Shown here: one piece after another, positions 1 to 50,757 of the stretch
Numbering within the stretch: position 1 is the first letter of the stretch
Layout: each line of letters begins with the position of its first letter
Assembly (NCBI GenBank): GCA_937904325.1
Contig: CALGTK010000125.1
Location: 1-50,757 of the forward strand
Direction: 5' to 3'
DNA: 50,757 nt
From: an uncultured Planctomyces sp.
Lineage (GTDB): Bacteria > Planctomycetota > Planctomycetia > Planctomycetales > Planctomycetaceae
Translations under genes and position numbers: made by a program
The notes under the pieces: generated by a model
Seen by the model: only the letters and a program-made list of their open reading frames with translations
Told to the model about the DNA's origin: nothing
The model's database searches: none

Positions 1-1459
1 TGCCAGAACCGGCGCTGACTGCGGCGGCAGCTACTGGATACGGAACAGTCGACGCCGTGAATGCACCCCTGCGCGGCAACAATGCGCCCCCCAGTTCACT
101 GACTCGAGCAGAAGTTCGGTCGCGCATAGCTTTCAGGGTGTTCACGTGCGCGGCATCACCAGCCAGATTGACCAGTTCATCCGGATCGTGCTTGAGGTCG
201 TGCAGGAACTCCGTTTGATCATGATCTACATAGCGAACGTACTTGAAGCGTTCGTTGCGCAGGCCTTCGAACGCAGGGATTCGATTCCGAACAGCGAAGT
301 GTTCATGGAATGATTCCGTCCTCCAGTCATTCGGTTTTTCCTCAGACACAATCGGCTTCAGACTGTGCCCCTGATACCGACCAGGAACTTCTACACCGGC
401 CCAGTCGAGAAATGTCGCCGGCAGGTCCAGATTCAAGGCAATGGCGTCGGTCGCCTTACCCTTTTCGTCGTCGGATACACGAGGATCAGCAACGATCAAC
501 GGGACTCGAAGTGACTCTTCAAAGTGTGACCATTTCCCTGCAAGGCCTCGATTTCCCATGTAGTATCCGTTGTCAGCTGAGTACACGATGATCGTATTAT
601 CTGTGAGACCAGCTTCTTCCAATGCAGCCAGGAAGCGGCCGATCGCACCATCGATTCCACTGACCATACGATAGTAGGCTCGGATATTGGTCTGATATTT
701 CTCGTCCGTATTCCATCGCCAGAAGAATCGTTCGCGGTTAATCGTCGTTTTGAGAAAGTCTGGCAGCCCATTGAAGATCTCTGGAGCGTTCAACCTTGGC
801 GCCGCGATCTGAATGTCGTCGTACATGCCATCGACAGTTCGCGGCCAGGCGAAGTGGCCGATCCCCGGACGGCGATCGCCATCTTCCGCATGGCACGCGT
901 TGAACCACATATTCAATGCAAACGGCTTATCCTTCGGCTGCGACTTCACGAATTCGATTCCGCGATCGACTATCACTTCGGTTTCATGCCGCAAGCTTCC
1001 GTCAGGCTGTTTCTTGTAGAACGGGTTTCGACCAATCGCTTCGAACTCGTCGAAATGGTCCGACTGGCGATACCCTTTCGGCATCTTCGCATGCCACTTT
1101 CCAAAATAGCCAGTTCGGTAGCCGTGCTCATGCAGAATGTCGGAATAGAGAGTCGCCACCGCATTCGGTTTTGCCTGATCTCTGTTGCCTGGCATCCCAT
1201 AACTGCGTCCAGTCAGTCCCGTAAGAATCGTTGTTCGGCTCACCCAGCAGATCGAATGACTGACGAACGCATTGTTAAACCGAGTTCCGCGTTCAGCCAA
1301 CGCGTCGATATTCGGCGTCTGCACAACATCATTGCCGTAGCAACCTAGAGTGCTCGTAGTTTGATCGTCGGCAAAAAAGAAAACGATGTTTGGCTGTGCG
1401 GCAAAGGCATCGCTCGCGAGCCCCATCGTCAGCAACGACAAAATAACAAGACTTCTCAT
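1..1459 (-). CDS. Type I sulfatase, C-terminus cut by window edge
   Basis: Probable exported sulfatase hydrolysing sulfate esters, likely of polysaccharides. The minus-strand frame is open from an ATG at 1459 to the first base of the window, so at least 486 residues are present and the stop lies outside. It begins with a signal peptide ending near DAFAA, followed by the metal-site segment NIVFFFADDQ. Around residue 71 is SICWVSRTTILTG, which aligns with the C-x-P-S-R site where Cys becomes formylglycine; here Pro is replaced by Val. A GKWH motif and an SADNG segment further on also fit the alkaline-phosphatase-superfamily sulfatase fold. It lies 88 bp downstream of the aldolase-like gene on the same strand, so the two may be co-transcribed. 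The substrate cannot be told from the sequence. Confidence 0.9.
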   Translation of the reverse strand, partial: MRSLVILSLLTMGLASDAFAAQPNIVFFFADDQTTSTLGCYGNDVVQTPNIDALAERGTRFNNAFVSHSICWVSRTTILTGLTGRSYGMPGNRDQAKPNAVATLYSDILHEHGYRTGYFGKWHAKMPKGYRQSDHFDEFEAIGRNPFYKKQPDGSLRHETEVIVDRGIEFVKSQPKDKPFALNMWFNACHAEDGDRRPGIGHFAWPRTVDGMYDDIQIAAPRLNAPEIFNGLPDFLKTTINRERFFWRWNTDEKYQTNIRAYYRMVSGIDGAIGRFLAALEEAGLTDNTIIVYSADNGYYMGNRGLAGKWSHFEESLRVPLIVADPRVSDDEKGKATDAIALNLDLPATFLDWAGVEVPGRYQGHSLKPIVSEEKPNDWRTESFHEHFAVRNRIPAFEGLRNERFKYVRYVDHDQTEFLHDLKHDPDELVNLAGDAAHVNTLKAMRDRTSARVSELGGALLPRRGAFTASTVPYPVAAAAVSAGSG

Positions 1460-1547
1460 GGTGTAATCAGCTTTCTAAGTCGTCACTTCGCGAGAGTCGG
1501 TATCGCAACATTTCGAAAATAGTAACGGGAACGATGAATCAAACGAG

Positions 1548-2879
1548 TCAATTGAGTCCGAAGGCGTCTCGCAGTTCGTTGATCACACCTTCTGACATGA
1601 CCGACACATCGCCAACGGCGCGAGCGTTGATAACAGCTTCGGCGGTTGACTCCAGAACTTCCAGTCGATCAAACGTGTCAAGTACGCTCGAACCGGTAAC
1701 CAGAACCCCATCGTTTTCAAGAATGGCTGCCGGGGACACGGCCGAGACTGAGTCCGCAATGCTTCCGTCGTTCCTGTACTGAACTCCGTAGGGCACTCGT
1801 TCAACGTCTCGTAGAAACACGTAGCTTTCCGGAATCGTCCGAGCATCAAATACTGAGTTCGTGACACTGAAGGCCGTCGCGTTGACCGGATGTGCAAACG
1901 CAACCGCCTGCACATGCGGATGTTTCTGATAGATCGCCCGATGAGCAAGTACAGCTCGACTTGCTTTCCTGCCTGCCTCACGCTGGCCGTTCTGAACGAG
2001 CACCAGATCATCCACACTGAGCCGTTCTCGATCACGTTGCGTTGGCGTGATAACAAACGAATCATCGCCAAGTCTTGCTGAAAAACTACCTTCTGTGCTG
2101 ATCAGCAAACGCTGACGACACCCACGTCGAATGAACTCGCACAATTGCCGGCGCAACTCCATCTCCTCGGCGGTGGCTGCATTCGGCACGACAGATTCCA
2201 GAGCGACGCTCCGACCATGAGCCTCTGAAAGCTGGTCGTCGCTCAGGTACCGAACGGCTCCCAACTGTCTGCCTTTGATAATCGTCCTGGCGGCGAACTC
2301 GAATGCTTCAAAACGTTCGAATGCGTGTGGTAAAGATTCTCCCCCAACCACCACCCCGTGGTTTTCGAGAATCACGCTGTCGCAGGCCGCTGCAAAACTC
2401 TCCGCAATATTGTTACCAAGCTGCTCGCTTCCAGGCAATCCGTAAAGTGCAAATCCAGTTTTCCCACACACCGAATGAGCCTGATGAAACAGCCGTGTGT
2501 CTGGCGTCTTTCCACAAATGCTGAATGCAACCAGCGCAACCGGGTGGGCATGCACGATCGAACGTAAGTCCGGACGAGCATCGTAGATCGCCTTGTGAAA
2601 CGGAAACTCCGATGACGGAGGGTGTGGTCCTTCGACAGAGCCATCAGGCTTCACGCACACAATGTCATTGCGGGTCAGATTTCCCTTGTCGACTCGTGCG
2701 GGAGAGATCCAGACATCTCCCGAATCATCCAGAATCGAGATATTCCCGCCAGAAGTTGTCGTCATGCGGTACCGGTAAATCCGATCCATCGTTTTCATGA
2801 TCTGGTCGCGAGGGTGCGTCAGTTGTCTGATCATCCGTTCGTCCAATTCAGGTTTCTTCTCAAAGTGCTTAAATACCAA
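1548..2879 (-). CDS. Tandem class II aldolase/adducin-domain protein, second domain degenerate
   Basis: 443 residues made of two class II aldolase (fuculose-1-phosphate aldolase/adducin) domains. The first, about residues 20-215, has the expected catalytic set: SGGNIS, Glu91, zinc ligands His110 and His112 in VHAHPV, and His174 in LENHGV. The second, about 235-430, repeats the fold ([20 protein letters not shown]). In it the Glu position is Ala309, the first His is Phe328 and the third His is Asp390, so it cannot bind zinc in the usual way. Single-domain family members are about 200-250 residues, so this is a duplication or fusion. The first domain may cleave or epimerise a sugar phosphate; the second may be structural or regulatory. 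The neighbouring sulfatase suggests sulfated-sugar catabolism, but that is inference only. Confidence 0.85.
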
Positions 2880-2942
2880 ACCGAAACTCTACGCTTGCAT
2901 GTCAGCCTGAATGACGAACCGTTCAAAATCCGCCAGTTCAAC

Positions 2943-3360
2943 TCAACTGTCAACGCCCAGCGGCGTGCGTTGATGAATGCTCACCGGCTGAATGTCCAGG
3001 ACGCGACGCTCGCCGTCAATCGCCATGCCCCAACCTGCTCAGCCAGAAATGCAATCTAATTTGCCTCGTAAAGCAGTTCCAGTTTACCGTCTGGATTGGA
3101 CCTGGTCTGCGAGTACAAAAAGACGCCGCCCTTCAGCAACGTGCGATGGAAATCAGTCACCATGGATCCGATATAACGCGACGCGTATTTGTGTCCAGAA
3201 ATACATTCTCATGGCCGATCACTATATTCACCGTACCGCGATGGGAAAGAGTCTCGGTACGCTTCGTTGACGGAATAGTAAGGCCCCTGCTGAGTCATCC
3301 TCATCTCAGGATGACTCAGCATGTACGCTCCGAAGATGAACCAAGCATGAATCAGTGAAC
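2943..3360 (-). pseudogene. fbp: Fructose-1,6-bisphosphatase (class I) remnant, C-terminal third
   Basis: Minus-strand reading gives a clear class I FBPase C-terminus across broken frames: YMLSHPEMRM, then PYYSVNEAYRDSFPSRYG, then [30 protein letters not shown] and, in another frame, DGERRVLDIQPVSIHQRTPL. The frame is broken by a TGA at 3209-3211, by a TAG at 3056-3058 where family members have Pro in YEANP, and by a frameshift just after AEQVG. The N-terminal two thirds are absent; the IS5-like remnant starts about 100 bp upstream. A real enzyme of gluconeogenesis or the Calvin cycle would be about 330 residues; about 110-120 remain. Assignment to the family is strong because the sugar-phosphate-binding core is nearly intact in sequence. 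It is not functional as read. Confidence 0.85.
3289..3320. repeat. 12-bp perfect inverted repeat inside the fbp remnant
   Basis: GCTGAGTCATCC at 3289-3300 and its exact reverse complement at 3309-3320 are separated by 8 bases. It falls on the LSHPEMRMTQ codons of the fbp remnant, so it may be a coincidence of coding sequence. No U-tract follows on either strand, so a terminator is not supported. Confidence 0.5.
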
Positions 3361-3463
3361 GCCGTTTCAGACGCTGTAAACCGGGCACAATCCAGTAATG
3401 AGTCTGAGTCAGAAGTTTGACACCTGACATCTTCCTTGTTGCCTAACAGCACAAGGCTCAAGA

Positions 3464-3822
3464 ATGGCGCCGATGTCGCGTCATAATTTGACAGATCTGG
3501 AGTGGAAAACAATCCGTTGTTTCCTACCGCGGGAGCGAACGGGCAAACCCGAGCGTCCGTGGCAGTCTCATCGACAGGTGTTCAACGGAATTGTGTTTGT
3601 TCTGCAAACGGGGATTCCATGGCTCGATCTGCACCGGAGTTTGGGAAGTTCAAGACCGTTTACAATCGCTTTCGTCGCTGGGTGAATTCGGGATCGTGGT
3701 CGAAGATTGTTGAGTCACTCATTGATCGGTTGCTGAAAGAAGGGAAAATTGATTTTGAACTGTGGTGCGTCGATGGGACGGTGAGCCGATGCAGCGCCCA
3801 GCAGTCCCCGGGTCCAATGTAG
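3464..3822 (+). pseudogene. IS5-family transposase remnant, frameshifted and truncated
   Basis: The first frame reads RHNLTDLEWKTIRCFLPRE, then RQVFNGIVFVLQTGIPW. After a one-base loss near 3640 the reading moves to another frame with PEFGKFKTVYNRFRRW and [10 protein letters not shown]. These are the N-terminal helix-turn-helix-like part and the first catalytic Asp (CVDGT) of IS5/IS427-type DDE transposases. A TAG follows soon after (3820-3822), and the second Asp and the Glu regions are not found downstream. Terminal inverted repeats could not be located. It sits directly upstream of the 5'-truncated fbp remnant, so insertion and later deletion may have removed the fbp 5' part. Confidence 0.8.
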
Positions 3823-3839
3823 GTTTGCTCGCCAACAAA

Positions 3840-4325
3840 CCTCTGAAAGTGGAAGTGGTCGACAATCGGTTCAACGTGCGCTCGGTCAAGTATTGGATTG
3901 GCAGCGAACCATTGAACACGGTGTAAGCACTCAGGAATGTCGGGCAACGATGTCTGAAAGACGCACGAACGAATGGCCAATCCGCCCGCCTCTGTATTGC
4001 ATCGCCGAGCATAAGCATCGAATCGTGAATCCTTCCTTCAGTTGCCCACCGCTGCAGCATCTCGATTTCTGGCTCGTCTGGTGGTTCATTTGGCTTCCCG
4101 GATAATTTCCGAACAGGCAGCACTTCGATCGTCAGCGTTCGTTTCCGGCGATTGTCCGAACCGCATGAGCACAGAACGTTGTGACCGATCTTTTCTTCCG
4201 GCAGCTTGTCGCCATGAACAATCTGCTCACCATGCTTCACCTGCGTTGCAGACGGGAACCCACGCCGCCGCTTGCTTATTGACTCGGTAAAACGGCTGAT
4301 CCGATTTGTAATTATCCTGTGGCAT
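3840..4325 (-). pseudogene. Possible frameshifted hypothetical gene
   Basis: On the minus strand an AAGGAAGG ribosome-binding site stands just before an ATG at 4325, which opens a 32-residue frame ([14 protein letters not shown]...) ending at a TGA at 4227-4229. A second frame starting at 4240 carries [20 protein letters not shown] and then a charged stretch rich in Pro and Glu. The two pieces may once have been one short gene, broken by one indel near 4230-4240; the second frame stays open into the transposase remnant but there looks random. I do not recognise the family. The strong ribosome-binding site is the best reason to list it. Confidence 0.3.
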
Positions 4326-4480
4326 GACGCACCTTCCTTTGCTGCCGGGAATTCAGCCGTTGCCTGACACAGTCTGCGTAAAAAAGTTCACCCTGCTCCG
4401 CTTGACGAGCCGTGGATCGTCGCGACACTTTGGTGGTTGATCCCCATGAAAATTCCAATCCCTGTTCGAGGATATTGACG

Positions 4481-5734
4481 ATGCGTCTGCACATCACCGC
4501 TGCGGTACTCAGCGTACTTTTTTTCACAAAACTCACGACATCTGAACTGCACGCCGCAGACTGGACTCAATGGCGAGGTCCGAATCACAACAACGTCGCT
4601 GACCGTGGACAAACTGTTCCGACGTCGTGGAACGCCTCTGAGAATGTGACCTGGAAAGTCAGCGTACCTGGCCGGGGCCATTCGTCGCCGATCGTCGTTG
4701 GAAACCTGATCGTTCTGACCAGCGCCGACGAAGGAAGTCAGCAGCAGGGCGTTTTTGGATTTGATCGGCAGACTGGAACGATGAAATGGAGTAAGGCGAT
4801 CAGCAAAGGTGGATTCCCAAAACTCCACGCGAAGAACACACACGCATCGTCAACAGCCTGCAGCGATGGGCTGCAGATTTACGCCACGTTTAATCACCAC
4901 AACAAAGTCGAAGCCGTCGCTCTGGACATGGATGGAAAGATCGTCTGGAAGCAGGACGTCGGCAGCTTTGTCCCACGCCAGTATCAGTACGGCTACGCAG
5001 CCGCTCCAACGCTTTATCAGGGCAAGCTGATCATCTCCGGCGACAGCGACACCGTGGCCTGGATAAAGGCGCTGGATACAAAGACGGGGCGTATCGTCTG
5101 GCAGCAGAATCGTCCGACCAAGCTGAACTGGTCGTCCCCGATCGTTGCAAATGTCTCGGGCAAGGATCAACTCCTGATCAGCGGCGGCGAAAGGATTGCC
5201 TCTTACGACCCCATCACCGGCAAACCGCTGTGGAGCCAGCCTTGCCTGACAATGGCCACATGTGGCACCGTCGTGTGGGACGACGACACGATCTACGCCA
5301 GCGGTGGATACCCAAAGAAACAAACGGTTGCAGTCAAAGCTGACGGCTCGGGCACGATACGCTGGTCCAACAGCGTTAAGTGCTATGAACAGTCCATGCT
5401 CTATCACAACGGTCACCTTTACGCTGTCGACGACGGAGGCATCGCCTTCTGCTGGCACGCAAAAACCGGCCGCGAAATGTGGAAGACCCGCCTGCGAGGC
5501 CCCATCTCTGCATCACCGGTCCTGGTCGGCGAAACAATTTACGCTTCGAACGAACGAGGCACGACCTTCGTCTTCAAAGCCAACCCGCAACGTTTCGAGC
5601 CAGTCGCCCAGAACCAGCTTGGCGAAGAATCATTCGCCACCCCCACCGTCGTCGACAACCGCATCTTCCTGAGAGTAGCCACTGGAAATGGCGCCGGTCG
5701 CAAAGAAACCCTTTACGCCATTGGCTCGAAATAG
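4481..5734 (+). CDS. Exported PQQ-like (BamB-type) beta-propeller protein
   Basis: 417 residues. The ATG at 4481 is preferred because GAGG lies 9 bp upstream and the product then starts with a clean signal peptide ending near ELHAA; an upstream start at 4412 would add 23 unlikely residues. The mature part begins DWTQWRGPNHNN, the usual opening of planctomycete PQQ-binding-like beta-propeller proteins, and contains repeated propeller blades with Trp at the blade edge (GFDRQTGTMKWSK, ALDTKTGRIVWQQ, SYDPITGKPLWSQ, CWHAKTGREMWKT). No catalytic dehydrogenase residues are evident, so it is more likely a periplasmic scaffold or binding protein than a quinoprotein enzyme. It stands alone between decayed regions and shows no sign of damage. 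Confidence 0.88.
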   Translation: MRLHITAAVLSVLFFTKLTTSELHAADWTQWRGPNHNNVADRGQTVPTSWNASENVTWKVSVPGRGHSSPIVVGNLIVLTSADEGSQQQGVFGFDRQTGTMKWSKAISKGGFPKLHAKNTHASSTACSDGLQIYATFNHHNKVEAVALDMDGKIVWKQDVGSFVPRQYQYGYAAAPTLYQGKLIISGDSDTVAWIKALDTKTGRIVWQQNRPTKLNWSSPIVANVSGKDQLLISGGERIASYDPITGKPLWSQPCLTMATCGTVVWDDDTIYASGGYPKKQTVAVKADGSGTIRWSNSVKCYEQSMLYHNGHLYAVDDGGIAFCWHAKTGREMWKTRLRGPISASPVLVGETIYASNERGTTFVFKANPQRFEPVAQNQLGEESFATPTVVDNRIFLRVATGNGAGRKETLYAIGSK

Positions 5735-5864
5735 TCTGAAAAAAACAGGTTCTGGTAGTTGTCGCCCCAGGCGTGCCCTTCTTCTCGTGGCACGTATTTC
5801 GAACAAAACCGATATCGAAGGACGACATAAACCAACACATCAGCCTCTTCCGCCCCCCCTTAAA

Positions 5865-6290
5865 TCATGCGAAGATCCAAAACGCAACGCCTGCAGTTAA
5901 CACACAGAGAACTCGCATGATTACGAAGACGTGAGTACCTGCCAGCGGATTGATCACCGTGAACATGCAAACCAGCAGTCCGACACTGAACAGCATCGCG
6001 CCCCACCACAAAGGGTTCTCAAGCGACCAGTGTCAGCCTGTTGTCGCGAACGGTTTCTCTCGCTTATTTCTTGATGCAGTATAGCTGCTCTAAGTACGTC
6101 ACCATCGTCCCGGTGGGGTGACGCCGAATATTTATCGTCATACCCACACGCGTCATCCGCCTCGAAGCCATAATCCGCTGGCCCCTCAAGCACGAACGGC
6201 GTCTTGCACCTGGGGCAAGGAACTTTCCGAACGAGCAGCTTGCGAGTGTCCAGCTTCAAGGTTTTTGAGCAGTGGGGACACAGTATGGAA
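5865..6290 (-). pseudogene. Zinc-ribbon plus two-TM membrane protein, frameshifted
   Basis: One frame on the minus strand reads ILCPHCSKTLKL, then VRKVPCPRCKTPFVLEGP, giving a CxxC...CxxC zinc ribbon, then an acidic linker to about position 6035. In that frame it then loses sense. One frame over, the sequence continues ENPLWWGAMLFSVGLLV, then NPLAG, then a second hydrophobic stretch ending AFWIFA and a TGA at 5865-5867, which makes two membrane helices. A single-base indel near 6035 would join them into a protein of about 140 residues. No ATG is in frame at the 5' end, because an ATG at the expected place is out of frame. It is either a young pseudogene or a sequence error. Confidence 0.55.
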
Positions 6291-6525
6291 ATGGTGATGG
6301 CATGGATTTACTAGACTGGTTCTGCTGTCGGGAATGATTCACTGCCCATTTAACCATGCCAGTGCGGTGTAAAAGACGAGTAATTGTCAAACTCCGTATT
6401 TCCGAGTTGTTGTTTCAGGGGGCGGTCTCTTTTGCTGGATTGTTTTCTGAGGAACGTTGCAGGTTCTTTTCTTTTAAGTGCGTATTCGTTTTCTCCGTCG
6501 ATGAATCGAACTCCGCTGCGCGACA

Positions 6526-6544
6526 CCGGTTGTCGAGCAACCGG
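6526..6544. repeat. Hairpin, 7-bp GC-rich stem with 5-nt loop
   Basis: CCGGTTG, loop TCGAG, CAACCGG, about 40 bp past the stop of the serine-hydrolase gene, which runs on the minus strand. It could end transcription or be a dispersed REP-like palindrome. No U-tract follows on the minus strand. The remaining 6300-6584 interval shows no gene. Confidence 0.4.
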
Positions 6545-6584
6545 GGCTACCCATTCAATTACTCAACCCGATGGTAACGTTCAA

Positions 6585-7850
6585 TCACTCTTCGATTGCG
6601 TCGTAGACCAGGTCTTTGACGGCGAATTCGGTCATGAAGGAGTAGGGCATGGTTTGTTCGAGCGTGATGACGATCAACTCGTCTTTGGGAGAGACCCAGT
6701 AGTGAGTGCTCGCCAGGCCGCCCCAGCCGTATTCACCGATCCGGCCAGCGGGATCCCAGTCGGACATCTTCTCGCGAACTGAAAATCCGAACCCGAAGCC
6801 AACGCCGACTCGCTGTTGATCGCCGAAGTAAATATGCGGGACTTCTTTCGGAAGCTGACTCGTCGTCATCAGTCGAACAGATTTCTCAGAAACAATTTGC
6901 TTACCTTCGAATCTGCCGCCCTGCTGAATCATCATCAGAAACCGCAGGTAATCAATAGCCGTCGACACCAATCCGCCGCCGCCTGACAGAAACGCTCGCG
7001 GCTTTGTGAAATCGCGGTGAGCAGCGTTGTCGCCGATCGTCAGATTCCCCTTGCCGTCTGAATCGTAAACCTGAGCGAAACGATCGTGCTTCTTTTTCGG
7101 GACAAAAAAGCCAGTATCTTTCATATCAAGCGGCTTGAAGATTCGCTTTTTCAGGAACTTGTCCAATGACTGGCCCGATGCAACTTCGATAACTCGGCCC
7201 AGCACGTCAATCGAAATTCCGTAGGTCCAGTCTTCACCAGGCTGAAATGCAAGCGGAACATTGGCAAGAAGCTCGGACATCTGCTCCACGGTTCTCGTTG
7301 GGGCGAGCGGGTCCACTTTCCTGAAGGCCCCGTCTGACGCCGCTTGAGGGGAACCGCCATAGGTATAGCCGGCTGTGTGTCGCAACAAGTCCGCAATCGT
7401 CACTTGCCGTTTCGGCGAAACCAGACCATCGGCCGTTGCGACTTTCAAGCCATTCAGAGCAGGAATGTGCTTAAAAACGGGATCGTTGACGTCCAGTTTG
7501 CCTTCATCGGCCAGGATCATGACGGCAGCTGACGTAATCGCTTTACTCATCGAGTAAAACCGCATAATCGCGTCGTTTTTCATCGGACGCCGCTTTTCGA
7601 TGTCCGCCAGCCCGTACGACTTGAAGTGGACGATCTTTCCACGGCGAGCGATAACCACAGTCCCGCCAGCCAGTCGCTTCAGCTCGACGAGACCTTCGAG
7701 CGCATCATCCACCTTTGCCAGTTTCGCGGCAGACATACCGACGTCTTCGGGCGCGGCGGTTGGAACCTCGGCAGCCTGCACGGAAAACATGCTGGCCGAA
7801 GCCAGGAGGAGAACAAGGATACGAATGGTCAAAACAAGGCAGTTTGCCAC
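6585..7850 (-). CDS. Serine hydrolase, class C beta-lactamase/esterase family
   Basis: About 421 residues from a GTG at 7850, chosen because GGGAG lies 7 bp upstream and the product then begins with a short hydrophobic signal ending SVQAA; a longer frame back to an ATG at 7973 is open but lacks a site. The catalytic SxxK motif is SMSK at about residues 100-103, in FYSMSKAITSA. A Tyr motif follows at DWTYGIS, and a GGLASTHYW segment lies near the KTG-like position. The family (Beta-lactamase, PF00144) includes esterases and D-aminopeptidases, so antibiotic resistance should not be assumed. It probably acts in the periplasm. It is transcribed away from rnd's 3' end on the same strand. Confidence 0.85.
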   Translation of the reverse strand: MANCLVLTIRILVLLLASASMFSVQAAEVPTAAPEDVGMSAAKLAKVDDALEGLVELKRLAGGTVVIARRGKIVHFKSYGLADIEKRRPMKNDAIMRFYSMSKAITSAAVMILADEGKLDVNDPVFKHIPALNGLKVATADGLVSPKRQVTIADLLRHTAGYTYGGSPQAASDGAFRKVDPLAPTRTVEQMSELLANVPLAFQPGEDWTYGISIDVLGRVIEVASGQSLDKFLKKRIFKPLDMKDTGFFVPKKKHDRFAQVYDSDGKGNLTIGDNAAHRDFTKPRAFLSGGGGLVSTAIDYLRFLMMIQQGGRFEGKQIVSEKSVRLMTTSQLPKEVPHIYFGDQQRVGVGFGFGFSVREKMSDWDPAGRIGEYGWGGLASTHYWVSPKDELIVITLEQTMPYSFMTEFAVKDLVYDAIEE

Positions 7851-7997
7851 AATGAAACTCCCAGCCGCGGAGGAAAAACCAGCTACAGAAATCATCGACT
7901 GCAGGAAGATTAGTGTGAGGCCAAATCCTCGGTGCCCTCCATGGCTCAATTCATTAATGCAGGAAATCAACACATCAGACGATGGAGCAACTCGTCG

Positions 7998-9179
7998 CTA
8001 CTGATCGACTCGTTCGAAGACGAGCGGATGGTCGGAATTCGTATCAGCGACTCGTAGACTGACTTTGCCTTCGAGAACGTCACGCAGAAGATCGCCACAG
8101 ACTTCGGCTCGCCAGCCGTTGCTCAATCGAGGAGCCTTCTTGGAATTTGAATCTACGCCGTACCAGCGAATCCACTCCTTGAGGTCGTTCGATGTTCCGA
8201 CGATTCCCGCCGACAGTTGCAGTTCGGCGCAACGATTGGCGAGTGCCAGCGCCAGTAACTTGCCGAGCACAGGTTCGTCTGGTCCGGAGTCCTTGTTTCG
8301 GAACCGCGGCGGAATTTCACTTTGCGGCAACGCCAAAGCGGACTTGATACGAGCAACAATCTCACCAGCGTTGCGACGAAAGTTCGAGCGATTCATATCG
8401 CGAGAATTGAGCAACTCCTGTTCGGTCTTCGGCTGACGACGAGCAAGGTCGATCATCAGGTCGTCTCGGAGAATCCGTCGCATCGGCTGATCACATGCCG
8501 CAGCCGTTTCTTCACGCCAGCGGTACAATTCACGAACGACCGCCAACTGGCGAGCGTTCAAACGACGCACGCCGGAAAGCTTCATCCACTGACCGCCGTC
8601 ACGTTCGGCCTCCATGTCGTCGAGCAGACGTTCAAATTCCTCTTCCACCCAGGTCAGGCGGTTCTTCTTTTCCAGCCATGCCTTCTGCCGGTCCCACACT
8701 TCAAGGACGTATCGTACGTCATCGACCGCATACGTGATCTGGCGCTCGGTCAGCGGTCGACGTTGCCAGTCTGTGCGGGTTTCAGTTGAACTGACACTCT
8801 GACCCAGCACTCGCTGTAACAGCCGTTCGTAGCTGAGCGGGTAGCTTGAACTTCTCAATCCTTCAGCCAGTTGTACATCAACCAGTAGCCGAGGACGTTC
8901 TCCGGTAAAGGTCAGGCAGAAGCGGGATTCTTCCCGGCCGGCATGAACTACGACCGTCGTCTGGTCGTCCTTCATGATGTTCCACCAGTCGGACACATCT
9001 ACTTCGAAGGGGTCGACCGCGACCGCCTGTTCCCGCGTCGCTAACTGGATCAAACACAGCTTGGGACGGTAGGTATTTTCGGAGATGAACTCCGTATCAA
9101 AAGCGACGAGTCTCGAATCGCGGATGTGCGAGCAAAGATCGTTAAACTCCTGCTGGTCCGTAATCAACCGATCAGACAT
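7998..9179 (-). CDS. rnd: Ribonuclease D
   Basis: 393 residues: a DEDD-type 3'-5' exonuclease domain (about 1-175) followed by an HRDC domain (about 215-290) and a C-terminal extension, the usual RNase D layout for tRNA 3' trimming. Motif Exo I is AFDTEFISE (Asp28, Glu30). Exo III is TYAVDDVRYVLEVW, with the Tyr and Asp of DEDDy enzymes. At Exo II the expected Asp (HAGSED in E. coli, from memory) is Glu, in VVHAGREESRF. The conservative change may keep metal binding but is worth noting. The ATG at 9179 gives the standard MSDRLITD start. Confidence 0.9.
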   Translation of the reverse strand: MSDRLITDQQEFNDLCSHIRDSRLVAFDTEFISENTYRPKLCLIQLATREQAVAVDPFEVDVSDWWNIMKDDQTTVVVHAGREESRFCLTFTGERPRLLVDVQLAEGLRSSSYPLSYERLLQRVLGQSVSSTETRTDWQRRPLTERQITYAVDDVRYVLEVWDRQKAWLEKKNRLTWVEEEFERLLDDMEAERDGGQWMKLSGVRRLNARQLAVVRELYRWREETAAACDQPMRRILRDDLMIDLARRQPKTEQELLNSRDMNRSNFRRNAGEIVARIKSALALPQSEIPPRFRNKDSGPDEPVLGKLLALALANRCAELQLSAGIVGTSNDLKEWIRWYGVDSNSKKAPRLSNGWRAEVCGDLLRDVLEGKVSLRVADTNSDHPLVFERVDQ

Positions 9180-9515
9180 TCCATCATCCCGATGAGTCTC
9201 CTGGTGAATAAAACTCGTTCAGCCACGACCAGTAAGAGAGGGCGTTCGATGAACAGTGACGAGCTGGATGATGCGAGTCACCGCCGAAAACGCACTCCCC
9301 TGCGGACCGCGGATAAACGATGCAGCAAAAGCCGCAAAACTTCGAGCGACCACTCGGATGACCGATTTCGAGCAAGTACGCAAACTGACGTCACGAAACA
9401 AAAATCATGAACATTCACAGAGTGTGGTCGATCCAGCCCCGACTCGGCAACCAAAGCTACTGCCTTTATTACTACGGTGGCTGCCAGAAGCTGGATTGCG
9501 AAGCCGGACAGCCGC
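9180..9515. other. Intergenic stretch without recognisable gene
   Basis: 336 bp between rnd and the VWA gene, both on the minus strand. Short open frames exist on both strands, but none has a good start site or a familiar motif. It probably holds the rnd promoter and the end of the VWA transcript; no clear promoter or terminator was seen. Confidence 0.5.
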
Positions 9516-12020
9516 TCAAGTCAGGTTCGCGAACTTCCGCAACAGCCACTCGGCAAACATTACGCCGATGACCAGCCCAAACGTGAGCCAGGTACTCCAC
9601 AGCGGAATGACCTCGACTGTCGTTTCAGACAAGCGAGGCGGATCAAACTTCGACAGTGTTTCTTGAGCGTCGAACAGCTCGCAACTGCGACCGCCGGTCT
9701 CAGCCGCGATGCTTTCCTGCAGTGAGCGATTGCGGGTGGCGCTGCGGCGTTCGACGGAAAGGTCGGATACCTGAAAGTACACGTCGACCGGTTCGAGTGA
9801 GACGGGATCGTTGACTCGCACGACATAGTTACCGGATTCGCTGACCGGGACTTTCGTTTCGAAAACGCCGGGACGATATTCAGACAGCGTGATCGGGCGT
9901 GTTTCGCCCAGAGCTTCGGTTGAGCGACCCGGCAACCAGACTTCACCAGTCAAATGTCGCTCGTCGAGCATGTCGCCGGTCAATGGTTCGAAGTTTTCGT
10001 CAAACGCCTCAACCGTGATCAATGCCTTCTGATCGGGCTGGTACTGCTGCCGGTCGGCTCGCACAACAAATCGCTTCTGGCTGCCGAGGGCGTGACTGAG
10101 ACCCAGTCGGTGGATCATCTGACCCCAGAATTGGCGATAGTATTTTTCCCCATACTTCCGACGTAGGCGCCACATTTCGTTGTGAGCCAGATAAATCACT
10201 TCGCCTCGACCGTACCGACGAATCGCGATCAGCGGTTGCGGAGTTTTGCCATCGACGCACGTGTCACGAGGGTGTTCGGCCAGCACGATCGTCGCGCTGG
10301 GTTCAACCCGACGGACAGGCTGATACCAGGGAAGCCGCCCGAGATTCTGCCAGCCTTTGGCATCTTCCGAATCTGAATCACCCAGCCGCATAAAGTCGAA
10401 CGAAGAGGCCAGCGGCGTCAGCTGCGTTTCGAATTCCCGATCGTCGCGAAACTGTGCATCTGGATCGACGATGACCGGCAACATCCCACCAATCGGCGTG
10501 GCGGCAAGTTCTCCCGGGCCAAACCGAGGCCCCGCCATCACGACCAGTCCGCCGCCAAACTTGCCGACGAACTCTTTGACCATCTCGCCGAAGCGAGTGC
10601 TGAGTGACGAAGCCGGCATATCTCCGAGAAAAATAACGTCGTACTCGAAGAATTCGTTTCTGGGCAGCGTCAGTGTCGGCACGAAAAGTTCGTTCGTCTC
10701 TCGAACGATCGGATCTGAAGACCGCAGGTATGTTCGAAACCCTCGCAACCCGACCAGCTTGTCACGGTGGAAAACTTCTTTGACAAAACGCCATTCCCAG
10801 GCGGGTTCGTACTCGACGAACAGGAGTCGCAGGAAATCATCGATCACTGTGACTTCACGTTCGGCTCGGTTATTTTTCACTACCGTCTCGCCGTCGATCG
10901 GGTCGACTTCCGCGGCGAAGACAAACCGTCCGGAATCTTCCGGCGTAAAAGGAAATTCCAGCACTGTCGACGGTCTGGTCAGGGTAACGCTGCGTTCGCC
11001 GACTGAAAGCGTCTGCCCGGTCACGCGGTCGCTGCCACTTTGGAGCGGGTGAGCCGTTACGCGGACGGTCACTTCCACGCTGTTAAGTTCCTGCTGCCTT
11101 AACGTCACCGTGACGTTGGAAGTTTCAGCCTTTTTCATTTTGAGCGAAGTCTGCAGATCGACGGCCAGGTCGACCGCGTGAGTCGCTCCAACGCCGACTG
11201 CGAAAACGGGAACGTTCAATCGCTTTGCAGCCTCGATCGGCGACATTCCCGAGTTGTGGTCAAAATCGCTGATCGCGACGACCGCTGCCAGTCCGGTTGC
11301 GGTGTGGCGACGCCGCATTTCGTTAAAGGCTGCTCCCAACGAAGTAATCGGCCCGTCGGCGGTGTACTGACTTGCGACGAATTCCGGGTCAATTTCAGAG
11401 TTTGCTGAGTCGTCATTTGCGAGCGCAAGCCCCGCAACTTCGTCCGCGCGGCGGAACTGGAATACTTCGATTCTGAATCGCTCAGCAAGTTTGTCCAGCG
11501 GACTGCCATCACCGGTGAGCCATCGTTTGACCAGGGCCTCGCGAGTAATCTCGTTCGTCGGGTCTCGCCTTGACGCCGCACCCGCGGTTCCATCTCCCCC
11601 CTGCTCTGCCTCGCCCGACGAATCTTTTGAATCGCCGGCACCGAATGCTGATTCAAGGCGATCTGCATCTTCTTCGGTCAGCCGATCGCTAATGTTCATG
11701 CTGTCGGTCCCGTCGAGCAGCACCCACAAAACAGGACGCGGGTGTGACGAAAACGCGACTTCAAGAATCGGGTCAGCAAGAATCAACAGCAGCAGACACA
11801 ACAACGTTCCACGCAGCAGACCAAGTAAAACCTGCCGACGACGAGAAGCTCGCTGCTGATACTTGAGGTAGAACCAAGCCGAAACAAACGCCAACCCCAA
11901 CCAGCCAAACAGCAACCAAGCCGGCCCGTCGTGAGCCCAGTCAGCGCCAAACGAAAATCCGACACTGTCGATTGAATCGACGTGTTCGCGTCCGAGCAGT
12001 CTGGCGATGAGTGTCTGCAT
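9516..12020 (-). CDS. Membrane-anchored VWA / glutamine-amidotransferase-like protein
   Basis: About 834 residues. The N-terminus has two transmembrane helices (GPAWLLFGWLGLAFV and then LLCLLLLILADPIL) as in BatA/aerotolerance-type proteins. A von Willebrand A-like domain starts at WVLLDGTDSMNIS, with a MIDAS-like DxTxS pattern, and holds a Gly/Ala/Asp-rich insert. A class I amidotransferase-like segment (VIFLGDMPASSL, GGGLVVMAGPRFG) follows, and a last transmembrane helix is close to the C-terminus. Planctomycetes carry several such proteins of unknown function. The ATG at 12020 avoids a 17-bp overlap with the upstream cyclophilin gene that a start at 12047 would cause. No MoxR ATPase gene is adjacent. 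Confidence 0.82.
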   Translation of the reverse strand: MQTLIARLLGREHVDSIDSVGFSFGADWAHDGPAWLLFGWLGLAFVSAWFYLKYQQRASRRRQVLLGLLRGTLLCLLLLILADPILEVAFSSHPRPVLWVLLDGTDSMNISDRLTEEDADRLESAFGAGDSKDSSGEAEQGGDGTAGAASRRDPTNEITREALVKRWLTGDGSPLDKLAERFRIEVFQFRRADEVAGLALANDDSANSEIDPEFVASQYTADGPITSLGAAFNEMRRRHTATGLAAVVAISDFDHNSGMSPIEAAKRLNVPVFAVGVGATHAVDLAVDLQTSLKMKKAETSNVTVTLRQQELNSVEVTVRVTAHPLQSGSDRVTGQTLSVGERSVTLTRPSTVLEFPFTPEDSGRFVFAAEVDPIDGETVVKNNRAEREVTVIDDFLRLLFVEYEPAWEWRFVKEVFHRDKLVGLRGFRTYLRSSDPIVRETNELFVPTLTLPRNEFFEYDVIFLGDMPASSLSTRFGEMVKEFVGKFGGGLVVMAGPRFGPGELAATPIGGMLPVIVDPDAQFRDDREFETQLTPLASSFDFMRLGDSDSEDAKGWQNLGRLPWYQPVRRVEPSATIVLAEHPRDTCVDGKTPQPLIAIRRYGRGEVIYLAHNEMWRLRRKYGEKYYRQFWGQMIHRLGLSHALGSQKRFVVRADRQQYQPDQKALITVEAFDENFEPLTGDMLDERHLTGEVWLPGRSTEALGETRPITLSEYRPGVFETKVPVSESGNYVVRVNDPVSLEPVDVYFQVSDLSVERRSATRNRSLQESIAAETGGRSCELFDAQETLSKFDPPRLSETTVEVIPLWSTWLTFGLVIGVMFAEWLLRKFANLT

Positions 12021-12030
12021 GGGTGACTGT

Positions 12031-12567
12031 TTATTTTGGAGTGACAATCACCTGCGCAGCAGTGATCTTTACTTCTTCGACTGGTCGGTCGTTAGGGTCT
12101 GTAGCGGCATTGCCTACGCTGAGAGCGTTCTTGAGGCTTTCGTCATCGGCTGTTTTGCCGAAGACCGTGTATTGGCGGTCAAGGTGCGGGACTCGGCCCA
12201 TGCAGATGAAGAATTGCGAGCCGGCCGAGTTCGGGTCGGACGTCCGAGCCATCGAAAGAATACCTGATTCGTGAAGAATCTCGTTGAATTCGGCGTCGAT
12301 CGTGTAACCAGGCCCGCCCGTCCCTGTGCCGTTCGGGCAGCCGACCTGAATGACGAAATCTTTGATGACTCGGTGAAAAATGATTCCGTCGTAGTAGCCA
12401 ATTTTCGTCAGGCCGATGATGTTTTTGGCGTGGCCAGGTGCAACGTCCGGGTACAGATCGAGCAGCATTTTTCCGGCCGTGGTTTCGAATTCGATCTGGT
12501 AGGTGTTGACGTCGAAGTCAACGTCGGCGAGGGCTTCATCTACTTCTGCACGTCGGTTAGCGGGCAT
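12031..12567 (-). CDS. Cyclophilin-type peptidyl-prolyl cis-trans isomerase
   Basis: 178 residues. It catalyses proline isomerisation during protein folding. Cyclophilin core motifs are in order: ALADVDFDVNTYQIEFETTA, YYDGIIFHRVIKDFVIQ with the catalytic Arg, GYTIDAEF, LSMARTSDPNSAGSQFFI and YTVFGKT. There is no signal peptide, so it is cytoplasmic. Compared with classical cyclophilins the Trp of the cyclosporin site is replaced (HLDRQYTVFG), as in many bacterial enzymes. Its stop lies 10 bp before the chosen start of the VWA gene on the same strand. Confidence 0.92.
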   Translation of the reverse strand: MPANRRAEVDEALADVDFDVNTYQIEFETTAGKMLLDLYPDVAPGHAKNIIGLTKIGYYDGIIFHRVIKDFVIQVGCPNGTGTGGPGYTIDAEFNEILHESGILSMARTSDPNSAGSQFFICMGRVPHLDRQYTVFGKTADDESLKNALSVGNAATDPNDRPVEEVKITAAQVIVTPK

Positions 12568-12778
12568 CTTGCGTCTTTCGTGTTCTGTCGTTCAGGAATT
12601 ATTTTTAACGGAATTAAAGCTTCCACCGGGGAAGCGGAATCGGATATGTCTGGACGAGATTGGGTTGAGAGTTGTCTGTCGAGCGTTGAGAGTACGGATC
12701 CCGCGGCAAAATCGGGTCAGAACCCGGTCCCCGCTGCAGAAATAACCACATCCCCAAAAACGGCCGAAAGTACTCAGT

Positions 12779-13141
12779 ATGAGCGATACCATAGAGTCCC
12801 GATGGCAAGTCGTCGACTTTGCGGAGCTGCCGGGGACTCCGTGCCCCTGTGGCGTCGCAAAACGGGCGTTCGCCGAAGTCGCCGACTATCCGGCGACAAT
12901 CCACGTGACGGAGATCAAGGCCGACGCCGAATTGCACTACCACAAACGGCTGACGGAGACGTATTTCATCCTGGAATGTGGCCCCGACGCGCAAATGCAG
13001 CTCGATGAAGAAATTGTCCCGCTGCGACAAGGGATGTGCATCCGAATTCCGCCAGGCGTCCGGCATCGGGCGATCGGGACGATGAAGATCATTAACATTG
13101 TAATTCCAAAGTTCGATCCGGCCGACGAGCATTTTGACTGA
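12779..13141 (+). CDS. Small cupin-domain protein
   Basis: 120 residues forming one cupin barrel. Motif 1 is ELHYHKRLTETYFILEC, giving metal ligands His53, His55 and Glu60; motif 2 is PPGVRHRAIG with His96. The full 3-His/1-Glu set suggests a metal-binding enzyme (dioxygenase or isomerase type) or a sensor. There is no signal peptide. It diverges from the cyclophilin gene across about 210 bp, which must hold both promoters. The substrate cannot be predicted. Confidence 0.85.
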   Translation: MSDTIESRWQVVDFAELPGTPCPCGVAKRAFAEVADYPATIHVTEIKADAELHYHKRLTETYFILECGPDAQMQLDEEIVPLRQGMCIRIPPGVRHRAIGTMKIINIVIPKFDPADEHFD

Positions 13142-13182
13142 GGAAACGATTACCAGGCTCTGAACTCACTGTCTTTCGCTCC

Positions 13183-13212
13183 TTGACGGTCAAAATCAGC
13201 CGCCCCTATACT
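13183..13212 (+). promoter_or_regulatory. Sigma-70-like promoter for the 13.4-15.2 kb operon
   Basis: TTGACG at 13183-13188 and TATACT at 13207-13212, with an 18-bp spacer, about 150 bp upstream of the YfgM-like start. Both boxes are close to consensus and lie in a non-coding gap. Confidence 0.5.
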
Positions 13213-13362
13213 CACCGCGTTGACTGTATTTCAGGCATCGACCGTCTGCAGTCAGCCACTGTCGCCAACCGGAAGCCAACTTTGAGCTGACAATTGTGCG
13301 GCAAGTCCGTCTTCAGGACGCGGTAGACTTTCGAAAAGTTTTTGCAAGGCAAGGCACGCTCG

Positions 13363-14223
13363 ATGAGCACAGGTAATCCGCAGGAAGTTCAGGAAACCGA
13401 AGCACAAGACCTCGGTCCAAATTTCATCGAGGAATACGGCAAACAGATTGCCTTTGGAGCGATCTCGCTAGTAATCCTGTTCGCAGTTGCGGCCTTCGTG
13501 GCAAACTCAGGCCTAACCGGTGCCGAGAAAAGCTGGTCGAAATTCGCAGCTGCCGAATCCGCCACGGACTTTGCGAACGTTGCGTCGGACTTCCCCGATA
13601 CGGATGTCGCGATCTGGGCTCGTCTGACCGAAGGCGAAATGCTGCTCCGCGAAGCCGTACAACTTCAATTCAGCGACCGAGCCGCCGCTGTCAGACAATT
13701 CAAGAAAGCGGGCGAGGCTCTCGATACCGTCATCGACAAAGCTGACCTGCCCCCGACCGCCAAAGAACGAGCATTGCTCGGCAAAGCTCGACTGCTCGAA
13801 GCGACCTCAGACGGCAAGGACAAGAACATCGAAGCGGCGATCGCCGCGTACGAACAGATTAAAGGAATTGACAATTCAATCTACGCCTCGCTCGTCGATA
13901 GCCGGATCAAAGCGTTAAAGCAGGACGACACCAAACAATTCTACGCCTGGTTTTCGAAGCAGACTCCGAAACCAGAAGACCGCGTACAACCACAGGACGG
14001 CTTGCCCGGAGGACATCCGGAACTTCCAGTCACTCTACCGCCAATTCCGGACGAACTGTTCCCTGCTGACTGGTCTGACCTGAACATCGACGACGCTCCG
14101 CCGTTTGAAATCCCAGCAGACGTCGAAGCTGACGCGCCAGCCGACGCCGAAACCGAGACAGACAATTCCGCTAAAGAGCCAGCAACGGACGACACGGATA
14201 GCGAATCAAGTCCCAAGGAATGA
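13363..14223 (+). CDS. YfgM/TPR-like single-pass membrane protein
   Basis: 286 residues from the ATG at 13363, with AAGG upstream. A short acidic cytoplasmic N-terminus is followed by one membrane helix (about 28-48, IAFGAISLVILFAVAAFVA). An alpha-helical TPR-like region comes next, with the pattern of YfgM/Tol-Pal-associated proteins (FANVASDFPDTDVAIWARL, ALLGKARLLEATS, AIAAYEQIKG). The C-terminal about 80 residues are Pro-, Asp- and Glu-rich and look disordered. In other bacteria YfgM works with SecYEG and periplasmic chaperones; the role here is inferred. The stop overlaps the rluA-type start as ATGA, so the two genes are translationally coupled. Confidence 0.75.
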   Translation: MSTGNPQEVQETEAQDLGPNFIEEYGKQIAFGAISLVILFAVAAFVANSGLTGAEKSWSKFAAAESATDFANVASDFPDTDVAIWARLTEGEMLLREAVQLQFSDRAAAVRQFKKAGEALDTVIDKADLPPTAKERALLGKARLLEATSDGKDKNIEAAIAAYEQIKGIDNSIYASLVDSRIKALKQDDTKQFYAWFSKQTPKPEDRVQPQDGLPGGHPELPVTLPPIPDELFPADWSDLNIDDAPPFEIPADVEADAPADAETETDNSAKEPATDDTDSESSPKE

Positions 14224-15212
14224 GCGAACTTTCAGCCAACGAAGCGATCAGCATCACGGTGGAAGCGCGCGCACACGGCTGGCGGATCGATCATTACCTT
14301 GCTCGGCTCTACCCCAATTACAGCCGGTCTGCTTTTCAGAAAGCGATTAATCAGAAAGCCGTTCTGCTAAACGGTCTCCCAGCCAAGACCGGTCGACGAC
14401 TTCGAGTCAACGACACCCTGAGCGTCAAACTGCCGCAAGAGTCGGACTCTTCACTGCCTGCAGAAGATATCCCACTCGACATTCTTTACGAAGATGACAG
14501 CCTGGTTGTCATCAATAAAGCAGCCAACATGATCGTCCATCCAGGGCGCGGCAACTACCACGGCACGATGGCCGGAGCGTTGCAGTTTCACTTCGACCAG
14601 CTCAGTGACATGGCCGGTCAACTGCGTCCCGGCATCGTCCATCGCCTGGACCGCGACACGACCGGCGTCATCATCGTCGCGAAAGACAACCAGATTCACA
14701 GTCGACTCAGCAGCCAGTTCGAGAAGCGTGAAGTCACCAAAGAATACCGCGCTCTGATATGGGGCAAACCGAATTTCGACTCGGACCTGATTGAGACCCA
14801 CGTCAGTGTGCACCCCGGAAAACGCGAAAAGATGCAGGTATGTCAGCCTGGTGGTAACTCTCGAGAGGCCACCACATGGTACGAGACCATCAAGCGTTTC
14901 CCAAAAGCGACCCACGTAAAGCTGCTGCCAAAGACCGGACGAACTCACCAACTTCGAGTTCACATGACCCACCTGGGGCACCCGATTCTCGCCGACGGTC
15001 TGTACCGCGGGCAGTCGCAAGTGACCGAGGCCGATCTCAACCCCGACCATCCCGCACGAGACGACAGCCCGGTCCTCATCCAGCGACAAGCGCTGCACGC
15101 GAAACGGCTGACATTTCGTCACCCACAGAGTGGAAAAGAAATGACGATTGAGGCACCATTGCCCACCGACATGCAGACCACGCTGGACTATCTTGAGTCG
15201 CTCGCCCACTGA
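14220..15212 (+). CDS. RluA-family 23S rRNA pseudouridine synthase
   Basis: 330 residues: an S4 RNA-binding domain (about 15-75, DHYLARLYPNYSRSAFQ) and a RluA/RluD catalytic domain. The catalytic motif HRLDRDTTGVIIVAKD has Asp144. Other family motifs are INKAANMIVHPG and PKTGRTHQLRVHM. S4 plus this core is typical of RluC and RluD, which modify helix 69 or domain V of 23S rRNA, but the exact site cannot be assigned. The start overlaps the stop of the preceding gene by 4 bp (ATGA). Confidence 0.92.
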   Translation: MSELSANEAISITVEARAHGWRIDHYLARLYPNYSRSAFQKAINQKAVLLNGLPAKTGRRLRVNDTLSVKLPQESDSSLPAEDIPLDILYEDDSLVVINKAANMIVHPGRGNYHGTMAGALQFHFDQLSDMAGQLRPGIVHRLDRDTTGVIIVAKDNQIHSRLSSQFEKREVTKEYRALIWGKPNFDSDLIETHVSVHPGKREKMQVCQPGGNSREATTWYETIKRFPKATHVKLLPKTGRTHQLRVHMTHLGHPILADGLYRGQSQVTEADLNPDHPARDDSPVLIQRQALHAKRLTFRHPQSGKEMTIEAPLPTDMQTTLDYLESLAH

Positions 15213-15299
15213 TCGCTCACCGTTGACAACTTCAACGTTGGACGACAGGTTGCAGACACTGGAAGCTCAACCACAAATATCACCATAAAGGCTCATCTC

Positions 15300-16175
15300 A
15301 TGAGACTCGCCAGGGTATCGCCATCTAGCGGAGAAATCGTGGTCGTCGCGGTCAATGACGACGACGTTCAGAAGCTCGATCTGAGTCAGGTCGAAAAGTG
15401 CCACAAGCTCAGTGACATCCTGCACTCGCCCGATCCAGTTGGACTGGCGAAGTTTCTGATTGATCCCAACGCCGCTCCGCTTCCGATCGACGAAGTTCGT
15501 TTCATGGCACCGATCGACCAACAGGAAGTCTGGGCGGCCGGAGTAACCTACAAGCGAAGCCAGGTAGCTCGAATGGAAGAATCGGAAGCCGGCGCGTCGC
15601 ACTACGACATGGTCTACACCGCTGACCGTCCGGAAATCTTCTTCAAAGCAAACGCTGCGCGAGTATCCGGCCCCGGACAGGTCGTCAGAGTCCGTCACGA
15701 CAGCAAGTGGTCGGTCCCCGAACCTGAATTCACGCTGGTCATCTCACCACAGGGCAACCTCGTGGGCCACACCGTTGGCAATGATATGTCGGCCCGAGAT
15801 ATCGAAGGCGAAAATCCGCTCTATCTTCCACAGGCCAAAGTCTACAACCAGTGTGCGGGACTCGGACCGTGCATTCAATTGGCCGAAGGCGAACTCAACA
15901 AAGATGCAACGACTATTAAGCTGACCATCGAACGCTCCGGCAAGCCCGTCTTCGAAGGCGAAACGAATCTCGGTCAGATGGCGAGAGAATTCGACGACCT
16001 GATTCGCTGGTTGACTCGTGAAAACGACATCCCGAACGGAGCGTTCCTGATGACAGGCACCGGTATCGTCCCTCCCGACGAATTTACACTGTTCGACGGC
16101 GATTCCGTATCCATCGAAATCGCTGGAATTGGCACGCTGACCAATCCGGTCGTCAAAGAGCACTATCCTGAATAG
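15300..16175 (+). CDS. Fumarylacetoacetate hydrolase-family enzyme, AraD1-like
   Basis: 291 residues with the FAH C-terminal fold. Metal ligands are in SVPEPEFTLVIS (E-x-E) and VGNDMSARDIEGENPLYLPQ (Asp). The run ENPLYLPQAKVYNQCAGLGP is typical of the subgroup with 2-keto-3-deoxy-sugar-acid dehydratases (AraD1), not of tyrosine-pathway fumarylacetoacetase. It would then dehydrate a 2-keto-3-deoxy pentonate or related acid in sugar catabolism; this is inference from resemblance. AAGG stands upstream of the ATG. It is followed after 60 bp by the SGNH-like gene, on the same strand. Confidence 0.82.
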   Translation: MRLARVSPSSGEIVVVAVNDDDVQKLDLSQVEKCHKLSDILHSPDPVGLAKFLIDPNAAPLPIDEVRFMAPIDQQEVWAAGVTYKRSQVARMEESEAGASHYDMVYTADRPEIFFKANAARVSGPGQVVRVRHDSKWSVPEPEFTLVISPQGNLVGHTVGNDMSARDIEGENPLYLPQAKVYNQCAGLGPCIQLAEGELNKDATTIKLTIERSGKPVFEGETNLGQMAREFDDLIRWLTRENDIPNGAFLMTGTGIVPPDEFTLFDGDSVSIEIAGIGTLTNPVVKEHYPE

Positions 16176-16235
16176 ATCAGTGGATGTGCCTTCCAACTTT
16201 CGCTTCATCGAAACGTCAACTCAATTTCCGAATTC

Positions 16236-17216
16236 ATGGACGCTGTCATGTTAAAGTCTCTGCATTCATCACTATTCGCCATCGTGGCGCTGACGCTGTT
16301 CGGCGTACATAGCGCTGAAGCGGCACCGGGGTTTCAGCTCGCTGAGCATGATCGAGTCGTCCTGCTTGGCGACACATTCTTCGAACGGGCCCAACGTTAT
16401 GGTTGGCTGGAAACAGCGGTCCAGCTTCAGTTCCCGGAAGAAAACATCCAGTTCAGAAATCTTGGATGGAGCGGCGACACAGTTTTCGCAGAATCCAGAG
16501 GCATCTTCGACCCGCCAGCAAAGGGTTACGCAAGGATGCTGGAACAAGTCCGCGACCTGAAACCAACGGTCATCATGCTTAACTACGGAGGCAACGAAGC
16601 CTTCAACGGTCCAGACTACATCGATACTTTTATCAAGCAATACGTAAAGCTGCTCAACGACCTTTCTTCAACAAAAGCGAGGCTGGTGCTGGTGTCGCCC
16701 CTGCCCCTGTTGAACGCTGGACCACCACTACCCAACCTCGATAGTCACAACGCGGTGCGCAAGCAGTTCGTCGCTGCGGTCCAGCAATTGGCTGACGATC
16801 GCTCGCTATACTTTGTCGACATGTGGTCTCCCATCGAAAACAAACTGGACCTGCTCAGTTCCACACAAATCACCGAAGAAGGAGTTCACCTGACAAACTT
16901 CGGCTACGGCATCGTGTCAACAATTTTTGCTCAGACACTGACAGATAAACCAACCACCGCACCGGGCACTGACTTCGGCCCATCCGTCGCCATGCTCGAT
17001 GTCGAAGAACTGAGACAGGCGATCGTCAAGAAGAACCGAATGTACTTTTATCGTTGGCGGCCACAAAACGTCACTTACCTCTTTCTGTTCCGAAAACACG
17101 AACAGGGAAACAATGCGCAAGAAGTTGACGACTTCCTACCGATTATTTCCCGTCTCGAAAAACAGATTTTTGAACTGAAAGCCAAGCCGCAAAAGGCTAC
17201 AACCAAAGACCTGTAG
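16236..17216 (+). CDS. Exported SGNH/GDSL-like protein with Thr at the nucleophile position
   Basis: 326 residues with a signal peptide (cleavage near HSAEA) and the four SGNH blocks. Block I is [13 protein letters not shown], where the usual GDS is GDT (Thr47). Block II is [11 protein letters not shown], block III is [10 protein letters not shown] (GxN), and block V is [10 protein letters not shown] with Asp replaced by Glu and the His kept. The protein is therefore a close SGNH homologue with an altered catalytic Ser. The C-terminal part ([20 protein letters not shown]) is typical of a planctomycete subgroup often fused to or found near other exported proteins. It may bind or hydrolyse glycan acetyl groups; activity is uncertain. 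A second possible start is the Met at residue 5. Confidence 0.8.
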
Positions 17217-17283
17217 CACATTCGGCAACAAAGCAAACAGCTCCAACGACACTTACAATGCCAACAGAAGAAGCGATGCACTA

Positions 17284-18069
17284 ATGATTGATCGCACGGA
17301 AATATTTCCGAACGTCGTCGAGATGAATTACCAGGCGCGCAAGCGGCTCGGCTGCTGTGTCTATCTTGTATTCGATGGTCCGGACTGGATGCTCATTGAC
17401 ATCGGCTACGAAGATACAGTTGCCGAGATCATCGAACTTATCCGACAAATGGACTTCGCACTGGCCAACTGCAAATACCTCGTTGCCACACACGCAGACG
17501 TTGACCACATCCAAGGCCTGAAAAAGGCCAAAGAGCTGCTGCCTCAGGCCGAAACAGTCGGTCATCCAGAATCGTCGCGGCTGCTCAAAGACGGTGATCG
17601 AATTGTGACCTACGCTGAAATCTCGGCACAGAATATCTCAATTGATCTGCCAACGGTTTCACTCAACCGAATAGTCAATGAAGGCGACAAACTTGAGATC
17701 GGTTCTAAAACGCTCGACGTCTGGCACACTCCAGGCCATACGGAAGGCATGCTTTCCTTCCGTATGGAAAACCTGTTGTTCTGTGCTGACAACATTTATC
17801 GAGACGGCTGCGTCGGCAACATCGATGCCCACCACGGATCCGACATCCCTGCGTTTATTGAGTCACTCACGCGAATCCGCAAAAGCGATGTGGAATGGCT
17901 GCTCCCGAGTCACGGACCGCCGTTTCGTAAAGACAACGCTCAGCTCGATGCCACTATTGCACGCCTTGACGGATACCAGCATATGGCAGACTTCGGTACC
18001 TGCGCGGTCGACTGGCCGCTACTCGATGAATGGGAAGATGAAGTCGCTCGCGGCGTGCTTCCCAGCTAA
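17284..18069 (+). CDS. MBL-fold metallohydrolase with H-x-D-x-D-H motif
   Basis: 261 residues, metallo-beta-lactamase fold. The metal motif normally HxHxDH is here HADVDH (His70, Asp72, Asp74, His75), so the second His is Asp. The remaining ligands are present: His152 in HTPGHTEG, Asp169 in CADN and His210 in PSHGPPF. There is no signal peptide, so it is cytoplasmic. Family members include glyoxalase II-like thioesterases and lactonases; substrate unknown. It starts 67 bp after the SGNH gene on the same strand and faces the squalene-cyclase-like gene, converging with 36 bp between stops. Confidence 0.85.
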
Positions 18070-18105
18070 CTGCTCCACCGGCATCAAGAAGCAGCGACCG
18101 CGCAC

Positions 18106-19137
18106 TCAGCGCTGATAGATCGGCAGGTAGCCGTTATCGAGTTGCAGGATCGTCGTGTTCATCGCGGTCGGGTAAACATCGCCGATGTGTGTTTCCTTCC
18201 AGGCTCCAGATGCTGACTGCTTTCGCAGGATCTCTTTGCTGACCGCATCGAAGTACTTATTCCACTCGTCGTCACCGAGTCGATACTTCACCTGAGCGTA
18301 ATAATAATGGGTGTAGTGCCAGTGCCCGAAGAATCGTGAAGTCGTTTTGCCGGGATCGATATTCCGCTCACAGTATTTCATCATCTTCTCGACCGTTTTC
18401 GATTCGTATTCGCCAGCGTTGAACATCGCAGCAACCGCCGCGGCAGTAATGGGCGGTCGAGCACCACCACCTCGGATGCTGTATTGAATTCCGCCATCTG
18501 GAGTCATGCACTCCTGAATGTACTTGATGGCTTTTTCGATAATCTCAGTCGGCACCGCAATACCTGCATTCCGGCAAGCCCGAAGTCCCTGTACCTGGGT
18601 AATGCAGGTCGACCCTTCATCGAAGTTCGGCTGATCTTTGGCCGAAACGTAGCCCCAACCGCCTCGACTGGTTTGTGCCTGCGCGCTGAACGCGACAGCT
18701 CGCGTCAGCACTTTTTTAAGATCCTCACGGCGTTCGACATCTTCTTCCTCGCCAAAAACCTGCGAGAGAAACAGCATCGAAAACCCGTGACCGTAGGTAT
18801 AGTGATAGTCCTCTTTGAATCCGATCAGTCCATTCGGCCGTGACATCTCCATCAGGTAGTCGACGGCCAGTCGAACGCTTTTCGCGTATCGCCCTCGAGT
18901 CGTCGTTGAACCTTCGCAGAGCAATGCATTGCCGGCAAGCGCAGTCATGGCAACTCGATACTGGCCGCCGTTGGCTTCCCAGTAGCCCTGCCGCCGCTGC
19001 TCACGAGCAAGGTAATCCAACGCTCGATTTACAGACTGAACAACACGCGGATCTTTTTTCCGCTTGGCCGCGGCAGCCGGCAATGTCGTCAAGCTTACAA
19101 CCAGCGTCATTAGAACAGCGATAACCGTGCGACTCAT
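18106..19137 (-). CDS. Exported prenyltransferase/squalene-oxidase-repeat protein
   Basis: 343 residues with a signal peptide (cleavage near LPAAAA) and an alpha/alpha-barrel of repeats such as GYWEANGGQYRVAMTALAG, SRGGWGYVSAK and PDGGIQYSIRGGG. The repeats match the squalene cyclase/prenyltransferase superfamily (terpenoid cyclase-like toroid), but the DxDD cyclase motif is absent. The signal peptide also argues against hopanoid cyclase activity. Such proteins are abundant in planctomycetes and of unknown function, probably binding in the periplasm. It is the last gene of a minus-strand run that includes waaA. Confidence 0.85.
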   Translation of the reverse strand: MSRTVIAVLMTLVVSLTTLPAAAAKRKKDPRVVQSVNRALDYLAREQRRQGYWEANGGQYRVAMTALAGNALLCEGSTTTRGRYAKSVRLAVDYLMEMSRPNGLIGFKEDYHYTYGHGFSMLFLSQVFGEEEDVERREDLKKVLTRAVAFSAQAQTSRGGWGYVSAKDQPNFDEGSTCITQVQGLRACRNAGIAVPTEIIEKAIKYIQECMTPDGGIQYSIRGGGARPPITAAAVAAMFNAGEYESKTVEKMMKYCERNIDPGKTTSRFFGHWHYTHYYYAQVKYRLGDDEWNKYFDAVSKEILRKQSASGAWKETHIGDVYPTAMNTTILQLDNGYLPIYQR

Positions 19138-19179
19138 AGCAGACTCCAGACCGCTTCAGCGACAGACTAAACCACCAGC

Positions 19180-19419
19180 TTAAGCCCGAGCCGGCGGAAC
19201 CGACAAGCTCGTTTGAAAACGACCACCATACAACAGCTCGATTGCTCGACTTCCGGCCGCCATTATTATCCGCTGCGGTTCTTTCAAATCCGTTTCTGAG
19301 ATCTCGGTAAACTGATGTCTCCACTCTCTGAGTCTTTGAATTTCGGTTCCCGGATGTTTCAGCTTCCACAGGGTGATCCTGCAGTTCTGCGTGGTTCCGG
19401 CAATTCGCCGGTGGCACAT
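19180..19419 (-). CDS. Small hypothetical protein between waaA and the repeat protein
   Basis: 79 residues, basic, with the segments RITLWKLKHPGTEIQRLREW and IIMAAGSRAIELLYGG that read like real protein. The ATG is 26 bp after the waaA stop, on the same strand, and there is no competing gene. The ribosome-binding site is weak and no family is recognised. It may be a short conserved planctomycete gene or a chance frame. Confidence 0.4.
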   Translation of the reverse strand: MCHRRIAGTTQNCRITLWKLKHPGTEIQRLREWRHQFTEISETDLKEPQRIIMAAGSRAIELLYGGRFQTSLSVPPARA

Positions 19420-19445
19420 TCTGTCGCGAACGGCTGATCTCTTGG

Positions 19446-20798
19446 TCAGGCCGCAATCGTAACTTCGGGCAATTCTTCTGTTTCGAGCAGCAGATCGATG
19501 GTCTTCTGCGATGCTCCTGACTGACTGAGAACGAATTCTCTGGCTGCGATGCCCTGTCTTGTTGCCGACTGACGGTCAGTCAACCATGCCCGCAGCAGTG
19601 ACGTAAGTCCCAACTGATCTTTAACAACCTTCGCCGCATTGCGTTCCAACAACGGCTGAACGACGTCGCGAAAGTTTCGAGTATTCGGACCAAAACAAAC
19701 GGCAGCCCCATAAGCACACGGCTCGATCATGTTTTGACCGCCTCGGTTGCTCATGCTGCCCCCGACGTAAGCAAAGTCAGCCAGCCCCCAGCAGGCAGAC
19801 AGCTCACCAAGCGTGTCCAGCAGGATGATCGGTTTCGCGTCATAGCGAGCCAAATTACTGATCCCATTTTCAACGTCGATGGCAGACCGACGAAGCAAAG
19901 GCAGGCCATAGGATTCGACCAATCGAGCAGTCTCTTCAAAACGTTCTTTGTGGCGTGGAACGAGGATCAATCGCAGTTTCGGAAACTCGTTCCGCAGCTC
20001 CAGAAATGTTTCCAATGCAATTCGTTCTTCTGGATCCTGGGTACTTCCAGCGATGAAGACCGGCTCGAATTCTTCCAGCCCGAATGCCGCACCGATTTTT
20101 TGTGTGTGGGAATTTCGTCGGTCTGCGTTCACACGATCGAATTTCGCTGAGCCGGTGACATGCAGACTTTCCGATCTCGCACCAAGTTCCAGAAATCGTC
20201 GGGCGTAGGTTTCATTCTGCACAGCCAGCAAGTCGAACGACCGCAACACCGGACGCAACAACCAACGTAGTTTTGAGTAACCACGAAAGCTCTTGTCACT
20301 CAGTCGCCCATTGATCAATGACAAAGGTGTCTCGCTTCGCTGAGCCGTCTTCAGAAAGTTCGGCCACAGTTCCAACTCGACAAGAATAATCTCTGTTGGC
20401 TGGATTCGAGAAATTGCTCGACGAACGGCCCATGAAAAGTCGAGAGGAAAATATGCGACCGTGAAGTCGGGAAACTTGTCGCAGGCGACGGCGTGCCCAG
20501 TCGTTGTTGTGGTCGTCAGAACAATTTCGGCTTCCGGCGTGCGTGATCTCAGCTCTGGAAGAATCGACTGAAGAAGCAGGACTTCGCCGACGCTGACCGC
20601 GTGAAACCAGTAACGTTCCCGGTCGGGTGCGACGTTGCCAAGTTCTGGCAAACGGCCTAAAAACTTCTCGCCCCACCCGTCGCGGTACTTGCCGTGAACC
20701 AGGCTACGATACACGAGGACGGGCGAAACCATCGCCAACAACAGGCAGTAGGCAAAATCCAAAAGGAACGACAAAACAGCAGACTCCAGGACAGACAC
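19446..20798 (-). CDS. waaA: 3-deoxy-D-manno-octulosonic acid (Kdo) transferase
   Basis: 450 residues. It transfers Kdo to lipid A precursors at the inner-membrane face. An N-terminal membrane anchor (LDFAYCLLLAMVSPVLVYRS) is followed by the glycosyltransferase family 30 motifs: WFHAVSVGEVLL with the catalytic Glu, VLTTTTTTGH, VELELWPNFL, FIAGSTQDPEE and ADFAYVGGSMSNRGGQNMIE. The GTG at 20798 lies 1 bp after the stop of the L,D-transpeptidase gene, so translation is likely coupled. With kdsA at 33.3-34.2 kb this shows that the organism makes Kdo-containing lipopolysaccharide. Confidence 0.93.
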   Translation of the reverse strand: MSVLESAVLSFLLDFAYCLLLAMVSPVLVYRSLVHGKYRDGWGEKFLGRLPELGNVAPDRERYWFHAVSVGEVLLLQSILPELRSRTPEAEIVLTTTTTTGHAVACDKFPDFTVAYFPLDFSWAVRRAISRIQPTEIILVELELWPNFLKTAQRSETPLSLINGRLSDKSFRGYSKLRWLLRPVLRSFDLLAVQNETYARRFLELGARSESLHVTGSAKFDRVNADRRNSHTQKIGAAFGLEEFEPVFIAGSTQDPEERIALETFLELRNEFPKLRLILVPRHKERFEETARLVESYGLPLLRRSAIDVENGISNLARYDAKPIILLDTLGELSACWGLADFAYVGGSMSNRGGQNMIEPCAYGAAVCFGPNTRNFRDVVQPLLERNAAKVVKDQLGLTSLLRAWLTDRQSATRQGIAAREFVLSQSGASQKTIDLLLETEELPEVTIAA

Positions 20799-20799
20799 G

Positions 20800-22347
20800 T
20801 TACGGCCGAATGACGACTTCGCTGCCTTTGACCAGGAAGTTGTAGACTTCGACGACGTCTTCGTTCCGCATTCTCACGCATCCGGCAGATTCCGGTTTGC
20901 CAATCGAACTCGGTTCGATCGTTCCGTGAATTCCGTAGCTATCGCCAAGATCAATCCAGTGAGTCCCCAGCGGATTTGTTGGGGCGCCGCCCTCCGTCAC
21001 TTTCCCATTGGGGTCGGTGTATTGAGGCGCCGTGATTCGGTCGAGAACGGCGAACTTACCAACGGGTGTTGAACTGTTTCGGCCAGTCCCGATCGAATAG
21101 CGTTTCACAAAGAATCCGTGGCAATGAACCGTAAGTTCAAAATCACTGAGATCAACGAAAGCCGAAAATGGTCCTTTAATTACTTTAAGTTTCTGGCCGG
21201 CTCGAACTCTTCGCGGATCGACGCGGTTTAACACGGCAAGATATTCCCAGTTAATTCCATACTTCGGCGCAACTTGCTGAAGAAAGTCGCCCGACTGAAC
21301 TTCGTACGGCTCCAGAAAATGCGGCTGCGGCCTGAAGTAGATCGTCTGAGCGTTCTTTTCAAGCCGCTCAAGAATTGTCGACTTCAGCTCAGGATTGTTC
21401 CAGTACAAAGTCGACATCTCGCGGTGAGCGGCGACGAAATTCCGGTTAGCCAACCACTCGTCAATTTGCTGAAGCTTCGCTTGCGTCCCTTTACCGGGCG
21501 AAAGCAAAGAATCAGTCGTCGTTTCCCGAGTTGCCGTTCTAATCGGAGCAGCATTTTTCTGCCCTGGCTGCGACGAATTTTCATTCTCCAATGGCAGAGC
21601 CTCTTTGCTGGATGCAGCTTCTTCCGGCTCGAACAAGTCCAACGTGGCTGCCTGCTCCACAAAAGCGACTTCCGTCGGAAAACCTCTGGCCTCACCAAAC
21701 GTCGGCGACTCTTCAGCATCGAACAGGTTAGGCGGAACACTTCTGACTTCGTCAACCGAAAGCGAAGGAACGGGACGTCCACCTGCCAACACACCAACTT
21801 TCGGCGAGACTACGCCCGAAGTCTGCTGAACACTTCGTCGTTGTGAGGCGGGCTGACTGAAGTCGGCATTCGACACCGGTCGATTCGAAGCCGCTCCGGC
21901 AGAGCTCTGTCGTCTGGCATCACTGAAGTCAGACACGGGAAACTCGTCAGGGATACTGAGCGATGCCAGGTCTTCACCGCCTCGCGAAGAACGTGTACCT
22001 GCATTCGTTTCTGAGTCGCGGTTATCGAGCCATTGCTTTCGGTCGACGAATTCTCTTGTATCAGCAAACGCAGATTCAGGACGAGCCGTACGAACTTCTG
22101 GCTCGCTTTGTGAGTGGACGAATGGATCTGCGTCAGAATCCAAATTGGAGTCCTCACGATTTGTGAAGCTAGACCAGTCGAGAGCATCCAGCTCTTCAAG
22201 TGTTTGCCGAGTTGCCAGGTCGCCGGTTTCCGCGTCACCAACTTCGATCGGCAGCCAGTGAGCAAACCATGCCGCTCCAAACAGACCGGCGCCCAGAAGC
22301 ACCAGTGAAGTTGAGAATAGCGCAATACGTCGCGATGAGTTCCACAT
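20800..22347 (-). CDS. Membrane-anchored LysM L,D-transpeptidase (YkuD)
   Basis: 515 residues. An N-terminal membrane anchor (ALFSTSLVLLGAGLFGAAWF) is followed by a long Ser-, Glu- and Ala-rich low-complexity region to about residue 290. A LysM domain comes next (YEVQSGDFLQQVAPKYG...RRVRAGQKLKVIKG), then a C-terminal YkuD catalytic domain with His474 in YGIHGTIEP and SAGCVRM with Cys490 and Arg492. These enzymes form 3-3 peptidoglycan crosslinks or attach proteins. Planctomycetes were long thought to lack peptidoglycan, so the complete active site is informative. It is the first gene of a tightly packed pair with waaA. Confidence 0.9.
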   Translation of the reverse strand: MWNSSRRIALFSTSLVLLGAGLFGAAWFAHWLPIEVGDAETGDLATRQTLEELDALDWSSFTNREDSNLDSDADPFVHSQSEPEVRTARPESAFADTREFVDRKQWLDNRDSETNAGTRSSRGGEDLASLSIPDEFPVSDFSDARRQSSAGAASNRPVSNADFSQPASQRRSVQQTSGVVSPKVGVLAGGRPVPSLSVDEVRSVPPNLFDAEESPTFGEARGFPTEVAFVEQAATLDLFEPEEAASSKEALPLENENSSQPGQKNAAPIRTATRETTTDSLLSPGKGTQAKLQQIDEWLANRNFVAAHREMSTLYWNNPELKSTILERLEKNAQTIYFRPQPHFLEPYEVQSGDFLQQVAPKYGINWEYLAVLNRVDPRRVRAGQKLKVIKGPFSAFVDLSDFELTVHCHGFFVKRYSIGTGRNSSTPVGKFAVLDRITAPQYTDPNGKVTEGGAPTNPLGTHWIDLGDSYGIHGTIEPSSIGKPESAGCVRMRNEDVVEVYNFLVKGSEVVIRP

Positions 22348-22399
22348 ATTTCGTCCCTGAATTGCAGATCAAACCGGCTCAGCCGGCGAGATCGGAATG

Positions 22400-22740
22400 C
22401 TACCCTGGAGCAGAATCTGGCTCTACGCGAATTACCGTTCGCGCGGTGTAGCTTTTCCATTCAGCTTCGAGCCGATAGACCTGCAGCCTGCCAGTGAACG
22501 CTCCACCACCTTCTGGTAGCCGCCGCCCAGAACAAACGCAGAATCAAGGTGTAGGACACAAGGTTGTTGGCAAAATCGACCGTGAGAATGTCAGATCCTG
22601 GTGTTTCTGACAGGACGATGCTTGCTCCGCCTGCAGAAATGTTTTGCGTAAACTCAGCTTCAGCAGGTCCGAGTCGGAGAAAAACACGTGCTGCACGGTG
22701 TCGCTTGAATCCTCGTTCTGTTAAGAAACCGAATCCACAT
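22400..22740 (-). pseudogene. PilZ-domain protein remnant, two frameshifts
   Basis: Three minus-strand frames together spell a PilZ domain of about 113 residues. An ATG at 22740 gives MWIRFL. One frame over is ERGFKRHRAARVFLRL (the RxxxR c-di-GMP motif), then AEFTQNISAGGASIVLSE (the N/DxSxxG motif) and SYTLILRLFWA. A third frame gives EGGGAFTGRLQVYRLEAEW and ends at a TAG at 22400-22402. Single-base indels near 22715 (an extra A) and near 22525 would restore the reading. It is most likely a dead c-di-GMP receptor gene; a sequence error at both places is less likely. Confidence 0.65.
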
Positions 22741-23216
22741 GCTGACTATTTCTTTTACTTTATGACATATTCGAACATTACTTATACTGACAGGTTCTGC
22801 TTCAAACTCGAGAACTTCCATAACTGATGTCCTGACGAAAATGCGGGCGGTCCCCTCCCACCTATTCGCACCCAAAATCACATATAATCTCATTCGGACA
22901 CATTCTATCACATGCGTAATCCGCTAGGTGTACACGCATCATGAAGCGTGTCAAACCAGCACGCTCTAAGCCCAAGACCGCGCGAATCAGTCAGCAAGTG
23001 TTCTGAATGTCGCTGCGGGTAACGGTTCGGATCAGCACGGTGAATCACGCTGCGAAGGCAAATTCAAACAGAGACTCGACACTCAATGCAAAGCTCACAG
23101 CACACGGCCAAAAGACGGATCGCTCGTGGCAGACTTGATGCGCGCCCACGTTTCCAGTGGACTCTCAAAATCAGGCAAAGATGTGCTAAAATCATCACAG
23201 CAAACGAGCAGCTCCC
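22741..23216. other. Intergenic stretch without recognisable gene
   Basis: 476 bp between the PilZ remnant and the DUF1501 gene, more AT-rich than the flanks at its left end. No frame in it shows a known motif or a good start. It probably contains the promoter of the DUF1501 gene. Confidence 0.45.
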
Positions 23217-24647
23217 ATGGAGAATTTCGAACTGATGAATCGTCGCGACTGGCTAAGCAGGACCAGCCTTCCAGCGTTCGCCGTACTTGGCGAACTTCTG
23301 CGGTTGCATCGTGCCAATGCCCTCGCACCGACGACTTCGTCAGCAAGCTCGTTGCCGGGTTTCGGCCGGGCTAAGTCGGTGATTGTTGTATTCGCCAACG
23401 GTGGCCAAAGTCAGCTCGAATCGTGGGATCCCAAACCGGACGCTCCCGCCGAAGTTCGCGGAGCCTTCGGTGCCATTCCGACGTCCGTGCCCGGCACAAT
23501 TATTTCTGACCAATTGCCGAGACTCGCCAAATTGGCCGATCGGTACAGCATCATCCGAACAATGTCTCACGAGGATCTTGATCACGGATCGGCGTTCTAC
23601 CTCGCGATGACCGGTACTTATCACCAACGACTGTCGTCGAATCCTCCGGCAAGGCCAACCGATCACCCATTCTTCGGGTCTGTCCTGAAACGAGTTCGCC
23701 CGACTCAAAAGTTCGTGCATACATCGGTGATGGTCAACGGGCCGGCTCAGGTTCCGTTTGAAATCGGTCCCGGCCAGTTTGGTGGACTGCTGGGCAAAGA
23801 CTTTGACCCAATGATCGTCGGCGATGTCACCACAGGCCGACCGCCAGTTCCAGGACTTACTCCGATCGCCACGCTCGATGGTCATCGTCGTAGCGGGCGA
23901 GCTGAACTGCTCTCACACCTTGAAACATCCGCGGCCCAGGCTGGTACCGAATTTTCGTCACCAATGTTCGACATGCAGGCTATGTACCGACAGGCGTTCG
24001 ACATGCTCGATCGTCCGGAAGCTCGGGAAGCATTCAACCTGAATGCTGAATCCGCTGCGTTGCGAGACCGGTATGGCCGACACCGTTCCGGCCAGGCATG
24101 CTTGCTGGCAAGAAGACTGGTGGAAGCGGGCACACCTCTGGTCACCGTCATGTGGAATCATTCCAACCGAGGACAGGACCGATTCGAAGACGAAGAAGAG
24201 TTTGGCTGGGACACACACAACGACATCTTCCAGGTCATGGGCAAGCACCTGCTTCCGAAGTTCGACCAAAGTTTTTCGGCACTGCTGAAAGATCTGGATA
24301 CGCGAGGGTTGCTCGACGAAACGCTTGTCGTCTGCATGGGTGAGTTCGGCCGCGCACCGCTGGTCGCGCTGGAACCAAATTTCGATGGAGCAACTCCCGG
24401 GCGAAAGCACTGGGCAGCGACATACTCCATCGTCCTGGCAGGCGCCGGCGTCACCCCTGGAACAATCATCGGAAAGTCCGACCGCCAGGCCGGATATCCA
24501 GTCAGCAAAAAGTTCGCTCCCTGGGACGTCACGGCGACAATCGCTCACGCTCTTGGCATCGATCCGACCAGTCATTTCAAGGATCTGGCAGACCGCCCCT
24601 ACGCCATCAGCTCGGGCAAGCCGATTATCGAGCTTTACTCGGGATAA
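23217..24647 (+). CDS. DUF1501 protein (alkaline-phosphatase-superfamily fold)
   Basis: 476 residues with a twin-arginine-like N-terminus (MNRRDWLSRTSLPAFAVLGE) if translation begins at the Met at 23235; the frame also opens at 23217. DUF1501 landmarks are VIVVFANGGQSQLESWDPKP, SHEDLDHGSAFYLAMTG, WDTHNDIF, VVCMGEFGRAP and GRKHWAATYSIVLAGAGV. These proteins are very numerous in planctomycetes, are usually exported, and are generally encoded beside a DUF1549/DUF1553 cytochrome-like gene; no such partner lies here. Their biochemical function is unknown. It is flanked by two gene remnants (PilZ and corA). Confidence 0.88.
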   Translation: MENFELMNRRDWLSRTSLPAFAVLGELLRLHRANALAPTTSSASSLPGFGRAKSVIVVFANGGQSQLESWDPKPDAPAEVRGAFGAIPTSVPGTIISDQLPRLAKLADRYSIIRTMSHEDLDHGSAFYLAMTGTYHQRLSSNPPARPTDHPFFGSVLKRVRPTQKFVHTSVMVNGPAQVPFEIGPGQFGGLLGKDFDPMIVGDVTTGRPPVPGLTPIATLDGHRRSGRAELLSHLETSAAQAGTEFSSPMFDMQAMYRQAFDMLDRPEAREAFNLNAESAALRDRYGRHRSGQACLLARRLVEAGTPLVTVMWNHSNRGQDRFEDEEEFGWDTHNDIFQVMGKHLLPKFDQSFSALLKDLDTRGLLDETLVVCMGEFGRAPLVALEPNFDGATPGRKHWAATYSIVLAGAGVTPGTIIGKSDRQAGYPVSKKFAPWDVTATIAHALGIDPTSHFKDLADRPYAISSGKPIIELYSG

Positions 24648-24699
24648 GCAGGCCGCGTGTCAGAATTCAATCTGCGGAAAGGACTCTCCTGAAAGAACC

Positions 24700-25345
24700 C
24701 AGCGCAGCCGTCACGGTCACCACGCGTTCTTCCGTCGACACACCGAAGCTGGAACGATACCCGGCACAGTCGAGACAGCCGATGCTCAGAAGCCAGAAAT
24801 TCGGTTTCGGTCGTCGACGCATAGGTCCGCATCATTGAAAAATGTAGCGACTCACTCGACGAAATTGACCGGCAAATCACAGATGATTCTGTACCACAAT
24901 CACGGTCCCGCAACTTCACACCACCCGGAATGAACTTGTGAAATCCAGACGGCGGTCTCTTCGGAAACACGAGACGTGGGGCGAACTGACTGATCCGCCG
25001 ATCGGGTCACACCAGACACCTGCATCTACCTGCGCGACGGCCTGGATCACACTACGCAGGATCACAGCCACGACCGGCACTTCCCCTGAACGGTAGTGGA
25101 CCCAGCACAAATTTCACTTTTCTCAGGTCACCGACCGAACCAACGAAATCATGCAAGTGCTGGCCGTCATCGTCATGATCTTCATCCCGCTGTCATTCTT
25201 AGCCGACCTGTGGGAAATGAACTTCGACACTCGCACATCGCCGTGAAGTATGCCGGAACTCGAGTGGCAACTCGGCTACCCATTCGTACTCAGACTGATG
25301 GCAACCATCGCCGTCGTGATGCTGTTTACTTCTGAAAACAACGAT
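24700..25345 (+). pseudogene. corA: CorA magnesium/cobalt transporter remnant
   Basis: Pieces of CorA occur in the right order across different plus-strand frames: FFRRHTEAGTIPGTVE (typical CorA N-terminus), DSLDEIDRQI, then CIYLRDGLDHTTQ (family: YLRDxxDH), then SQVTDRTNEIMQVLAVIV and MIFIPLSFLADLWEMNFDTR. The last holds the GMNF signature as EMNF. It then runs on as MPELEWQLGYPFVLRLM, the second helix. A TGA at 25244-25246 sits where family members have Trp before N-MPEL. About 620 bp remain of roughly 1000, with deletions and frameshifts. Not functional as read. Confidence 0.85.
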
Positions 25346-25369
25346 GAATGTACTAAACAAAACGCCCGC

Positions 25370-26644
25370 TCAGAAAAGTGATTCGCCTCGGTAAGCCCGG
25401 TCCAGGATCTGCATTGTGTGCAGAACCGGGATTCGTTCTCCGAAGACGGCTTGGACAAGGTGAGCTTCGATTTGCGTCATGCAGCCAATGTTGCCGGTTG
25501 CGACGACGTCAGGTTTGGTCGAAATAACGGCTCGCGCTTTCTGATTGCCTAGTTCTGCGGCTGTCTCCGGCTGCTCGATATTGTACGTACCGGCCGATCC
25601 ACAGCACATGTCTCCGTTTGGAATCTCAACGAGTTCGAGGTTACCAATCGAAGAAAGCAGTTCTCTGGGTTGAGACTTCACCCTCTGAGCATGAGCCAGG
25701 TGGCAGGCATCGTGATAGGCCAATCGCGTCTTAACTTGCAGCTCTGGCGGCTCAACAATTCCGATTTTTCGGAGAAACACGCTGACGTCGCAGACACGTT
25801 TGACGAACTGTTCAGCGGCAGCGTGCTCTGATTCGCCGCTCAGCCACAAGGCGTACTCATGCATGCCCGATCCGCAACCAGCTGCATTGGTAAGAATCGC
25901 GTCGACGTCGGTCGGAAACGCTTTGAGATTCTGTTTCGCGAACTGCTTCGCCTGATGGACCGCACCTGTATGAGCCGCCAGTGCGCCGCAACATGACTGC
26001 TGTTTGGGAATCACAGTTTCGATTCCATTTTTCGCAAGAACTCTCAGCGTGGCGAAGTTGATGTCCGGCGCGAGCACCTGCTGCGCACAACCGGCGAGCA
26101 AAGCGACTCGCCCCTGACGTTCCCCTTCGGCCGGAAAGACTTCCGGCAAAGGTTGAGCCGCCGGGAGCTTTCCTGGGAGGAGATCAAGCATGTCGCCAAG
26201 TCGACCGGGCATGGCCTTCCGAAAAATCCGACCGACACCTCCCAGTTTTGCCGCCATTCGAAAGCGACTTGGATACGGCAACGTTTCGAGAATGAATCGC
26301 CGAAGTATTTTGTCGATGGCAGATCGATCGCGGTTGATTTCGCTCGTCGCACGAAAAGCGGTGATCAACTCGCCATACGGTACGCCCGACGGGCATGCTG
26401 TTTCGCAACCGACGCATCCCAGGCACTTATCGATGTAAGGCGCGGCTTCGTTAAGTTCGACGTTGCCTTCCAGGACTTCTTTCATCAGAAAAATACGACC
26501 GCGGGGCGAATCCATTTCTTCGCCGTGAACCTGGTAGGTCGGGCAGGCTGGCAGACAGAACCCACAATGAACGCACTTCTGTACGGCCTCTGCCATAGGC
26601 AGGCCCAAAGGGCCGATCTGATCAACGGGAATATCGTGCTGCAT
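25370..26644 (-). CDS. glcF: Glycolate oxidase iron-sulfur subunit
   Basis: 424 residues. It is the electron-transfer subunit of the membrane-associated GlcDEF complex that oxidises glycolate to glyoxylate. Two [4Fe-4S] clusters are read near the N-terminus ([14 protein letters not shown] and [15 protein letters not shown]), followed by two CCG-type cysteine-rich domains ([11 protein letters not shown] and [10 protein letters not shown]). It ends the operon glcD-glcE-glcF, starting 41 bp after glcE. Length and cluster spacing agree with intact GlcF proteins. Confidence 0.93.
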
Positions 26645-26685
26645 GAAAATGCCGTCGCGAGAACTACGAAATCGTGGAAATCAAG

Positions 26686-27798
26686 TTACGCCGTCGTTGT
26701 CATTTCAAATCGTGAATCCGGGTCGAAGACTGTCAGTAATCTTTCCGCAAATGCCTGGCCGTGCCGCAGGCCTCGCTGAGGATCGCTCCAACTTCCTGTC
26801 AGAGCCAAAGCTGGCCGGCCAAGTTGCTGACACAACCGATCAACCTCGTCACCGCCGACCGTTTCCGGAACAGCCAGCCAGAGAACGTTCCCGCCGACAC
26901 TGTATCGGCGAACGCTTTCGAAGCTGGCCTCAGCCAACAACTGCTCGGCAATAACGACCTGGGCAGACGAGACCGGCAATTTAATGAGCTGATGGTTCAC
27001 CGGCACCCAACGAAACTCGCGAGCGTCATTCCAGGCTTGAGCATCCTCGGTTCCGCTGAGTACTTCATTTTTCACGCCAGCATCAACCTGTTGCAGCAGG
27101 TTTCGGACCCGGTCCACTCTTCCATCAACAGCCGCCGACAAACCTCCGAGTCTCAGCCAGAGTCGACCAGGCGGTTCGAAATCCAGGCACTGCAATTCTT
27201 CCTGCGCCATCGCCAGGCGAATTATGGCTGAGTTGCCAGTCTCGAGACGCGGAAAGTCAGCACAGATCGTCGTCCAGGTCTCTGGAACTGGAAACACTTT
27301 AAACGTCAGTTCAACCAGGACGCCAAGACGCCCTAGCGATCCGGTCACCAGTTTCGGGATGTCAAACCCGGCAGCATTCTTAACAACCTTGCCACCGCCG
27401 AAGACCGCGCGACCTTCGCCAGTTACCATCTTCACTCCGAGAATAAAATCGCGAATCCCGCCGTATCGAAACCGTCCCGGCCCTGAGAGCCCGCTGGCGG
27501 TCGTTCCTCCGAGCGTAGCTCCCGCTTCGACCAATGGCGGATCAAAGGGAAACAGTTGCCCGTTCTCTGCAAGGGCGTCACGAATTTCAGAAAGAGGCGT
27601 ACCGGCAAGAGCCGTGAACGTGTACTCGCTGGGTTCGTACTCAAGAATGCCGCTCATGCCAGATGTGCTGACATTCGCTCCAGCCGACAGCGCCGGTTTG
27701 GTCCCGGCACCACATACGCGGATGTTTTGCGAAGCTCGGACAAAGTCCTGAAGTTCTTCAATATTCGCTGGCTGGTGCATGCTCGAAGTCGTCATCAA
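26686..27798 (-). CDS. glcE: Glycolate oxidase FAD-binding subunit
   Basis: 370 residues. FAD-linked oxidase fold: the FAD-binding half has VCGAGTKPALS, LSEIRDALAENGQLFPFDPP and GATLGGTTASGLSGPGRFRYG. A downstream VVKNAAGFDIPKLVTGSLG segment is typical of GlcE, which is shorter than GlcD. It works together with GlcD in glycolate oxidation. It begins 42 bp after the glcD stop and precedes glcF on the same strand. Confidence 0.92.
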   Translation of the reverse strand: MMTTSSMHQPANIEELQDFVRASQNIRVCGAGTKPALSAGANVSTSGMSGILEYEPSEYTFTALAGTPLSEIRDALAENGQLFPFDPPLVEAGATLGGTTASGLSGPGRFRYGGIRDFILGVKMVTGEGRAVFGGGKVVKNAAGFDIPKLVTGSLGRLGVLVELTFKVFPVPETWTTICADFPRLETGNSAIIRLAMAQEELQCLDFEPPGRLWLRLGGLSAAVDGRVDRVRNLLQQVDAGVKNEVLSGTEDAQAWNDAREFRWVPVNHQLIKLPVSSAQVVIAEQLLAEASFESVRRYSVGGNVLWLAVPETVGGDEVDRLCQQLGRPALALTGSWSDPQRGLRHGQAFAERLLTVFDPDSRFEMTTTA

Positions 27799-27840
27799 GT
27801 GAAATCTTTAGAAAAGTCGTTCTAAGGTAAACGAAATAAA

Positions 27841-29319
27841 TCAGTCACGAAAAATAACACCCTGTTTCTCAAGCGGGTGGGCTCCTCGGGTCAGTAAGGC
27901 GGGAGCCGTTGCCACCGGCAGTTTCTTCCCGCGATTGGCCAACTCCAGAGGATCAACGGCGTGCTGCAACCTGTGCATAAACTCAATGTCATCTTCGCCG
28001 TACATCTCGCCAAGATACATCCGCTTTTCAAGACCGACGCCATGTTCGCCTGTGATCGATCCACCAAGTCGGATGCATAGCCTTATGATCTCTCCGGAGA
28101 GTTCTTCGGCCTTGTGCAACGCGCCTTCTTCGCGACCGTCGAACATGACGAGCGGATGCAGATTTCCGTCACCCGCATGAAAAACGTTGGCCACTCGGAT
28201 TCCGTACTTGCCACTCAGCCGCTCAATTTCGGCGAGTGCTTCAGCAAGTCTTGTCCGAGGCACCACTCCGTCCTGCACGATAAAGTCGGGACTCAGTCGC
28301 CCCACTGCTGAGAAGGCGCTCTTTCGTCCCGTCCAGATTTTTGTACGGTGAGCATCGTCCTTCGCTGCCTCGACAATGTACGCGCCGGATTCTTCGATCA
28401 CGCTGTGAAGCAGCGGCATCTCTGCCTCAACTTCGTCCGTCGTGCCTTCCAACTCGACGATCAGTACCGCAGCCGCGTCCTGAGGATATCCAGCGCCGAT
28501 GGCGGCATCGGCGGCGTCCATGGACAGTCGATCCATGATCTCCATCGCGCCTGGAAGCAAGCCCGACGCAACCACCATCGCAACCGCGTTGCCAGCCTTC
28601 TCCAACGAGTCGTACGCCGCCTGCAACGTATAATACTTTTCCGGTTTTGGCAGCAATCGAAGTGTGACTTCCAGAGCGACTCCGAACAGCCCCTCGCTGC
28701 CGATGAACATTCCCGTCAGGTCCTGGCCGACGGATTCCAGACTGTCGCCACCAAGCTCAACGATCTCCCCATCCGGCAAAACCGCCTTGATGCCTAACAC
28801 GTGATTCGAAGTCATTCCGTACTTCAAACAGTGAGCACCGCCCGAGTTGAACGCAACGTTACCGCCAATCGTGCAGACTGGTCCGCTGGAAGGATCCGGC
28901 GCGTAATACAACTGGTCGCCCGCGACGTGCTGAGAAACTTTCAGGTTGATCACACCGGGTTCGACGACAACCGTCCGCTGCTCGGCATCGTAATCGAGAA
29001 TTTTATTCAATCGATTCATCGCGATGACGAGACCGTTTTCGATCGGAACAGCTCCACCGCTCAGGCTGGTTCCGCTGCCTCTCGCGACGAATGGCATCGC
29101 GAAGCGATGACACAGTCTGACCGTATCGATGACTTCCTGCTGGTTTTCAGGCAGAACAACTCCGCACGGACGTGCCCTGAAACACGTCAGGCCATCTGAT
29201 TCGTACGGCGCAAGCTGAGCCTTGTTCGTCAGAATCCGATCCGTCGAGTAAATACGGTTCAGTTCTGCGAAGAAGGCAGTGATGTTCTGTACGGACGCAC
29301 TGTCAGGTTCGGCACTCAT
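27841..29319 (-). CDS. glcD: Glycolate oxidase catalytic FAD subunit
   Basis: 492 residues; oxidises glycolate (or D-lactate) with FAD. The FAD-binding motif [19 protein letters not shown] is followed by [20 protein letters not shown]. The C-terminal FAD-oxidase half has [16 protein letters not shown] and [15 protein letters not shown], both highly characteristic of GlcD and D-lactate dehydrogenases. It heads the glcDEF operon. It diverges from a D-2-hydroxyacid dehydrogenase gene over about 185 bp, which must carry both promoters; no regulator gene (GlcC type) is adjacent. Confidence 0.93.
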
Positions 29320-29505
29320 CGGTGCAGAAGCTCCTCACTCATTCTGAAACAGTCAATGGTCAAAGCTGGAATAATAGTGGAGCTTTGCCATCCTGTCCCT
29401 GTCGCGGCTCACTTGGCGAACCGACCAATGCTCGCAATGATCATGGCCATAGGGAATAGTAATCTATGGTTTTCCCAGTCCGTGCCGAACTTAAGAAAGC
29501 TCACC

Positions 29506-30489
29506 ATGTTGAAAGCCGCAGTATTCTCCCTGAATGGAGATCAGGGACCGCACATTGCAACGCTCACCGACGCGGGGTTTGAACTAACTTTCAAATCCAA
29601 AGAATCCGACCTGTGGAACGAAGATCACCTGATCTCGGAAATGGAAGGCGTGTCTGCCGTGATCGCCGGATCGGAGCCTTACACTCGCCGTGTCATTGAG
29701 AACTGTCCGGACCTGCGGATCATCGCTCGCAGCGGAGTCGGCTTTGACGCCGTCGACCTTGAAGCCTGTAACGATAAAGGAATCCTCGTCACAACCACTC
29801 CCGGCGTAAATCACCACTCCGTCGCCGAGCACACGATCAGCCTGTTGATGGGCATTGCCCGTGACTTTCCCAAGCAGGATCAGCACGTTCGCGAGGGAAA
29901 TTGGCTTCGTCGAGCATTTCCGCGAGTGATGGGCACGACGCTGGGAATCGTCGGACTAGGGCGTATTGGACAAGCTGTCGCGACCCGCGCGTGTGGGCTT
30001 GGGATGAACGTCGTCGCCTACGACCCGTTTGCGAATAAGGAATTCGCAAACGAATGGCAAATTGAATTGATCCCGCTTGACGACCTTTACACCCGGTCGG
30101 ATTACGTGTCACTGCATTCTCCATCGACACCCGAAACACAGCACATGATCAACAAAGAGTCACTGAAGAAAATGAAATCCGGAGCCGTCGTGATCAACAC
30201 CGCACGAGGATCACTGATCAAAGAGGATGACCTGATCGAGTCACTAAGAAGCGGGCATCTGCGAGGCGCCGGCCTAGACGTTTACGAAGTCGAACCTCTG
30301 CCAACCAGCAGCCCTCTACTTGAGCTGGACAATGTCCTGCTAAGCGGACACACCGCGGGGTTAGATATCGAATCGCACAACGGCATGTTCGGAATGTGCG
30401 GCGAGATTATCGTCGCCCTTCACAACGGTGAGTGGCCAGCCGCCGAGTGTCTTCAGAATCTTCCGGGCGTTACCGACTGGAAATGGTAG
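29506..30489 (+). CDS. D-isomer 2-hydroxyacid dehydrogenase (SerA/GhrB-type)
   Basis: 327 residues from the ATG at 29506; an upstream start at 29356 would add 50 unconserved residues. The NAD-binding Rossmann motif is GTTLGIVGLGRIGQAVA. Catalytic residues are the Arg in INTARGSLI, a Glu in the VEPLP region, and the His in LLSGHTAGLD. It oxidises or reduces 2-hydroxy acids such as 3-phosphoglycerate, hydroxypyruvate or glyoxylate. The C-terminal ACT domain of long phosphoglycerate dehydrogenases is missing. Being divergent from glcDEF, it might be a glyoxylate/hydroxypyruvate reductase, which is inference. Confidence 0.85.
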   Translation: MLKAAVFSLNGDQGPHIATLTDAGFELTFKSKESDLWNEDHLISEMEGVSAVIAGSEPYTRRVIENCPDLRIIARSGVGFDAVDLEACNDKGILVTTTPGVNHHSVAEHTISLLMGIARDFPKQDQHVREGNWLRRAFPRVMGTTLGIVGLGRIGQAVATRACGLGMNVVAYDPFANKEFANEWQIELIPLDDLYTRSDYVSLHSPSTPETQHMINKESLKKMKSGAVVINTARGSLIKEDDLIESLRSGHLRGAGLDVYEVEPLPTSSPLLELDNVLLSGHTAGLDIESHNGMFGMCGEIIVALHNGEWPAAECLQNLPGVTDWKW

Positions 30490-30568
30490 GTCAGACGCAT
30501 GGAGAAACCGAGCGTTACGCCGATCGTTCATCATCCCGCAAAAGGGGTGACACGTAAACGAGTATCCA

Positions 30569-31474
30569 ATGACAAAGCGAAACAACGCCGTTCCGATTGA
30601 CGACCCGACTGCGCTGGCGAAGTTCGGTCGACTGGAAGTCGTTGCGAAACTGCTCGTTGAAGGTTGCATCATGGGGCAACATAAGAGCCCATTTAAAGGT
30701 GCCAGCGTCGAATTCGTTGAACATCGCAAGTACTACCCCGGCGACGAAATCAGGCACATCGACTGGCGAGCATACGGCAAGACCGGCCGCTACTACATCA
30801 AAGAATTCGAAGACGAAACAAACCTGCGTTGCTACCTGTTCGTCGACTGCTCGGGCAGCATGGCCTACGGCGAAAGTACGCTCAGTAAATTCGACTATGC
30901 CCGACAACTGACCGCCGCTCTTGGATATTTACTACTCGCACAGCAGGATGCAGTCGGTCTGGTCGCTTTTGACACAAAGGTTCGCGAACGATTCGAGCCG
31001 GGGACCAACCCGCAGAAATTCCAGCAACTGACGGCCGCATTGGAAAAATGCAAACCAGGCGAAGAAACAAGTCTCGGTGAAGTCATCAGCCAGACTCTGC
31101 CGACCATCCCTCGCCGCAGCCTGATCTTTGTCATCAGTGACTGCTTCGACAAAGTCGAAGCACTAACCGCCACTCTCAGGAAACTGAGACACGCACGACA
31201 CGAGGTCATCCTGCTTCAGGTCGTCGCGCCGGAAGAAGAAACGTTTCCGTTTAGAAGCCCAACTCAATTCCGCAGCCTGGAGAAATTCGGGCACCGAATG
31301 CTCGTCGACCCACATCGGTTGCGAAAAATGTACGTCGAACAGTACCTGGAATTCTGCGAAGCCCTGCAAAAACAGTGTGCCGGAATGGGCATTGACCGTC
31401 TGAAAATAACGACGGCCGATCCGTATCAGAAGGTGCTCGGAGCATTCCTGGAGTCTCGATCAAGACTCCGTTAG
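30569..31474 (+). CDS. DUF58 (VWA-like) protein
   Basis: 301 residues. DUF58 signature regions are present: SPFKGASVEFVEHRKYYPGD, EIRHIDWRAYGKTGRYYIKEF and FVDCSGSMAYG, the last with an intact DxSxS MIDAS motif. A C-terminal VWA-like domain includes LIFVISDCFD. Such proteins usually work with a MoxR AAA+ ATPase and the Bat proteins, in metal insertion or chaperoning. No moxR is adjacent here. No signal peptide or membrane segment is seen, so it is cytoplasmic. Converges with the next gene, 12 bp between stops. Confidence 0.88.
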   Translation: MTKRNNAVPIDDPTALAKFGRLEVVAKLLVEGCIMGQHKSPFKGASVEFVEHRKYYPGDEIRHIDWRAYGKTGRYYIKEFEDETNLRCYLFVDCSGSMAYGESTLSKFDYARQLTAALGYLLLAQQDAVGLVAFDTKVRERFEPGTNPQKFQQLTAALEKCKPGEETSLGEVISQTLPTIPRRSLIFVISDCFDKVEALTATLRKLRHARHEVILLQVVAPEEETFPFRSPTQFRSLEKFGHRMLVDPHRLRKMYVEQYLEFCEALQKQCAGMGIDRLKITTADPYQKVLGAFLESRSRLR

Positions 31475-31486
31475 CCGGGAAGTTGG

Positions 31487-33250
31487 CTATTTGGCTTTCT
31501 CGTTCTGCGCTGACCAGCGATTAATCAGCCACCTTGAAACGTCATGGCGAGAATCTTCAGGATCAACCTTGCGGAGGAACGCGGCACCTCGGCGGCTGTT
31601 TCCCGAAAGTGCCAGCGAAATTCCGGCCAGATAATTTGCCTCATTCCTGAATTGTCCAGAGTAATTCCTTGTCGCCAGTTGCCGCAGATACCCTTCAAGG
31701 TCAACTGCCGCTGATTCAAAAGCTCCCTTTTGAATCTGGCAGGTCGCTCGCCAAATAAGAGCTTCTTCAGCGGCATTCAAATGACGCTTCTTCACATCCT
31801 CTGGCAGCTGCTGGACGGCTGCATCCCTCAGTCCAGGGGCGATGGATTCATCTTTGGGTGACGGTGGCATGTACCGCCAATTCTGCACTTTGAGATAAGC
31901 CGGAATCGCCGCTGCCGGTCGGCCCGTTATTTGATCAATTCGTCCGCCACGGTGAGTCCCCCAGGACGAACCAAAAGTGAACTCCAACTTCTGTTGACCT
32001 GGATTCTGCTCGTCCCCGGTCAATCCAACACGGACGGGCTGCGGAACTTTGAACGTCTCGTTCAACGCAGCTAATCTCGCTGACTGTTCTTTATCTTTAC
32101 TAACTGATTCACGAGCTTCTCTCTGCCTCTCCGGATACAGCCAGGCACCGACCTTGATATCTGGCAGCACTTTCGACACACGCTTCGATACCAGATCAAC
32201 GATGCCTTCGAAAGGACCACTCGAAACCAGTGACTCAAAGATGATCGCTTTAACGTCAACAGGTTGCCCGTTTCGTAGCCCTTCCATGCGGCGAGACCAG
32301 ACGCTGGAATCACCAACAACCTGCGGCTGCAACTCCTTGAGTTGATCGCGAGTGATCGCATAAGGCGACGATTCTCCTGCTCCCATGTCTACCAGAACGG
32401 ACGGTTCCGCGATCGCTTGCTGCAACGTCGCTGGCCGCCGGACTAACGCTGAACCATCCGATGCATCCGGACTGACGATCGGCAGACCCAATCCAGCGTC
32501 GAATAAATAAACCGTATCGTTGAGCAGTGCCCCCACCATGAGATTCTTCGTACCAATACTCGGTGAATCGCCTGTTGAATCCGATTCTTCGGCGTCATCG
32601 ACGAACTCATCGGCAGCGAAAACAACGGCTGGAATCCTCCGTTGTCTTAGCAGAGTTGCAAACATCCATGCCCGATCTTCGGCCAGGCCAAAACCGTAAA
32701 GCGCCGTTTCAAATGGGCCGAATGGCAAAGAGTCAGCGGCAGGCACAACATGAACGGTGTTGGTCACAAAGTAGAAGATGTCGACAACAGCATCCAATTC
32801 TGACTCTGAACTCTTAGTAATTGAGTCCACAACTTCACGCGCCCATAAACAGTCTCGAACGTGATTAGCATCACGCAGCACGAATTCTGAGCGCAAAGTT
32901 CTCTCGACCACATCAGCGGGCAAAAGATCCGCAAGCGACTCGGATAGCTCTTTCTCGTCGACTTCCGGATCGAGCATGTCGGCCAACAATTCATCGCCCC
33001 ACTCGTTGAATTCCGAAGTGGGCAGGTCACGCGGGACATTGATTTCAAATTCGTCAGGTTGCAGCCCCTGAAACGTAGTATTCAGTAAAGGGACAACGGT
33101 TTCTTCCGTCGTCACATCCGTTCCAGCAACCTCAGGTACATCCTTGTTACAGCCCTGCACGAGTAGCAACAAACCGCACAGTACGATGGCTGAAACACCA
33201 GACCAGATTGAAACAGCTCGACCGGAGCTTGTTGAATTTACTGACTTCAT
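31487..33250 (-). CDS. Lipoprotein with degenerate transglutaminase-like domain
   Basis: About 587 residues from the ATG at 33250. The lipobox is LLLLVQGC (Cys34), so it is anchored in a membrane. A transglutaminase-core-like region (about 150-260) reads LDAVVDIFYFVTNTV, then YGFGLAEDRAWMFATLLRQR. Where active enzymes have Cys (G-x-C-x-D) there is Glu191, and the His of the next strand is also replaced (TKNLMVGALLN), while FDAGLG keeps the Asp. The rest is helical, with a TPR-like C-terminus. Large lipoproteins of this kind occur in planctomycetes; function unknown, enzymatic activity unlikely. Neighbour kdsA follows the same strand upstream. Confidence 0.75.
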   Translation of the reverse strand: MKSVNSTSSGRAVSIWSGVSAIVLCGLLLLVQGCNKDVPEVAGTDVTTEETVVPLLNTTFQGLQPDEFEINVPRDLPTSEFNEWGDELLADMLDPEVDEKELSESLADLLPADVVERTLRSEFVLRDANHVRDCLWAREVVDSITKSSESELDAVVDIFYFVTNTVHVVPAADSLPFGPFETALYGFGLAEDRAWMFATLLRQRRIPAVVFAADEFVDDAEESDSTGDSPSIGTKNLMVGALLNDTVYLFDAGLGLPIVSPDASDGSALVRRPATLQQAIAEPSVLVDMGAGESSPYAITRDQLKELQPQVVGDSSVWSRRMEGLRNGQPVDVKAIIFESLVSSGPFEGIVDLVSKRVSKVLPDIKVGAWLYPERQREARESVSKDKEQSARLAALNETFKVPQPVRVGLTGDEQNPGQQKLEFTFGSSWGTHRGGRIDQITGRPAAAIPAYLKVQNWRYMPPSPKDESIAPGLRDAAVQQLPEDVKKRHLNAAEEALIWRATCQIQKGAFESAAVDLEGYLRQLATRNYSGQFRNEANYLAGISLALSGNSRRGAAFLRKVDPEDSRHDVSRWLINRWSAQNEKAK

Positions 33251-33298
33251 CTTTCTGCAACTTCCGATTTCGACAATCAAATGGAGTGATGGGCGATG

Positions 33299-34153
33299 TC
33301 AGTCTGAACTAGAACTCTGGTCGAACTCAAGCACGACCTGTCGTAATTTTTTGAGTTGTTGAAACAGGGTTCCAATCTGATCGAGCGGCACCATATTCGG
33401 ACCGTCGCTCAGCGCGTTGTCCGGATCCGGATGCGTCTCAACGAAGACTCCATGACACCCGGCCGCGACGGCCGCCCGTGCAACAATCGGCACCATCTCG
33501 CGTTGGCCATTGGTCGTCGCACCGCCAGGAAGTTGCACACTGTGAGTTGCGTCAAAAATTACCGGCGCACCAGTAGCATGCATAACCGGAATTGAACGCA
33601 TGTCGTTGACAAGTCGACCATATCCAAACGTCGTGCCACGCTCCGTCAACAAGATATTGGAGTTTCCTGACTCTTCGCATTTTCTAACTATGTGGATCGT
33701 GTCTTCGGGTGCAATGAATTGCGGTTTTTTTACATTAACAACGCCACCGTTCTTTGCCGTTTCTTCAGCGACAGCCTGAATGAGATCGGTCTGTCGGGCC
33801 AGGAACGCTGGAATTTGCAGAACGCAACACACCTTAGCGGCGGCGGCGGCCTGTGACGGTTCGTGAATGTCAGTAGTCACCTGAAGCCCGGTCTGCTCTT
33901 TAACCTTGGCGAGAATCTCCAGACCGCGGTCCAGCCCCGGTCCGCGAAAGCTGTGAATACTCGTCCGATTGGCCTTGTCGAAACTCGACTTGAAAATCAG
34001 TGAAATCCCTAAGGTCGCAGCTTCCTCTGCCAGGCATTTAGCGATGTCGAGAATGAACTCTTCACTCTCGATGACGCACGGTCCAGCGATGAATAATAAC
34101 GGGTGACCAGAACCACACTGAAAACCACCTACAGAAACAGGATCAACTGGCAC
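33299..34153 (-). CDS. kdsA: 3-deoxy-8-phosphooctulonate synthase, metal-dependent type
   Basis: 284 residues; condenses arabinose 5-phosphate and phosphoenolpyruvate into Kdo-8-phosphate for lipopolysaccharide. The TIM-barrel motifs are [45 protein letters not shown] and [17 protein letters not shown]. The metal ligands of class II enzymes are all present: Cys26, His204 ([12 protein letters not shown]), Glu239 and Asp250 ([14 protein letters not shown]). Metal-independent enzymes such as that of E. coli have Asn in place of Cys. It is not adjacent to the other Kdo gene, waaA, which lies 12 kb away. Confidence 0.94.
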
Positions 34154-34289
34154 TGGGCTTCCCTTCCCTGAAAAACACCTGACACATCACAGGATTGATA
34201 CTTAACGCGCGAACTGCATGTCCAGGTTTGAAGTCACAATCGTAATCGGCAGGTGACGATGAGCAGCCGGAAAATCGATTTCCTGCTGA

Positions 34290-36551
34290 TCATTCAGAGA
34301 CCAGCACCATGACCGTTCGCAACACTTTTCGAGTTTCAACATCCTGGACGAATGCGACTACAGAGAGGTTGGCCAGGTCCAGCGGCATCGATGTGAATTC
34401 AACACCCTGATTTTCTTCGAATACCGTCAGGTAAGCATGCAGGTCATCGCGCAACTCTTCCACATTCACGTCGCCCTGAAAGCTTAACACACCATCCTTT
34501 GGACTTATTCCGCGATCGCCGCCGATCAGTTGCCGGACGACCATATCGTGATGACGAATTCCGTTGAATGCACGGTACTTAATATCTGACTCCGCCAATG
34601 CCAGCATCAGTCGAACGTTGCTCACCTCGGCCGCCAGACCGTCTACGGTCGCCGAAACCTGAATGGTGTCCTGTTGCCGTGAAACTTTCAGGTCGATCGC
34701 AAATTTGGACTCGTATTTTTCAGTCTCTTCAAGATCGGTTTTCTCGTTCGTCACAACCCCCTGCTCACTATCTTCTGATTCGTCATTGTCTGCATCGACA
34801 GAGACTTCTTTATCCTCTGAGGCTGCGTCGGTCTTCGCCTCAGCTTTGGTCGAGCCACGAAACTCATCAATGACATTTCGAAGACCACGATAAGTCTGAG
34901 GAGCGTTCGGCATCACACCCGCCGCGCCGTTCAAGGCTGCACCGTCGACAAACACGCTGGGGGTGCCGGCTGCTTTATAATAGTTGTAAAAGCGAGCCTC
35001 GCAATCTTCGTTGGTCAGTGGATCGTGACCGGGCACGTGTACGTGATAACGCAACGTGACGACCTGCGACTTCGAATATGTCTTTTCAATTCCTTCCAGT
35101 CCGACGTCCGCGGCAACGCACGGAGCGCATCGGCTTCCAGTGAACAGTTCGCAAAGAACAACTGACCTGTCAGCGTCTTCTGGACTGTCAGTCACAGGCG
35201 GATCAATGAAACTCAATAAACGTTTTTCGTACACGTCATCAAGATACTCATCAAGCCCCTCAGTGCTTCCATTCTTTTCCTTCCACAAAGTCGCGAGCCG
35301 TTCGGTCGGCAGAATTTTCTGAACCGCATTGTTTGACCACGCCTGGTGCAACATACGCTCCTGCATCGGAAGCACTGCCAGTTCTGCATACCGACTGATA
35401 GCTTCGTCCAGACTACCATGCAGTCGCGCATCGTCAGCCAGCAACGAGGATAACATCGGTTCGAACGGAGTAGTTGTCAGAAATTCTTCGGCGAGTTCAC
35501 GACCTTTCACGCGGTCTGCTTCCTCTTTCGACCCGAGCAACTCTGTCATTTGGCGATACCTGATTTGAGATCGCAGGCCAGCAACACGAGCAACATTGTG
35601 TTTGAAATGCTCACTGGCTTTCAATTTTTCTTCGATCTCATCCGCCTTATTGAGACACCAGTCAATATCGTAACCAGCCATTGCAACCGCACTGAACGCC
35701 TCAAATTCTGAATTAGTGATGACTCGATCGCCCCAGATCGCCAACGATTCGAGAAACTCATTGATCACACCTTCGAGTTTTTCAACCGGTGCCTTATTTC
35801 CGGCCGTCATATTGATCAACCGAAGGTACGCCATTCGACCAAGCGGGCTGATGGGAAGCATCTCAACAAATGCCCGAGTGTCCTCGTCCGGCACAGGCGA
35901 GGTTGCAAGCTGAGCGAAGACCTTCGCTTCGGGCAAAGGAATCATCATCGGAATGCGAGCGAACGTTTTCTCCTCAGTTGGAAGAAGCCGCGACATTACA
36001 AAGCTGCCGTCGCCGAACAACGCCGATCCGACCACGAAGCCGTGAGACAGTTGCCCGGAAAAGTCGAGTACTTTCGCTTGTGAATTCTCCACTTGAAACT
36101 TGATCGCTCCGGCCGCGATCTCCAGACTTTGTATCACGACCTGCTCAAGCCCCTGGCGACCTGCAACGACCGACGCCTTCGGAGAATCACTTTCAGCGTC
36201 CGACACGTTCAGCAAAAGCATGGTACGTTCACCGGCCTGCAGCTCCTGCCCTTCCTGCTGTGGCGAGACCAGCTGAGGAAATGCCAGTAACCAGTTGCCG
36301 TCGAGCGTTTTTCGACCGGGCATTTCCTTTGGATGCGCATGTCCTATGTGCGCGTCTTTCGAATCTTTGCCTGTCGAACTGGAAGCTACATCGCCAGTCG
36401 AGCCGTCGGTTGAAATTGAGGGATCGTCGAGTGGAGTCAGAGCACCGGATTCAGTTCCACTGTCCAACGGCTCAACCGTCGTTTTCTCTCCGCAACCGAT
36501 CAACGCGAGCACTAAGCAGAAAGAGACGAGCCCAAGAAACTGTCGACGCAT
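34290..36551 (-). CDS. Large lipoprotein with Omp28/thioredoxin-like domain
   Basis: About 753 residues from the ATG at 36551, chosen because AAGG lies 9 bp upstream and a lipobox LALIGC (Cys20) then follows. The first about 450 residues are a Ser-, Gly- and Asp-rich linker followed by helical repeats. Then comes a thioredoxin-fold region with ELFTGSRCAPCVAADVG: Cys475 and Cys478 form a CxxC pair (CAPC), followed by TLRYHVHVPGHDPLTNEDCE and GTPSVFVDG with the cis-Pro. This resembles Omp28-like proteins of Bacteroidetes. A C-terminal beta domain follows. It may act in thiol chemistry in the periplasm; partner unknown. Confidence 0.72.
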   Translation of the reverse strand: MRRQFLGLVSFCLVLALIGCGEKTTVEPLDSGTESGALTPLDDPSISTDGSTGDVASSSTGKDSKDAHIGHAHPKEMPGRKTLDGNWLLAFPQLVSPQQEGQELQAGERTMLLLNVSDAESDSPKASVVAGRQGLEQVVIQSLEIAAGAIKFQVENSQAKVLDFSGQLSHGFVVGSALFGDGSFVMSRLLPTEEKTFARIPMMIPLPEAKVFAQLATSPVPDEDTRAFVEMLPISPLGRMAYLRLINMTAGNKAPVEKLEGVINEFLESLAIWGDRVITNSEFEAFSAVAMAGYDIDWCLNKADEIEEKLKASEHFKHNVARVAGLRSQIRYRQMTELLGSKEEADRVKGRELAEEFLTTTPFEPMLSSLLADDARLHGSLDEAISRYAELAVLPMQERMLHQAWSNNAVQKILPTERLATLWKEKNGSTEGLDEYLDDVYEKRLLSFIDPPVTDSPEDADRSVVLCELFTGSRCAPCVAADVGLEGIEKTYSKSQVVTLRYHVHVPGHDPLTNEDCEARFYNYYKAAGTPSVFVDGAALNGAAGVMPNAPQTYRGLRNVIDEFRGSTKAEAKTDAASEDKEVSVDADNDESEDSEQGVVTNEKTDLEETEKYESKFAIDLKVSRQQDTIQVSATVDGLAAEVSNVRLMLALAESDIKYRAFNGIRHHDMVVRQLIGGDRGISPKDGVLSFQGDVNVEELRDDLHAYLTVFEENQGVEFTSMPLDLANLSVVAFVQDVETRKVLRTVMVLVSE

Positions 36552-36902
36552 GGAAAACACCCTTAAAGAAAGCGGTGACCGGAAGAGTCCTGATTGGGAA
36601 ATCACGATTCGGAACACTCGGCCAGTGAAAACGTGACCGAGTGGCGAGTAATGCTCTAACTAATACAGCGAAAAGATTTATGCCATACAGAATGGCGATT
36701 CGCGTGCGATACGTCGCTTTATCTTAAGAAAGGCGCCACACCGTACGCCTGAAAATCGGAAGTAGCGGGATTCTATCGGCTATTTCTTTCAGGAACGAGT
36801 TCACAACGACCAGGGTCGTACTAAGAAACCACATGAAATTCCGAATAACTGGATAACTCAGCGAATTTCACAAACTCTTACCAGCGATGAGAAACACCGC
36901 GA
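36552..36902. other. Intergenic stretch without recognisable gene
   Basis: 351 bp between the TadC-like gene and the lipoprotein gene, both on the minus strand. The frames are short and unlike known proteins. It should carry the lipoprotein gene's promoter; no clear signal seen. Confidence 0.45.
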
Positions 36903-37745
36903 TCAGATTTCTGGATTGAGAATCTGCCGTGCCCACAACCACGCCGTGACGTTCAAAACGACGGCGAAGCTGAGCATTACCTGACCGGCAAAAGTTGTAA
37001 ACAACCGCTCGGTATTGACCGGATCGATCACAAAATAGTACACGGCCAACACAAAAACCGGGGCGAGAGACATGTACAGTGCTGACGTCCGAGCCTGAGC
37101 GGTTTCTGAAGTAATCTTCCGTTCGAGCCGCTGCAACTCTCTCACGGAATGGGCGATCCGGTCGACGATTTCGTTTAGTCTTCCGCCGCTGTCGCGGCTG
37201 GCTTCCATCGCGGCAGTAAAGAGAGCAAAATTTTCGCTCCGCAGTTTTTTTCGAGCTTCAGCCAGGCAGCGTTCCATCGGCTTTCCAAGCTGGTACTCGC
37301 CGATGATCTGCTGAAACTCCTGACAAATCGGTCGCGGCGTCTGCTGAGCGAGAATATCCAACGCCTGAGCCAATGACAGTCCCGCCTTAATCGCGCTCGA
37401 TAAAGAAACCATCGCATCTGCGAGTTGGTCTTCAATCATCTGACGCCGCTGCTCAGCCTTACGCCGGACGATATACCACGGCAGGCAGATCAACAGGGTC
37501 GAAACAGTCAGTGCCAGGGGCAACGACGCAAACGTCACGCTCAATGTGAACAATGTCGTAACTACGAAGACCGTCCACGCATGCAGCCACCAGCGAAGAT
37601 TCTTTGCCGAGATCCGTAAATGCCGCAATTTGTCTCGAATATCCGCTTCGACGAAGTCGACACCGCGACCGTAATATTCCTCTGCGCCGAACGGAAGAAT
37701 TCCACACGCCAGACCGACCAGTAAACTCCCAATAGCAACTTCCAC
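36903..37745 (-). CDS. TadC-like (type II secretion F family) membrane protein
   Basis: About 280 residues from a GTG at 37745. The site GGAGG lies 7 bp upstream and overlaps the TAG of the upstream gene. Membrane helices lie near residues 3-20, 55-95 and 220-280. The cytoplasmic T2SSF domain reads QLADAMVSLSSAIKAGLSLAQALDILA, then QLGKPMERCLAEA and AMEASRDSGGRLNEIVDRI. This is the inner-membrane platform of Tad/Flp pili. Normally tadB and tadC lie in tandem behind the ATPase tadA; here only one is present and no ATPase or pilin gene is seen, so it is isolated. Confidence 0.85.
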   Translation of the reverse strand: MEVAIGSLLVGLACGILPFGAEEYYGRGVDFVEADIRDKLRHLRISAKNLRWWLHAWTVFVVTTLFTLSVTFASLPLALTVSTLLICLPWYIVRRKAEQRRQMIEDQLADAMVSLSSAIKAGLSLAQALDILAQQTPRPICQEFQQIIGEYQLGKPMERCLAEARKKLRSENFALFTAAMEASRDSGGRLNEIVDRIAHSVRELQRLERKITSETAQARTSALYMSLAPVFVLAVYYFVIDPVNTERLFTTFAGQVMLSFAVVLNVTAWLWARQILNPEI

Positions 37746-37749
37746 CCGG

Positions 37750-39234
37750 CTACCTCCGAAGTCCGACCGCTGGCAACTGCCCGCGGCCCCAGCGTGCAGC
37801 CGTCTCACTGTCCGACGGCGTTGACTGAACTATCACGTTGAAACCTCGACCGCGAACAAGCTTCGGCTGAAGAAGCTGAAGCTCGTTGATCTTCATCTTC
37901 GGCAGGAACCACTGCGCAACGTTGCCCGCGTCGGAAACGACAGAAACGACAAATGCCATCTCGCGGATTGGCGATAAATTTCTTATCTGAGCCTGGACTT
38001 TCATATTAAAACCGTCTGATTCTGCATAAGCATCCACACCAGCGAGATTCGAAATTCGGCTGATCGTGCCTGGACGTTCTTCACTGCCTTTTGGATGTTT
38101 AAAGCGTTTCAGCGCGGCTTGAAATGCCGGTCTGAAATTTTTCTGAATTGCATTCGGCGTGTCTCCAAAAATCTCCTCAAACTTCGCCGACCTCACACGC
38201 GTCGATTCTTCAGCCAGCGGCTCAAGCGTCGACAGATACCGCAAGTACTCCGGATATTGTTTGCGAAATTTACTGACCAGCAACCAGTGCATGCTCCATG
38301 CGTGAATGTAGGCGGAGCCGGCAAAAATGTCGCCGCGAAACAACTCGTCCGTCTTCACCAGATCGTCCCACGACATCTGCCTCGGTAGACCACCCGATCG
38401 CATGATAATCTTCACATAGGCGGCGTTCAGTTTGAACGGATCGCTTTGAACACGATCGCCATCCCCTTCAAACCCCGTCGCGATTCCTTCGCTGAACCAG
38501 ACCGGCAACGGAGCAAGCCTTGATAGAACTCGCGTGTTGAAACATTGCTGATGGATCGCTTCGTGAAGTGGCGTCGCGAAGGAATAACACTCACTCATCC
38601 GCACGTACAGATAATTTGTGCGAGGCGAGTAGAAGCCAGCGATATTCTGGGCCGACAGACCGCGACCGCCAGTCTCCTTTTTCGTGTACTCGTTGAAGTC
38701 GTCGTCCGTTTCGAAAATCAACACGACTAGCGGAAACTTCGGGGCCTCGCGTTCAATTTTCATCGTCTTACAGAACCGATGAAAAATATTTTCGATGCCG
38801 CTCATATAGCGAGCTGCTTTCAACAGGTTGGCTCCGACTCGACGCTCGGACGTTTTTGGCAATGGAGCCGTCAGCACTACTCCGACGACGTACTGCTTCT
38901 CGACGCGTCCTCGAAACAGGCCCTCACTGAATTCACCTTCGAGCCGAGTCAGCATGTCCTGAGACGTCAGCGGAGTCGGATCGTCACCGGGAATTCGCTT
39001 CTTAAGTGCTCCCTGCGGTATTATCAAAAGGGAACCGTTAGCCAGTTCGAGAGCGATGGCCCCCTGTCCTTCTCCGTAAAAACGAGCTTCGACTTTTTGA
39101 TCTTCGCCGGCCTCGTCGACATACTCGAACGTGTCCGCAACAGTGGGTTTCGCAACCAATCCCAGCCCACCGCAAAGCACAGCAACAAAAGCGATACGCG
39201 GATAAGAATTCCAGATGATTCGAAAAATCTGCAT
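37750..39234 (-). CDS. Exported DUF1570 putative metalloprotease
   Basis: About 494 residues from the ATG at 39234, with a signal peptide (cleavage near PTVA). The segment ATPLHEAIHQQCFN (HExxH) followed by VWFSEGIATGFE gives the zinc-binding gluzincin pattern with the third Glu ligand. Before it lie an SHD1-like stretch (YGEGQGAIALELANGSLLII) and helical parts. DUF1570 proteins are common in planctomycetes and are probably exported peptidases. The stop (TAG, 37750-37752) lies 4 bp before the GTG of the TadC-like gene and within its ribosome-binding site, so the two are coupled. Confidence 0.8.
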   Translation of the reverse strand: MQIFRIIWNSYPRIAFVAVLCGGLGLVAKPTVADTFEYVDEAGEDQKVEARFYGEGQGAIALELANGSLLIIPQGALKKRIPGDDPTPLTSQDMLTRLEGEFSEGLFRGRVEKQYVVGVVLTAPLPKTSERRVGANLLKAARYMSGIENIFHRFCKTMKIEREAPKFPLVVLIFETDDDFNEYTKKETGGRGLSAQNIAGFYSPRTNYLYVRMSECYSFATPLHEAIHQQCFNTRVLSRLAPLPVWFSEGIATGFEGDGDRVQSDPFKLNAAYVKIIMRSGGLPRQMSWDDLVKTDELFRGDIFAGSAYIHAWSMHWLLVSKFRKQYPEYLRYLSTLEPLAEESTRVRSAKFEEIFGDTPNAIQKNFRPAFQAALKRFKHPKGSEERPGTISRISNLAGVDAYAESDGFNMKVQAQIRNLSPIREMAFVVSVVSDAGNVAQWFLPKMKINELQLLQPKLVRGRGFNVIVQSTPSDSETAARWGRGQLPAVGLRR

Positions 39235-39515
39235 GGTCGGTCCCGATTTTTCAAGTCGCGAAAACGGCCACAAGACCGCACGGAAGTGCCACAGGGATGA
39301 TCAACTAGTTCGTCATGCTAACGCCGGGACGATACGATCTCACCCGACAACACCGGCCCTTCCGAAACTGAGCCTCACTGAAGGATTCAGTAACCAGCAG
39401 ATTTGCGTCGTGTGACACAGTATCGACGTTGCGAAAGCGTAACGCAGCCTGTCACACTGAATACGCAGTACAATAGCAGCAATCAACGAAGGTTCTGGTT
39501 CAGGCAGCACAGATA

Positions 39516-39719
39516 ATGTTCCCACTGTTCACCATGCTGGAAGAACTGCTTAATGTGGGCATCGTCATCTTCGTCGTCAGCGGAGCGATCCTGTTTGCAG
39601 TCGGTTTTGGATTCGGAACCGTCAATATTCAGAATGCAAAACTAAAATGCTTCCATTGCGGACGAGAAACTCGAGTCGGTCGAAAGAACTGCGAATCATG
39701 CGGCGAAGAATTACAATAA
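39516..39719 (+). CDS. Small one-TM zinc-ribbon protein (copy 1)
   Basis: 67 residues: one membrane helix (VGIVIFVVSGAILFAVGFGF) followed by a cytoplasmic zinc ribbon, LKCFHCGRETRVGRKNCESCGEEL (two CxxC pairs, 16 residues apart at their first Cys). A second Met at residue 7 is an alternative start. There is no known function. It lies 52 bp before a similar gene, so the two probably form an operon. Confidence 0.6.
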   Translation: MFPLFTMLEELLNVGIVIFVVSGAILFAVGFGFGTVNIQNAKLKCFHCGRETRVGRKNCESCGEELQ

Positions 39720-39771
39720 AACGAGCTAGCGCATCTTAGAAATTTCCAGAAGCAAACTCCGGAACGGTCAA

Positions 39772-39984
39772 ATGGGACTCAGCTTAATCGGCATCGCAAT
39801 CCTGCTCGGCGCCGTGTTGGTTGTGGCAATCTTCGTCATCTCAATTATTACCCGCCTGTTTCGACGAGGCGAAGGAAGTTCGACAACACCAGTCGCGCGC
39901 GGCGTAACGCTGAGCTGCCCCCACTGCGGCAAGAATACTGAAGCGGCGCAGCCACAATGCCAGCACTGCTCAAAGGACCTGTGA
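39772..39984 (+). CDS. Small one-TM zinc-ribbon protein (copy 2)
   Basis: 70 residues: a membrane helix (IGIAILLGAVLVVAIFVISI), a short basic stretch (RLFRRGE) that marks a cytoplasmic C-terminus, and a zinc ribbon LSCPHCGKNTEAAQPQCQHC with two CxxC pairs. The arrangement is the same as the preceding gene but sequence similarity outside the motifs is low. Possibly a diverged duplicate. Function unknown. Confidence 0.65.
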   Translation: MGLSLIGIAILLGAVLVVAIFVISIITRLFRRGEGSSTTPVARGVTLSCPHCGKNTEAAQPQCQHCSKDL

Positions 39985-40025
39985 ATCCAGCAAGGACCTT
40001 CAGAAATCGAGTTAAATTCTGAACG

Positions 40026-41216
40026 TCAGGGGATGACACCGAGTTCGCGGCCTGTATTCTCGAAACACTCAACAGCAAACTGTAAATCTTCAGCGGAATG
40101 CACTGCCGACATCTGCGTGCGAATCCTCGCTTTACCGACAGGGACCACGGGATACGAAAACCCGACAACATATACGCCCTTCTCAAGCATTGATTCTGCG
40201 AATTCCGAAGCCAGTTCGGCATCGCCAAGCATCACAGGAATGATGGGATGCTCACCATCGAGAACCTCAAACCCGCGATACGAAAGTTCTTTCCGCATGA
40301 AGACTGTGTTCGCTTCCAGTTGATTGCGAAGTTCTGGCGACTGCGTGACAAGCTCCAGCGCCTTGATCGTCCCCTGCACAATCGGCGGAGCCAGCGAATT
40401 CGAAAACAAGTACGGTCGTGAGCGTTGCCGCAGGTAGTCAACGATTTCCTGCCGGCCGCTGGTGTAACCGCCGCTGGCTCCCCCCAGTGCTTTGCCCATC
40501 GTGCCAGTGACAATGTCAACGCGGTCGATAACACCGCAACGCTCGGGAGTTCCTCGGCCGTTTTCGCCGACGAATCCAACGGAGTGAGAATCGTCGACCA
40601 TGACCAGCGCGTTGTATTTGTCAGCGAGATCGCAAATCCCAGCCAGGTCGGCGATGTAACCGTCCATCGAGAACACGCCGTCCGTGGCGATTAACCGAAA
40701 CCTCGCCGACTCGGCTTTCTGTAGCTGCGATTCCAGATCGGCAAGATCGTTGTTCCGATACCGAAATCGTTTGGCCTTACAAAGTCGCACGCCGTCGATA
40801 ATGCTCGCGTGGTTCAACTCGTCAGAAATGATCGCGTCTTCCGGACCGAGCAGCGTTTCGAACAGGCCTCCGTTCGCGTCAAAGCACGATGAGTACAGAA
40901 TCGTGTCGTCCGTCCCGAGGAAATCGCTCAGCCTTGCTTCGAGCTGGCGATGAATCGTCTGAGTTCCACAGATGAACCGTACGGACGCCAGCCCGTAGCC
41001 CCATTGATCAAGACCTTTGTGAGCGGCTTGCAGAATCTCTGGATGATCAGCCAGTCCGAGATAGTTGTTCGAACAAAGATTCAGCAATCCCTCAGAACGA
41101 CCAAGCCGAACGTGCGCGGCCTGCGGCGATTCGATCTGCCGCTCCGACTTCCAAAGGCCTTCCGAACGGATCGACTCTAACTGCTCAGTAAGATGCTCGC
41201 GAAAAATGCCATACAT
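40026..41216 (-). CDS. kbl: 2-amino-3-ketobutyrate CoA ligase (glycine C-acetyltransferase)
   Basis: 396 residues, PLP-dependent alpha-oxoamine synthase. It splits 2-amino-3-ketobutyrate with CoA to glycine and acetyl-CoA. Motifs: [18 protein letters not shown], the adjacent [32 protein letters not shown] and the PLP lysine segment [18 protein letters not shown]. All are typical of Kbl. It follows tdh by 58 bp on the same strand; the pair carries out threonine degradation to glycine. Confidence 0.94.
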
Positions 41217-41274
41217 GACTCAGCCCTTCAAGATATTTAGTCGCTGGTCTTCCAGGATTGCGACGATTGCCCGT

Positions 41275-42306
41275 CTACTTGTCGGTCCAGTTGAGAATGA
41301 CCTTGCCGGAGTCGCCGCTCAGCATCGCATCAAAGCCCTGCTGAAACTCCGAGTAATGAAACCGGTGAGTTATAACCGGGCTGATATCGAGCCCGCTTTG
41401 CAGCATCACAGTCATTTTGTACCAGGTCTCGTACATCTCGCGACCGTAGATTCCTTTGATCGTCAGCATATTAAACACGACCGTGTTCCAGTCGATGGCC
41501 ATCTCCGCCTCTGGGATACCAAGCATCGCTATTTTGCCACCATGGCACATGCTGTCGAGCATTCCCTGAAACGCCGACGAATTGCCCGACATCTCCAGTC
41601 CGACGTCAAATCCTTCCGCCATTCCCAGTTCCTGCAGAACATCGGCGAGCGACTCTTCGCGAACATCCACCGCGCGAGTAACTCCCAACTTCTTCGCAAG
41701 TTCCAGCCGCCAGGGATTCACATCGGTGATGACAACGTACCGCGCGCCGGCGTGTCGAACGACTGCGGCCGCCATCAATCCGATCGGCCCCGCGCCGGTA
41801 ATCAGCACATCCTCGCCGAGGACGGGGAACGACAGCGCGGTGTGAACAGCATTCCCAAACGGATCAAAGATCGACGCGATATCCCAGTCGATTCCATCGT
41901 GATGATGCCAGACGTTGGTCATCGGCAGGGAGATGTATTCCGCAAACGCTCCTTCGCGATTGACGCCAACTCCGACGGTATGAGCACACAAGTGGCGACG
42001 GCCGGCCAGACAGTTTCGACACAGTCCGCAGACAACATGCCCTTCTCCACTGACAATCTCGCCCGCGTGGAAGTCCGCCACGTTCGCACCGACTTCCACG
42101 ACTTCGCCAACAAACTCATGCCCGACAGTCATTGGAACAGGGATCGTCTTCTGAGCCCACGCGTCCCACTTGTAAATATGCACGTCGGTGCCGCAGATAC
42201 CCGTTCTGTGAACCTTGATCAAAACATCGTTGATCCCTATTTCGGGCTCGGGGACATCTTCCAACCACAGCCCCGTCGCCGCCTCTTTCTTCACAAGCGC
42301 TTTCAC
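41275..42306 (-). CDS. tdh: L-threonine 3-dehydrogenase
   Basis: 343 residues, zinc-dependent medium-chain alcohol dehydrogenase that oxidises threonine to 2-amino-3-ketobutyrate. The catalytic zinc site is [13 protein letters not shown] with [12 protein letters not shown]. The structural zinc site is [15 protein letters not shown] (four Cys). The NAD fold has [20 protein letters not shown]. The [12 protein letters not shown] segment is characteristic of Tdh. Upstream of kbl, same strand, so likely an operon. Confidence 0.94.
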
Positions 42307-42516
42307 AGTCTGATCTCCAGAATCATCCTGACACGGAATAAGGTCGCACAGATATGTAATCAGTCATCAGCAAATTTCGTTCGTGAAAAACAATCGACAA
42401 ACGCAATCAGCTTCTGGCACGTGAATCATCAAAAAACGGCCGGCCCCTCAGATCAGGAAGATGGCCCATGGCCAGCCGAATGCTCACACAAAACCCTTGA
42501 TACTTACTTCGCTTCT

Positions 42517-43176
42517 TTACTTCTTCTCACGTTTCTGCGGGCCTTCTTTGGCCAGTTCTGCTTCGATCGCTTTCACGACTTCCTCAGAATCCGGCTCAAC
42601 ACCCGTTCCAAATCGAGCAACCGGTTTGCCACGTCTTGAGAGTAAAACTTTCTCGAAGTTCCAGCCGATCGGGCCAGTCTTCTTAAGTCCGCTCTCTTTC
42701 GACGTCAGATACTTATAAAGCGGTGCGGCTTTTTCGTCATTGACGTCAATCTTCCCGAACATGTCGAAATCGACTCCGTAATTCTTCTTGCAGAAAGAAG
42801 CAATTTCGGTGTTCGAGCCGGGCTCCTGACGGCCGAACTGATTGCACGGGAATCCAACAACTGCGAGACCCATTTCCGCGTAGTTTTTATGGAGTCCCTG
42901 CAGCGGTCCATACTGTGGAGTTGCCCCGCACTCACTGGCCACATTCACGACCAGCATGACCTTACCACGATACTTCGAAAGCTTCGTTTGTTTGCCGGTC
43001 AACGATTTCATTGTCTGACCGTAGACGGGGTGTTTCGCCTTCTTTTCCGTACTTGTCGACTTCTTAATTGCCGTTTTTTTGCCGTCTGGATTTTTGCTGT
43101 CCTCAGCCGTCACCAACGATGACGCAAAAACAGCCAGCAGAGTCACACACAAAGTAATTTTGACGATTCGAAGCAT
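42517..43176 (-). CDS. Exported glutathione-peroxidase-family thiol peroxidase
   Basis: 219 residues: a signal peptide (LLAVFASSLVTA), then a Lys-rich linker (about 26-50) and a GPx domain. The active-site segment VVNVASECGATPQYGPLQ has Cys83, not selenocysteine, and GFPCNQFGRQEPG has the conserved Gln/Asn and a possible resolving Cys111; the Trp motif is PIGWNFEKVLL. Cys-type bacterial GPx proteins usually use thioredoxin. Export and the basic linker are unusual for the family. It probably protects the periplasm from peroxides. Confidence 0.9.
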   Translation of the reverse strand: MLRIVKITLCVTLLAVFASSLVTAEDSKNPDGKKTAIKKSTSTEKKAKHPVYGQTMKSLTGKQTKLSKYRGKVMLVVNVASECGATPQYGPLQGLHKNYAEMGLAVVGFPCNQFGRQEPGSNTEIASFCKKNYGVDFDMFGKIDVNDEKAAPLYKYLTSKESGLKKTGPIGWNFEKVLLSRRGKPVARFGTGVEPDSEEVVKAIEAELAKEGPQKREKK

Positions 43177-43352
43177 GGTGGGTCCTCGGTATTGAACGGG
43201 CTGCTGCGGCCAAAGTGGTTTCGCCCTTCATCGAACAAACGATGATCCGAGTCAAACAGGACGACAGCCGACAACGATCCGATCGGGGGGGGTAAGTCAG
43301 ACCTGGAGTATCGTCAGCAGCACGACGCCGGGCAACGCATAGAGAGAACCAA

Positions 43353-44012
43353 TCACCATTCCCCTTTCCAGAGGCGAACTGTCCAATTCTTAGACGCTGC
43401 GGCGCCAGATGGATTCAGAAAGCGTTGCCCGACACACCGGTGGAACATTTTACCCAGCACGATCGACACAAGCAGGCCACTTGAAATCGCCACGAGCAGG
43501 GTAGCAAGCCCCGACGTAAAGCTGAGCAGGTACCACGCATGAGACAATCTCTACACCAACGGGGCGTGGACAAGGTAAATGCTGTAGCAATCAAGGCCAC
43601 AACTTGTCAGTGGAGCGACGATGGCCGATTGAGCGATCGCTTTGCCAAATCGCTGCAATCCGATCTGCACGATCGCAAACAGAAAGGCATCGACGTTCGA
43701 CTCGCGAAGAGTGTGATCAATCTCCCAGTGTAGCATCTGAAAATATTGATGAACGGCTGACGCTGTCAGCAACACGACAAGAGCAATCTCGCTTCTGTCG
43801 GTTTCGTAGTTGAGTGCCTGATAGACTCCGACGCCAGCAGCAAACTGCAGCCACAGGCCATCGAAGAAGAATCCGTGAGTCGTGGGGTTACTCGGAAACA
43901 TCACCGTTATCGCCGCCACGATCACAGTGATGACGGCTATCGATTTCGTAAAGTGCTTCGGTACGAGAAACAGACAGCATCGGCAACTGCGTAAAATTGC
44001 TCGTTGTAACAC
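43353..44012 (-). pseudogene. Acyltransferase 3 family remnant, C-terminal part
   Basis: About 220 codons on the minus strand, hydrophobic throughout, resembling the C-terminal helices of OafA-type acyltransferases. Segments include FFFDGLWLQFAAGVGVYQAL and LDCYSIYLVHAPLV (family motif YSIYLxH). An in-frame TAG at 43551-43553 interrupts it; then the same frame continues RLSHAWYLLSFTSGLATLL and a last helix ending near VGQRFLNPS. The TAG probably replaced a Trp codon. The N-terminal catalytic part (about 130 or more residues, with the active-site His) is missing between here and the SLC4-fusion gene. Confidence 0.7.
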
Positions 44013-44132
44013 AACGTCCTGGGATGCCCGAAGAGGTACCCGGTCCTACTGGTCACCGCTGGAGAAGCTTTTCAGGCATGCGGGCCAGATGACCTGGTCG
44101 GCGACTCAAAGCTCGACGAAAAACCAGTCGCG

Positions 44133-46196
44133 TTACCACTGATCTTCTTCGTCTTCGGGAATCTCGTCGGCGTCGAGAGCCTTCAAGTGTTCCTCAGTGA
44201 AGAAGCGGTTGAGGAGCAGCCGAACTGGAACCAGCAGCGCAATGAATAGCGGGAATAGAATCCCGACAGCGCTGACTTTGACGATCATCAGAATACCCAG
44301 ACAGACCAACTGAATCAGCGTAAAAAAGTGCATCGTCCAGTGAGGAACTCGCTGCGTGTAGTGGTTTCTTGGGTACAGCGATGTGTCCATGATCCACAGA
44401 CTGAGACGTTCGAAGAGCTGATTGCCCTTCATTGAGACAATGCCCATGAACAGGAACAGACCGTAAAGAATGGCCATGGGAATTGCATTCAGATACTTCA
44501 ACAGGAACAGCGAACAGCCAATCAACAGATGGATGGAAAATCCGGTTAGACGATTCTCGCGAACATGAATAATGCGTTCCCGAGTTTCACCGCCGGGCGA
44601 AACGATCTCTTCCAAAGTTGCCAGGCTACGGACGTGATTCAACGATCGCACTGTCGCAGCGACCAGCCACGGAAGTCCGAACATTGAGCAGAATCCGATC
44701 AGAAACGCCAACAGCCCCAGATCAAAGTGGTAGGCTGCGCCTTTGGTCAACTTGTGATCAGGACTGTTGACCAGCCTCCCAGTAATGTTCTGATCCATGT
44801 AGACAAGCACCGTTACCAGTAGAGCCGGGACAATCGATCCAAACCAGACGGTAACCGGAGCATCAAACAGGTTGACGAACCAGGCACGGCCCTCAAGCGT
44901 CGGACGGAATGAATCCGGGGCGGGCAGAGTTTCGTAATCGACGTCGTGAAACCAGAACAACGCGACGGCAAGCATCATCCCCATTGAAATCGACGGACCG
45001 AAGTCGGCAAAGAATTCTCGAATCTTCGGATGCAGATAGCGACTGCGACGAAACGCCGTCATATTGCTGGCCAGGTAGAACGTGCCCATCGCCAGTAGAA
45101 GTGGAACCAGTGCCGCGTCATGGTCGCGTAATTCTTCGCTGTAGACACTCACCACGATGGCCACAAGCGCGTTCACCGCCGAATGGATAAAGATTATTGA
45201 AATCAGCGCAGCAAAAATCTCATCGGTGAATCTTGTGAAGTATCGCATCAGGTTACTGGCGTTGGTCAGCGACAGCAGCAGCAGCAGCACTGCCGTCCAG
45301 ACGCCAACCCACGCATACGTTGGCAGAAACGGGATGCCGTAATCTTCACAGATTTCATACAGGATCACCGTAAAGACGAGCAACGGCCCTGTACCGCCCA
45401 GAATGATCAGCGGCTGTCCGGAAAACAGTGCGTAGATGACACCGCAGAATGCCGAGGCCGCAATCATCTCGACCGCCCCGATGTGGTTGCCGGTCTGTTC
45501 AGCCATGATTCCGCCGAACGTGATCGCCGGAGCCAGGCAAGCAAACAGCAGGAACAATATCGAGCTGACGCTTTTCGGATGAAGCCCCTCCAGAAAGTCG
45601 GCCATGTAGTGCGGCAGTCGTCTTTTCAGGTCCTGCCGCACACCAGCACCAATCCCGGATGCAGGAGCCATTTCCGCTACATGCGAAGTGTCGGCTTCGA
45701 CCGGTTTGGCCGTTCGTGCCAACGTATGAGCAAAGGCGTCCCGCAACGCCAACGGCGTGTCGGCTTCGCCAAGTTCATAGCGAAACTCTGCGTCCGACAT
45801 TACCCGCGCAATGAGCGACAGCGTGTCGAGATGTTCCGCCGCTCTGCCGGTTGGCCCTAGCAGGAAAAAGAAGTACTGAGTCGGCGTACCGTCCGGAGCT
45901 CCCAGATTGATTCCGTGCTTGAGACGGACAAAAACGATCTGTGGCTCAGAAAGCGTTTCCAGATAGCAATGCGGAACTGCGACCGCGTTACCAATCGCCG
46001 TCGAGACAATCCGCTCTCGTTCGAGGAATATCTCGATGACGTTATCGCGTTCTTGCGCAGGCAACAGCTCCGAACTGATCATTCGATCGACGACCTGCGG
46101 GATAAGGTCTTCAATCTCTTTGGCTGTCAGATCAAGCAGACAGGTATCGTTGCTCGAAAACGTTCGTTCGAGATATTTCACAACAGGCTCTCTCAT
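44133..46196 (-). CDS. PTS EIIA-domain / SLC4 bicarbonate-transporter fusion
   Basis: 687 residues in two parts. Residues about 1-155 are a PTS EIIA type-2 (fructose/mannitol/Ntr) domain, with AIGNAVAVPHCYLE carrying the phosphorylatable His76, then RLKHGINLGAPDGTPTQYFF. After a linker, residues about 200-660 are a complete SLC4 (HCO3_cotransp) membrane domain: GGIMAEQTGNHIGAVEMIA, SGQPLIILGGTGPLLVF, YFTRFTDEIFAALISIIFI, ATVRSLNHVRSL, IPMAILYGLFLFMGIVSM and LKALDADE at the end. The site VLVYMDQNITGRLV has Asp468 and Thr472, matching the Asp/Thr of Na+-coupled NBC proteins rather than the Glu of Band 3 (recalled, not searched). It likely moves bicarbonate/carbonate, perhaps with Na+, under phosphorylation control. 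No EI or HPr gene is near. Confidence 0.88.
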   Translation of the reverse strand: MREPVVKYLERTFSSNDTCLLDLTAKEIEDLIPQVVDRMISSELLPAQERDNVIEIFLERERIVSTAIGNAVAVPHCYLETLSEPQIVFVRLKHGINLGAPDGTPTQYFFFLLGPTGRAAEHLDTLSLIARVMSDAEFRYELGEADTPLALRDAFAHTLARTAKPVEADTSHVAEMAPASGIGAGVRQDLKRRLPHYMADFLEGLHPKSVSSILFLLFACLAPAITFGGIMAEQTGNHIGAVEMIAASAFCGVIYALFSGQPLIILGGTGPLLVFTVILYEICEDYGIPFLPTYAWVGVWTAVLLLLLSLTNASNLMRYFTRFTDEIFAALISIIFIHSAVNALVAIVVSVYSEELRDHDAALVPLLLAMGTFYLASNMTAFRRSRYLHPKIREFFADFGPSISMGMMLAVALFWFHDVDYETLPAPDSFRPTLEGRAWFVNLFDAPVTVWFGSIVPALLVTVLVYMDQNITGRLVNSPDHKLTKGAAYHFDLGLLAFLIGFCSMFGLPWLVAATVRSLNHVRSLATLEEIVSPGGETRERIIHVRENRLTGFSIHLLIGCSLFLLKYLNAIPMAILYGLFLFMGIVSMKGNQLFERLSLWIMDTSLYPRNHYTQRVPHWTMHFFTLIQLVCLGILMIVKVSAVGILFPLFIALLVPVRLLLNRFFTEEHLKALDADEIPEDEEDQW

Positions 46197-46499
46197 TCTG
46201 CGAAAACAACGTCCAGGGCAATCATCGCACGACTTCAGTCTGACGTCCTGTCAACCGAGAACCTTATTTGCCCAGCCGCTTGAAACCGAACAGTCAATTA
46301 AAGAGTAATGTGCGAAGACGCACGCTCAAAGACGAAATACACACACGTAGCTCGTCCAACAGCGGCCGTTTCCAGCCTGGCAAGACCTTCACACACTTCA
46401 CGAACTGATTTACCCTGAAAAGGTCATCTATCCAAAAGGCCGAACAAGCTTTAACTGAGTCGCTGTTTACTTGATCTGATCGTCAAAATGTGTGGATTA
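46197..46499. other. Intergenic stretch without recognisable gene
   Basis: 303 bp upstream of the SLC4-fusion gene. No convincing frame, hairpin or promoter boxes were identified; it should hold the fusion gene's promoter on the minus strand. Confidence 0.45.
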
Positions 46500-46963
46500 T
46501 CACAGCAAAAAGATAACCGTTATTTCGAAATGACGTTCGAGGTTCTCGTTGGATTTGTCGAACGTGCCATTCTCGCGGTAGTGAGTCACCAGGCGACGAA
46601 AGAGTTTTAGAAAAATCGGATGATCGTCAGTCACCGACTCGGTCCCCTTCAGCGTCAAAGACGCCGTCTTGTCGTACTTCCATACGACATTCTTAATCCC
46701 GACCAGATCGAGTAGCCAATCAGTTGCAGCGTTGGCAGGTTCTTTCTGCTGATGCCAGATTTTGCCACCAGCTCGGTAATAAGTCTTCAACGTGTCGATC
46801 ACTTCCAGCCGAAGGTGGGCTCGTTGTTAAAAGTCAACTGGAACTGCCAGTCCGTCAAGATGCTCCCTGTGATTCGAATCCGTTGCTTTTAAAGTCGGAT
46901 CGAACATCCGCCCGGCGAAAGACCTTTGACGTCGTACGTTCCCGAAATGGCGTAAAACGGCAT
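46500..46963 (-). pseudogene. Broken hypothetical gene fragments
   Basis: Two frames on the minus strand look protein-like but do not join. One starts at an ATG at 46963 and reads FYAISGTYDVKGLSPGG, is cut by a TAA, then continues RIRITGSILTDWQFQLTFNN to a TGA. The other (46802-46500, about 100 codons) reads YYRAGGKIWHQQKEPANAA, WLLDLVGIKNVVWKYDK and HPIFLKLFRRLVTHYREN. I do not recognise the family. They may be parts of one decayed gene or chance frames; the second piece alone might be a real short gene. Confidence 0.35.
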
Positions 46964-47026
46964 CGCAGATCTTCTGGCCAGGAGTCATCGAAGCTCAACC
47001 TCTCGCCGGCATGGGTTGCCCGGACA

Positions 47027-47854
47027 CTACTTGATCAAATGATCCCCACAAACAGACAGGATCGTTTCCCAGTCTGGCCAGAAGTCACCTTCAGACCGTC
47101 CACCGCCTGCAGAGCGATCCTGCTCAAAGCGTTTGACCAGAGAGTTCAATCGATGCCCGGTCGAAATCCGAACCCAATCGTGGAGAAGTTCTTCTCGGTC
47201 GGCCGGTGAAAGCTGCCAGTCAAGATTCAGTTGCCGCATCCGCCAGACTAGATGATGCAGGCAAACGGCGACCGCGACTGAGATGTTAAAACTTTCCGTA
47301 AACCCATACATCGGAACTCGCATAATATGAGTTGCAAGCTGCATCGCGTTCGGTGAAACGCCTTCTTTCTCGTTGCCAAATAACAACGCCGTTGGTTTTG
47401 AAATGTCATACGTTTCAAGTTCGCAGTTAGCATCGTGCGGGCTGGCTACGACGATCTGATATCTTTCCTGCTTTAACTTCTCGATGCAGGCACGCGTGCT
47501 GTCCGGCTGACTTTCCGAGTAATCGTGTCGGTGTAACGTCAGCCATTGCGTCGAACCTCGTGCGATGTCTGCAGCAACGTCGAACCGGTTGCGATTTTCG
47601 ATGACATGGAAATCCTGAATGCCAAAACAATCACAACTTCGCAGACAGGCGCTCACGTTATGAGCATGGCAGATATCCTCGACGACAACCGTCACATGAC
47701 GAGTTCGTTCAAGAATCAATCTTTGCAAAACGTCCTTCCGATGCGGAGTCAAAAATCCGGCGAGATACGAAGTCAGCTCACGCTGGTACTGTATTTCCGA
47801 AGTGCGATCTTCAGAAGTGCTGCCGGATGAACCGTGGCGTGTATCGTCAGTCAT
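47027..47854 (-). CDS. TrmH/SpoU-family RNA 2'-O-methyltransferase
   Basis: About 275 residues from the ATG at 47854, 11 bp after the stop of the HEAT-repeat gene. SPOUT (trefoil-knot) motifs: HNVSACLRSCDCFGIQDFHV with the motif 1 Arg, ALLFGNEKEGVSPNAM (motif 2), and VPMYGFTESFNISVAVAVC (motif 3). The N-terminal FLTPHRKDVLQRLILERT segment matches TrmH, which methylates G18 of tRNA. The C-terminal extension is longer than in minimal family members. A longer frame back to 47953 overlaps the upstream gene and was not chosen. Confidence 0.9.
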   Translation of the reverse strand: MTDDTRHGSSGSTSEDRTSEIQYQRELTSYLAGFLTPHRKDVLQRLILERTRHVTVVVEDICHAHNVSACLRSCDCFGIQDFHVIENRNRFDVAADIARGSTQWLTLHRHDYSESQPDSTRACIEKLKQERYQIVVASPHDANCELETYDISKPTALLFGNEKEGVSPNAMQLATHIMRVPMYGFTESFNISVAVAVCLHHLVWRMRQLNLDWQLSPADREELLHDWVRISTGHRLNSLVKRFEQDRSAGGGRSEGDFWPDWETILSVCGDHLIK

Positions 47855-47864
47855 GAGTTTCGCA

Positions 47865-49208
47865 TTACTGATCTGCCTTGCGGAAACGTTCACGAAGCAC
47901 GTAGACGGCCGCGCGGGCTTCTTTTGAGCTGCCACCTGCTGCAAATTCTTCAAGTTCCCGCGAAGTCTCGCGAGGTAAAGTCTTTAACTCTACCAGTAAT
48001 GTCGCCGCTCGACGGCGGACCTGTCGACTATCCTCCGACAACATCCTTACAAGAGTCGCAGCAACCAGCTTTGAATCGCGAGAGATTTTCCAGGCAGCAT
48101 CCACCGCCTCGATGCGAACGTGAATCGATGAGTTATCAAACGCTCGTTTGAGCCTGGAAACGACTGACTTCGCAGCAGTTCCCGTTTGACCGATCGCCCG
48201 AGCCGCTCGCCATTGAAGATTCGGGCCGCCGCGTTCCAACAGGTCAAAGAGCCTCGCGACGGCCGGGTGACCAATCTGGGCGAGCGCGTTGGCGGCCGCA
48301 TCTTTTACTGCATCATCCTCGTCAAGAATCAGGCGTTCAAAGAGCGCATCCATGCCCCCCTCGGCACGAGGCCCAAGTGCTCCCAGCGTGTCACAAGCCT
48401 TGCGGCGGACATTCGCATTATCGTCTTCCAAAGCCCGAACCAATGCCGGCACCGCTCCCGCAGCCAATGGCCCAGCCAAAGCCAGACTGTCGATGATCGT
48501 CTGTCGAAGAACGATTGACTCGTAGTCGCTCAGCCGCCGAGGCTTCATCAGCTCGATGGTCAGAACGTCAATTGAAGCCGCCGTACGAATCTGCCCGAGC
48601 GTGTCGGCAGCGAGCACTCGCAACTTCGCCGACGATGCTGGCGAGGTGAGAATACGCGAGACGGTTGAAACCGCATCCGCAGCGACATCGCCAAACAGAC
48701 CGAGACTTTTCATCACCCAATAACTTGGGTCGGCTTCGCTCGACGATTGGCCATCAGGAGAAACTGAAGGCTTCGAGAGTCGTACCCGGTCAAGAATATC
48801 AATCAGCACGGTAACGGCACCACGAGCGGGCTCGCCAATCCGACCAAGCATGGCCGCCGAACGCTCCCTCAATGTGGCATCGGTCTCAGAATTACGAAGT
48901 GCCGCAAGTAAACCGGGGACCGCGTCAGCCGCTTGTTCGCTAGCGGGATCGAGTTCCGCCAGCAACATTTCAATTCGCTCGCGACTTCCGACAGCCACTC
49001 CTGACTGAGCCGAACTTTTCGGATGAGGTGCCAGTTCGACGCCACCATTCGGAACGACCGAGTGTTTGCCGCGACTCAATTCACAGGCAAACGCCTGGCC
49101 GGCGGCAGCACAGACCGCGCACAGCACAGCTACGACTCGCTTGTCCCACTCGGGAATCCAAGTCTGCCGTTCCGCAGAGACTGAGGTTGTCTGGAATTTG
49201 CATCTCAT
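47865..49208 (-). CDS. Exported HEAT-repeat protein
   Basis: About 447 residues from the ATG at 49208. An N-terminal hydrophobic stretch (VVAVLCAVCAAAGQAFACE) may be a signal peptide. Most of the protein is HEAT/PBS-type repeats, for example AVPGLLAALRNSETDATLRER, ALVRALEDDNANVRRKACDTL and LILDEDDAVKDAAANALAQI. Such repeats form scaffolds for protein binding. The reading frame is open further upstream to 49739, but that part overlaps the divergent TerC gene and reads as random. It is followed closely by the TrmH-type gene. Confidence 0.82.
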   Translation of the reverse strand: MRCKFQTTSVSAERQTWIPEWDKRVVAVLCAVCAAAGQAFACELSRGKHSVVPNGGVELAPHPKSSAQSGVAVGSRERIEMLLAELDPASEQAADAVPGLLAALRNSETDATLRERSAAMLGRIGEPARGAVTVLIDILDRVRLSKPSVSPDGQSSSEADPSYWVMKSLGLFGDVAADAVSTVSRILTSPASSAKLRVLAADTLGQIRTAASIDVLTIELMKPRRLSDYESIVLRQTIIDSLALAGPLAAGAVPALVRALEDDNANVRRKACDTLGALGPRAEGGMDALFERLILDEDDAVKDAAANALAQIGHPAVARLFDLLERGGPNLQWRAARAIGQTGTAAKSVVSRLKRAFDNSSIHVRIEAVDAAWKISRDSKLVAATLVRMLSEDSRQVRRRAATLLVELKTLPRETSRELEEFAAGGSSKEARAAVYVLRERFRKADQ

Positions 49209-49368
49209 AGCTGTACAGTTTGCAGCATCCTGCCCCCGGTGAAAACCAGGAAACGACAATCGGACGGGTCTGGCTGCGGGCGAGCCATTTTCATCGCCTT
49301 TGAACCGATCGACTTTCGATGAGTTAAGACCGACTCTTTTCAGTACGGTTATTACCTCGGGATACCAA

Positions 49369-50163
49369 ATGGACCTCTTGATTGCTCTGATCGCTCTGGC
49401 CGCGATGGAAATCGTGCTGGGGATCGACAACATCGTCTTTATCGCGATCCTGACCGATCGCCTGCCCGAAGAAAAACGCAGCGCGGGCCGCCGAGTCGGT
49501 CTGTCGATCGCTCTGGTCATGAGAATCGGGCTGCTCCTGGGAATCAGTTGGGTTATGGGGCTGACGTCGCCAGTCTTCGCGTGGACCGACGTCGGAGCCC
49601 CTGACTCGTGGTTCGAAGTCGCAGCCTCAGCGGAATTCCGCGACCACGAAGCTGAGCGACTCGAAGAAGTTCGAACCGTTTCCGGCCGAGATCTGATCCT
49701 GCTGCTCGGCGGGCTATTTCTAATCTTTAAAACTGTCAAGGAAATGCACGAACAGATTGCCGGCGAACATCACCTCACCGGATCGAAGAAACCAATCACC
49801 TTCACCGCAGCTTTAATACAAATTGCTCTACTCGACCTTGTGTTTTCTCTCGACTCAGTCATCACCGCTGTCGGAATGGTCGACGACGTGAGGATTATGA
49901 TCGGTGCGGTAATTATCGCTGTCGGAGTGATGGTTGCCTTCGCCGACCGAATCAGCAATTTCGTCACGGCACATCCGACATTGAAAGTGCTGGCTCTGAG
50001 CTTTCTGTTACTGATCGGTGTGATGCTCCTGGCCGAAGGAGTCGGCACTCACGTCGAGAAAGGCTACATCTACTTCGCGATGGCGTTTTCGCTCTTCGTC
50101 GAATTTCTAAACATAAAAATCCGCTCCAAAGATGAAACTGCTGCCGCAATCGCCGACGCTTAG
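49369..50163 (+). CDS. TerC-family integral membrane protein
   Basis: 264 residues from the ATG at 49369, which opens directly into the first helix. The TerC signature is LLIALIALAAMEIVLGIDN, then VFIAILTDRLPEEKR. A second related half has QIALLDLVFSLDSVITAVGM, where the acidic residue in the membrane (LDxxxS-LDS) is conserved, and VFADRISNFV-like and FSLFVEFLNI segments follow. Seven or so helices are expected. Family members (TerC, YkoY, Alx) are linked to manganese export and metal loading of exoenzymes, but the role here is not certain. Divergent from the HEAT-repeat gene, 160 bp apart. Confidence 0.9.
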   Translation: MDLLIALIALAAMEIVLGIDNIVFIAILTDRLPEEKRSAGRRVGLSIALVMRIGLLLGISWVMGLTSPVFAWTDVGAPDSWFEVAASAEFRDHEAERLEEVRTVSGRDLILLLGGLFLIFKTVKEMHEQIAGEHHLTGSKKPITFTAALIQIALLDLVFSLDSVITAVGMVDDVRIMIGAVIIAVGVMVAFADRISNFVTAHPTLKVLALSFLLLIGVMLLAEGVGTHVEKGYIYFAMAFSLFVEFLNIKIRSKDETAAAIADA

Positions 50164-50177
50164 CTTGAGTTTTCGCA

Positions 50178-50248
50178 GGGTGTGTCTCGCCGCACCTTTC
50201 TTGAAGAACGTTGGTCTTGTCAATTTCGTGGTGCGTCAAGACACACCC
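50178..50248. repeat. Imperfect 18-bp inverted repeat downstream of TerC gene
   Basis: The arm at 50178-50195 starts GGGTGTGTCT and the arm at 50231-50248 ends AGACACACCC; over 18 bp, 16 positions pair, with a 35-base loop between. It lies between the terC-type stop and the Uma2-like start, so it may end transcription or be a dispersed REP- or MITE-like unit. No U-tract follows, and no second copy was seen in the window. Confidence 0.6.
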
Positions 50249-50288
50249 AACCTGAGGTTCATTTCCAACCCCCAGCATCCAACTCGCA

Positions 50289-50757
50289 ATGATCCAACGA
50301 ATAATGACTGCCGAAGAGTTTGCCGATCAGAAGTACGACCTCCCCGATGGCGGACGCTGGTCAGAGTTGATCGCGGGCGAACCCGTCATCCTGGAACAGC
50401 CTTCCGACGATCACGGAAACGTGATCCGTAACTTGTCGAGATTCCTGGCGCAGTGGATCGAGGAAAAGCAGGTTGGGTATGCGTGCTTCGAAATCGGGAT
50501 CATCGTTCAGCGGGCCCCCGACACGGTCATCAGCCCGGCCGTCAGTTATTTCGTTGGAGGCAATCGCTGGGAAGAAACTGACAAGATCGTCACCAAAACA
50601 AAACCGGCTCTGGTAATTGACGTGGCCTCGACCGTCGATCGACGACGAAGCATGCCGAAGCGAATTTCACACTACCGAAACGCAGGCATCCCGGTTTCGA
50701 TCGTCATCGACCCAATGGAACAGAAAATCGCCGTTCACACTGGCAATGACCAGGTCG
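50289..50757 (+). CDS. Uma2 (DUF820) putative endonuclease-fold protein, 3' end cut
   Basis: At least 156 residues from the ATG at 50289 to the window end. The N-terminus (TAEEFADQKYDLPDGGRWSEL, VILEQPSDDHGNV) and the core (DVASTVDRRRSMPKRISHYR, IPVSIVIDPMEQKI) match the Uma2/DUF820 PD-(D/E)xK family, common in cyanobacteria and planctomycetes. The usual catalytic Asp (in R-x-PDV) is replaced, with the text PDTVISPAVSYF. The usual Glu is Asp (VIDVAS), and Lys is kept (MPKR). It may therefore lack nuclease activity. Function of the family is unknown. Confidence 0.8.
   Translation, partial: MIQRIMTAEEFADQKYDLPDGGRWSELIAGEPVILEQPSDDHGNVIRNLSRFLAQWIEEKQVGYACFEIGIIVQRAPDTVISPAVSYFVGGNRWEETDKIVTKTKPALVIDVASTVDRRRSMPKRISHYRNAGIPVSIVIDPMEQKIAVHTGNDQV

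Follow-up and report, generated by a model that had tools for sequence, protein, structure and literature searches.

A planctomycete SLC4-type transporter with an N-terminal PTS EIIA domain related to the cytoplasmic domain of animal SLC4 proteins

The cytoplasmic domain of Band 3, an animal SLC4 protein, is known to resemble the EIIA proteins of the phosphotransferase system (PTS) at the level of the fold. PTS of the Ntr type are known elsewhere as regulators of potassium transport. Citing Parker and Boron (2013), a 2015 review describes bacterial SLC4-like proteins as being without the large N-terminal domain, and adds that no isolated homologous or ancestral gene for the SLC4 N-terminal domain can be identified (PMC4664831). 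The abstract of a 2026 review names only animal, plant and fungal SLC4 proteins, and the review shows no text on bacterial SLC4 proteins (PMC13263692). An SLC4-like protein of the bacterium Nitrococcus mobilis, functionally uncharacterised, has been cited as 'primitive' (PMC8738779). Plant and fungal BOR1 share the SLC4 membrane domain but have no EIIA/Band 3 domain (PMC4664831; PMC13263692), and fish slc4a11a has been annotated with a PTS_EIIA_2 domain (PMC7692064). No published bacterial EIIA-SLC4 protein was found in the literature searched, which covers subscription journals incompletely; domain databases may show such architectures.

The gene described here lies in a 50,757-nt stretch of DNA (the window) from an uncultured Planctomyces sp. 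(assembly GCA_937904325.1, contig CALGTK010000125.1). It is a single intact ORF with an ATG start and no internal stops (Table 1). A sequence-only reading of the window had proposed an EIIA type-2 domain with an intact phospho-accepting histidine, His76, in the motif AVAVPH, followed by a full SLC4 membrane domain, and Pfam searches with the 687-aa protein bore out both parts. PTS_EIIA_2 (PF00359) matched residues 16-153 (E=2.6e-23), and HCO3_cotransp (PF00955) matched in two stretches (E=2e-177; 592 bits, cut-off 27). Band_3_cyto (PF07565) was also retrieved above its curated cut-off of 34.3 bits, at residues 79-142 (E=2.1e-13), overlapping the PTS_EIIA_2 match; it scored 51 bits with the whole protein and 57 bits with the EIIA domain alone. 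The NCBIfam profile TIGR00834 (anion exchange protein) scored 546.6 bits, under its curated cut-off of 599.45. In its own genome (8.0 Mb, 488 contigs), the gene is the sole occurrence of PF00955.

The closest homologues, 90% (L003) and 88% (L004) identical, come from independent planctomycete MAGs and carry the same fusion. Both keep an acyltransferase-like gene, a small ORF, a SpoU methylase, a HEAT-repeat protein and TerC as neighbours, while kbl, tdh and gpx are kept in L003 but fall beyond the end of L004. The sequence-only reading had named a frame join as a possible artefact; recurrence of the fusion and its neighbours in two independent MAGs, together with the shared architecture of further planctomycete homologues, rules out this and any other assembly artefact. 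Further along the window (47865-50163), a long HEAT-repeat ORF on the minus strand overlaps the TerC gene on the plus strand by about 440 bases, and the N-terminal part of this ORF as listed probably reflects a start placed too early.

Table 1. Positions in the window of the EIIA-SLC4 gene, its domains and its predicted functional residues
Feature	Position	Strand	Basis
EIIA-SLC4 fusion gene, 687 aa	44133..46196	-	ORF, Pfam, homologues
N-terminal PTS EIIA type-2 domain, residues 16-154	45735..46151	-	PF00359; AF2 pLDDT 93; fold matches
His76, predicted phospho-acceptor, in AVAVPH	45969..45971	-	H in 34/34 in-frame copies
Arg60, EIIA active-site Arg	46017..46019	-	33/34 copies
His122, second EIIA active-site His	45831..45833	-	34/34 copies
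Linker, residues 155-184, model partly of low confidence	45645..45734	-	pLDDT ~50 in residues 161-180
SLC4 membrane domain, residues 185-677	44166..45644	-	PF00955; fold match to AE2, BOR1, BTR1, Band 3
Thr269 (NDCBE Thr538 position, anion site)	45390..45392	-	Alignment; PMC8478935
Asp468 (NDCBE Asp800 / AE1 Glu681 position)	44793..44795	-	Alignment; PMC8478935
Arg517 (AE1 Arg730 position; Leu in NDCBE)	44646..44648	-	Alignment; PMC8478935
Lys640 (NDCBE Lys970 / AE1 Lys851 position)	44277..44279	-	Alignment; PMC8478935

PF00955 was detected above its cut-off in 14 of the 392 sampled genomes of the phylum and in 31 of the 170 genomes of the window's family. All 13 near-complete homologues of the first sample have the EIIA-SLC4 architecture, which was found in about 35 planctomycete homologues. 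Among the copies readable through the N-terminus, 34 have the EIIA active-site stretch in frame; in another (L104) it is present across a frame change. Contig ends truncate L103, L108 and L014. These fusions contradict the published statement that bacterial SLC4-like proteins are without the N-terminal domain. In one homologue of the same phylum (L017, G147:C238), the N-terminus ahead of the SLC4 domain is short and contains no EIIA, so that EIIA is dispensable for some members; this protein provides a natural comparator. In plasmid and phage collections, the matches listed covered the EIIA part only. The window's own genome also encodes a second SLC4-type EIIA domain (L034, G000:C475:53-463), 63% identical to that of the window, which runs off its contig. 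Since three genomes of the same genus (G424-G426) have two SLC4 copies each, this is probably the beginning of a second, truncated copy.

The EIIA domains linked to SLC4 stand apart from other EIIA domains in their likeness to the animal cytoplasmic domain. Band_3_cyto matched 15/15 of the SLC4-linked domains (best E=2.3e-22) vs 9/30 of the others (best E=2e-5), the latter set being made up of 28 loci from planctomycetes, an HTH-linked domain encoded in the window's own genome and Escherichia coli PtsN. The seed of this Pfam model may or may not include bacterial sequences; our own profile searches and trees are independent of it. A profile built from the SLC4-linked EIIA domains retrieved NBCe1 (3.6e-19) and AE2 (1.5e-18), whereas one built from the other EIIAs retrieved PtsN at 5e-42 and AE2 at just 2.6e-4. 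The NBCe1 match comprises two collinear parts (profile positions 7-61 and 77-158), between which lie 77 residues in NBCe1 vs 15 in the bacterial profile, at the phospho-His loop. Judged from this alignment, the animal domain keeps both EIIA halves and has a long insert at the site of the loop. In SLC4A11/BTR1, the phospho-His position falls at or near a Gln in a MAFFT alignment that is uncertain at this point.

A tree of 50 EIIA-type domains, based on about 145 columns with long animal branches and with the insert omitted from the aligned sequences of five animals, separated 14 SLC4-linked and six animal domains from the 30 others with 99/97 support. In the profile searches, the SLC4-linked set lay far closer to the animal domain than did the 30 control EIIAs, which leads us to reject a chance likeness of the EIIA fold to Band 3. 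Kinship due to fusion with transporters in general is likewise rejected, as the split held (99/95) when 16 EIIA domains from other fusions were added and SLC4A11 was omitted. These sequence comparisons show a specific kinship between the SLC4-linked EIIA domains and the cytoplasmic domain of animal SLC4 proteins, in agreement with the earlier suggestion that the fusion resembles a form preceding loss of the phosphorylation site in eukaryotes. In structure, the AF2 model of the EIIA domain matched the animal proteins BTR1 (Z 16.1) and AE2 (Z 15.9), and PtsN with Z 19-20. PtsN (EIIA-Ntr) also shares the active-site His, the second His, the Arg and the regulatory type; unlike PtsN, the window's EIIA domain is fused ahead of an anion transporter and branches apart from the 30 sampled EIIAs.

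In EIIA-Mtl and PtsN, the positions that match Arg60, His76 and His122 make up the phosphotransfer site. Together with Pro75, these residues are kept in homologues down to 37% identity. A conserved histidine alone does not establish phosphorylation, and His76 is a predicted phospho-acceptor. Partners for such a relay are encoded in the same genome: a search for EI and HPr, which the sequence-only reading had suggested, found both on contig C272, where an hpf-like gene, EIIA, HPr and EI stand in a row. The fusion gene (C125) is apart from these genes and shares no operon with them. The genome has a single HPr and four EIIA-2 domains. HPr was found in 13/14 SLC4-bearing genomes, the exception being a fragmented genome that is 84% complete. 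Profile searches of the window's own genome retrieved no EIIC (PF02378) and no HPr kinase (PF07475). Because relay genes are present and PF02378 is absent, the relay looks regulatory rather than sugar-transporting. The EIIA domain of the fusion looks like a live PTS domain. Another gene of this genome (L036, G000:C176) joins an EIIA domain to an HTH/excisionase-like DNA-binding region, and its product is a possible PTS-controlled regulator.

All residues of the NDCBE substrate site, whose roles have been described (PMC8478935), are present in the 687-aa protein: NDCBE Thr538, Gly539, Asp800, Thr804, Thr847 and Lys970 correspond to Thr269, Gly270, Asp468, Thr472, Thr515 and Lys640. The Asp468/Thr472 pair is thus where the sequence-only reading had placed it, but the case for Na+ coupling that the pair suggests held up less well. 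Arg517 aligns with AE1 Arg730, a position occupied by Leu849 in NDCBE and Ile803 in NBCe1, Na+-coupled members being without Arg there (PMC8478935). The protein therefore has the Asp that the Na+-coupled subgroup carries at the Na+ site, and Arg in place of its non-polar residue. Within the bacterial family Arg517 hardly varies, while Lys640 is variable. Position 468 holds Asp in the majority of copies, Glu in five, and one of Ser, Thr, Cys or Leu in 11. In 10 of these 11, Thr269 is also missing; conspicuous as a count, this amounts to just two changes on the tree and is given here as a pattern, without statistics. Given Asp468 next to an AE-type Arg517, and the variation at 468, we do not class the protein as Na+-coupled, and the case for Na+ coupling is weakened. 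By homology, bicarbonate or carbonate is the most likely predicted substrate.

Among proteins of solved structure, NBCn1, NCBE and NDCBE come closest in sequence (E to 2.9e-124). The AF2 model of the whole protein (pLDDT 80) matched AE2 (Z 44.9, 2.1 Å over 487 residues), BOR1 (Z 45.1), Band 3 and BTR1. Inward-facing BTR1 gave the best whole-model match, with both domains overlaid together (Z 47.6, 625 residues, 4.8 Å), the relative placing of the domains in the model having 14 sequences behind it and a pTM of 0.73. SLC4A11/BTR1 is nevertheless far more diverged in sequence, and its site has Glu/His vs Asp/Arg here. The animal proteins AE1-3, NBCe1, NBCn1 and NDCBE share the domain order and the fold of the cytoplasmic domain, and their membrane domains are 34-39% identical to the bacterial one in structure alignment. 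They differ in the long insert and in having no relay partners, and the bacterial ion site mixes an NBC-type Asp with an AE-type Arg.

In the membrane-domain tree, a 100/99 branch separates the distant BOR1 from bacteria and animals. A test of the bacterial sequences as a single clade, with BOR1 as a very long outgroup, rejected it marginally (p-AU 0.037), and animals fall near different bacterial rows in this tree and in the EIIA tree. The animal and plant sequences were PDB chains. At most, the analysis suggests descent from bacteria to animals.

Fusion of EIIA to transporters is a recurrent theme of the phylum and speaks for a control of transport by the PTS. A set of 20 long planctomycete ORFs bearing EIIA (L083-L102) comprised five Na+/H+ exchangers and as many amino-acid permeases, a pair of CNNM proteins, one each of a ClC channel, an ABC ATPase, a DisA-type cyclase, an HTH protein and an EI-HPr-EIIA protein, and three with no other Pfam match. 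PTS control of transporters appears to be broad across the phylum. In these other fusions EIIA is mostly C-terminal, vs N-terminal in EIIA-SLC4, as in animals. In the ORF at L099:1827-3320, EIIA is combined with a diadenylate cyclase domain (DAC) of the DisA type and with a DacZ_P sensor-like domain, and the protein could link the PTS to c-di-AMP.

From the domains, active-site residues, relay genes and kinship described above, we infer that the protein is probably an SLC4 secondary anion transporter, most likely for bicarbonate/carbonate, with a live EIIA domain whose phosphorylation at His76 gates transport. EI would take phosphate from phosphoenolpyruvate (PEP) and HPr would hand it to His76; the phosphorylation state of His76 would then change the position of the EIIA domain relative to the membrane domain and thereby gate transport, coupling bicarbonate or pH handling to the PEP/energy state of the cell. 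The same phospho-control might act on another substrate (borate, H+/OH-, chloride or a different anion). SLC4A11 and BOR1 are SLC4 members with different substrates, and the variation at 468 and 640 among the bacterial homologues points in the same direction. Against this, the membrane domain of this protein is nearer to AE/NBC than to BOR1 and keeps Thr269, Asp468, Thr472, Thr515, Lys640 and Arg517, so that we give a different substrate a modest chance. We consider it unlikely that EIIA is purely structural, serving in dimerisation or docking as in animal SLC4 proteins, with the histidine needed for folding or for HPr binding without phosphotransfer. The animal counterpart does function without the His, and the fold is close to the domains of Band 3, AE2 and BTR1. 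A structural role, however, fits poorly with the retention of Arg60, Pro75, His76 and His122 in 33-34 of 34 copies of a domain that otherwise drops to about 31% identity, with the loss of the loop in animals, which lack the relay, and with the co-occurrence of HPr and EI.

Signalling could also run in reverse, the conformation of the transporter altering how EIIA accepts or releases phosphate and so reporting bicarbonate or pH to the PTS. With one HPr to serve four EIIA-2 domains, cross-talk is possible in principle, but the phylum has many transport proteins that bear EIIA; this speaks for control of transport, and we consider the reverse direction quite improbable. That the EIIA domain hands phosphate to EIIB/EIIC for sugar uptake is barely credible: automatic annotation could label it so (it matches NCBIfam fruA, below cut-off), yet the genome lacks PF02378 and the membrane part of the fusion belongs to SLC4 instead of EIIC. 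Phospho-control of anion transport is thus the reading that we favour.

The EIIA-like fold of the cytoplasmic domain in animal SLC4 proteins has lacked an explanation, and dozens of planctomycete fusions with an intact active site make its origin testable. A further reading, which we consider a close call leaning slightly against, is that animal Band 3/NBC proteins carry as their cytoplasmic domain a retired PTS EIIA that was joined to the SLC4 membrane domain already in bacteria. Planctomycetes would keep the working form, in which PEP-dependent phosphorylation gates bicarbonate transport, and the animal proteins would derive from an EIIA-SLC4 ancestor in which the His loop was lost. The planctomycete proteins offer smaller bacterial models for a medically important transporter family and suggest direct gating of anion transport by metabolic phosphorylation.
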